Of a stretch of 32,276 nt of DNA, positions 1-32,276 are shown piece after piece. The stretch spans positions 1-32,276 of the forward strand of contig WAOT01000055.1 of NCBI GenBank assembly GCA_015521115.1, given 5' to 3'. A model generated the notes under the pieces. It ran no database searches and had not been told where the DNA came from. It was given only the letters and a program-made list of their open reading frames with translations. This DNA comes from Desulfurococcales archaeon (GTDB lineage Archaea > Thermoproteota > Thermoprotei_A > Sulfolobales > Acidilobaceae). The position numbers were made by a program, and so were the translations under genes. Position 1 is the stretch's first letter; the number at the start of each line of letters is the position of its first letter.

Positions 1-30
1 GTGCTATGGGAGGGCGGATGTGGTGTCCGC

Positions 31-849
31 CTAGGAGGCCGGCTCTAGCTTTATGAGGTGGAAGGTGTACGTTACAGGGTTTTCGGGGGTTCTGACGTCT
101 ACTACCATTGTTATTATGGCTGGGACGCTGTCGATCTTCGCTACAACCATGTTGTATACTGGTATGCTCCACTTGCCCGATATGCTCAACCTCCTCGATA
201 TGCTCAGTATGAGGCTGTTTATCTGTGTTCCGCTGAAGTTCGTCTTACCGAAGCTGACGTATACGTTCACTATGCCGGGAGTCTGGTTCCTCGGCTTTAT
301 CAGGCCGGCATACTGTCTCCAGTCTATCTGGAGTGCTTTGCCTAGGAAGCAGTGCATGTAGACGGGGGCTATACCGGGGAATGGGTGTATCTCGACCGTC
401 TGCGCCTGCCCTCCCGGAGTGGGGGTTGGCTGGGCTGCTGTCTCATTGTATTTGAAGACGAGGCTTGTCGCGAATGGTTCCTCATAGTAGGCGGTAGCGT
501 TTATCCCCTTGGCTGTTATGTTAGTCCCGTTCGAGTACTCTATGTGGATGTATTCGAGCTTGCTACCGTACTTGTAGGTTACTGTAGCGTTTAGCTCCCC
601 GTTGATGTAGAACTCTATCTTGCCCGTCCTGTTCCCGGGGTTGTTGGATAGCTTTACGAGGTAAACGTTGCCCTCCTGGTCTGTTATGTTGTACTCCATG
701 TACTTGACGTGGTCTAACACGCTACTGATACCGCTGCAGCCTTCGACCAGGCGGAGGGGGGCTAGGCTTGAATAGTACAGGTATAGCCCTACTACGCCCA
801 GCACCAGAGTGAGTATGAATAGCGAGGCAATCAACGCCTTAATGTTCAC
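31..849 (-). CDS. Membrane-anchored, sequon-rich extracellular protein, unknown function
   Basis: I do not recognise a family. The 272-residue product starts at a GTG and opens with a short basic stretch and one hydrophobic segment (about residues 5-27), which looks like an uncleaved signal anchor. The remainder is polar and rich in beta-prone residues. It carries about nine N-x-S/T sequons (for example NIT, NRT, NAT, NGT, NET, NQT, NFS), far above chance, and two cysteines (in VEGCSG and YMHCFLG) that could form a disulfide. A low-complexity PTPTPGG linker near residues 140-146 splits it into two halves. Together these indicate a cell-surface glycoprotein facing outward. It is divergent from the zinc-ribbon gene. 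Open frames on the plus strand opposite it have poor composition and are shadows. Coding status is fairly sure; function is unknown. Confidence 0.75.
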   Translation of the reverse strand: MNIKALIASLFILTLVLGVVGLYLYYSSLAPLRLVEGCSGISSVLDHVKYMEYNITDQEGNVYLVKLSNNPGNRTGKIEFYINGELNATVTYKYGSKLEYIHIEYSNGTNITAKGINATAYYEEPFATSLVFKYNETAAQPTPTPGGQAQTVEIHPFPGIAPVYMHCFLGKALQIDWRQYAGLIKPRNQTPGIVNVYVSFGKTNFSGTQINSLILSISRRLSISGKWSIPVYNMVVAKIDSVPAIITMVVDVRTPENPVTYTFHLIKLEPAS

Positions 850-925
850 ACGTCACACCCCACACTCTACACCTTACAGACCGGCCCCCACATGATCCCA
901 GGCGTGGAGTGGGGCCCGAGGGGTA

Positions 926-935
926 GAATTTAAAT
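926..935. promoter_or_regulatory. TATA-like box between divergent genes
   Basis: The stretch GAATTTAAAT, containing the 8-bp palindrome ATTTAAAT at 928-935, is the only strongly AT-rich spot in a GC-rich spacer. Its centre lies about 44 bases before the ATG at 975, placing a start site near 958 and leaving a short leader with an AGGAGGGTG ribosome-binding sequence at 958-966. Because it is symmetrical it could also serve the minus-strand gene. This is inference from position and composition only. Confidence 0.45.
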
Positions 936-974
936 CCACTCACACCAGCACCCACCCAGGAGGGTGAAAAGAAT

Positions 975-1238
975 ATGACGTTAGGCCTCAACAAAGGGAC
1001 GAACGCCCACGGCCATATAGGGTGGGTCACGGTCAGGTGTAGAGTTTGCGGCCGCTACCTAAGCCTCACAGGCCAGAAGCCAGGGGCAGCTAGGAGGATA
1101 GAGGTTGTCTACTACTGCCCGAAGTGCGCTAAAGACTATGGCGCATACTTCTGCGCCGCAGACGCCCGCATGCTAAAGTATACATGCCCCTTCTGCGGTG
1201 GCCCCCTCAAGCAGGTGACACCGAGGTTCGAGGAGTAA
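975..1238 (+). CDS. Small zinc-ribbon protein
   Basis: An 87-residue protein with seven cysteines: CxxC pairs at residues 22/25, 48/51 and 71/74, plus C60. This spacing suggests two zinc sites of the zinc-ribbon type. The ATG start is supported by an AGGAGGGTG sequence 8 bases upstream and a TATA-like box at 926-935. There is no signal peptide or membrane segment, so it should be cytosolic. Such small archaeal ribbons often bind nucleic acid or act as adaptors, but nothing here fixes a role. It is followed at 33 bases by another small gene and then by dph6, all on the same strand, so the three may be co-transcribed. Function unknown; coding status good. Confidence 0.75.
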   Translation: MTLGLNKGTNAHGHIGWVTVRCRVCGRYLSLTGQKPGAARRIEVVYYCPKCAKDYGAYFCAADARMLKYTCPFCGGPLKQVTPRFEE

Positions 1239-1271
1239 CCTCCTTAAACCCCCTTAACGGGGTTCCCTCAG

Positions 1272-1613
1272 ATGCCTGAAAAGTTTCCCCAGGTGCGGGA
1301 GCACTACGTGGAGGAGCACGCCCGCGTCCTAGAGGTCATCGAGCCAGACGGCACAGCCACCTACTCCATAGACACGTGGGCACTCCTCGAGGGGGAGCCT
1401 GAGGGCATGGAGTGCATAGAGTCCAAGAGGTCTGGGGCTAAACTGTGCTACAAGGATCTCGGGCGCTGCACAGGCGTAATCCTAGTGACACCCGGCAGGG
1501 TCGAGCTCATAAACCTCCGGCTCAAAGCAGATCCCGGCCTCGACCCGGCGGTGGCCAAGAGGGAGTGTGAGGAGGTTGCAAAAGAGGTTTTGCAGCCTGT
1601 TGAGTGGGGGTAA
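1272..1613 (+). CDS. Conserved-looking hypothetical protein upstream of dph6
   Basis: A 113-residue cytosolic protein of alternating charged and hydrophobic stretches, with no membrane segment. It has four cysteines (in GMECIES, AKLCYKD, GRCTG and RECEE), which are not arranged as a classical zinc ribbon. The N-terminal half (AYSID-like strands, WALLEG) looks beta-rich and the last third looks helical. I do not recognise the family. The start is the ATG at 1272. A possible 6-bp hairpin (AACCCC/GGGGTT, 1247-1264) lies just before it and could touch its translation start. The 3' end overlaps dph6 by 47 bases, which implies translational coupling and shared transcription. Confidence 0.65.
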   Translation: MPEKFPQVREHYVEEHARVLEVIEPDGTATYSIDTWALLEGEPEGMECIESKRSGAKLCYKDLGRCTGVILVTPGRVELINLRLKADPGLDPAVAKRECEEVAKEVLQPVEWG

Positions 1614-2310
1614 GGACAGCAACTATGCCCTCTACCGCGCCCTGAGGGAGGGCTGGGAGCCCTCTTGCATCCTTGTCGTCGAGAGTGGGCGTGAGGATAG
1701 CTGGATGTTCCACACGCCCCATGTGAGGCTAGCACTCCTCCAGCTCGAGGCCATGGGGCTCAGGGGGAGGGCGGTACTCGAGAGGGTGTCCGGCGTTAAG
1801 GAGAGGGAGGTGGAGGAGCTCGAAGAAATACTCTCAAGGCTACATGGGGAGAAGGGTTTCGACGTTATAGTCGCGGGCGCGCTCGCCAGCAGGTACCAGT
1901 ATGAGAGGGTCAAGAGGATAGCTGAGAAACTCGGCGTGGAGGTCTACGCCCCAGCATGGCAGGTCGACCCCGAGGAGTATATGAGGAGGCTAGTAGGGGA
2001 GGGCTTCAAGTTCATTATAACTAGGATCGCCGTAATGGGACTCCCACCCCGTCTTCTAGGTGTGCCCATACACCTGGTGCTGGAGGAGATCCTGGAGAGG
2101 AGTAGGAGGTACGGGTTCCACCCGGCCTTCGAGGGTGGGGAGGCCGAGACCCTAGTATATGACGCCCCACACTATAGGCTCAAGCTCTGCCTCAAGGGTA
2201 GGCGGGTTAGCGTGGGGATGTTCGAGCACAACTTAGTGGTAGAGGAGGTGGAGTTGAGGGGGAAAGAGGAGGCTGAATGTATACGTGTTAACGGCGAGTC
2301 TTACCCCTAG
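1567..2310 (+). CDS. dph6: Diphthamide synthase, ATP-dependent amidase Dph6
   Basis: Dph6-family ATP pyrophosphatase, which catalyses the last step of diphthamide formation: amidation of diphthine on a histidine of elongation factor 2, using ATP and ammonium. The N-terminus carries the PP-loop signature SGGKDS (residues 13-18), and the C-terminal region has the family motif EGGEAETLVYDAP (about residues 193-205). The middle segment GALASRYQYERVKRIAEKLG is also typical. At 247 residues it is close to normal length for archaeal members. The GTG at 1567 lies inside the preceding gene; a TTG at 1576 is possible but leaves the GGAGG too close. It converges with the acylpeptide hydrolase gene, sharing a 4-base overlap (CTAG) of the two stop codons. 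Confidence 0.9.
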   Translation: MRRLQKRFCSLLSGGKDSNYALYRALREGWEPSCILVVESGREDSWMFHTPHVRLALLQLEAMGLRGRAVLERVSGVKEREVEELEEILSRLHGEKGFDVIVAGALASRYQYERVKRIAEKLGVEVYAPAWQVDPEEYMRRLVGEGFKFIITRIAVMGLPPRLLGVPIHLVLEEILERSRRYGFHPAFEGGEAETLVYDAPHYRLKLCLKGRRVSVGMFEHNLVVEEVELRGKEEAECIRVNGESYP

Positions 2311-4058
2311 ACCCTGCCCTCCTCGGCTCTAGCCAGGAACAGTACAGCGGGCCATAGGATCTTGAGGACATCGTCAACCGTGTTGACCGCGTGGCCCATA
2401 TCGGGGGCGACGTGGGCCTCCACCCTCTTCCCCAGCTCGGTCGCCTTCTCTATGAAGTGGAGCACCGGTTTAAGGGGTGTGCGTGTGTCGTTCTGCGGCT
2501 GTATGAGGGCTAAGGGCTCCCTCAGGTTCTCCACGTATGTTATAGGGCTCCTCTCCCTCCAGAGCTCCCTCCTGCCGGCGAAGATCATGTCTATGAACAT
2601 CCTGAAGACGGCATCGCTCAACTCATACATCTCCTCCCAGTCAGCGACACTAGCTCCCGCAACGCCGGCCCTGTAGAGGCCGGGCTTGCGTGTTAAGCTG
2701 CAGAGGGTCATGTAGCCGCCGTAGCTGTAGCCCATCACGTAGAGGTGGGAGGCGATGCCCGAGTTGAGGGCCCATTTTGCGGCTGCCGTTATGTCCTCGA
2801 GCTCCCCTCCGCAGGGGTCTCCGACGATCTTCAGCCTCCACCTCTCCCCGTACCCCGTGCTACCCCTATAGTTTGGCATGACGACGTTGAAGCCTGCCAG
2901 GGCGAGGGAAGCGGCGAATATGTCCCACACGTCTGCGTCCTCGGAGAAGGGGCCTCCGTGGACTAGGACAACAGTGGGGCCTGGCCTGCCCGCCCTCCGG
3001 CTCTCTAACACGAGGACGGGAACCCTTTCCCCGTCGAAGCTCTCGACCCAAGTGAATGATGAGCCTCCTATAGCCTCAGCAACATAACCCGGCACGTCCC
3101 CCTGGAGGATGGGCTCCCCCGTGTCTAGGGATATTATGCGGGGCGGTGTTGAGAGGCTGGTATGCGATGCCACCAGCCTCCCCCTCCACTGGTAGACCGC
3201 ACCGTGAAGCCCTGTTGGGGCGGGGATCTCCTTGCCGTCCAGGAAGATCCTACTCCTACCGTTCTTCCTCGCCACAGTAACTAGCGAGCCGTCCCTGGTC
3301 ACGCCTATGTAGTTGAATGACCGGGGCTGGAAGCCCTCGAGGTCAGTATAAGGTAGTTGGAGGGGTGCAGGTCTATCGCCGCCCGGCTCTATGACCTTGA
3401 GAACCGCGTCCTCCGGGCGTTCAACAGAGAACACTATACTACCCTCCGGGGTGAACCGGGCTGCCGCCACGCTACCCTCAGGGTCGCTATAGACGCTGAC
3501 ATTACCGCTCTCCAGGTCAACGGTGAAGAGCTGGAACCGGCCCGACATGAGGGCTTCCGGCCCTAAGGAGCCTATGCCTGTGGCGTAGGGGTAGTGGAGG
3601 TCGGTGACCATGGCCATTCCCTGGAGGGTGGCCACTTTCCTAGTACCGCTCCCCTCGGAGAGGAAGAGGGCCACCTCTGCAGCGGAGGATGCACTATAGA
3701 CTATCCGCTCCCCGTCGTAGGCCACACCCATTATCCTGGCCGGTTCTACACCTGGAACCCTCTCCTCCTCCCCCGGCCTGTCCGGGTCTATTGTGAAGAG
3801 GGCGTGCTGCTCCTTCCCCCTGGCAACGTCCCTCGCGATAACTACCCTGTCAGCATCGTATGGGGCCTCAGCTACCAAACTGACAGGCTCCCTGTTAAGT
3901 CTTACGAGCTCTTTACCATCGTAGGAGTAGACATTAGTGGCCCCCTCACGCAGGGCGAAAACGAGTAGCCGCCCGCCCGCTAGGACTCCGCGGAGACCGT
4001 ATAGGTCAATATTGAGGAGACCGATCATCTCGTCCAGGAGCTTAGCGTACTTGTGCAT
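2307..4058 (-). CDS. apeH: Acylpeptide hydrolase (acylaminoacyl peptidase, S9 family)
   Basis: Serine peptidase of the prolyl oligopeptidase family, releasing N-acylated amino acids from peptides in the cytosol. Residues 1 to about 320 look like the seven-bladed beta-propeller that gates the active site, and about 330-583 is the alpha/beta-hydrolase domain. The nucleophile sits in GYSYGGYM (S445), the acid in QPQNDTRTP (D524) and the base in DMGHAVNT (H556); the oxyanion region HGGPF is present. I counted these positions from the C-terminus, and they match the triad I recall for the Aeropyrum pernix enzyme (582 residues). Length is 583 residues, so the gene is full length. It converges with dph6 and is divergent from the mini membrane protein gene at 4182. 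Substrate preference cannot be read from sequence. Confidence 0.95.
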   Translation of the reverse strand: MHKYAKLLDEMIGLLNIDLYGLRGVLAGGRLLVFALREGATNVYSYDGKELVRLNREPVSLVAEAPYDADRVVIARDVARGKEQHALFTIDPDRPGEEERVPGVEPARIMGVAYDGERIVYSASSAAEVALFLSEGSGTRKVATLQGMAMVTDLHYPYATGIGSLGPEALMSGRFQLFTVDLESGNVSVYSDPEGSVAAARFTPEGSIVFSVERPEDAVLKVIEPGGDRPAPLQLPYTDLEGFQPRSFNYIGVTRDGSLVTVARKNGRSRIFLDGKEIPAPTGLHGAVYQWRGRLVASHTSLSTPPRIISLDTGEPILQGDVPGYVAEAIGGSSFTWVESFDGERVPVLVLESRRAGRPGPTVVLVHGGPFSEDADVWDIFAASLALAGFNVVMPNYRGSTGYGERWRLKIVGDPCGGELEDITAAAKWALNSGIASHLYVMGYSYGGYMTLCSLTRKPGLYRAGVAGASVADWEEMYELSDAVFRMFIDMIFAGRRELWRERSPITYVENLREPLALIQPQNDTRTPLKPVLHFIEKATELGKRVEAHVAPDMGHAVNTVDDVLKILWPAVLFLARAEEGRV

Positions 4059-4093
4059 CTCTAGGCACCGTCATGGAGTAGAGGGTGGCTCTT

Positions 4094-4116
4094 ATACAAA
4101 AAAGTTTATGAATACA
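4094..4116. promoter_or_regulatory. AT-rich promoter region between apeH and the mini membrane protein
   Basis: The sequence TATACAAAAAAGTTTATGAA stands out from GC-rich surroundings. Read on the minus strand it gives a TATA-like element (TTCATAAACT) about 40-50 bases before the apeH start at 4058, a good distance for a short-leader transcript. For the plus-strand gene at 4182 it would leave a leader of about 50 bases. Assignment is inferred from position and composition. Confidence 0.4.
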
Positions 4117-4181
4117 TATGCTCCAATATTGCCCCAGCTCTTACACTCTCTGGGAGCGGTGCTAGACGAGTGTTAACTTTA

Positions 4182-4397
4182 ATGGACGCATTCGGCGGAC
4201 ACATGATGGACATGGGCTGGTTCGGCGGCTTCTGGATGGTGTTCTGGATCCTGCTCTTAGTGGTCATTATAGTGGCTGTAGTGAAGCTCCTCGAACCCTC
4301 AAACACTGGGAAGAGGGAGCTCGAAGACCTGAGATACGAGGTCAGGAGGCTCAGGGAGGAAGTGAAAAGGCTGAGGGCAGAGGAGGCGGAGGATTAG
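4182..4397 (+). CDS. Mini membrane protein with Met/His-rich N-terminus and coiled-coil tail
   Basis: A 71-residue product if started at the ATG at 4182; a GTG at 4170 would add four residues. The first ten or so residues are rich in Met, His, Gly and Asp (HMMDMG). One transmembrane helix follows (WMVFWILLLVVIIVAVV), and then a charged heptad-like tail with repeated L-R-E-E-V patterns that should form a coiled coil in the cytosol. It converges with the NikR-like regulator through a 4-base stop overlap (TTAG). The Met/His cluster could bind a soft or divalent metal, which would suit the neighbouring regulator and P-type ATPase, but that is inference. No family is recognised. Confidence 0.65.
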   Translation: MDAFGGHMMDMGWFGGFWMVFWILLLVVIIVAVVKLLEPSNTGKRELEDLRYEVRRLREEVKRLRAEEAED

Positions 4398-4774
4398 ACT
4401 GGGAGCACGACCACCTTCTGAACACCACGGAGACCCCTCAAGGTTCTCGCAAGCCCGCTAGCCCTCTCCTTCCCCTCAACTATTATGAGGGTCAGGCACC
4501 TCCCCTCCCCTAGAGTCGCGTGGAAAAGGCCCCGTAGGTCTTCAGCTACCGAGTAGGCGGCTGCCACGATCTTCTGGTCTACTCTCGGGTACTCTTTGTG
4601 GCTGCTTGCAACGAGGATCGCGTATGCGATCCCCTCCTCACGGCCTCCCCCTCCGAGCTTCTCTTCCAAGGCCTCCCTGACTAGCTCGCTCCTGCTCCTA
4701 TAGCCTAATTCGACTACCGCAGTGTTCAACTTAGCTACTAGCTCCTCTGGCAGGTTGATCGAGATCACTACCAT
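4394..4774 (-). CDS. NikR/CopG-like ribbon-helix-helix transcriptional regulator
   Basis: A 126-residue regulator. Residues 1-45 form a ribbon-helix-helix DNA-binding domain (VVISINLPEELVAKL, then RSRSELVREALEEKL). The C-terminal 75 residues resemble the NikR metal-binding ACT-like domain: FHATLGEGRCLTLIIVEG aligns with the NikR segment that ends in the metal-binding cysteine, keeping one His and the Cys, with another His in SSHKEYPR. NikR proteins sense nickel, so a metal sensor is likely, but the exact ligand set differs and the metal is open. An SD-like GGGAGG sits 8 bases before the ATG. It is divergent from the P-type ATPase gene; the 104-base spacer contains repeats that could be its operators. 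Confidence 0.82.
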   Translation of the reverse strand: MVVISINLPEELVAKLNTAVVELGYRSRSELVREALEEKLGGGGREEGIAYAILVASSHKEYPRVDQKIVAAAYSVAEDLRGLFHATLGEGRCLTLIIVEGKERASGLARTLRGLRGVQKVVVLPV

Positions 4775-4797
4775 GGGGATCCTCCCTTGTTGTTAGG

Positions 4798-4813
4798 AAG
4801 TTGTTATCAACTT
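4798..4813. promoter_or_regulatory. Inverted repeat AAGTTG-TTAT-CAACTT, candidate operator
   Basis: A perfect 6-bp inverted repeat with a 4-base spacer lies in the spacer between the NikR-like regulator and the P-type ATPase, 24 bases before the regulator start on the minus strand. It overlaps the region where a transcript of the regulator gene would begin, the usual place for autorepression. Binding by the adjacent ribbon-helix-helix protein is inferred. Confidence 0.4.
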
Positions 4814-4852
4814 ATTAACTCTATCATACGTATCTGCACCGTTTTATTAACT
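4812..4852. promoter_or_regulatory. Two direct copies of TTATTAACT between regulator and ATPase
   Basis: TTATTAACT occurs at 4812-4820 and again at 4844-4852, 32 bases apart (about three helical turns). The second copy, preceded by GTTT, sits about 30 bases before the ATPase start at 4879 and can act as its TATA box. The first, read on the minus strand as AGTTAATAA, sits about 40 bases before the regulator start and can act as its TATA box. They could instead be, or also be, regulator-binding sites. Confidence 0.45.
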
Positions 4853-4878
4853 GTCACGGGCGCCTGTCTGACGGGGGT

Positions 4879-6660
4879 GTGCGGTGTATGAGCATAGACC
4901 ACGATGATAGCCGTGAGGAGGGGCTCTGGGGCGAGCTAGCATGGTTCATAGCTCTGGGGGTAGTGAGCCTACTGGGGATAGCGTTTGAGCTGGCCGGCCT
5001 AGAGAGCGTGGCTGAGGTAGCACTACTGGTTGCGACCCTGATACTGTCGTCCCGTTTCGTAGTCGAGCTCGTATCTGAGTCCAAGTTCACTGTTGACCTG
5101 CTCATGGCATTCGTCGGCGCAGTGTCCCTATACTACGGCTTCGCCCTGGAGGGGCTGATAGTCCTAGCACTCTACAGTGTGGCGGAGGTTCTCGAGGAGA
5201 GGGTTGAGAGGCTGGCTGAGAGGAGCATTAGCTCCGCTGTGAAGCTCCTCCCCAAGAAGGCTCTAGTTGTGAGGGACAGGGAGGCTGTGGAGGTAGACGT
5301 TGAGAGTATTGAGCCCGGCGATGTTGTCATTGTCAGGGTTGGGGAGGCTGTACCTGCCGATGGCTTGAGCCTCAGCGGAGGCCTTGTGGATATGAGTGTT
5401 GTGACGGGCGAGTCTATCCCCGTAAGGGTAAGGCCTGGGACGCCACTGCCTAGCGGTTCCGTCGTAATAGAGGGCCCGGTTAGGGTCAGGGTCTCAAGGC
5501 GACCTAGCGACAGCTTCGTCCAGAGGCTAGTTAGGGAGGCAGTCGAGTCGATGGAGAGGAGGCCCCGCGTTACCAGGCTCCTCGAGAAGTACACGCCCCA
5601 TATGACAGTCGCTGTACTCTCTCTGTTCGCCATGGCACACCTAATGGTGGGCCCTGAGAGGGCGCTCTCAATCGTGTTAGCAGGTTGCCCAAGCGCCTTC
5701 ATAATAGGGTCAAGTTTTGAGGCGAGCTACCTTATAGCTAGGGCCGCTAGGAGGGGCGCCCTCATTAGGGGCGGGGAAGCCCTGGAGAGGGGTAAGAGTA
5801 TCAAGGCCGTAGTCCTGGATAAGACGGGTACACTCACAAGGCCCAAGATAATATTGAACGGGTCTCAGAGGGAGAGGGAGATCCTAAGGCTTGCAGCCGC
5901 GGTCGCAGTGAACAGTAGACACCCTATAGCCCGGGCAATTGCAATGGCCTACCCAGACCCCGGCCTCGCCGTTGAGCAGGTCAGGGAGGTGAAGGGTAGG
6001 GGTATTGAGGCGGTTGTCCAGGGTAGGAGGGTGTGGATCGGCCAGGGCTCGCTCCCCGCGTGTGAGAAGAGCGTTAAAGTCCAGGTAGAGGGGCTCGGGG
6101 CCGCCGAGTTCTGCGTGCAGGACGAGGTAGACCCCGCCTCCCACAGCCTTATACAGTATTTCAGGAGGAGGGGGTTTAGGGTTATAATGGCGAGCGGTGA
6201 CAGGCGTGAGGCTGTAGAGACCGTTGCCAGGTCATTGGGGGTAGACGAGTTCTACTATGAAATGAAGCCCCAGGACAAGGCAGGGCTCGTTGAGAAGATT
6301 AGGAGAGAGTCGGGCCCGACCGCCTTCGTAGGAGACGGTGTAAACGATGCGGTAGCAATGGCCAGATCTGACTTCTCCATAGCCGTTGGAGACCTAAGCC
6401 TCACCCGGGCTGTCGCAGACGCCGTCGCACCCGGGGGCGCTAGCCAGGTGCTCCTCATATTCAGCTCCACGGAGGGCTACTGGAAGGGCCTTCTGACCGC
6501 CTTTGCGACCGCGGCCTTAATCAAGGCAGTCATAGCCTCCTTGGGCCTTATAGGACTACTGCCCCTACCATTAGTAGCACTCCTAGGGGATGACGGCTCA
6601 ACTATAGCTGCTGTGGCTGCAGGAGCTATATTGTCGTCCAAGGTGTTGGAGACACGCTAG
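4879..6660 (+). CDS. P1B-type heavy-metal-transporting ATPase with Cys-Pro-Ser motif
   Basis: A membrane ATPase of 593 residues that should export or otherwise move a transition metal. The actuator motif TGES is at 176-179, the phosphorylation site DKTGT at 314-318, the P1B-specific HP dipeptide at 348-349 and the hinge GDGVND at 485-490. The intramembrane metal site reads CPS (270-272) rather than the common CPC, SPC, CPH or TPC. The last membrane region carries LLGDDGST, recalling the acidic or HEGG-type motif in zinc/cobalt pumps. There is no N-terminal HMA domain; the protein begins with a short acidic His-containing leader. The start may be GTG 4879 or ATG 4888. It is divergent from a NikR-like regulator, which probably controls it. 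The transported metal cannot be fixed from sequence. Confidence 0.9.
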   Translation: MRCMSIDHDDSREEGLWGELAWFIALGVVSLLGIAFELAGLESVAEVALLVATLILSSRFVVELVSESKFTVDLLMAFVGAVSLYYGFALEGLIVLALYSVAEVLEERVERLAERSISSAVKLLPKKALVVRDREAVEVDVESIEPGDVVIVRVGEAVPADGLSLSGGLVDMSVVTGESIPVRVRPGTPLPSGSVVIEGPVRVRVSRRPSDSFVQRLVREAVESMERRPRVTRLLEKYTPHMTVAVLSLFAMAHLMVGPERALSIVLAGCPSAFIIGSSFEASYLIARAARRGALIRGGEALERGKSIKAVVLDKTGTLTRPKIILNGSQREREILRLAAAVAVNSRHPIARAIAMAYPDPGLAVEQVREVKGRGIEAVVQGRRVWIGQGSLPACEKSVKVQVEGLGAAEFCVQDEVDPASHSLIQYFRRRGFRVIMASGDRREAVETVARSLGVDEFYYEMKPQDKAGLVEKIRRESGPTAFVGDGVNDAVAMARSDFSIAVGDLSLTRAVADAVAPGGASQVLLIFSSTEGYWKGLLTAFATAALIKAVIASLGLIGLLPLPLVALLGDDGSTIAAVAAGAILSSKVLETR

Positions 6661-6711
6661 CAGTGGTATAGACGGGGCGTGAAATTCTCCCCACCCCCAC
6701 ACTTCTGAGCG

Positions 6712-8070
6712 GTGTCTGAGGCCGTGGCGGTTCTGAAGTACTCGGGGAGAGCCCAGGAGCTGTACCTTAACACGGGGACAAGGTTTCCCCGCCTCCTCGT
6801 ATGGGCTATGGGCCTTGTGAAATACTCTGCTGCTAAGGCAAACATGGATCTCGGGAGACTTGACGGGGATAGGGCTAAGGCTATCATGGAGGTCGCCCTA
6901 GAGGTTGCGAGGGGGGAGCACGACGATAAGATCATAGTAGACGTGTTCCAGACGGGTAGCGGGACAGGGTTCAACATGAATGTTAACGAGGTCATAGCCT
7001 CAATAGCAGCAGAACGCTCAGGCCTCGAGATCCACCCGAACGACCACGTGAACATGTCCCAGTCCAGCAACGATACAGTCCCGACAGCTGTCCGCCTAGC
7101 AGCCCTCAAAGCCGCCGAAGAGCTGCTCCAACACCTTGAGAGGCTCGCTAAAACGCTGGAGGATAAGGCCAGGGAGTGGTCGGGCCTGGTCAAGCCGGGG
7201 AGGACACACCTGAGGGACGCACTACCAGTAACCTTCGGGCAGGAGGTTGAGGCATACGCAGCGGCCTTTAGGAGGGATATTGAGGCGGTAAGACACGCCA
7301 TGGAACAAGTCAAATACGTCCCACTAGGTGGCACAGCCGTCGGCACGGGCTTGAACGCCCCGGAGGGCTATGACGTGTTAGCGGTCAGGATCCTCTCGGA
7401 GGTTTCGGGTATAGTGTTGAAACCCTCAGAGACCAAGATGGCCCAGATGCGCCTTCTCACCGATCTCCTAGGCCTTACGGGCGCGATGAGGGTGGCGGCG
7501 GTTGACATGTGGAGGCTGTCCCAGGATCTTAGGCTGCTCTTCAGCGGGCCTAACACTGGTATAGCTGAGATCGACATGGAAGTGGGTGTAGCGGGGAGCA
7601 GTATGATGCCCGGCAAAGTTAACCCTGTAACCCTTGAGGCCGTGATGCAGGCCACATCCCACGTGTTAGGGCTCGACCAGAGTATGCTACAAGCCTCCCT
7701 ACTGGGGGAGCTCGAGCTAAGCATGGGGATCCCTCTGGCAGGGTACTCAACGGTTAGGAGTGCCTCACTCCTAGCCGAGGCCGCTAGAGCGCTCTACGAG
7801 AAGGCGATACCGATGGTGAGGCCTAGGCCGGAGAGGATGAGGAGGCTGGCTGAGAAGAGCCAGGCCCTCGTGACCGTTCTAGCCCCCCTCATAGGATACG
7901 AGAGGGCGGCTAGGATCTCAAAGGAGATCGAGGCGGGGAAGAGCTTGGAGGAGGCTATAGAGGCGTTAGGCCTCCCAGCCGAGCTAGCCTCCCTCCTCCG
8001 AGATCTCGAGGGCATGACGAGGCCGGGAGTCCTTGCTGACAGGGTTAGGGGGGCGGGAGGGGGTCAGTAG
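6712..8070 (+). CDS. fumC: Fumarate hydratase, class II
   Basis: Reversible hydration of fumarate to malate in the citric acid cycle. The 452-residue protein belongs to the aspartase/fumarase superfamily: GSGTGFNMNVNEV and HVNMSQSSNDTVPTA form the substrate site, and the superfamily signature GSSMMPGKVNPV contains the catalytic serine loop. GKVNP, rather than the aspartase AKVNP, and the overall length favour class II fumarase. The N-terminus is shorter than in bacterial FumC, lacking the usual YYGAQT stretch, so a different start or real trimming is possible; GTG 6712 is the best start seen. The 3' end overlaps the convergent antiporter gene by 7 bases. No related carbon-metabolism gene is adjacent. 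Confidence 0.9.
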   Translation: MSEAVAVLKYSGRAQELYLNTGTRFPRLLVWAMGLVKYSAAKANMDLGRLDGDRAKAIMEVALEVARGEHDDKIIVDVFQTGSGTGFNMNVNEVIASIAAERSGLEIHPNDHVNMSQSSNDTVPTAVRLAALKAAEELLQHLERLAKTLEDKAREWSGLVKPGRTHLRDALPVTFGQEVEAYAAAFRRDIEAVRHAMEQVKYVPLGGTAVGTGLNAPEGYDVLAVRILSEVSGIVLKPSETKMAQMRLLTDLLGLTGAMRVAAVDMWRLSQDLRLLFSGPNTGIAEIDMEVGVAGSSMMPGKVNPVTLEAVMQATSHVLGLDQSMLQASLLGELELSMGIPLAGYSTVRSASLLAEAARALYEKAIPMVRPRPERMRRLAEKSQALVTVLAPLIGYERAARISKEIEAGKSLEEAIEALGLPAELASLLRDLEGMTRPGVLADRVRGAGGGQ

Positions 8071-9272
8071 ACATCCTCTAGCTCCGCCCTCACCCTTGTA
8101 CCAGTGGCTATGGCGCTCGTTATAGTGGAGAGTATGGCGGCCACAATGATTACACCCGCCAGGCGCTCATCGAGTATCCCGAGGGTCGAGCCCGTATACG
8201 CTATTATCGTGGAGACTGTCAGTTTAGCTCCGAAGACGTGGGAGAGCCTCGCCCTTATCCTCCTCCCCGTGAGGAACCGGAGAGCGTAGTGGACGACTAC
8301 GACTTGTACTACGTATGAGACTGCGAAGAGGAGTAGCGCGTCTGAGAGGAGGCCGGTTATGTTCTTCGGTGCTGAGTGGAGGCCTGCGGATATGAAGAAG
8401 ATGGGAGCTAGGAGGCCGAAGGTGAGGCCCGCCACCTTTTCCTCTAGGGCCTTGTCATGTAGTATCACGTCCCTGGTCGCTATGCCTAGGAGGAATGCGA
8501 AGAGGATCGCGTGTACACCTATCTTCTCCCCCACCAAGCTGACGGCCAGCAGGAACGCAATTATGAGCCTAAGCTCTACCTCATTCTCCCCACCGGCAGC
8601 ATACCGGAGGAACCTGGCGAACAAGTATACGGCAGCCACCAGCCCGATCATGTAGAGGACTATGAGAAGGTCTAAGCCTGCGGTCACGAGGACGAAGCCC
8701 AGGACGCCACCAATATCTATTATCATGGACGCGCTTATAATAATCTGCCCCAGGACGCTCCTAGTCATCCCCCACTTCTTGACAATCGCAAAAACTATCG
8801 CCACACTCGTAGCGCTAAGCGCTATGCCAACTAGAAGGGAGGCCTCCGGGCCGTAACCCATGAACCTCAACAGTACGTAGACGACCGCGGTAGGCACTAG
8901 GAGGCCTACCAGGCCGCTCCCCATGCTAGGGACAAGATAACGGCGTAGTAGTCTAGGGTCGATCTCAAGGCCTGCAACATACATGATGAAGACGCTGCCG
9001 ACAAGGGCGAGAACCTCGAGGGCCTCATTCGACTCGAGGCCAAGAACCCCGGCCCCCACCCCCAGCACTAGCTCAACTACTGCCGCGGCCACACCTATGG
9101 CATCCGCTATCAAGCTACTGCCGGCCAACAGCATCGCTATAACGCTTAAGACGAAGAGCTCCTCATGACCATGGAATATGTCCACACCCCAACGGGCTGC
9201 AGTCAACGCTGCAACAGACAGGGCTAAACCAATTGCCAGTTTCCCGCCCCGGCCAGCACCCCTATACATCAC
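8064..9272 (-). CDS. Kef-like cation/proton antiporter (CPA2 superfamily)
   Basis: A 402-residue integral membrane protein with about 12 hydrophobic segments filling nearly the whole length. Family hallmarks are MYVAGLEIDPRLLRR early on, SATSVAIVFAIVKKWG in the middle and SMIIDIGGVLGF (D186), which corresponds to the ion-binding helix. Electrogenic relatives carry two adjacent acids there (DD); here the first is Ile, leaving one Asp, as in KefC-type exchangers. There is no cytosolic TrkA-N regulatory domain. The likely role is exchange of Na+ or K+ for protons across the cytoplasmic membrane. The start is GTG 9272 or ATG 9269. A TATA-like AAGATATGAC on the minus strand (9313-9322) lies upstream. 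The ion is not determined. Confidence 0.85.
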   Translation of the reverse strand: MMYRGAGRGGKLAIGLALSVAALTAARWGVDIFHGHEELFVLSVIAMLLAGSSLIADAIGVAAAVVELVLGVGAGVLGLESNEALEVLALVGSVFIMYVAGLEIDPRLLRRYLVPSMGSGLVGLLVPTAVVYVLLRFMGYGPEASLLVGIALSATSVAIVFAIVKKWGMTRSVLGQIIISASMIIDIGGVLGFVLVTAGLDLLIVLYMIGLVAAVYLFARFLRYAAGGENEVELRLIIAFLLAVSLVGEKIGVHAILFAFLLGIATRDVILHDKALEEKVAGLTFGLLAPIFFISAGLHSAPKNITGLLSDALLLFAVSYVVQVVVVHYALRFLTGRRIRARLSHVFGAKLTVSTIIAYTGSTLGILDERLAGVIIVAAILSTITSAIATGTRVRAELEDVY

Positions 9273-9501
9273 CTACAACCCCGCCCGGAGGCATGGAAGA
9301 GTAGGTCTCAAGTCATATCTTAACCGTGACGTATAGCATGTGCAGACAATAAGGATGATAGTGCTGCTACTATTTACTCCACTCCCGAATAACATGCGGA
9401 TCGTGCTAGCTTACAGTAAAATACACTATGACTTGTATTCGTACAGTGAGGTTTAGTAATGTGTTAGGGATAGGCCTATAACGGGGGCTGCAACATGGTC
9501 T
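9273..9501. other. AT-rich spacer between antiporter and remnant ORF
   Basis: No gene is seen. Base composition falls sharply from about 9340 onward compared with both flanks. The segment holds a putative minus-strand promoter for the antiporter (around 9313-9322) and a 10-bp palindrome ATAGGCCTAT at 9470-9479. The low GC continues into the remnant ORF and ends just before tRNA-Leu, suggesting that all of about 9340-9640 has a different origin from its surroundings. Confidence 0.5.
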
Positions 9502-9642
9502 ATGTATATAAAGAAGGTGAAGAGAGGCTCAAAGAAGTACTATTATCTTGTAATAGAGGTATATCTTGGTAATAGAAAGAGAAGAACACTAGCTCACATC
9601 TCAGTATCAAAAATACTAAAAGAGTTTGGAATCGAGGTTGAC
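9502..9642 (+). pseudogene. AT-rich coding remnant abutting tRNA-Leu, possibly from a mobile element
   Basis: About 46 codons of protein-like sequence (Met-Tyr-Ile, Lys/Arg-rich, KKYYYLVIEVYLGNRKRR) with AAG/AAA and AGA codons and A/T third positions. This is unlike neighbouring genes, which use AGG and G/C-ending codons. The frame then runs without a stop into GC-rich DNA and the antisense strand of the tRNA gene, ending at 9789, so the natural C-terminus has been lost. The basic, tyrosine-rich start resembles the N-termini of transposase or integrated-element proteins, but I cannot name a family. Position next to a tRNA 3' end fits a leftover of an integrated element. Whether it is expressed is unknown. 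Confidence 0.45.
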
Positions 9643-9657
9643 GGGCACCAGCCCGTC
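9640..9657. other. Perfect 7-bp hairpin at the tRNA-Leu 3' side
   Basis: GACGGGC-ACCA-GCCCGTC forms a perfect 7-bp stem with a 4-base loop, beginning three bases beyond the encoded CCA of tRNA-Leu. On the minus strand it would lie in the tRNA 3' trailer and could assist processing or termination; a T-rich stretch follows some 15 bases later. It also marks the junction between GC-rich host DNA and the AT-rich remnant. Confidence 0.4.
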
Positions 9658-9660
9658 AGG

Positions 9661-9748
9661 TGGTGCGGGGGGTGGGATTTGAACCCACGCAGGCCTACGC
9701 CATCGGGTCCTGAGCCCGACCCCTTTGGCCAGGCTCGGGCACCCCCGC
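9661..9748 (-). tRNA. tRNA-Leu (anticodon CAG)
   Basis: A complete type II tRNA. The acceptor stem pairs GCGGGGG (5' end at 9748) with CCCCCGC; the anticodon stem TCGGG/CCCGA encloses loop CTCAGGA, giving anticodon CAG for codon CUG; the T stem GTGGG/CCCAC encloses TTCAAAT. A 3-bp D stem CCC/GGG and a long variable arm of about 14 bases are present, as expected for leucine. The discriminator base is A and CCA is encoded (9663-9661). There is no intron in the anticodon loop. A TATA-like CAAATAT lies upstream on the minus strand at about 9781-9790, suitably placed to drive it. Confidence 0.95.
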
Positions 9749-9780
9749 GTGCCCTTCGTGAGGGTTGGTTTTTGTCCCGT

Positions 9781-9793
9781 CATATTTGAATTT
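9781..9793 (-). promoter_or_regulatory. Putative TATA box of tRNA-Leu
   Basis: On the minus strand the sequence AAAATTCAAATATG is centred about 38 bases upstream of the tRNA 5' end, in otherwise GC-rich DNA, leaving a primary transcript leader of roughly 10-15 bases. Assignment rests on composition and distance. Confidence 0.45.
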
Positions 9794-9853
9794 TGGTCGG
9801 GCTTATTACTCTTGCCGCCTGCCGGTTGGCGTTGTTCCGGGTTCCGCAAATGG

Positions 9854-9863
9854 TTTATTTTTT
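9854..9863 (+). promoter_or_regulatory. Putative TATA box of the secY operon
   Basis: TTTATTTTTT is the strongest AT-rich element before secY. A start site about 27 bases later would fall near 9885, inside the inverted repeat at 9874-9899, leaving about 25 bases of leader before ATG 9911. It is inferred from spacing only. Confidence 0.45.
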
Positions 9864-9873
9864 CCCCTGCTAC

Positions 9874-9899
9874 CACACACCCGGTTTCCCGGGTGTGTG
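9874..9899. repeat. Perfect 11-bp inverted repeat upstream of secY
   Basis: CACACACCCGG and CCGGGTGTGTG pair perfectly around the 4-base loop TTTC. The repeat ends 11 bases before the secY ATG and covers the predicted transcription start. It could be a protein-binding operator or, if transcription starts further upstream, a leader hairpin close to the ribosome-binding region. Confidence 0.6.
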
Positions 9900-9910
9900 C
9901 TGCTTAGGGT

Positions 9911-11290
9911 ATGGTGGTTGACGTGGGCGTGTTAAAGCTGCTTGCCGACATTGCAGATAGGTTTCCAACAGTGGAGAAGCCTGCGCCTAAGCCTACACTG
10001 TATAGGAGGCTGGCATGGACGGGTGTGGTGCTTGTTCTCTACCTGGTGATGAGCAACATCCCATTGTACGGTATACCCGTGCAGAACACACAGGCTAGGA
10101 TATCCCTGCAGCAGATCATCTTCGCCAGCAACGCTGGTACTCTCATGGAGCTCGGTATCGGCCCGATAGTGACTGCCGGCCTAATACTCCAGGTTCTTGC
10201 AGGTGCTAAGATTATTGACATCGACCTCACAGACCCGGAGTCTAGGAGGATATTCACAGCGGCGCAGAAGAGCCTTGCAATACTCTTCGGGATCTTCGAG
10301 GCTACCATGTACGTCATAGGTAACAAGTACTGGGCGGGCACGGGGATAACGCCTTCAGTATGGATCAAGCTGATAGTGATAATCCAGTTGTCGGTCGCCG
10401 CATTCATAGTAATATTGATGGACGAGATGCTCCAGAAGGGTTGGGGTCTTGGAAGCGCCATAAGCCTCTTCATCCTCGCGGGCGTCGCCTACCACGTGAT
10501 GTGGAGCCTCCTAGGCTACGTCCCCGGCGTCGCGGAGACCTACGGCTTCATACCTGCACTCATCAAGGAGAGGACTGCCCTCCTCATAGCGAGGCCTAAC
10601 GGGTACCCTGACCTGACAGGGTTGTTCGCGACGCTAGCGATCATACTGTTCCTGGTCTACGTGCAGGCTATGAGGGTCGAGATCCCCGTCACTAGCCCGA
10701 GGATGAGGGGTATAAGGAGTAAGGTGCCCCTCCAGTTCATGTACGTGACAAACATCCCAATACTGCTCGTCGGTATAGCGGTAGCCGACCTCCAGCTCTT
10801 CCAGGGCATAATAGGGAACCTTGCGGGAACAACCAGCAAGATCTACCAGTACTACAGCGACTTCGTCTACTACATCAGCCCTCCCAGGGGCATTATAATG
10901 GCCGTATCAGACCCCCTGAGGACTGTTAGCTTCGCAGTCTCCTGGACAGTACTCGCCATACTCTTCGGCTACATCTGGGTCGAGCTAGCGGGGCTGAACC
11001 CGAGGGATCAGGCGGAGAGGCTTATTGACAGCGGGATGGAGATCCCCGGCATGAGGAGGAACCCGAGGATACTCGAGTCCATACTCTCTAAGTACATCTA
11101 CCCGCTAACCCTGCTCTCGAGCATAATCGTGGCCCTTATAACGGTAGTAGCGGACATATTTGGCGCATACGGTACAGGGACAGGTATCCTCCTGGCGGTC
11201 GGAATAATAAACCAGTACTACATGATGATAACATACGAGAGAGCGCTAGAGACGTTCCCACTACTCAGGAGACTGCTCGGGGAGGGATGA
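9911..11290 (+). CDS. secY: Protein translocase subunit SecY
   Basis: Central channel of the Sec translocon (with SecE and Sbh) in the cytoplasmic membrane. The 459-residue protein has the usual ten membrane segments. The N-terminal segment ends in SNIPLYGI, with the plug-region FASNAGTLMELGIGPIV after it, and the conserved MDEMLQKGWGLGSAISLFI and PLQFMYVTNIPILL stretches are recognisable. Length is normal for crenarchaeal SecY. It heads a compact same-strand cluster with adkA three bases downstream, then the DUF106 protein. This is the conserved archaeal arrangement that couples membrane insertion genes to ribosomal protein genes. The ATG start at 9911 follows TAGGGT. No anomalies seen. Confidence 0.97.
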   Translation: MVVDVGVLKLLADIADRFPTVEKPAPKPTLYRRLAWTGVVLVLYLVMSNIPLYGIPVQNTQARISLQQIIFASNAGTLMELGIGPIVTAGLILQVLAGAKIIDIDLTDPESRRIFTAAQKSLAILFGIFEATMYVIGNKYWAGTGITPSVWIKLIVIIQLSVAAFIVILMDEMLQKGWGLGSAISLFILAGVAYHVMWSLLGYVPGVAETYGFIPALIKERTALLIARPNGYPDLTGLFATLAIILFLVYVQAMRVEIPVTSPRMRGIRSKVPLQFMYVTNIPILLVGIAVADLQLFQGIIGNLAGTTSKIYQYYSDFVYYISPPRGIIMAVSDPLRTVSFAVSWTVLAILFGYIWVELAGLNPRDQAERLIDSGMEIPGMRRNPRILESILSKYIYPLTLLSSIIVALITVVADIFGAYGTGTGILLAVGIINQYYMMITYERALETFPLLRRLLGEG

Positions 11291-11902
<612 letters not shown>

Positions 11903-11914
11903 GGGGAGCAGCCC

Positions 11915-12361
11915 TTGAGCTTCAACACCCAGGCCCTAGCCCCCCTTTTCCTCATCATAATACCATTCCTCTTCGTAGTCTCATCGGCCGCCGTATATAG
12001 GAGCATCTACCCGGAGGAGAAGGTTAAGAGGGCGCTCGAGATCATAGCAGAATACAGGGTCGCCAAAGAGGAGGCTAAAAGGAGGAAGAGGGCCGCTAAG
12101 AAGGTGAGGGCGCTCGAGCCACAGTACAAGAGGGCCAGGAGACTGCTCCTAAACACAGTACTAGTCAAGACCCTCCTCCTACTCCTAACCTATCTCGGCG
12201 GTAGTATCATGTTCATACAGACAATGCCCGCAATAGCCTCCCCCTACCATATCCCCCCACTAACAGTGAATAACGGTGACATCTGCGTGATCCCAAGCAT
12301 AATCATATTCTTCCTCGCGTACATCGTCTTCTACACCGCGTACCGGGATAACTTCTTATAG
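11915..12361 (+). CDS. DUF106 membrane protein, EMC3/Oxa1-like
   Basis: A 148-residue member of the archaeal DUF106 family, which is related to YidC/Oxa1 and eukaryotic EMC3/TMCO1 and is thought to help insert membrane proteins. It has a first membrane helix (about residues 8-27), then a highly basic helical hairpin rich in Lys and Arg (about 35-75), and two further hydrophobic segments. The TTG start is supported by AAGGGGAG about 10 bases upstream. Position after secY and adkA matches the conserved archaeal cluster and supports a role beside the Sec channel. The insertase role is family knowledge, not visible in the sequence. Confidence 0.85.
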   Translation: MSFNTQALAPLFLIIIPFLFVVSSAAVYRSIYPEEKVKRALEIIAEYRVAKEEAKRRKRAAKKVRALEPQYKRARRLLLNTVLVKTLLLLLTYLGGSIMFIQTMPAIASPYHIPPLTVNNGDICVIPSIIIFFLAYIVFYTAYRDNFL

Positions 12362-12446
12362 CCCCTCGATAGAACCTGTCAAGGCCTGGACCCTGACCAT
12401 GCATCAGGCCCTAAACCCGGTATAGGTAGGGGGAGGTGAGCTCTCC

Positions 12447-12719
12447 ATGGTAAGGCCCGCTCTCAGGAGCAGGAGCCTAAGGAGAGTCCACGTGACCACC
12501 CCCGGCGGGAGGAGAGTAGTACACTATGAGAAGAGGAGGCCGGGCCCGGCCCGCTGCGCCAGGTGTGGTAGGCCCCTCAATGCTGTGCCAAGGCTGAGGC
12601 CTAACAGGCTGAGGCAGCTAAGCAAGACTGCCAAGAGGCCCGAGAGACCCTATGGTGGGGTGCTGTGTGCGCGCTGTCTGGCAGAGCTGCTGAGGCAGAG
12701 GATAATCGCGGGCCAGTAA
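12447..12719 (+). CDS. rpl34e: Large-subunit ribosomal protein L34e
   Basis: An archaeal/eukaryotic 60S-type ribosomal protein of 90 residues, very basic, with the typical MVRPALRSRSLRR start and a zinc site made of CARC (37-40) and CARC (74-77). A strong GGGGGAGGTGAG lies just before the ATG. It follows the secY-adkA-DUF106 block after an 85-base spacer and overlaps the cytidylate kinase frame by 55 bases if that gene starts at its only GTG. Length and gene order are as expected. Confidence 0.95.
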   Translation: MVRPALRSRSLRRVHVTTPGGRRVVHYEKRRPGPARCARCGRPLNAVPRLRPNRLRQLSKTAKRPERPYGGVLCARCLAELLRQRIIAGQ

Positions 12720-13279
12720 TAGTTATTTCGGGGGCCCCGGGCTCGGGCAAGAGCACCTACGCTAAGAGGCTCGCAAAAGACCTAGGCCTCTCCTATTTCA
12801 CTTCTGGCATGATATTCCGGGAGACCGCTAAGAGTCTTGGCATCAGTTTAGAGGAGCTCGGTTCAAGGGCTGAGAAGGATCCCAGTATAGACCTCATGAT
12901 AGACATGAAAGTCCTGGAGACGGCGAGGAGGGGAGGGGTGGTTATAGACAGCCACCTCGCCGCCTGGGTTCTCTCGGGCATAGCCGATGTGAGCATACTG
13001 GTCAAGGCACACCCTGTCGTCAGGATCATGAGGATAAGTGAGAGGGAGGGGAGGGGGTTAGAGCAGGTCGCCCTGGAGACCCTTGAGAGGGAGGAGAGCC
13101 AGCTGGTCAGGTTCTACGAGTACTACGGCTACGACCTACTAGACGCGAGCCACTTCGACCTTGTCATAGACACTAGTGTTCTAGGCCCAGACGAGGTATA
13201 CGCTATAATCAAGACATTCACGGTCTCAAAGCTGAGGAGGCTTGGACTCATCCCTGGAGGCGGCCCCGCTAACCTTTAA
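12665..13279 (+). CDS. cmk: Cytidylate kinase, archaeal type
   Basis: Phosphorylates CMP and dCMP with ATP. The P-loop GAPGSGKST is followed by family segments [10 protein letters not shown] and [12 protein letters not shown]. The only standard start upstream of the P-loop is GTG 12665, deep inside rpl34e; it would give 204 residues with a 17-residue leader (MCALSGRAA...) absent from typical members, which begin almost directly at the VIVISG strand. The true start may therefore be a non-standard codon near 12716-12725 (GTA, ATA, GTT or ATT), preceded by GAGGCAGAGG. Neighbours are rpl34e and rpl14e, the usual crenarchaeal order. Function is sure; the start is not. Confidence 0.9.
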
Positions 13280-13283
13280 ATTA
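13274..13283 (+). promoter_or_regulatory. Putative TATA box of rpl14e
   Basis: CTTTAAATTA, at the very end of cmk, is the only AT-rich element here and lies about 48 bases before ATG 13327. It would place a start near 13305, giving a leader that includes the GGGGTG ribosome-binding sequence at 13315-13320. Confidence 0.45.
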
Positions 13284-13326
13284 CACCCCCATAACCACGC
13301 ATCTAGGAGCCAATGGGGTGCAGGCC

Positions 13327-13614
13327 ATGCCAGCTATTGAGGTGGGCAGGATCTGTGTGAAGCTATACGGCCGCGAGGCGGGGAGGAAGTGCGTGATAGT
13401 CGATATTATAGATGAGAACTTCGTCCTCATAACCGGCCCCAAACAGCTAACAGGAGTCAGGAGGAGGAGGGCCAACATAGACCACATAGAGGTACTCGAC
13501 AAGAAGCTCGACATCCCGAAAGGGGCCTCGGACGAGCAGGTTCTTGAGGCCATAACAAGTGCTGGCCTCGTAGACTTTATGAGAGAGCGGGTGAAACCCG
13601 CCCCCGCCATATAA
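13327..13614 (+). CDS. rpl14e: Large-subunit ribosomal protein L14e
   Basis: An archaeal/eukaryotic ribosomal protein of 95 residues beginning [13 protein letters not shown], with the KOW-like beta barrel ([19 protein letters not shown]) and basic [12 protein letters not shown] loop. The ATG at 13327 matches the family start and has GGGGTG six bases upstream; an in-frame GTG at 13318 would add three residues. In many crenarchaea the pseudouridine synthase gene cbf5/truB follows rpl14e. Here a MoxR-associated membrane cassette begins 71 bases downstream instead. Confidence 0.95.
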
Positions 13615-13685
13615 GCCTCCTAAGGCCTTCCTGGAAAAACACTATACCCTAGAAAGCCCCCACCCTTTACGACTGGGGCCAACAA

Positions 13686-14270
13686 ATGCCTATCAGAAGC
13701 CTCCAGTCACCACACCACTACATACCAGTCTTCCAACCATTCGGAAGAGCCGCCCCTTCAGGCAGCCCACAGGGGGTAGCAGGCGGTAACGCCACTATGG
13801 GGAACCTTACGAGTATGACCATTTCACAGTCTAAACATCAGGTGGCAGGCGGGGTAGGGGGGCCCTGGCTCCTCATTGCGATTGCAACGGCTATAGTAGT
13901 TACTGTGATAGTAATCCTATGGATATCCAGGCTTGAGCCATCGAAACCTCAAAGGGGTGCAGTGAGCGGGGGAGGCGGTTGGAGGCCTCCCCAACTCTAC
14001 AAGTATGACAAGGTCAGAGCGGTTCTCCGGGAGATCTTCCTCCGGTTCAGGGGGGCTGCGGAGAGGAGTATTGGGATGCTCCTAACAACAAAGACCTCGT
14101 TCGAGATCGCCGGTATGCTCAACAACCGGAAGGCCCACCGGTTCGCCCAGGTGTATTCAAGGGCGATGTACAGTAGGGAGAGGCCTAGTGAGAGGGATAA
14201 GGAGGAGCTTGAAAACATCCTAGGTGATCTCGAGTCATGCCTGGAAGAGCAGTGTGGGCGGCGGCGTTAG
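13686..14270 (+). CDS. Membrane protein with DUF4129-like C-terminal domain
   Basis: A 194-residue protein. The N-terminal 55 residues are Ser/Gly/Pro-rich with two sequons (NAT, NLT), followed by one membrane helix (WLLIAIATAIVVTVIVILWI) and then a helical cytosolic domain (about residues 105-190; VRAVLREIFLRF, GMLLTTKTSFEIAGML) resembling DUF4129, a domain often found in MoxR/DUF58 loci and attached to transglutaminase-like proteins. The sequons before the helix imply an N-out topology and support the long start at ATG 13686; ATG 13797 is an alternative. The 3' end overlaps the next gene by 34 bases. Domain assignment is by pattern and context, so moderate. The role in the cassette is unknown. 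Confidence 0.65.
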   Translation: MPIRSLQSPHHYIPVFQPFGRAAPSGSPQGVAGGNATMGNLTSMTISQSKHQVAGGVGGPWLLIAIATAIVVTVIVILWISRLEPSKPQRGAVSGGGGWRPPQLYKYDKVRAVLREIFLRFRGAAERSIGMLLTTKTSFEIAGMLNNRKAHRFAQVYSRAMYSRERPSERDKEELENILGDLESCLEEQCGRRR

Positions 14271-15259
14271 GCCTCATAGCCGCTGCGGTGCTCGCCGCGG
14301 GGGGAATAGGTGAGAGGTACTACACTACATCCCTCCTATCATCAAGCCCCCTAAACAGGGGGCCTGGGGGGACGAGCACGTTCTTCTCCACCATAAAAGG
14401 CATGTACAACGTCGAGCTAGGCAACGTGTCAAGTATTGGGGGAGAGAAGTCTCTATTCATCATTATAGGCCCCGACGTCCCCTTCACCCCCGAAGAGGCG
14501 GGGAGGATAGCAGATCTCGTGAAGAGGGGATCCATAGACCTGCTACTAGCTGATGAGACGAACCTAACGAGCAAGATCCTAGAGGAGCTAGGGCTCAACC
14601 CGTTCGGGCCTATGGTGCTCAACTCTTCGAACCCCATCTCACCGTACATTGTGGGTATAAAGTGTGGGAACACGTCAGCCTTGACCACTAAGGCCGCAGT
14701 AGCACCCCTCAGGGGGGACGGAAAGGTCTTATGCAAGTACGCTAACGGGGAGCCTGCAGCGATCCTCTACGAGGTGAACGGGTCGAGAGTAGTGATAGTT
14801 GGTGATTCTAGTATTTTCGCTAACTACGAGTTCGATGAAGGGGTACTAGGCTCCCCCGCAACTAGGAGGATCGCATTATTCCTAGTCGAAGAGGCCATGA
14901 GCTCCAAGGACGAGAGGGTGATAATGGAGGTCTCACACTATCTCTATAACGAGAGCCTTAACCCCGCCACAGTCCCCGCCAGGATCCTAGACCAGCTACT
15001 AGAGTCTGCAGGGAAGCTCAGGGTCAAGGCCTCCACTGCAAGGCCAGAGCACCTGATAGCAGCCATGCTCGCAGTATCTCTCCCCTTCCCCCTAATACTT
15101 CTAACCCCCTCCCGCCGCCCTACCCCGAGGGATGAGGAGATGATTGAGGTTGAGGGTAAGCTCTTGGAGAAGCTGGCGTTCAAGTTGGGGCTTGACGTTG
15201 ACCTTGAAGAGGTCGGGCCCGAGGACATACTTGAGGAGCTAGAGGGAGAGGAAGGGTGA
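14237..15259 (+). CDS. DUF4350-like membrane protein of the MoxR cassette
   Basis: A 340-residue protein with an N-terminal anchor (about residues 5-22) and a second membrane helix near residues 275-297 (LIAAMLAVSLPFPLILL), followed by an acidic cytosolic tail. Between them is an alpha/beta domain with IIIGPDVPFTPEEAGRIADL and DLLLADET, the pattern of DUF4350, thought to be a degenerate type 1 glutamine-amidotransferase-like fold. Six sequons (NVS, NLT, NSS, NTS, NGS, NES) lie in the central domain, so it should face outward. It overlaps the MoxR gene by four bases (GTGA), implying coupled translation. Cargo and function are unknown. Confidence 0.75.
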   Translation: MPGRAVWAAALGLIAAAVLAAGGIGERYYTTSLLSSSPLNRGPGGTSTFFSTIKGMYNVELGNVSSIGGEKSLFIIIGPDVPFTPEEAGRIADLVKRGSIDLLLADETNLTSKILEELGLNPFGPMVLNSSNPISPYIVGIKCGNTSALTTKAAVAPLRGDGKVLCKYANGEPAAILYEVNGSRVVIVGDSSIFANYEFDEGVLGSPATRRIALFLVEEAMSSKDERVIMEVSHYLYNESLNPATVPARILDQLLESAGKLRVKASTARPEHLIAAMLAVSLPFPLILLTPSRRPTPRDEEMIEVEGKLLEKLAFKLGLDVDLEEVGPEDILEELEGEEG

Positions 15260-16170
15260 CTAGCCTCCTAGAGAAAATATTGGAAGAGACTGGGAAGGTG
15301 GTCGTCGGGAAGAGGGATGTCATAGAGACCATAGTGGCAACCGTAGTAGCGGGGGGACACGTGCTCCTTGAGGGTGTCCCAGGCGTCGCCAAGACTTTGA
15401 TCGCCAAGGCGGTCGCATCCAGCCTCGGGCTAGAGTTCAAGAGGATCCAATTCGTCCCCGACCTCCTGCCGAGTGATGTTACTGGGGGGATGATATGGAG
15501 GGAGGGGAGATTCGAACTCTTCCGAGGCCCCGTATTCACAGAGATACTCTTAGCCGACGAGATAAACAGGGCACCCCCGAAGACGCAGGCAGCCCTCCTA
15601 CAGGCGATGCAGGAGAGGGAGGTCACAATCATGGGCACCACGTACAAGCTCCCACCGCTCTTCACAGTGATAGCCACAATGAACCCTGTCGAGTACGAGG
15701 GCGTATACCCCCTGAGCGAGGCGCAGATTGATAGGTTTATGGCTAAAGTCGTAGTGGGGTATCCCACAGTTGAGGAGACAGTAAAGATCATAGACATTCA
15801 GAGGGAGATCGAGCGATGGCCGGTAAAGCCCGTTACGGGCAGAGAGGAACTACTGAGGGCTAGAAGGCAGTTATGGGACGTGCACGTCAACGACAATATC
15901 AAGGCTTACGCTGCCCTCATAGTAGAGGCGACGAGACGAGACCCTAGAGTCCTACTGGGAGGGAGCCCTAGGGCTGCGATAGCCATGATCCAACTAGCAA
16001 GGGCGTACGCACTCCTAGAGGGCAGAGACTACGTGCTGCCAGATGATATCAAGAAGATGGCGCACCCCGCCCTCGACCATAGGATAATACTCAAGCCAGA
16101 GGCCAGACTCGCGGGAGCCACCCCCTCCCAGGTGGTGAACTCAGCCCTCGAGACAGTTGAGCCCCCATAA
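15256..16170 (+). CDS. MoxR-family AAA+ ATPase
   Basis: A cytosolic AAA+ ATPase of 304 residues. Walker A is GVPGVAKT (40-47), Walker B is ILLADEIN with D101/E102, the MoxR hallmark NRAPPKTQAALLQAMQE follows, and sensor 1 is ATMNPVEYEG. The C-terminal lid begins near residue 190. MoxR proteins act as chaperone-like remodelers working with VWA or DUF58 partners, which fits the DUF58 gene 15 bases downstream. The GTG start overlaps the DUF4350-like gene stop. Length is standard. The substrate is not evident. Confidence 0.93.
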   Translation: MTSLLEKILEETGKVVVGKRDVIETIVATVVAGGHVLLEGVPGVAKTLIAKAVASSLGLEFKRIQFVPDLLPSDVTGGMIWREGRFELFRGPVFTEILLADEINRAPPKTQAALLQAMQEREVTIMGTTYKLPPLFTVIATMNPVEYEGVYPLSEAQIDRFMAKVVVGYPTVEETVKIIDIQREIERWPVKPVTGREELLRARRQLWDVHVNDNIKAYAALIVEATRRDPRVLLGGSPRAAIAMIQLARAYALLEGRDYVLPDDIKKMAHPALDHRIILKPEARLAGATPSQVVNSALETVEPP

Positions 16171-16185
16171 GGGGAGTGCACTAGC

Positions 16186-17478
16186 ATGCCCCTCCTAACC
16201 CCAACGGAGAAAGCAACAGCAACCCTCTTCCTCGCAATCATACTAGGCTTCCTAGGGGTCACGGGCAAGGGCCTCCCGTTCACCGCTGCAGGGAGCTCCC
16301 TACTCTTCATAGTACTAGCAGTAGCGTACGCGCATGCAAGGAGGGAGGCGGCCGCCCTATTCGGCTTGAAAGTCAGGAGGATCCACTCTGAGAGGGCTGT
16401 GGAAGGGTTAAGGATGGAGGTGAAGATCACCGTAGAGAACCCAACCCCGAAGGCCTTAAGCTATGTAGAAGTAATAGACCACGCCCCGATAAGGGCAAGG
16501 CCCCACGAGGCCGTGGGCAGGATACCAGTACCTGCGTCTGGCAGTGCGGTCTTTACGTACACGATAACACCAGCCCCCGGCTATCACAGGTTTAAACGGG
16601 TCACCCTCCTGACAGGAGACCCGCTAGGACTATTCCACACATCCAGGGATATACCTCTCTTAACAGGCCTGTCCGTCGAACCCATCAGCCTGGGGGAGCT
16701 CCTCTTCAGGGGTGTATCGGGAGGCCGGGCAGAGCCGCTTGTCTCGAGGATGAGGGGGTGGGGCACCGAGCTATACCATCTCAGAGAGTATGAGCCGGGG
16801 GACGATGTTAGGCGTATTGCGTGGCTTGCCACGGCAAGGACTGGTAGGCTGATCGTATGGGACGGGGTTAGGGAGGCGGCTGAGGACTATGCGATCCTAG
16901 CAGACCTGTCCGCAGAGTCATGGGCAGGCACGCCTGGAGAGACGGCGGCAGACTGGATAATGAGGGCTGTCCTCACAGTTTCGAAGGGTGTAACACTATC
17001 GGGTGGAAGGGTGTGGGTGACTATTCTAAGAGGCGATGTGTGGGAGGATCTCGGCCCCCTCCGGGGGAGGGATGCGGTCGACATGTTACGGGCTAGGCTA
17101 TCAATGGCAGGCCCCTCAACAGTCTCACCCAGGTCTACCCTGGCAAGATCCACAGAGGATCTCCTCGCCAGGGCCCCCATATCCAGCGTTAAGATCTTCA
17201 TGATCGGCCCGACCGCAGACCTAGCAAGCCTAGCCGAGACAATATCCAGGATCCCACAGGGCAGGTGCCGCTCTATTGTGGCGATATTCCACCCATCCGG
17301 GGAGACAGCCATCGAGGAAGTGGTAAGAAGGGCTGACCACAGGCTCATACGGGAGGGGATAACGCACCTACGTAGACTCGGCATTGGGGTGGCGGTAGTC
17401 GACTCCCCATCTAAACTAGTATGGCTACTGGAGGAGGCGGCTAGGTATGCCTTCGGACAGACTAGGCCCTGCCTCTAG
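16186..17478 (+). CDS. DUF58 membrane protein, MoxR partner
   Basis: A 430-residue protein with two N-terminal membrane helices (about residues 8-50), a beta-rich middle, the DUF58 signature YEPGDDVRRIAWLATARTG (about residues 203-221), and a C-terminal VWA-like alpha/beta region containing DYAILADLSAESW. DUF58 proteins are consistently encoded beside moxR and probably deliver or receive its remodelling activity at the membrane. The ATG at 16186 follows AAGGGGAGTG. It overlaps the next gene by 32 bases. The metal-dependent adhesion residues of a true VWA domain are only partly visible (DLSAES), as usual in this family. Confidence 0.9.
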   Translation: MPLLTPTEKATATLFLAIILGFLGVTGKGLPFTAAGSSLLFIVLAVAYAHARREAAALFGLKVRRIHSERAVEGLRMEVKITVENPTPKALSYVEVIDHAPIRARPHEAVGRIPVPASGSAVFTYTITPAPGYHRFKRVTLLTGDPLGLFHTSRDIPLLTGLSVEPISLGELLFRGVSGGRAEPLVSRMRGWGTELYHLREYEPGDDVRRIAWLATARTGRLIVWDGVREAAEDYAILADLSAESWAGTPGETAADWIMRAVLTVSKGVTLSGGRVWVTILRGDVWEDLGPLRGRDAVDMLRARLSMAGPSTVSPRSTLARSTEDLLARAPISSVKIFMIGPTADLASLAETISRIPQGRCRSIVAIFHPSGETAIEEVVRRADHRLIREGITHLRRLGIGVAVVDSPSKLVWLLEEAARYAFGQTRPCL

Positions 17479-18208
17479 CATATGGGCACTCACGCTGAAC
17501 ACGGCGGCCCTTATAGCGGGGGCGGTACAGGTGCCCCTTCTAACAGGTCTAATAGGGGCCTCTGTGGCGGCTGCTGGCCTGCCCGTCTCCCTTAGGAGCC
17601 CTGAGCGCGGCCTTCTGATAGCCTCACTCTCACTCGCCTTCTCCACGCTAACCTCAGGTTCACCAGCTTATGGGGCACTCCTCTTCCTGGCGGTCGTCTC
17701 ATTCCTCCTCTCAGGGGCGACGGCCGTGGGATGGAGGCCTGTGGCCCGTCTAATGCTCCTCGCCACCCTCTTCTGGGCATACATGGTGGCCTTCACCTTT
17801 GCCGCATCCCGGGGCGCCTCTCGTAGTGGTAACCCTATCGTCGCCGACCTAGCTAGCATGGGGGGAGGGGCTGTGCTGTTTGTCACGGCCACCCTCTACT
17901 CCACCCTGACGGCACTATGGGTTCTCTCACCGGGCCGGAGTCACCCGCGTGTTAAGACTATGTATAGTTTCCTCAGGAAGAATACTGCGCTACCACTCGA
18001 GGCCCTAGCGTTTATACTGACAGCGGCTTCCGTGTATAAGGTGCATTCCACAATATTCATTGTAATCCCGCTAGCCGGTGCCTACGTGTGGCTCAAGAAC
18101 GCTACTAAGAGTAGGGTCTTAGCTATCACAATATATATAATAATACTCTACATAGCACTCCACACCCTAGGAGCCGTGGGGGAGGTCGACTCAGTTCTAA
18201 GACGCTAG
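17447..18208 (+). CDS. Multi-spanning membrane protein ending the MoxR cassette
   Basis: A 253-residue very hydrophobic protein with about six or seven membrane helices and short basic loops (SLRSPERG, RSHPRVKT, KNATKSR). No family is recognised. It starts at ATG 17447 inside the DUF58 gene, preceded by GGAGGAGGCGGCTAGGT, so translation is probably coupled to it; this makes it the fifth and last gene of the cassette. It converges with a small minus-strand membrane protein gene, sharing a 4-base CTAG stop overlap. It may be a membrane platform for the DUF58/DUF4350 proteins, which is inference from location. Confidence 0.75.
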   Translation: MPSDRLGPASSIWALTLNTAALIAGAVQVPLLTGLIGASVAAAGLPVSLRSPERGLLIASLSLAFSTLTSGSPAYGALLFLAVVSFLLSGATAVGWRPVARLMLLATLFWAYMVAFTFAASRGASRSGNPIVADLASMGGGAVLFVTATLYSTLTALWVLSPGRSHPRVKTMYSFLRKNTALPLEALAFILTAASVYKVHSTIFIVIPLAGAYVWLKNATKSRVLAITIYIIILYIALHTLGAVGEVDSVLRR

Positions 18209-18402
18209 CTTGAAGACTCCCTCACGAGATCAGCACCCACAATAAGAGCTACGGTACCAATACTTGCCCCCACAATCCCTGCCACAACCCTCCCCTGAAA
18301 CGATATATAGAGCGAGATGGCGTAGACAGCTAATGCGAACCCTACGACCACCACACCCAGCAGGTTAGTAAGAGACCTTCTCCCCACCGGACAGCACACC
18401 AC
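18205..18402 (-). CDS. Small two-helix membrane protein
   Basis: A product of at most 65 residues with two hydrophobic helices (LLGVVVVGFALAVYAISLYI and VVAGIVGASIGTVALIVGA) joined by a short basic turn, and the tail LVRESSS. It starts with GTG at 18402 or the next GTG. A TATA-like TAAATTTTG on the minus strand (18426-18434) lies about 28 bases upstream, which suggests a leaderless transcript starting right at the GTG. It converges with the MoxR cassette. No family is recognised, and coding status is probable but not certain. Confidence 0.55.
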   Translation of the reverse strand: MVCCPVGRRSLTNLLGVVVVGFALAVYAISLYISFQGRVVAGIVGASIGTVALIVGADLVRESSS

Positions 18403-18466
18403 AGCCTCTGAGGGGGTTCAAGGCAAAATTTAGCCGTAACCGCCCCCGGGTCGCGGGTCTTACCGT

Positions 18467-18495
18467 AGTGATACCCTGGAGACCCCAATATCACT
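18467..18495. promoter_or_regulatory. Inverted repeat AGTGATA/TATCACT upstream of a winged-helix gene
   Basis: Perfect 7-bp arms at 18467-18473 and 18489-18495 are separated by 15 bases, about two helical turns centre to centre. They lie 35-63 bases before the ATG of the coiled-coil winged-helix protein at 18530. This is a typical place for an autoregulatory operator, but binding is inferred. Confidence 0.4.
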
Positions 18496-18529
18496 CGTTG
18501 TAGTCCTATACAAGCTATTGGGGGTGCTT

Positions 18530-19063
18530 ATGGGTATACTCGCTAGAATACTCGGCTTCGACAAGGACACAATATCGGTTCTTAGCACTCGTTTAGATGC
18601 GTTGGAAGAGCGCTGCTCAAATGTTGAGATCCTTGAAGAGCGCGTGACCATGTTGATCGACGGAATAAGGGGTATTGTGGAGAGCTTAGATGAGGTCATG
18701 GTTGAGGTGAAATCCCTAGCCAACAGCTCCCAGGAGGTGAGGGAGAAGATTGAGCACCTTGAAGAGAAGATAACACTCATAGACGAGGAGTTAGAAGATC
18801 TTAAGGAGAAGATCCATGAACCCGTCGAAGACTCCTCAGACGATGATGTGGAGGAGATAGTACTGAACGCTATAGAGAACGGCATGACTACCCCTACCGA
18901 AATAATAGAGGCAACAGGGCTCTCAAAGAACAAGGTTTACAGCGTGCTAAGAGACCTAGTGAACAGGGGGATCCTCGAGAAGAGGAGGGAGGGGAGGCAC
19001 GTCCACTACTCCATAATACATAGTTCAGAGAATACCATACCTAAGGGGGAGGCTGTAGCCTGA
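18530..19063 (+). CDS. Coiled-coil protein with C-terminal winged-helix DNA-binding domain
   Basis: A 177-residue protein. Residues about 15-105 are a long heptad-patterned, acidic coiled coil (repeated LEE, LDEVMVEVKSL, EKIEHLEEKITLIDEELEDLKEKI), then an acidic linker with SSDDDVEE. Residues about 110-165 form a winged helix (TTPTEIIEATGLSKNKVYSVLRDLV, GILEKRREGRHVHYSI), of the TrmB/MarR-like type in which the recognition helix contains SKNKVYSVL. Starts at TTG 18518 or GTG 18524 are possible, but ATG 18530 has GGGGGTG six bases upstream. It probably acts as a dimer or larger assembly through the coiled coil. The target is unknown; an inverted repeat upstream hints at autoregulation. Confidence 0.8.
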   Translation: MGILARILGFDKDTISVLSTRLDALEERCSNVEILEERVTMLIDGIRGIVESLDEVMVEVKSLANSSQEVREKIEHLEEKITLIDEELEDLKEKIHEPVEDSSDDDVEEIVLNAIENGMTTPTEIIEATGLSKNKVYSVLRDLVNRGILEKRREGRHVHYSIIHSSENTIPKGEAVA

Positions 19064-19080
19064 AACCCGGGATGAAGATT

Positions 19081-19674
19081 TTATCCTGGTAGTCCCGCTA
19101 TTAGGGGGAGGATTATTGGGAGGAGGAGTGTTATAATAGCGCCATGAGCGAACGCTATAACCCCGAGACTCCTCCCCCTCGCAGCTATAACGCCGAGGCT
19201 AGTGTCCATTGTTGTCGCCCCTCCAGCAGCTATGCCAGCAAACTCCAAACGACGGGGAAGTAGGGGGTAGAGCGCTATCACTATGATCTCCCTTGCAAGG
19301 TTCGAGGTAAACCCTAGATATCCCCAATACGCTCCTCCAATCTCCGCCAGCATGGGCCCTGTCAACGTATACCACCCGCACCCTCCCCCTACCGCCGCAG
19401 AGAGTCTAACGTCGAGATCCAACACTACACCTAAAAGTAGCCCCGCAATAGTGCTCATAGCAATGGTTGAGATGGCGAGGAAGACGCCTGCTAATAGATC
19501 CCTCCTACCGAGATCCCTCCTCCCCCCAAGTTCAAGGCCTATGAGGAATACTAGGACGCCGAGCAACACTGTTGTGATCTGCTCAGTCCGTGGTGGGGTA
19601 ATCCCAAAGTATCCCATGGATAACCCGACACCGAAGACCGCTAACGCTGACACCGCCTGTTTAGCAGCATCCAT
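19081..19674 (-). CDS. LysO-type exporter, C-terminal subunit (DUF340-like)
   Basis: A 197-residue membrane protein matching the C-terminal two thirds of the lysine exporter LysO (YbjE). The conserved segments GCGWYTLTGPMLAEIGGAYWG, FTSNLAREI and ATTMDTSLGVIAARG correspond closely to the E. coli LysO segments around GWYSLSG, NDLAREL and ATSMDFTLPV. It has five or six membrane helices. An SD-like GGGGAGG lies about 8 bases before ATG 19674, and an upstream GTG at 19683 abuts it. The preceding gene encodes the N-terminal third and overlaps it by 34 bases in another frame, so two chains probably assemble into one transporter exporting lysine or a related amino acid. Confidence 0.8.
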   Translation of the reverse strand: MDAAKQAVSALAVFGVGLSMGYFGITPPRTEQITTVLLGVLVFLIGLELGGRRDLGRRDLLAGVFLAISTIAMSTIAGLLLGVVLDLDVRLSAAVGGGCGWYTLTGPMLAEIGGAYWGYLGFTSNLAREIIVIALYPLLPRRLEFAGIAAGGATTMDTSLGVIAARGRSLGVIAFAHGAIITLLLPIILPLIAGLPG

Positions 19675-19907
19675 ACGATACACCCTCCCCCAACTGAGAA
19701 CGCTATCGATGTTAGGGCGAACAGTAATGGTGTCAGGAGTAGGCCTCCAACGCTTGCACCCTCAACAGCTCCTCCCGCCGAGATCCCGACCACTAGGATT
19801 AGAGCGTATGTCACAAGAACGACCAGATCCCCCGTCTGCCGCGGTCTTATCCGGCCCCCAACAATATACCCTACGACTAGGCTTGCAAACAATATGACCG
19901 GTAGCAA
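19641..19907 (-). CDS. LysO-type exporter, N-terminal subunit
   Basis: An 88-residue hydrophobic protein with about three membrane helices (LPVILFASLVVGYIVGG, LVVLVTYALILVVGISAG, LLLTPLLFALTSIAFSVGG), matching the N-terminal third of LysO. The TTG at 19907 is chosen because the AT-rich box at 19943-19951 would start transcription near 19920. The longer frame from TTG 19964 would begin upstream of that box and add polar, non-family residues. It ends inside the C-terminal subunit gene. Two-gene LysO versions are known in other prokaryotes, so this need not be a frameshift. Confidence 0.7.
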   Translation of the reverse strand: MLPVILFASLVVGYIVGGRIRPRQTGDLVVLVTYALILVVGISAGGAVEGASVGGLLLTPLLFALTSIAFSVGGGCIVWMLLNRRCQR

Positions 19908-19942
19908 GTGCCGTCCCCAGCCCTCAAAACCTTGGGGACTCG

Positions 19943-19951
19943 TATTAATAA
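19943..19951. promoter_or_regulatory. Shared palindromic TATA-like box
   Basis: TATTAATA (19943-19950) is its own reverse complement and is the only AT-rich element in the 71-base spacer between the LysO pair (minus) and the hypothetical gene at 19979 (plus). Its distance fits both: start sites near 19920 and 19973, giving short or nearly absent leaders. One box may thus drive both directions. Confidence 0.5.
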
Positions 19952-19978
19952 GTCGGTCTCGCAACTCATAAGCGAGGT

Positions 19979-20497
19979 GTGATATATTTGGCGTCGGATG
20001 AGTGCGAGAAGATCATTCACGAGGCCCTCGAACAGCTCTCAGAGTTCAGCCCCCAACTATTGGATAAGAGGCTAATCATATATGGTGCGAGCGGCAGCCT
20101 CGACTTCGTCTTCTCAGTAGAATGCACAGAAACAGGACAACTCCTAACACTCTTCGGGCTCCCAGCCTTCTTCAAAAAGCTCCCAAGAGGGGATGGAGCC
20201 CTTAAACTCCTCGAGAGCCTTCTAGAAGTGGCTGGCCAGGAGTACCTGATGCTATCCAAGATCGACGAAAACCTCCTAATATCCCAGCCACCGATCCCTG
20301 GAGAGAAACCCAACATTGGAGACCTCCAGAGGTTCTTCAGCCTAGGAATACTGCTAGTGCTATGGATGTCGAAACAACTGGAATCAATAGAGAAGGGAGG
20401 GGAGGTCAAGCCTTTCAGTATTGAGGAAATGCTAAGAATATTAGAATCCCAGCAGGGCACCGGAGAGGCTTCTGAAACTCAAGGGACACAGCCGTGA
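19979..20497 (+). CDS. Hypothetical protein, unknown function
   Basis: A 172-residue soluble protein without recognised motifs. The N-terminal half alternates helix (CEKIIHEALEQLSEF) and strand-like stretches (RLIIYGASGSLDFVFSVEC), the middle is helical and hydrophobic (FFSLGILLVLWMSKQLESIE), and the tail is Gly/Glu/Thr-rich. Two cysteines are not in a metal-binding arrangement. The start is GTG 19979 or TTG 19988; the former would be nearly leaderless given the TATA-like box at 19943. It stands alone, divergent from the LysO pair and followed by a 489-base stretch before the next confident start. Coding is supported by normal codon use; no function is proposed. Confidence 0.65.
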   Translation: MIYLASDECEKIIHEALEQLSEFSPQLLDKRLIIYGASGSLDFVFSVECTETGQLLTLFGLPAFFKKLPRGDGALKLLESLLEVAGQEYLMLSKIDENLLISQPPIPGEKPNIGDLQRFFSLGILLVLWMSKQLESIEKGGEVKPFSIEEMLRILESQQGTGEASETQGTQP

Positions 20498-20986
20498 CTA
20501 ACCCTCACGACCCCAGCACGGCACGCCTCACTCTCCTTATCTCTGTAAATAACGTGAACTATTACAAGACATAATAAAGCTGTACGGACACTGTAATTTC
20601 CGGTGGCTCCTGTTATGATCGGACTATACCCCAAATTACACTCTGCTACCCCCGTCCAGGGCCTCCGAGACCTCCTTGGGGTTATGGTCAGGCCCTTAAT
20701 TCACTCTCCAAGGAAGAGAGGCCCTCATAACACTGAGCCTGACGGGGATCCCGCAGTCAAGGGTGTACCCCCGCCTCCCCATAGGTCTCCAAGCAGGTCG
20801 ACCCCGTCCCCGCTTACCCGGCCATCCAGTCTCTCGAGGCCTATCCGGTCACAGCTGAGAGACCGGTTGCTGGGATCCGTTCAGAGTAGTCCTCCCCGAC
20901 ACTCACGCGGTACGTCCAACCCCAGGATTCTCCCCCCATTTATTGCACCGGAGATCTTCAGCCCAACAGGATCGGTTGTCGGGGGC
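20498..20986. other. Stretch of 489 bases with no confident gene
   Basis: The downstream regulator frame is open across 20603-20986, but its translation there is Pro/Arg/Ser-rich and lacks the Glu/Lys-rich composition and codon habits of real genes, so I treat it as non-coding. The segment holds AT-rich promoter-like sequence at 20545-20600, an 8-bp inverted repeat TGTAATTT (20592-20599) / AAATTACA (20633-20640), a 6-bp hairpin CCGGTC/GACCGG (20845-20866), and a TATA-like ATTTATTG near 20939-20946. A disordered N-terminal extension or a small RNA cannot be excluded. Confidence 0.45.
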
Positions 20987-21427
20987 ATGATGGTACCCGT
21001 GATACTCGCCTCTAAGAGGCTCAAACACCACCCTCTGAGGCATAAGATCATTAGTGTCCTAGAGTCGACAGGGTACTCTACTGTGAAGAGGCTGGCAGCG
21101 ATACTGGGTGTGAGTAGGGCTTCCGTCCTGTGGCACCTCTACACGCTGGAGCGGGAGGGCGTGGTCGAGTCGGAGAAGATCTGTTCGACAAGGGTATTCT
21201 ACCTAGCTGGTAGGAGGAGGAGAGCCCTGCACTCATACCTCCTATCCCATAAGACGAGGAGGTCTATAATAGAGGCTTTGAAAAACGGCGGCCCGATGGG
21301 GGTCAGCTCGCTCTCTAAGGTTGTGGGTGCTGCCAAGTCCACGGTCAAACACCACCTCAATATCCTAGAGGATTTCGGGTTCGTCGCCAGGACGGGTTCA
21401 AAGTATATGGTAACGGATCTGTGCTAA
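20987..21427 (+). CDS. Tandem winged-helix transcriptional regulator
   Basis: A 146-residue protein made of two consecutive winged-helix domains of the ArsR/MarR-like kind. The first (about residues 14-75) has LAAILGVSRASVLWHLYTLEREGVV and the second (about 82-145) has LSKVVGAAKSTVKHHLNILEDFGFV; each has the helix-turn-helix followed by a wing. There is no obvious ligand or metal site. ATG 20987 (or ATG 20990) is preferred because a TATA-like ATTTATTG lies about 45 bases upstream and the domain content starts here. The open frame extends back to GTG 20603 but with non-coding-like composition. It lies 41 bases before the molybdoenzyme gene on the same strand and might control it. Confidence 0.75.
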   Translation: MMVPVILASKRLKHHPLRHKIISVLESTGYSTVKRLAAILGVSRASVLWHLYTLEREGVVESEKICSTRVFYLAGRRRRALHSYLLSHKTRRSIIEALKNGGPMGVSSLSKVVGAAKSTVKHHLNILEDFGFVARTGSKYMVTDLC

Positions 21428-21434
21428 GATAAAT
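21425..21434 (+). promoter_or_regulatory. Putative TATA box of the molybdoenzyme gene
   Basis: AAGATAAATC lies directly after the regulator stop, centred about 39 bases before ATG 21469. A start near 21457 would leave a 12-base leader with TAAGGTG. Inferred from composition and spacing. Confidence 0.4.
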
Positions 21435-21468
21435 CGCCTCAGACGTCATAAGGTATCGCATAAGGTGT

Positions 21469-22524
21469 ATGATATTGAATGAGAGGTCTGAGCTCTCAGG
21501 GTGCGCGGTATACCATAGCCCATTCAACCGGCCACTCGGGATCCCATACAGTTTCGAGTGTGCATTCACCACGGCGAGGGTAGGGGACAGCTACCACAAC
21601 ATAGTTCTGGCCGTCCAGGAATCCGTCGGTAAACTCGAGGAAACGATTGGGGTGCCACTCGAGATCGGGGGCCTGGAAGGGTGGGAATACTCTGGGAGGA
21701 TGTTCAACCTCTACATGTACAGTCTAACCTCCCGGGGTAGGAGAGCAGGGCAGATTAGGGCGGTTGAGGTCGCGGGCCACCTCCTCGGGGCCTACGGTGT
21801 GCTTACTGCTGAGACTTTGAGGCCTGTGAGGCCAAAGAATAAGAGGGGCCTGCTCTACTCGTGGGGCTACACTCCCGGCCCCATCTACTTGAGGCCGGTT
21901 GGCGGTAAGGAGCCGCCTGGGCAGAAGGTTGTTAGCAGGAACCCGATATACGCTGTCGAAGGCATACAGGATTACGTGGGTGAGTGGGCTCTCAGGATAG
22001 AGGGCCTCGTGGAGAAACCGCTACACCTCACCCTCGAAGACCTGTATAGGATGGCGGACGAGCAGAGGAGGGCCGATTTCCACTGCGTAACAGGGTGGAG
22101 TCTTAAAGGGAAGATGTGGGAGGGTGCATCACTAAAGGAGACAATAAAGCTGGCCAGGCCAAAGCCGGGGGCCCGATGGCTTGCAGCAGTGAGTAGTGGG
22201 GGGTACACTGCTGTCATGCCCCTAGACATAGCCCTGGAGAGCGGCCTCCTAGTGCTCAAGCTCGACGGTAAACCGTTGACTAGGGAGATGGGGGCGCCGC
22301 TACGACTCTTCGTACCCGAGCTGTACGGGTGGAAGCATGTGAAGTGGCTGACACGGCTTGTTCTCCTCGAAGAGTACACTGACGGCTACTGGGAGGCGTT
22401 AGCGTACCATGAGCGGGGTCTAGCAGCTGCTATTGAGAGGTTCAAGGTCAGGAACTTGGAGATTGCTGAGAGGGGAGAGCTCCCTGAGGGGGCTAGAATG
22501 CTTAAGCCCCCAGGGCTCCGGTAG
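21469..22524 (+). CDS. Sulfite-oxidase-fold molybdopterin oxidoreductase with extra N-terminal domain
   Basis: A 351-residue protein. About residues 160-325 match the molybdopterin-binding core of the sulfite oxidase/MsrP (YedY) family: GLVEKPLHLTLEDLYRM, the molybdenum-ligand cysteine in DFHCVTGWSLKG (C206), and GAPLRLFVPELYGWKHVKW near the end. About residues 25-125 form a separate alpha/beta region (VGDSYHNIVLAVQESVGKL, VEVAGHLLGAYGVLTAET) that I do not recognise. There is no twin-arginine signal or membrane helix, so it should act in the cytosol, unlike secreted MsrP. It overlaps the convergent thioredoxin-fold gene by 23 bases. The substrate is unknown; the redox core is well supported. 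Confidence 0.85.
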   Translation: MILNERSELSGCAVYHSPFNRPLGIPYSFECAFTTARVGDSYHNIVLAVQESVGKLEETIGVPLEIGGLEGWEYSGRMFNLYMYSLTSRGRRAGQIRAVEVAGHLLGAYGVLTAETLRPVRPKNKRGLLYSWGYTPGPIYLRPVGGKEPPGQKVVSRNPIYAVEGIQDYVGEWALRIEGLVEKPLHLTLEDLYRMADEQRRADFHCVTGWSLKGKMWEGASLKETIKLARPKPGARWLAAVSSGGYTAVMPLDIALESGLLVLKLDGKPLTREMGAPLRLFVPELYGWKHVKWLTRLVLLEEYTDGYWEALAYHERGLAAAIERFKVRNLEIAERGELPEGARMLKPPGLR

Positions 22525-22978
22525 GAGGTGTTGCAGGGCACCTGGCGGCCTCCAACGTCTTCCTTACTAGTTCCTCCAGTTGCCCGTAGTCCCCGTATCC
22601 GTATATTACGGCTACAGGTCTGCCTTTAACGATGCCGAACGTCATTGGTACTCCCATAACATTGAAGAGGTGTGCTGCCTCGGGGAGCCTCCACGTGTTG
22701 ACTCTTAGGAAGGGTATCATGTCACCGTATACCCTGGCGGCCTCGGCATATACTGGGGCGAACGCCCTACAGTATGGGCATGTTGGGCTGTAGAACGTCA
22801 CGATCGCGGCGTTGCATCCCTCCACATATGAGAGTAGCTCCTCTAGGCTCTTAACCTCCTTGAGGCCTCCGCGACCCTTTTGCGGGCAGCATGTTTTTGG
22901 CCTGGACGCCGCCTCCTTTATGAGCCTCTCCTTGACCTTCTCCAGTAAGGCTCTAACCTCCTCCTGTGTCAGTGACAT
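22502..22978 (-). CDS. Thioredoxin-fold protein with CPYC active site
   Basis: A 158-residue cytosolic protein. Residues about 45-150 form a thioredoxin fold with the active-site CPYC (67-70) in VTFYSPTCPYC and the cis-proline loop GVPMTFG. The CPYC motif is glutaredoxin-like. The N-terminal 40 residues are a charged helix ending in a vicinal Cys pair (C30-C31) and a basic linker, which could bind metal or exchange electrons with the active site. It converges with the molybdoenzyme gene and is divergent from ahbD. Its role may be disulfide or persulfide reduction, but partner and pathway are inference. Confidence 0.85.
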   Translation of the reverse strand: MSLTQEEVRALLEKVKERLIKEAASRPKTCCPQKGRGGLKEVKSLEELLSYVEGCNAAIVTFYSPTCPYCRAFAPVYAEAARVYGDMIPFLRVNTWRLPEAAHLFNVMGVPMTFGIVKGRPVAVIYGYGDYGQLEELVRKTLEAARCPATPPTGALGA

Positions 22979-23158
22979 AGCGTATCACCCGATCCTTATC
23001 CCCGCCTCTAGCCCGCACATCCAGGGTTTTATTGCCTGGTATATGCACCGTCCTGTTAGATCATTACACGTGAGATCTCCTGCCTCCACGACTCTAACGT
23101 TTACTGACATGACACTAAATCGGGATTCAAGGGGACACTGCTGGAGAGGGTGTGGCTA

Positions 23159-24334
23159 GTGCATATGGGGAGGTGGCCCTTCGACAAGAAGCCACTACTA
23201 GTCTTCTGGGAGATGACTAAAGCGTGCCTCCTAACGTGTAAGCACTGTAGGGCTAACGCGATAAAAGAGGCTCTCCCGGGAGAGCTGAGCACGGAGGAGG
23301 GGAAGCGTCTACTGGAGCAGGTTGCATTGTTCGGCCGGCCAACCCCGATTACAGTCTTCACTGGCGGAGACCCACTAATGAGGAAGGACTTCTGGGAGCT
23401 GCTGGGGTATGCTAGGAGGCTGGGCGTTAGGGTTGCAGTAGCCCCCAGCGTCACCCCCCTCCTGACAAGGGAGGCCCTCGAGAGGATGGCGATGCTGGGG
23501 GTCTCTAGTGTTAGCATAAGCCTTGACAGCCCGTTTGAGGAGGTTCACGATGATATCAGGGGGATTAAGGGTACTTGGAAGAGGACGGTTCAGGCCATAA
23601 AGGACGCTATAAGGGTAGGCCTCCGCGTTCAAGTTAATACCGTGGTTATGAGGCCGACAGTCGAGGGCCTAGCAGATATGGTGAAACTCCTCCTGGATCT
23701 CGGAGTCCGAACCTGGGAGGTCTTCTACTTCGTCCCTACAGGCAGGGGCAACATAGACCTCGACCTAACACCCGAGGAGTGGGAGGATGTGAACCACTTC
23801 CTCTACGAGGCAAGCCGTTACGGCATACTGACGAGAACTGTTGAGGGCCCAATGTTCCGTAGGGTGGCTTTGACGAGGAGGTATTATGAGTCGAAGGGAA
23901 TGCTCGAGGAGATCGATAGGGGGCTTGGAAGGCTATACCACAAGCTGGTGAGCAGGCTGCACGAGCTGCTCGGCCCACCCACGGGGCCCCCAAGGGCCCA
24001 CACTGTCGGGACAATGGACGCGAGAGGCATAATATTCATCTCGTACAACGGTAACGTATACCCCAGCGGCTTCCTCCCACTCTCAGCGGGCAACGTGCGT
24101 GTGAAGAGCCTAGTCGAGATCTATAGGAGGACTAGGCTATTCACCACACTTAGAGAGAAGGTCAAGGGGAGATGCGCCACTTGCGAGTTTAAGAGGATAT
24201 GCGGGGGTAGCAGGGCGAGGGCCTACGCTTACACAGGTGATCCCTACGCCGAAGACCCTGCCTGCCCCTACACGCCCGGCTCCCTGCCCCCTGAGATCAT
24301 GGAGGTGTCGGCCCATGGAGCTAGACACGCTTGA
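23159..24334 (+). CDS. ahbD: Radical SAM heme synthase AhbD (Fe-coproporphyrin III decarboxylase)
   Basis: The last step of the siroheme-dependent heme route: oxidative decarboxylation of two propionates of Fe-coproporphyrin III to the vinyl groups of heme b. The radical SAM cluster motif CLLTCKHC is near the N-terminus, followed by VFTGGDPLMRKD (GGDP rather than GGEP, as I recall for AhbD-like enzymes). A C-terminal SPASM-like cluster region reads CATCEFKRICGGSRARA then DPAC. About 391 residues. GTG 23159 is favoured by GGAGAGG nine bases upstream; GTG 23150 and ATG 23165 are alternatives. It heads the operon ahbD-ahbA/B-ahbC-precorrin-2 dehydrogenase. AhbC and AhbD are related, so the two names could be swapped, though each keeps its own features. 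Confidence 0.82.
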   Translation: MHMGRWPFDKKPLLVFWEMTKACLLTCKHCRANAIKEALPGELSTEEGKRLLEQVALFGRPTPITVFTGGDPLMRKDFWELLGYARRLGVRVAVAPSVTPLLTREALERMAMLGVSSVSISLDSPFEEVHDDIRGIKGTWKRTVQAIKDAIRVGLRVQVNTVVMRPTVEGLADMVKLLLDLGVRTWEVFYFVPTGRGNIDLDLTPEEWEDVNHFLYEASRYGILTRTVEGPMFRRVALTRRYYESKGMLEEIDRGLGRLYHKLVSRLHELLGPPTGPPRAHTVGTMDARGIIFISYNGNVYPSGFLPLSAGNVRVKSLVEIYRRTRLFTTLREKVKGRCATCEFKRICGGSRARAYAYTGDPYAEDPACPYTPGSLPPEIMEVSAHGARHA

Positions 24335-25280
24335 TAAGAGCATATTGATGGAGCTCCAATACAGGTTCCCCCGAGACCCATACCCCTACGAGACGGTAGC
24401 CGAGAGGCTTGGCATAAGGGAGGAGGAGCTGCTGGATAGGCTTAGGAGGCTCAAGAGCATAGGGATCCTCAAGAGGGTAGGGTTCTACGTGAACTACCGC
24501 AGCGTAGGGTTGAAAGCGGCCCTTATAGCGTACAAGGCGCCAGGGCTCCACGAGAGGCTCGCTAAGATCTACCGGGTGGATCGATACGCCACACACGTCT
24601 ACCTAAGAGACCACCCCGAGTATAACGTTTGGGTAGTAACGAAGAGGCGCAGCATGGAGGAGCTAATAGGCCACGTGGAACACGTCAAAAAAGAGCTGGG
24701 CGTGGAGGCCATAATTTTGTACTCCAAACGGACATACAAGCTGAGCGTCAAATACGACCTCGAGAGGGGAATATCATGGGCTGGCCCCTACAGTACGGTC
24801 TCACCCGACCCACCAAGACCCGAGGACTTAGGGATCCCCGCTGAAGTCCTAAGGATGTTCAGGAGCCTTCCTATAGAGAGGAGCCCCTACAGTAGGATAG
24901 CAGAGGCGCTCGGCGTAGGCGTGGATGAGGCGGCCGAGACCGCCTGGAACCTCCTCGAGAAAGGCCTCCTAGGAGATCCTGGGGCGGCACTAGACGGTAG
25001 AAGGGTGGGGTTCAACGAGAATGCAATGGTCGTAATGGAGCCTTCCGGATGCGAGGAGTCCCTCTGCCAATGCGCCACGCAGCTCCCCTTCACGACGCAC
25101 GTTGTTCTTAGGAGGTCTATACCGGAGGGTGCGTGGAGGCATACGTGCTATTTCATGGTTCACGCGGTGAGCAGGGAGATGATAAAGGAACTAGTCGGGG
25201 AGGCGGTTGAGAAGTGTTCTCCTAGGAGTTTCCACGTCATCCGGAGCCTTGCGGATCTGAAGCCGGGCGTTATGAGGTGA
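24315..25280 (+). CDS. ahbAB: Siroheme decarboxylase, fused AhbA-AhbB
   Basis: Removes carboxyl groups from two acetate side chains of siroheme to give 12,18-didecarboxysiroheme. AhbA and AhbB are usually separate Lrp/AsnC-like proteins forming a heterodimer. Here one 321-residue chain has both. Half one (about 1-150) starts MELDTLDKSILMELQYRFP, typical of the family, with a winged helix and then THVYLRDHPEYNVWVV. Half two (about 165-321) repeats the plan, with PYSRIAEALGVGVDEAAETAW and THVVLRRSIPEGAWRHTCYF. ATG 24315 fits the family start; the frame is open further upstream to GTG 24237 but inside ahbD. It overlaps ahbD by 20 bases. Despite the helix-turn-helix fold it is taken as an enzyme because of its location. 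Confidence 0.85.
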   Translation: MELDTLDKSILMELQYRFPRDPYPYETVAERLGIREEELLDRLRRLKSIGILKRVGFYVNYRSVGLKAALIAYKAPGLHERLAKIYRVDRYATHVYLRDHPEYNVWVVTKRRSMEELIGHVEHVKKELGVEAIILYSKRTYKLSVKYDLERGISWAGPYSTVSPDPPRPEDLGIPAEVLRMFRSLPIERSPYSRIAEALGVGVDEAAETAWNLLEKGLLGDPGAALDGRRVGFNENAMVVMEPSGCEESLCQCATQLPFTTHVVLRRSIPEGAWRHTCYFMVHAVSREMIKELVGEAVEKCSPRSFHVIRSLADLKPGVMR

Positions 25281-25286
25281 TTGCAC

Positions 25287-26456
25287 GTGATCCCCTTAAG
25301 TGTAATGGTCACTGGAAGGGGCACGGTATCGACCCGGATTAAGGGGAGATATCATAGGGGGAGGCCTAGCAGGTTCACCTCAGTCATAAGGCCCGTCATA
25401 TTCTGGAACATCACGTATAAGTGTAACTTGAGGTGTGAGCACTGCTATATCAACGCCGGCCCCGACATCACCCTACCGGAGCTTAGTGTCGGTGAAGTCC
25501 TCAACGTGGCAAGGCAGATCGTGGATCACGGTATCCCGCTTGTCGTCTTCACGGGCGGCGAACCCCTCATCTCAGAAAAGTTCTGGAGAGCCCTCGAATT
25601 CTTCCACAGCGTGGGGAAGCCTAAGACAAGCGTCTCAACCAATGGAACCCTGATTACCCCTGAGACAGCGTTAAGGCTCAAAGAGCTGGGGGTATCATAT
25701 GTTGGCGTGAGCCTCGATAGCCTCGACGAGGAGTTACATGATAAGTTCAGAGGTGTTAAGGGTTCTTGGAAGGCGGCTGTTAGGGGTATGAAGAACAGTG
25801 TCGCAGCAGGCCTACCAACGGGGCTGAGGGTTACCGCCACAAGGGATAACCTCGATGAGATACCGAGGATGATCGATTTCGCCGCGGATCTGGGGCTGGA
25901 GAGGGTTAGCGTCTACCTCCTTGACACTATAGGGAGGGGGGCCCAGATAGCAGGTCAAGTCCCCCGGGGGGAGGAGCTTAAACGGCTCATAGACTCTCTA
26001 ATTGAGAAGGCGAGGGAATATGATGGAGTGCTCGAGATCCTCCTTGTCAGGATGAACTTCGCAGGGATATACGTGGCCGACGTGCTCTCCAGGTCAAGGG
26101 ATGAGTTCAAGGAGTACCTGGAACTACTAGGCGCCCAGGGAGACTGTGGCCGCAAAACGGCGAGCATATACCCTGACGGCACAGTCAGGCCCTGCCAGTT
26201 CATAGACTACATAATAATAGGAGACCTACGGAGGCAGGAGCTGTCAGAAATACTCCGACCCGACAACCCCAGACTACGCCCCTTCCTAGAGGTCGGTGAT
26301 AGGCTGAGAGGCCCCAAGTGCTCGAGCTGCCCCTTCCGCGACATCTGTGGTGGTGGTAGCAGGAACAGGGCCCTCGTTGCTACGGGCGACTTCTGGGGCG
26401 ATGACCCAGCATGCTTCATAGACCCACTCAGGATCTGGGAGAGGTGGGCTGAGTAA
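25287..26456 (+). CDS. ahbC: Radical SAM didecarboxysiroheme deacetylase AhbC
   Basis: Removes the two remaining acetate groups of 12,18-didecarboxysiroheme to form Fe-coproporphyrin III. The 389-residue protein has the radical SAM motif CNLRCEHCY (C46, C50, C53) within FWNITYKC, then VVFTGGEPLISEKF. A second cluster region reads DCGRKTASIYPDGTVRPCQF and then CSSCPFRDICGGGSRNRA with DPAC. GTG 25287 is chosen because GAGGTGA, spanning the ahbAB stop, lies six bases upstream; TTG 25281 directly abuts the stop. It overlaps the dehydrogenase gene by one base (TAATG). AhbC rather than AhbD is assigned from the FWNITYKCNLRCEHCY start and GGEP motif. Confidence 0.82.
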   Translation: MIPLSVMVTGRGTVSTRIKGRYHRGRPSRFTSVIRPVIFWNITYKCNLRCEHCYINAGPDITLPELSVGEVLNVARQIVDHGIPLVVFTGGEPLISEKFWRALEFFHSVGKPKTSVSTNGTLITPETALRLKELGVSYVGVSLDSLDEELHDKFRGVKGSWKAAVRGMKNSVAAGLPTGLRVTATRDNLDEIPRMIDFAADLGLERVSVYLLDTIGRGAQIAGQVPRGEELKRLIDSLIEKAREYDGVLEILLVRMNFAGIYVADVLSRSRDEFKEYLELLGAQGDCGRKTASIYPDGTVRPCQFIDYIIIGDLRRQELSEILRPDNPRLRPFLEVGDRLRGPKCSSCPFRDICGGGSRNRALVATGDFWGDDPACFIDPLRIWERWAE

Positions 26457-27133
26457 TGGGTGAGTGGATACCGCTCTACATCAACCCTTCAAACCTAAAA
26501 GTCTCAGTACTGGGCGGAGGAAGGCTAGGTACTAGGAGGGCCCTCCACTTCTGCCGGGCCGGGGCTCAGGTGAGGGTGTACTCGCTTGATTTCAGCGAAG
26601 AGCTTGTGAGAGCCCAGTGCGAGGGGTTAGAGCTTATTGAGGCTGACCTCTCCAGGGAAGAGGCCCTCCGGGCCGCTATCGAGTGGGCGAACCTGGTTGT
26701 GATAGCAACCGGGGATAGAGAGGTTGACGGTAGAGCTTCCAGGTTAGCGCTGAGTATGAGGAAGCTGGTGAACAACGGGGTCGATGCGTTGAGCGGTAAT
26801 GTTATTGTCCCGTTCAGCGGGGAGACGAGCTACGGCCTAAAGTTTGCAGTCACAAGCCTTGGGGCAACAGGGATAGCTGCGAGGCAGGCCCGTGACATGG
26901 TGTTTGAAGTCCTAGAAGACAACACGTACATCCGGACGCTGTATAGGGTCATGGCCAGGATCAAGAGGTGGCTGAAGTCGAACATTCCAAATGCTAAGGA
27001 GCGCCTCCCCCTCTACTTTATAGTGGAGGAGGACAAGGAGTTCGTCAAACTAGTGGGGGAGGGGCGCGAGGAGGAGGCCTTCGAGAGGGCTATAGCGGTG
27101 GTCATGGAGGAGCTCTCCCAAGCTCGCGGTTAG
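26456..27133 (+). CDS. Precorrin-2 dehydrogenase (CysG N-terminal/Met8p type)
   Basis: Oxidises precorrin-2 to sirohydrochlorin with NAD+. The 225-residue protein starts with a short strand and the dinucleotide-binding motif VLGGGRLGTRRALHF (glycines 20-22 and 25), then NLVVIATGDREVDGRAS, followed by the family segment VDALSGNVIVPFSGETSYGLKFAVTSLG. Some members (Met8p) also chelate iron. The separate candidate chelatase gene next to it suggests the dehydrogenase may only do the oxidation here. The ATG overlaps the ahbC stop by one base, so it is the last gene of the ahb operon. It converges with the chelatase-like gene, with a 4-base TTAG stop overlap. Confidence 0.88.
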   Translation: MGEWIPLYINPSNLKVSVLGGGRLGTRRALHFCRAGAQVRVYSLDFSEELVRAQCEGLELIEADLSREEALRAAIEWANLVVIATGDREVDGRASRLALSMRKLVNNGVDALSGNVIVPFSGETSYGLKFAVTSLGATGIAARQARDMVFEVLEDNTYIRTLYRVMARIKRWLKSNIPNAKERLPLYFIVEEDKEFVKLVGEGREEEAFERAIAVVMEELSQARG

Positions 27134-27741
27134 GTGGATCCTGTTAATGTTGAGGCAACCGATATTATCCATGCCGTCAGCATCCCCTTAGAGCTGGGTA
27201 GGAGTTGTGCCTCAACAATCTCTCCTCCAACATACTTTGAGAGCAAGCGGGGGAGCCTGCTGGGGAGCAGGGTTAGCACTACTATGGAGTCATACTTATC
27301 CTTGAAGGCTCGGGGATCCTCCTTCACAGTATCATGCGGTACCGGGTCGACCTTACAATTGAGTAGCGATGAAGCGTTTGAGGCTATCTCCGCATAGCCC
27401 CTGTCATGCTCCTCCCTATTCCTCTTAGCCCCCCAATAGACTAGGGCTACTCGCCTCGAACCCTTCAACCCCTCTACCCCCGTCAATGCTAGCGCGGGTA
27501 GCCATGGTGGTATTGGGCCTACGACCTTTTCAGCACGAACAGATTCTAAGGCCTCTAGGTAGTGTCCTCCACGTGAGAGTAGAAGGATGACAGCAGCATC
27601 ATACGAGTTATGGGCAGGCGATCCGATCTCTACACCTTCCACCTCCCAGCCCGTTAGCCTTGATATCGTTTCAGCGAGATCCTCTATGTGGTGGTAGCCT
27701 TCCCTCCTCCCCGGCCTGTGGTGGACGAGGGCTAACCTCAT
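27130..27741 (-). CDS. CbiX-like protein, candidate sirohydrochlorin chelatase
   Basis: A 203-residue cytosolic protein that I assign with caution. It begins with a strand then VHHRPGRREGYHHIEDL (a His-rich segment), then VILLLSRGGHYLEALESV, which resembles the second conserved histidine region of small class II chelatases (CbiX/SirB). The second half repeats the pattern: VALVYWGAKRNREEHDRG, then SIVVLTLLPSRLPRLL. Such tandem alpha/beta halves suit the chelatase fold. An iron chelatase for sirohydrochlorin is the one step of siroheme formation otherwise unassigned here, and the gene lies between the ahb and hem operons. GGAGAGGAG precedes the ATG by two or three bases. Weak alternative: an unrelated alpha/beta protein. 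Confidence 0.5.
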   Translation of the reverse strand: MRLALVHHRPGRREGYHHIEDLAETISRLTGWEVEGVEIGSPAHNSYDAAVILLLSRGGHYLEALESVRAEKVVGPIPPWLPALALTGVEGLKGSRRVALVYWGAKRNREEHDRGYAEIASNASSLLNCKVDPVPHDTVKEDPRAFKDKYDSIVVLTLLPSRLPRLLSKYVGGEIVEAQLLPSSKGMLTAWIISVASTLTGST

Positions 27742-27788
27742 ACTCCTCTCCTTGGGTTAAGTCCAGTTGCCCGGGAATTCCTGTTATC

Positions 27789-27806
27789 GTACTTACATGT
27801 AAATAC
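27789..27806. promoter_or_regulatory. 18-bp inverted repeat in the divergent hemA promoter region
   Basis: GTACTTACA and TGTAAATAC form an inverted repeat with eight of nine positions paired, including the perfect 10-bp core TTACATGTAA (27793-27802). It lies 48 bases from the chelatase-like gene start and about 78 bases before GTG 27884 of hemA. It is AT-rich and could also contribute TATA elements in both directions. The symmetry suggests binding of a dimeric regulator controlling tetrapyrrole synthesis. Confidence 0.5.
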
Positions 27807-27883
27807 GGGGTAGCCGCGAGTACCGCTCTAGACTTACGAGACGTGATATTAGAAGATGTCTAGGCTGATTAGTGGGGAGTGGG

Positions 27884-29071
27884 GTGGAGGAGGGGGCAGT
27901 AGGAGAGCTGCTAGGGAGGCTTGTAGCAGTCTACACCAGTCATAAGGAGTCACCGCTGGAGGTAATCGGGAGGCTAGAGACAGAGGTTGACACAATCTAT
28001 GAAAGTGTCGAGGCTGAGGGCGTGGTTGTACTAGCCACATGCAACAGGTTTGAGGTCTACATGGATACACCTAGAGGGGGCAGTGTAGACCGGGTCTTGC
28101 GGGTGATCGAGGAGGCAGGCGGGAACCCTAGGGTGGTATGGGGTGTTGAGGCTGCAAGGAGGCTCCTCAGGATCGCTGCAGGCCTCGAATCCCAGATAAT
28201 CGGCGAGCCAGAGATACTCGGACAGGTCAGGCAGGCCATACAAAGGTCGAGGGAGCTGGGGAGGGTGAGTAGCTTCCTCGAGATCGTTTTCCGCAGCGCG
28301 CTCATGGCGGGTAGAAGGGTTAGGAGGGAGACCCCCCTAGGTAGGTCTAGGGTGGGCTATCCCTCCGCTGCGGTGTCCCTAGCGTACCGCCTAGCTGGTA
28401 ATGTGAGGAATGCTTTGATCGTGGGCACAGGGAAGGCCGCTAGGAGGGTGCTTGCAATCCTTTGTCGCAGGGGGCCGGAGAGGGTGGTTGTCTCTTCGAG
28501 GAGCCTAGAGAGGGCTGCAGCACTATCTAACATGTGTGAGTATGCTGTGGCTACCACAATAGAGGGGATAAGGGATCACGCCCCATACGATGTGGCTTTT
28601 GTCGCTGTTACAGGGTATAGACCTCCAGGCTATATACCGGAGATCTCTCGCTTCGTGGTAGACCTCTCGAACCCTCCAGTCTTCAGCGGGGACAACGTGT
28701 TTGGCATGGACGACCTGCGGGGGGAGATAGAGGAGGCTATTAGGGGTAATCTTAGGTTTGTCCCACAGGCTGAGATGATAGTGGAGGAGGAGCTCGAGTC
28801 CCTTATTAGGAAGATAGCGGAGATGAGGGTGTCCAGTGTTATCAGGGCCCTCCTCGAATACTCCCGTCACATTACCGAGGAAGTATCGCATGATGGTGTG
28901 AGGAGGCATGTTGAGCTCGCGGTGAGCCGCCTCCTCCACCCCATACTCGTATCCCTCCGCAGGGCCTCGGTTGAGGGCTCCTCGTTCGAGCACTTCCTCT
29001 CTATCCTTATGGAGGAGTTGGAGGGTAGGGGTGAGTATAGTGTTCGTGCTCCCCGAGTTCCCAGTAAGTAG
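27884..29071 (+). CDS. hemA: Glutamyl-tRNA reductase
   Basis: First step of the C5 pathway: reduction of glutamyl-tRNA to glutamate-1-semialdehyde with NADPH. The catalytic cysteine lies in VLATCNRFEVY (C53 from this start), followed by AAGLESQIIGEPEILGQVR and the NADPH-binding NALIVGTGKAARRVL. The C-terminal dimerisation helices include ESLIRKIAEMRVSSVIRALLEY. It has 395 residues, a normal length. GTG 27884 places the first strand (RLVAVYTSHKESPLEV) close to the N-terminus as in the family; GTG 27872 would add four residues. It heads the hemA-hemB-hemL-hemC-cobA operon and overlaps hemB by up to 41 bases. Confidence 0.95.
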   Translation: MEEGAVGELLGRLVAVYTSHKESPLEVIGRLETEVDTIYESVEAEGVVVLATCNRFEVYMDTPRGGSVDRVLRVIEEAGGNPRVVWGVEAARRLLRIAAGLESQIIGEPEILGQVRQAIQRSRELGRVSSFLEIVFRSALMAGRRVRRETPLGRSRVGYPSAAVSLAYRLAGNVRNALIVGTGKAARRVLAILCRRGPERVVVSSRSLERAAALSNMCEYAVATTIEGIRDHAPYDVAFVAVTGYRPPGYIPEISRFVVDLSNPPVFSGDNVFGMDDLRGEIEEAIRGNLRFVPQAEMIVEEELESLIRKIAEMRVSSVIRALLEYSRHITEEVSHDGVRRHVELAVSRLLHPILVSLRRASVEGSSFEHFLSILMEELEGRGEYSVRAPRVPSK

Positions 29072-30050
29072 GCCTCGAAGGCTTCGTTTGACTACTGCTA
29101 TAAGGGATCTCGTTAGAGACGTCTCCCTCAGCCCTTCAGACCTGGTGCTACCGGTGTTTGTCAGTGAGGCCCTGGAGAGGCCTGCTCCTATCGAGAGCCT
29201 CCCCGGGCACTACTATTACCCGCCAACGTCGAAGGAGCTAGTCGACCACATAGGCAGGGCTCTAGAGTTGGGGGTCAAGGCCTTCCTCTTATTCGGGGTT
29301 CCCAAGGTTAAGGATGAAGCGGCCTCCAGGGCCTATGCATCTGACGGCCCAGTCCAGGAGGCTATCCGGCATATAAGGAAGGAGATCGGCTGGGAGCCGG
29401 TGATCGCTGCAGACCTCTGTATCTGCGGCTATGCTAGCCATGGCCACTGTGGTGTGCCTAAGAAGTGTAGGAGAGGGGTCTGTATTGATAATGATGCTAC
29501 GCTCGAGATCTATAGGAGGATAGCTGTTAGCCAGGCCGATGCCGGTGCAGACATCATTGCACCCAGCGGGATGATGGACGGCCAGGTTAAGGCTATAAGG
29601 GAGGCCCTAGATGGTGAGGGGTTCAGTGATGTCTCCATAATGTCGTATAGTGTCAAGTATGCAAGCAGCTTCTACGGCCCGTTCCGTGACGTCATGGACA
29701 GTGCACCCCGCTGGGGTGATAGAAGGAGCTATCAGATGGATCCCGGTAACACACACGACATACTGAAGGAGGCACTCCTAGATGTTGCTGAGGGTGCAGA
29801 CATACTAATGGTCAAGCCCGCACTCCCCTACCTAGACGTCATATACAGGCTCCACACCACGATCACCACTCACCCGCTTGCAGCGTATAACGTGAGCGGG
29901 GAGTACATGATGGTCAAGCTCCTAGCTGAGGGGGGATATGGAGACTATAACAGTCTCATGCTCGAAGTGCTAACCTCGATCAAGAGGGCCGGGGCCGACA
30001 TAATAATAACATACCATGCACTAGACGCAGCCAAACTCCTAAGGGGGTGA
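29031..30050 (+). CDS. hemB: Porphobilinogen synthase (5-aminolevulinate dehydratase)
   Basis: Condenses two 5-aminolevulinate molecules to porphobilinogen. The 339-residue protein has the Schiff-base lysines in SYSVKYASSFYGPFRD (K209) and MVKPALPYLD (K262). The metal-binding loop reads DLCICGYASHGHCG (C130, C132, C140), the cysteine-rich zinc type rather than the aspartate-rich magnesium type. GTG 29031 follows GAGGGTAGGG and overlaps the end of hemA; GTG 29046 (MLPEFPVSRPRR) is also likely, and the frame is open back to 28971 with non-family sequence. hemL follows after seven bases. No missing residues were seen. Confidence 0.95.
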   Translation: MSIVFVLPEFPVSRPRRLRLTTAIRDLVRDVSLSPSDLVLPVFVSEALERPAPIESLPGHYYYPPTSKELVDHIGRALELGVKAFLLFGVPKVKDEAASRAYASDGPVQEAIRHIRKEIGWEPVIAADLCICGYASHGHCGVPKKCRRGVCIDNDATLEIYRRIAVSQADAGADIIAPSGMMDGQVKAIREALDGEGFSDVSIMSYSVKYASSFYGPFRDVMDSAPRWGDRRSYQMDPGNTHDILKEALLDVAEGADILMVKPALPYLDVIYRLHTTITTHPLAAYNVSGEYMMVKLLAEGGYGDYNSLMLEVLTSIKRAGADIIITYHALDAAKLLRG

Positions 30051-30057
30051 TACAGCC

Positions 30058-31338
30058 GTGGCGACCGTCAAGGAGGAGATCCTCGAGAGGGCCAGGAGGG
30101 TTCTGGTTGGGGGCGTTAATAGCCCTGTAAGGGCCCTTACGAGGCCAGAACCGATAATTGCCGTCTCAGGTGAAGGCCCCTACCTCTACGATGCAAAATG
30201 GGGGAAACTTGTTGACTACGTGCTAGGATATGGGCCCCTGATACTAGGCCATAAACACCCCCACGTCTTAGAGAAGATCAGGGAGGCCCTAGAGGCGGGC
30301 TGGCTATATGGGAATACGAGCCCCCTAGAGGTTGAGCTAGCGGAGAAGGTCGTTGAACACGTATACCCTGGCGGAAAGGTCAGGTTTGTAAATAGTGGGA
30401 CAGAGGCGACAATGCTTGCAATACGCCTCGCAAGAGCCTACACAGGGAGGAAGCTCATCGTAAAATTCAACGGATGCTACCACGGCGCTCACGACCACGT
30501 GCTCGTTGGAGCAGGGAGCGCTGCAAGCCATCTAGGCGTCCCTAAGAGCCCAGGGATCCCGGAGGAGGTTACGAGGCTCGTACTAGTGGTGGACTACAAC
30601 GATATTGACGGTTTGAGGGGGGTGTTCGAGGAGAGGGGTGAGGAGATCGCCGCCGTAATTGTTGAGCCAGTCGCAGGCAACTATGGTGTCATACCACCGA
30701 GGGAGGGGTTCCTAGAGGAGATCCGGAGGCTTACGAGGAAGTATGGGGCCCTCATGATAATGGACGAGGTGATAACCGGCTTCAGGCTCTCGCTCGGCGG
30801 AGCACAGGAGTTCTATGGTGTAAGGGCTGATCTGGTAACCCTAGGTAAGGTCATTGGTGGAGGCATGCCTGTGGGGGCTGTCGTCGGGCCCGGTGAGATA
30901 ATGGACAACCTCACGCCATCGGGGAAAGTGTTTAACGCTGGCACCTTCAACGGCCACCCAATAGCAATGGCTGCTGGGCTCGCGACAATCGAGGTTTTAG
31001 AGAGGGAGGGGCTCGAACCTGCTATAAGACATGCGGCTTCCATCGAGAAGATAATAGTTGAGACCCTCTCGTCAACGGGGAAGGCTTATACGGTGAACCG
31101 GGTTGGCCCAATGCTCCAGTTCTTCATAGGGGTGGAAAAGGTCGTCTCACCCTCAGATGTTGATAAGGCCGATAAGAAGCTATACACTCGAATTCACGAG
31201 GAGCTTATAAAAAGCGGGGTCTTCATAGCCCCAAGCCAGCTTGAGGCGGTCTTCACGAGCATAGTCCACACCGACACTGAGGCGGCTGAGTTCGCGGAGG
31301 CGTTCGAAAAGGCCCTTCGGGGGGCTGGGCTGTCTTGA
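30058..31338 (+). CDS. hemL: Glutamate-1-semialdehyde 2,1-aminomutase
   Basis: A PLP enzyme converting glutamate-1-semialdehyde to 5-aminolevulinate, the second step of the C5 route. The 426-residue class III aminotransferase fold opens with RVLVGGVNSPVRAL, carries VNSGTEATMLAIRLARAYTG, the PLP-contacting aspartate in MIMDEVITGFR and the Schiff-base lysine in VTLGKVIGGGMPVG (K264). The GTG start at 30058 follows GGGGGTGATACAGCC. It overlaps hemC by four bases (TTGA), so translation is coupled. Length and motifs are standard. Confidence 0.96.
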   Translation: MATVKEEILERARRVLVGGVNSPVRALTRPEPIIAVSGEGPYLYDAKWGKLVDYVLGYGPLILGHKHPHVLEKIREALEAGWLYGNTSPLEVELAEKVVEHVYPGGKVRFVNSGTEATMLAIRLARAYTGRKLIVKFNGCYHGAHDHVLVGAGSAASHLGVPKSPGIPEEVTRLVLVVDYNDIDGLRGVFEERGEEIAAVIVEPVAGNYGVIPPREGFLEEIRRLTRKYGALMIMDEVITGFRLSLGGAQEFYGVRADLVTLGKVIGGGMPVGAVVGPGEIMDNLTPSGKVFNAGTFNGHPIAMAAGLATIEVLEREGLEPAIRHAASIEKIIVETLSSTGKAYTVNRVGPMLQFFIGVEKVVSPSDVDKADKKLYTRIHEELIKSGVFIAPSQLEAVFTSIVHTDTEAAEFAEAFEKALRGAGLS

Positions 31339-32225
31339 AGATCCGTGTCGCTGCAAGGACTAGCAGGTTGAGCCTGGAGCAAGTTAGGATCGCTATGGAG
31401 TATGCGTCGAGGAAGCTTGGAGGCCTCTCATACGAGGTCATAGGCGTCAAGACGCTCGGTGATCATGTAAAGGATAAGCCGTTACACGAGATAGGTAGGA
31501 AGGGGGTCTTTGAGAAGGAGGTGAACAAGGCAGTCCTCGATGGGCTCGCAGACGTCGCCATTCACAGCCTCAAAGACTTACCCTCAAGGCTCCCCAACGA
31601 GCTGGAAATAGTGATGGTACCCCCGAGAGGGCCTAGGAGCGACTCTCTGGTGCCTAGGCGTGGGCTGAGAGTCCTACCACTAGAAGATCTCCCGCCGGGA
31701 ACAGTGGTGGCTGCAGGCTCCCCCAGGAGGAAGGGTGCAGTACTTCATACCAACAGCCGTGTGGAGACTACGTGGATAAGGGGGAATGTTGATACACGGT
31801 TGAGGAGGCTTGATGAAGGGAGGGCGGACTACCTCGTCGCCGCTGAAGCTGGCCTGGCAAGGCTGGGTATTGAGAGGCCTAGGCTAGTCTTAGATCCCGA
31901 GCGTTTCGTCCCCACGCCCGGGCAAGGCCTGATCGCTGTGGTGGCGTTGAGGGAGACGAGTATAGCCCGACTCCTCCGGGAGGCAACACATCCTGAGACG
32001 ACACGTGAGGCTGAGGCTGAGATAGCATTCCTCCAAACCCTACGTGGAGGGTGCGGTGTGCCTGTCGGTGCTACGGCCTTTGCAGAGAAGAGGGTCTTCA
32101 TAGCCGCAGACTACAGCCTCACAAGGCCTAAGCCTCTCCTCATACATGAGGCGGGAGGGGATCTCGTCGAGATGGCTGAGAGAGCGGCATCCACAATAGC
32201 AGGGTCACCGGGGAGGGAGTGGTGA
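31335..32225 (+). CDS. hemC: Hydroxymethylbilane synthase (porphobilinogen deaminase)
   Basis: Polymerises four porphobilinogens into hydroxymethylbilane. The 296-residue protein begins KIRVAARTSRLSLEQ and contains the substrate-site segments EIGRKGVFEKEVNKA and AIHSLKDLP, the arginine-rich GSPRRKG and IRGNVDTRL, and the cofactor-attachment cysteine in LRGGCGVPVGA (C240), to which dipyrromethane is bound. The TTG start overlaps the hemL stop, and the stop overlaps the next gene start (GTGA). Length is normal. Confidence 0.96.
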   Translation: MKIRVAARTSRLSLEQVRIAMEYASRKLGGLSYEVIGVKTLGDHVKDKPLHEIGRKGVFEKEVNKAVLDGLADVAIHSLKDLPSRLPNELEIVMVPPRGPRSDSLVPRRGLRVLPLEDLPPGTVVAAGSPRRKGAVLHTNSRVETTWIRGNVDTRLRRLDEGRADYLVAAEAGLARLGIERPRLVLDPERFVPTPGQGLIAVVALRETSIARLLREATHPETTREAEAEIAFLQTLRGGCGVPVGATAFAEKRVFIAADYSLTRPKPLLIHEAGGDLVEMAERAASTIAGSPGREW

Positions 32226-32276
32226 GGGGGAGGGTATACATCATCGGGGCAGGGCCTGGGGCCCCCGACCTAATAA
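32222..32276 (+). CDS. cobA: Uroporphyrinogen-III C-methyltransferase, 5' end only
   Basis: Only the first 18 codons lie in the window, from GTG 32222, which overlaps the hemC stop by four bases. They read MRGRVYIIGAGPGAPDLI, the typical start of SAM-dependent uroporphyrinogen-III methyltransferases (VxxVGAGPGDPDLIT). The product would make precorrin-2 from uroporphyrinogen III, feeding the precorrin-2 dehydrogenase encoded at 26456. Related precorrin methyltransferases share this start, so the exact name is inferred from position in the operon. The gene continues past the window end. Confidence 0.75.
   Translation, partial: MRGRVYIIGAGPGAPDLI

Follow-up and report, generated by a model that had tools for sequence, protein, structure and literature searches.

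A divergent two-lobed protein as candidate sirohydrochlorin ferrochelatase in a heme gene cluster of a Desulfurococcales archaeon

Results

Gene content of the heme cluster

The stretch of DNA analysed here (the window, 32,276 nucleotides from a Desulfurococcales archaeon, contig WAOT01000055.1) carries two sets of heme biosynthesis genes on its forward strand. The first set begins with a gene for an AhbD-like radical SAM/SPASM protein (positions 23150–24334). Its product scored 500.3 bits against TIGR04053 (cut-off 395) and 276.4 bits against the AhbD model TIGR04545, below the cut-off of 500, so that its assignment as heme synthase is made by context. The following genes encode a fused AhbA-AhbB siroheme decarboxylase (24312–25280, start codon approximate; 131.7 bits with NF040707, above the cut-off, and 101.3 bits with NF040708, below it), a second radical SAM/SPASM protein, which belongs to the AhbC/NirJ group (25281–26456; the AhbC/NirJ equivalog models listed for it score below their cut-offs), and a precorrin-2 dehydrogenase of the SirC/CysG N-terminal type (26456–27133; PF13241 at E = 2.3e-17, CysG-N models below cut-off). 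The second set consists of genes for glutamyl-tRNA reductase HemA (27872–29071; PF05201 and PF00745, TIGR01035 below cut-off), porphobilinogen synthase HemB (28971–30050, start codon uncertain; PF00490, and NF006762 above cut-off), glutamate-1-semialdehyde aminomutase HemL (30058–31338; TIGR00713 above cut-off) and hydroxymethylbilane synthase HemC (31335–32225; TIGR00212 above cut-off), after which the contig ends. Just upstream of the heme cluster, the segment 21469–22978 contains a molybdopterin-binding oxidoreductase gene (PF00174) and a convergent thioredoxin-like gene (PF00085).

Between the two sets, in the position already given by a preliminary description of this DNA, lies a gene on the reverse strand (27130–27741) that encodes a protein of 203 amino acids, with its ATG at 27741, its coding part at 27133–27741 and its stop codon at 27130–27132. 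This gene is oriented against the operons that flank it. It shares 4 bp at its 3′ end with the convergent sirC-type gene, and on the other side it is divergent from hemA, from which it is separated by an intergenic stretch of about 130 bp (27742–27871).

The genes for HemD (PF02602 above cut-off) and uroporphyrinogen III methyltransferase (SUMT) lie next to each other outside the window, on another contig (C20) of the same genome. Since both were found there, the step that still lacks a gene is iron insertion. The route from glutamyl-tRNA to heme is otherwise covered, which bears out the earlier statement that sirohydrochlorin ferrochelatase is the sole unassigned step.

Recognition and spread of the candidate family

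At E≤1, neither Pfam nor NCBIfam gave a match for the 203-residue protein. Membership of the CbiX family PF01903 was rejected at the level of sequence, the gathering score not being reached; among 22 members of the candidate family, this model gave a single match, at E = 0.035. The genome (99.9% complete) was searched for another clear CbiX or SirB gene, which would have spoken against the candidate, and no match to CbiX (PF01903), ferrochelatase (PF00762) or CbiK (PF06180) was obtained at E≤10. The same searches were positive in 13, 10 and 9 of 14 control genomes, respectively.

When 60 genomes were searched with the single sequence (E≤1), 28 of them, its own included, contained relatives. 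With a profile of 22 sequences (A1, E≤0.01), the family was detected in 56 of the 214 genomes of the order, distributed over its own family f1 (38 of 48 genomes; named records include Aeropyrum and other Acidilobaceae MAGs), f7 (14), f8 (2) and f10 (2). These carriers include one genome (G032) whose sole match may be a paralogue lacking the histidines described below. In a sample of 300 genomes from the phylum, 14 of the 15 matches came from f1 or f7 and the last was weak and partial; the family is essentially absent outside the order. We found no paper on it in the open-access literature, a scope that leaves out most subscription journals.

Gene neighbourhoods were read in 40 stretches out of the 61 places with a match. 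In 39 of them a heme or sirC gene (SirC, AhbAB, radical SAM genes, HemA, HemB, HemL or HemC) lies beside the candidate family member, and the gene order of the window is repeated in many. A heme neighbour is missing at a single locus (L127, positions 8976–9575 of G016:C3), whose genome carries a further, heme-linked copy. Neither of the invariant histidines is retained in the product of L127, for which Pfam likewise gave no match. L127 is one of several second, more distant copies in genus g13, the others being in G024:C82 and G072:C215.

Conserved residues and internal duplication

The window protein was aligned with 39 heme-linked homologues, the L127 paralogue being excluded. Only three residues are invariant in the 40 sequences: His8 (codon 27718–27720, reverse strand), His60 (27562–27564) and Pro78 (27508–27510). 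They are followed by L53, G58 and R107 (38/40 each), G59 (36/40) and R57 (34/40). In the predicted structure, His8 comes just after the first strand (VHHRPG), His60, in the motif RGGH, opens a helix (residues 59–67) behind the third strand, and Pro78 stands past strand 4. The histidine-containing loops noticed earlier are therefore real, with a correction as to the N-terminal His-His pair: only its second residue, His8, is invariant, position 7 being mostly Tyr across the family. The paired histidines proposed as a target for mutation would be His8 and His60, not His8 and its immediate neighbour.

Comparison of the profiles of the N- and C-terminal halves with hhalign gave an alignment of 72 columns with a score of 51 (E = 2.2e-9), compared with a best score of 14.6 in 100 column shuffles. 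In this register VHHRPGR stands opposite VYWGAKR and the RGGH loop opposite an LLPSR loop. Both invariant histidines are in the N-terminal half, and the C-terminal half has neither. Together with the two alpha/beta lobes of the predicted structure, this confirms the duplicated alpha/beta layout that had been proposed.

Predicted fold

The window protein was modelled by AlphaFold2 with nine named homologues (pLDDT 91.7, pTM 0.87), although two models out of five scored poorly (65 and 62). With the Aeropyrum homologue as query, pLDDT was 94.0 and all five models reached 93–94. The top match of Foldseek in the PDB was the siroheme chelatase CbiX 4ccs (E = 2.6e-5), with LacI-type and sugar-binding proteins interspersed among the matches. 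With VIA-align, the best 50 matches listed for the window model were all chelatase-type, counting as such FetB (Z 12.6) and DR2241 (Z 10.3), which we take to belong there by their fold. SirB (5zt7_A) came first, with Z 15.7 over 199 residues at 3.3 Å, and Z was 14.2 for CbiK, 13.9 for CbiX and about 13–13.8 for ferrochelatases. The Aeropyrum model gave the same picture: SirB at Z 16.2, chelatase-type proteins in rows 1–34 down to Z 11.2, and unrelated proteins from Z 9.9. An unrelated fold would have spoken against the preliminary description; the matches obtained are to class II chelatases, and on the basis of both models the protein very likely has the class II chelatase fold. At the sequence level, the A1 profile retrieved nothing relevant from the PDB.

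The profile comparison with CbiX, which had been suggested as a check and was run three ways, gave a mixed answer. Against a CbiX alignment from the phylum, hhalign produced a score of 25.1 (E = 0.0035), higher than all of 100 column shuffles (best 15.7), and aligned His8 with the His of the CbiX motif LHGS and His60 with the His of G-x-H. However, real decoys scored higher: HemA reached 38.7, and the profiles of two radical SAM proteins gave 26.3 and 26.5. Because of this we do not use the hhalign score as proof of homology. Homology between the candidate family and CbiX is supported by the predicted fold, without significant support from sequence. The view that the protein is far from textbook CbiX/SirB and may form a new branch agrees with these comparisons and with the lack of any family match.

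Distribution relative to the Ahb pathway, CbiX and CbiC

Genomes were scored as having the Ahb pathway when the AhbB model NF040707 matched at E≤1e-12. The threshold was set post hoc because at E≤1e-5 this model matches 205 of the 214 genomes, the weaker matches being taken for Lrp-type regulators; the results also hold at 1e-13 and 1e-15. Among the 98 Ahb-positive genomes, 55 have the candidate family, 33 have a CbiX above cut-off and 10 have neither, whereas the 116 Ahb-negative genomes include one with the candidate family and four with CbiX. Co-occurrence of the candidate family with a canonical CbiX above cut-off is zero. When only genomes at least 90% complete are counted (contamination not filtered), the Ahb-positive ones (n = 61) divide into 28 with the candidate family, 31 with CbiX and 2 with neither, and the Ahb-negative ones (n = 60) include none with the candidate family and 2 with CbiX. 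As the relatedness of the genomes inflates p-values, we put the weight on repeats of the pattern inside families: the proportion of carriers is 38/39 in Ahb-positive versus 0/9 in Ahb-negative genomes of f1, 2/2 versus 0/6 in f8 and 13/16 versus 1/4 in f7, and in f10 two of three Ahb-positive genomes are carriers.

In the two complete Ahb-negative genomes with CbiX (G125 and G047), CbiX shares a reading frame with the cobalamin gene CbiC. CbiC is present in 32 of the 214 genomes, all from f3 or f11, and in none of the 56 carriers of the candidate family. Cobalamin is thus not the purpose of the family, which argues against a role with cobalt. Many genomes of f11 (apparently Sulfolobaceae) have a second CbiX match together with CbiC in one frame of about 350 codons (for example G203:C1:341897–342850), besides a separate, stand-alone short CbiX, which suggests a division of labour between cobalt and iron.

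The ten Ahb-positive genomes with neither gene are six incomplete ones (56–88%) and four of family f5, two of which are 94–96% complete (G049, G059, G060 and G061, loci L161–L164). The Ahb pathway is present in these four. A search of twelve genomes for divergent relatives with a larger profile (A6, E≤10) gave weak short matches in three, all outside f5, and none in f5. The f5 heme cluster holds no recognised chelatase; it includes HemD, SUMT and an aldo/keto reductase located between AhbAB and HemD. We conclude that the f5 gap is genuine, and that some relatives therefore use something else.

Discussion

Taken together, the existence of a family, the invariance of two histidines, the internal duplication, the predicted fold, the neighbourhood and the mutual exclusion with CbiX in Ahb genomes make it highly probable, in our view, that this protein is a sirohydrochlorin ferrochelatase serving siroheme-dependent heme synthesis, and a new branch of the class II chelatases. 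The proposal that a CbiX-like gene supplies the missing iron chelatase is thereby supported by fold and genome search, iron insertion itself being what we infer from them.

The enzyme would be a two-lobed, ATP-independent class II chelatase, presumably monomeric. It would put Fe2+ into the sirohydrochlorin made by the adjacent SirC-type dehydrogenase, and the siroheme so produced would serve AhbAB as substrate in the siroheme-dependent pathway; this activity, its metal and the order of the steps are those that fold and gene context suggest. As in SirB, the cleft that separates the lobes may accommodate the tetrapyrrole. His8 and His60, which would lie at the rim of the N-terminal lobe, could both bind the metal and accept the pyrrole protons, while the C-terminal lobe, apparently a degenerate copy devoid of the histidines, would close the pocket.

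The closest known systems include SirB of B. subtilis (PDB 5zt7/6jv6) and CbiX-long, with which the candidate shares the two-lobed class II fold (199 of 203 residues) and a genomic setting that includes genes for SirC and SUMT. According to PMC11301274, the metal site of SirB consists of His10, Glu43 and His76, all in the N-terminal domain, so that its histidine pair is confined to the N-terminal lobe as are the ligands proposed here. From their order, their secondary-structure positions and their hhalign placement on the CbiX histidines, His8 and His60 are proposed to be the counterparts of His10 and His76. The differences are nevertheless substantial. The candidate is about 50 residues shorter than SirB and 15% identical to it, its family has no conserved acidic residue at the place of Glu43, its second motif is RGGH instead of the G-x-H-x-x-x-D-I-P of CbiX, and in its model DSSP assigns no helix to the segment that joins strands 2 and 3 in the N-terminal lobe (residues 39–45).

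The single-lobe CbiX-short/CfbA type, represented by the stand-alone CbiX of f11 and f6, occupies the same pathway position in sister families, and its two histidines are those with which hhalign aligns His8 and His60. In contrast to it, the candidate has both lobes in one chain with a single histidine pair, and the similarity between them is not significant relative to decoys. Paracoccus-type CbiX (4ccs), likewise presented in the literature as a siroheme ferrochelatase that had been ‘missing’ (PMC4063343), and CbiK (2xvx, 1qgo) share the fold (Z 12.6–14.2), but their catalytic histidines are in the C-terminal half, whereas those of the candidate are in the N-terminal half. Finally, CysG-N and Met8p catalyse the same reaction in other organisms with a different fold, a family represented here by the neighbouring SirC.

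This last family raises the question of whether the SirC-type dehydrogenase could itself be bifunctional like CysG-N and Met8p and insert the iron, leaving the candidate ORF as a helper or in some other role. In PMC7018833, residue D104 of CysG, in the DAPK loop, is described as conserved in bifunctional enzymes and replaced by Ser in monofunctional SirC. Asp is indeed present at this position in the SirC of the window, and also in all four SirC of the f5 genomes that have no recognised chelatase. Across 23 loci including the window, however, the position is occupied by Asp in 13 and by another residue in 10 (E in four, K in three, and N, S and T), and the Pro of the DAPK loop is found in none of them, the window SirC reading DALS. 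With Asp in 13 of 23 loci, SirC could contribute in certain species, but as an explanation for the whole family it is unlikely; a bifunctional SirC would moreover leave unexplained an invariant two-histidine protein of chelatase fold whose occurrence follows the pathway and is mutually exclusive with that of CbiX. We regard it as very improbable. Insertion of another metal (Co or Ni) by the candidate, or a function as tetrapyrrole binder or carrier resembling the FetB-type heme binders, seems to us only a little easier to accept, and still improbable. The fold by itself leaves the metal open, and its matches include CbiK and the heme-binding FetB (9b86). Yet the CbiC needed for cobalamin is missing from every carrier, the identified neighbour genes belong to heme synthesis, and the two histidines are kept, while both are lost in the one orphan paralogue that was read (L127).

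HemD is another poorly conserved two-lobed alpha/beta protein, and a divergent uroporphyrinogen III synthase might be suspected, the more so as Storbeck et al. (2010, PMC3004389) report that hemD was not recognisable in Aeropyrum pernix, whose genus carries the candidate family. We reject this identity as extremely improbable: PF02602 does not match the window protein, the genome has its own HemD on contig C20, and the predicted structure matches chelatases over its full length. To our knowledge, two invariant histidines are not a trait of HemD either.

The two-lobed form of the candidate may have arisen independently. In such a scenario a single-lobe CbiX-like ancestor would have been duplicated and fused within the order, apart from SirB/CbiX-long, after which the C-terminal lobe would have lost its histidines, the N-terminal lobe would have had a helix trimmed, and the metal site would have come to consist of two histidines with no conserved acidic ligand. 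The two halves resemble each other more closely (hhalign score 51) than the family resembles CbiX (25). We put this history forward tentatively and hold it to be rather doubtful.

Storbeck et al. (2010, PMC3004389) state that no obvious ferrochelatase gene was detected in the heme gene clusters of archaea. As the candidate family shows, class II chelatases diverge so far that family profiles no longer recognise them, and other ‘missing’ chelatases, for example that of f5, may have escaped notice for this reason. The genera that carry the candidate family include some with cultured members. For a large part of one archaeal order, the family provides a concrete candidate for the ferrochelatase and makes this open step of heme synthesis testable.
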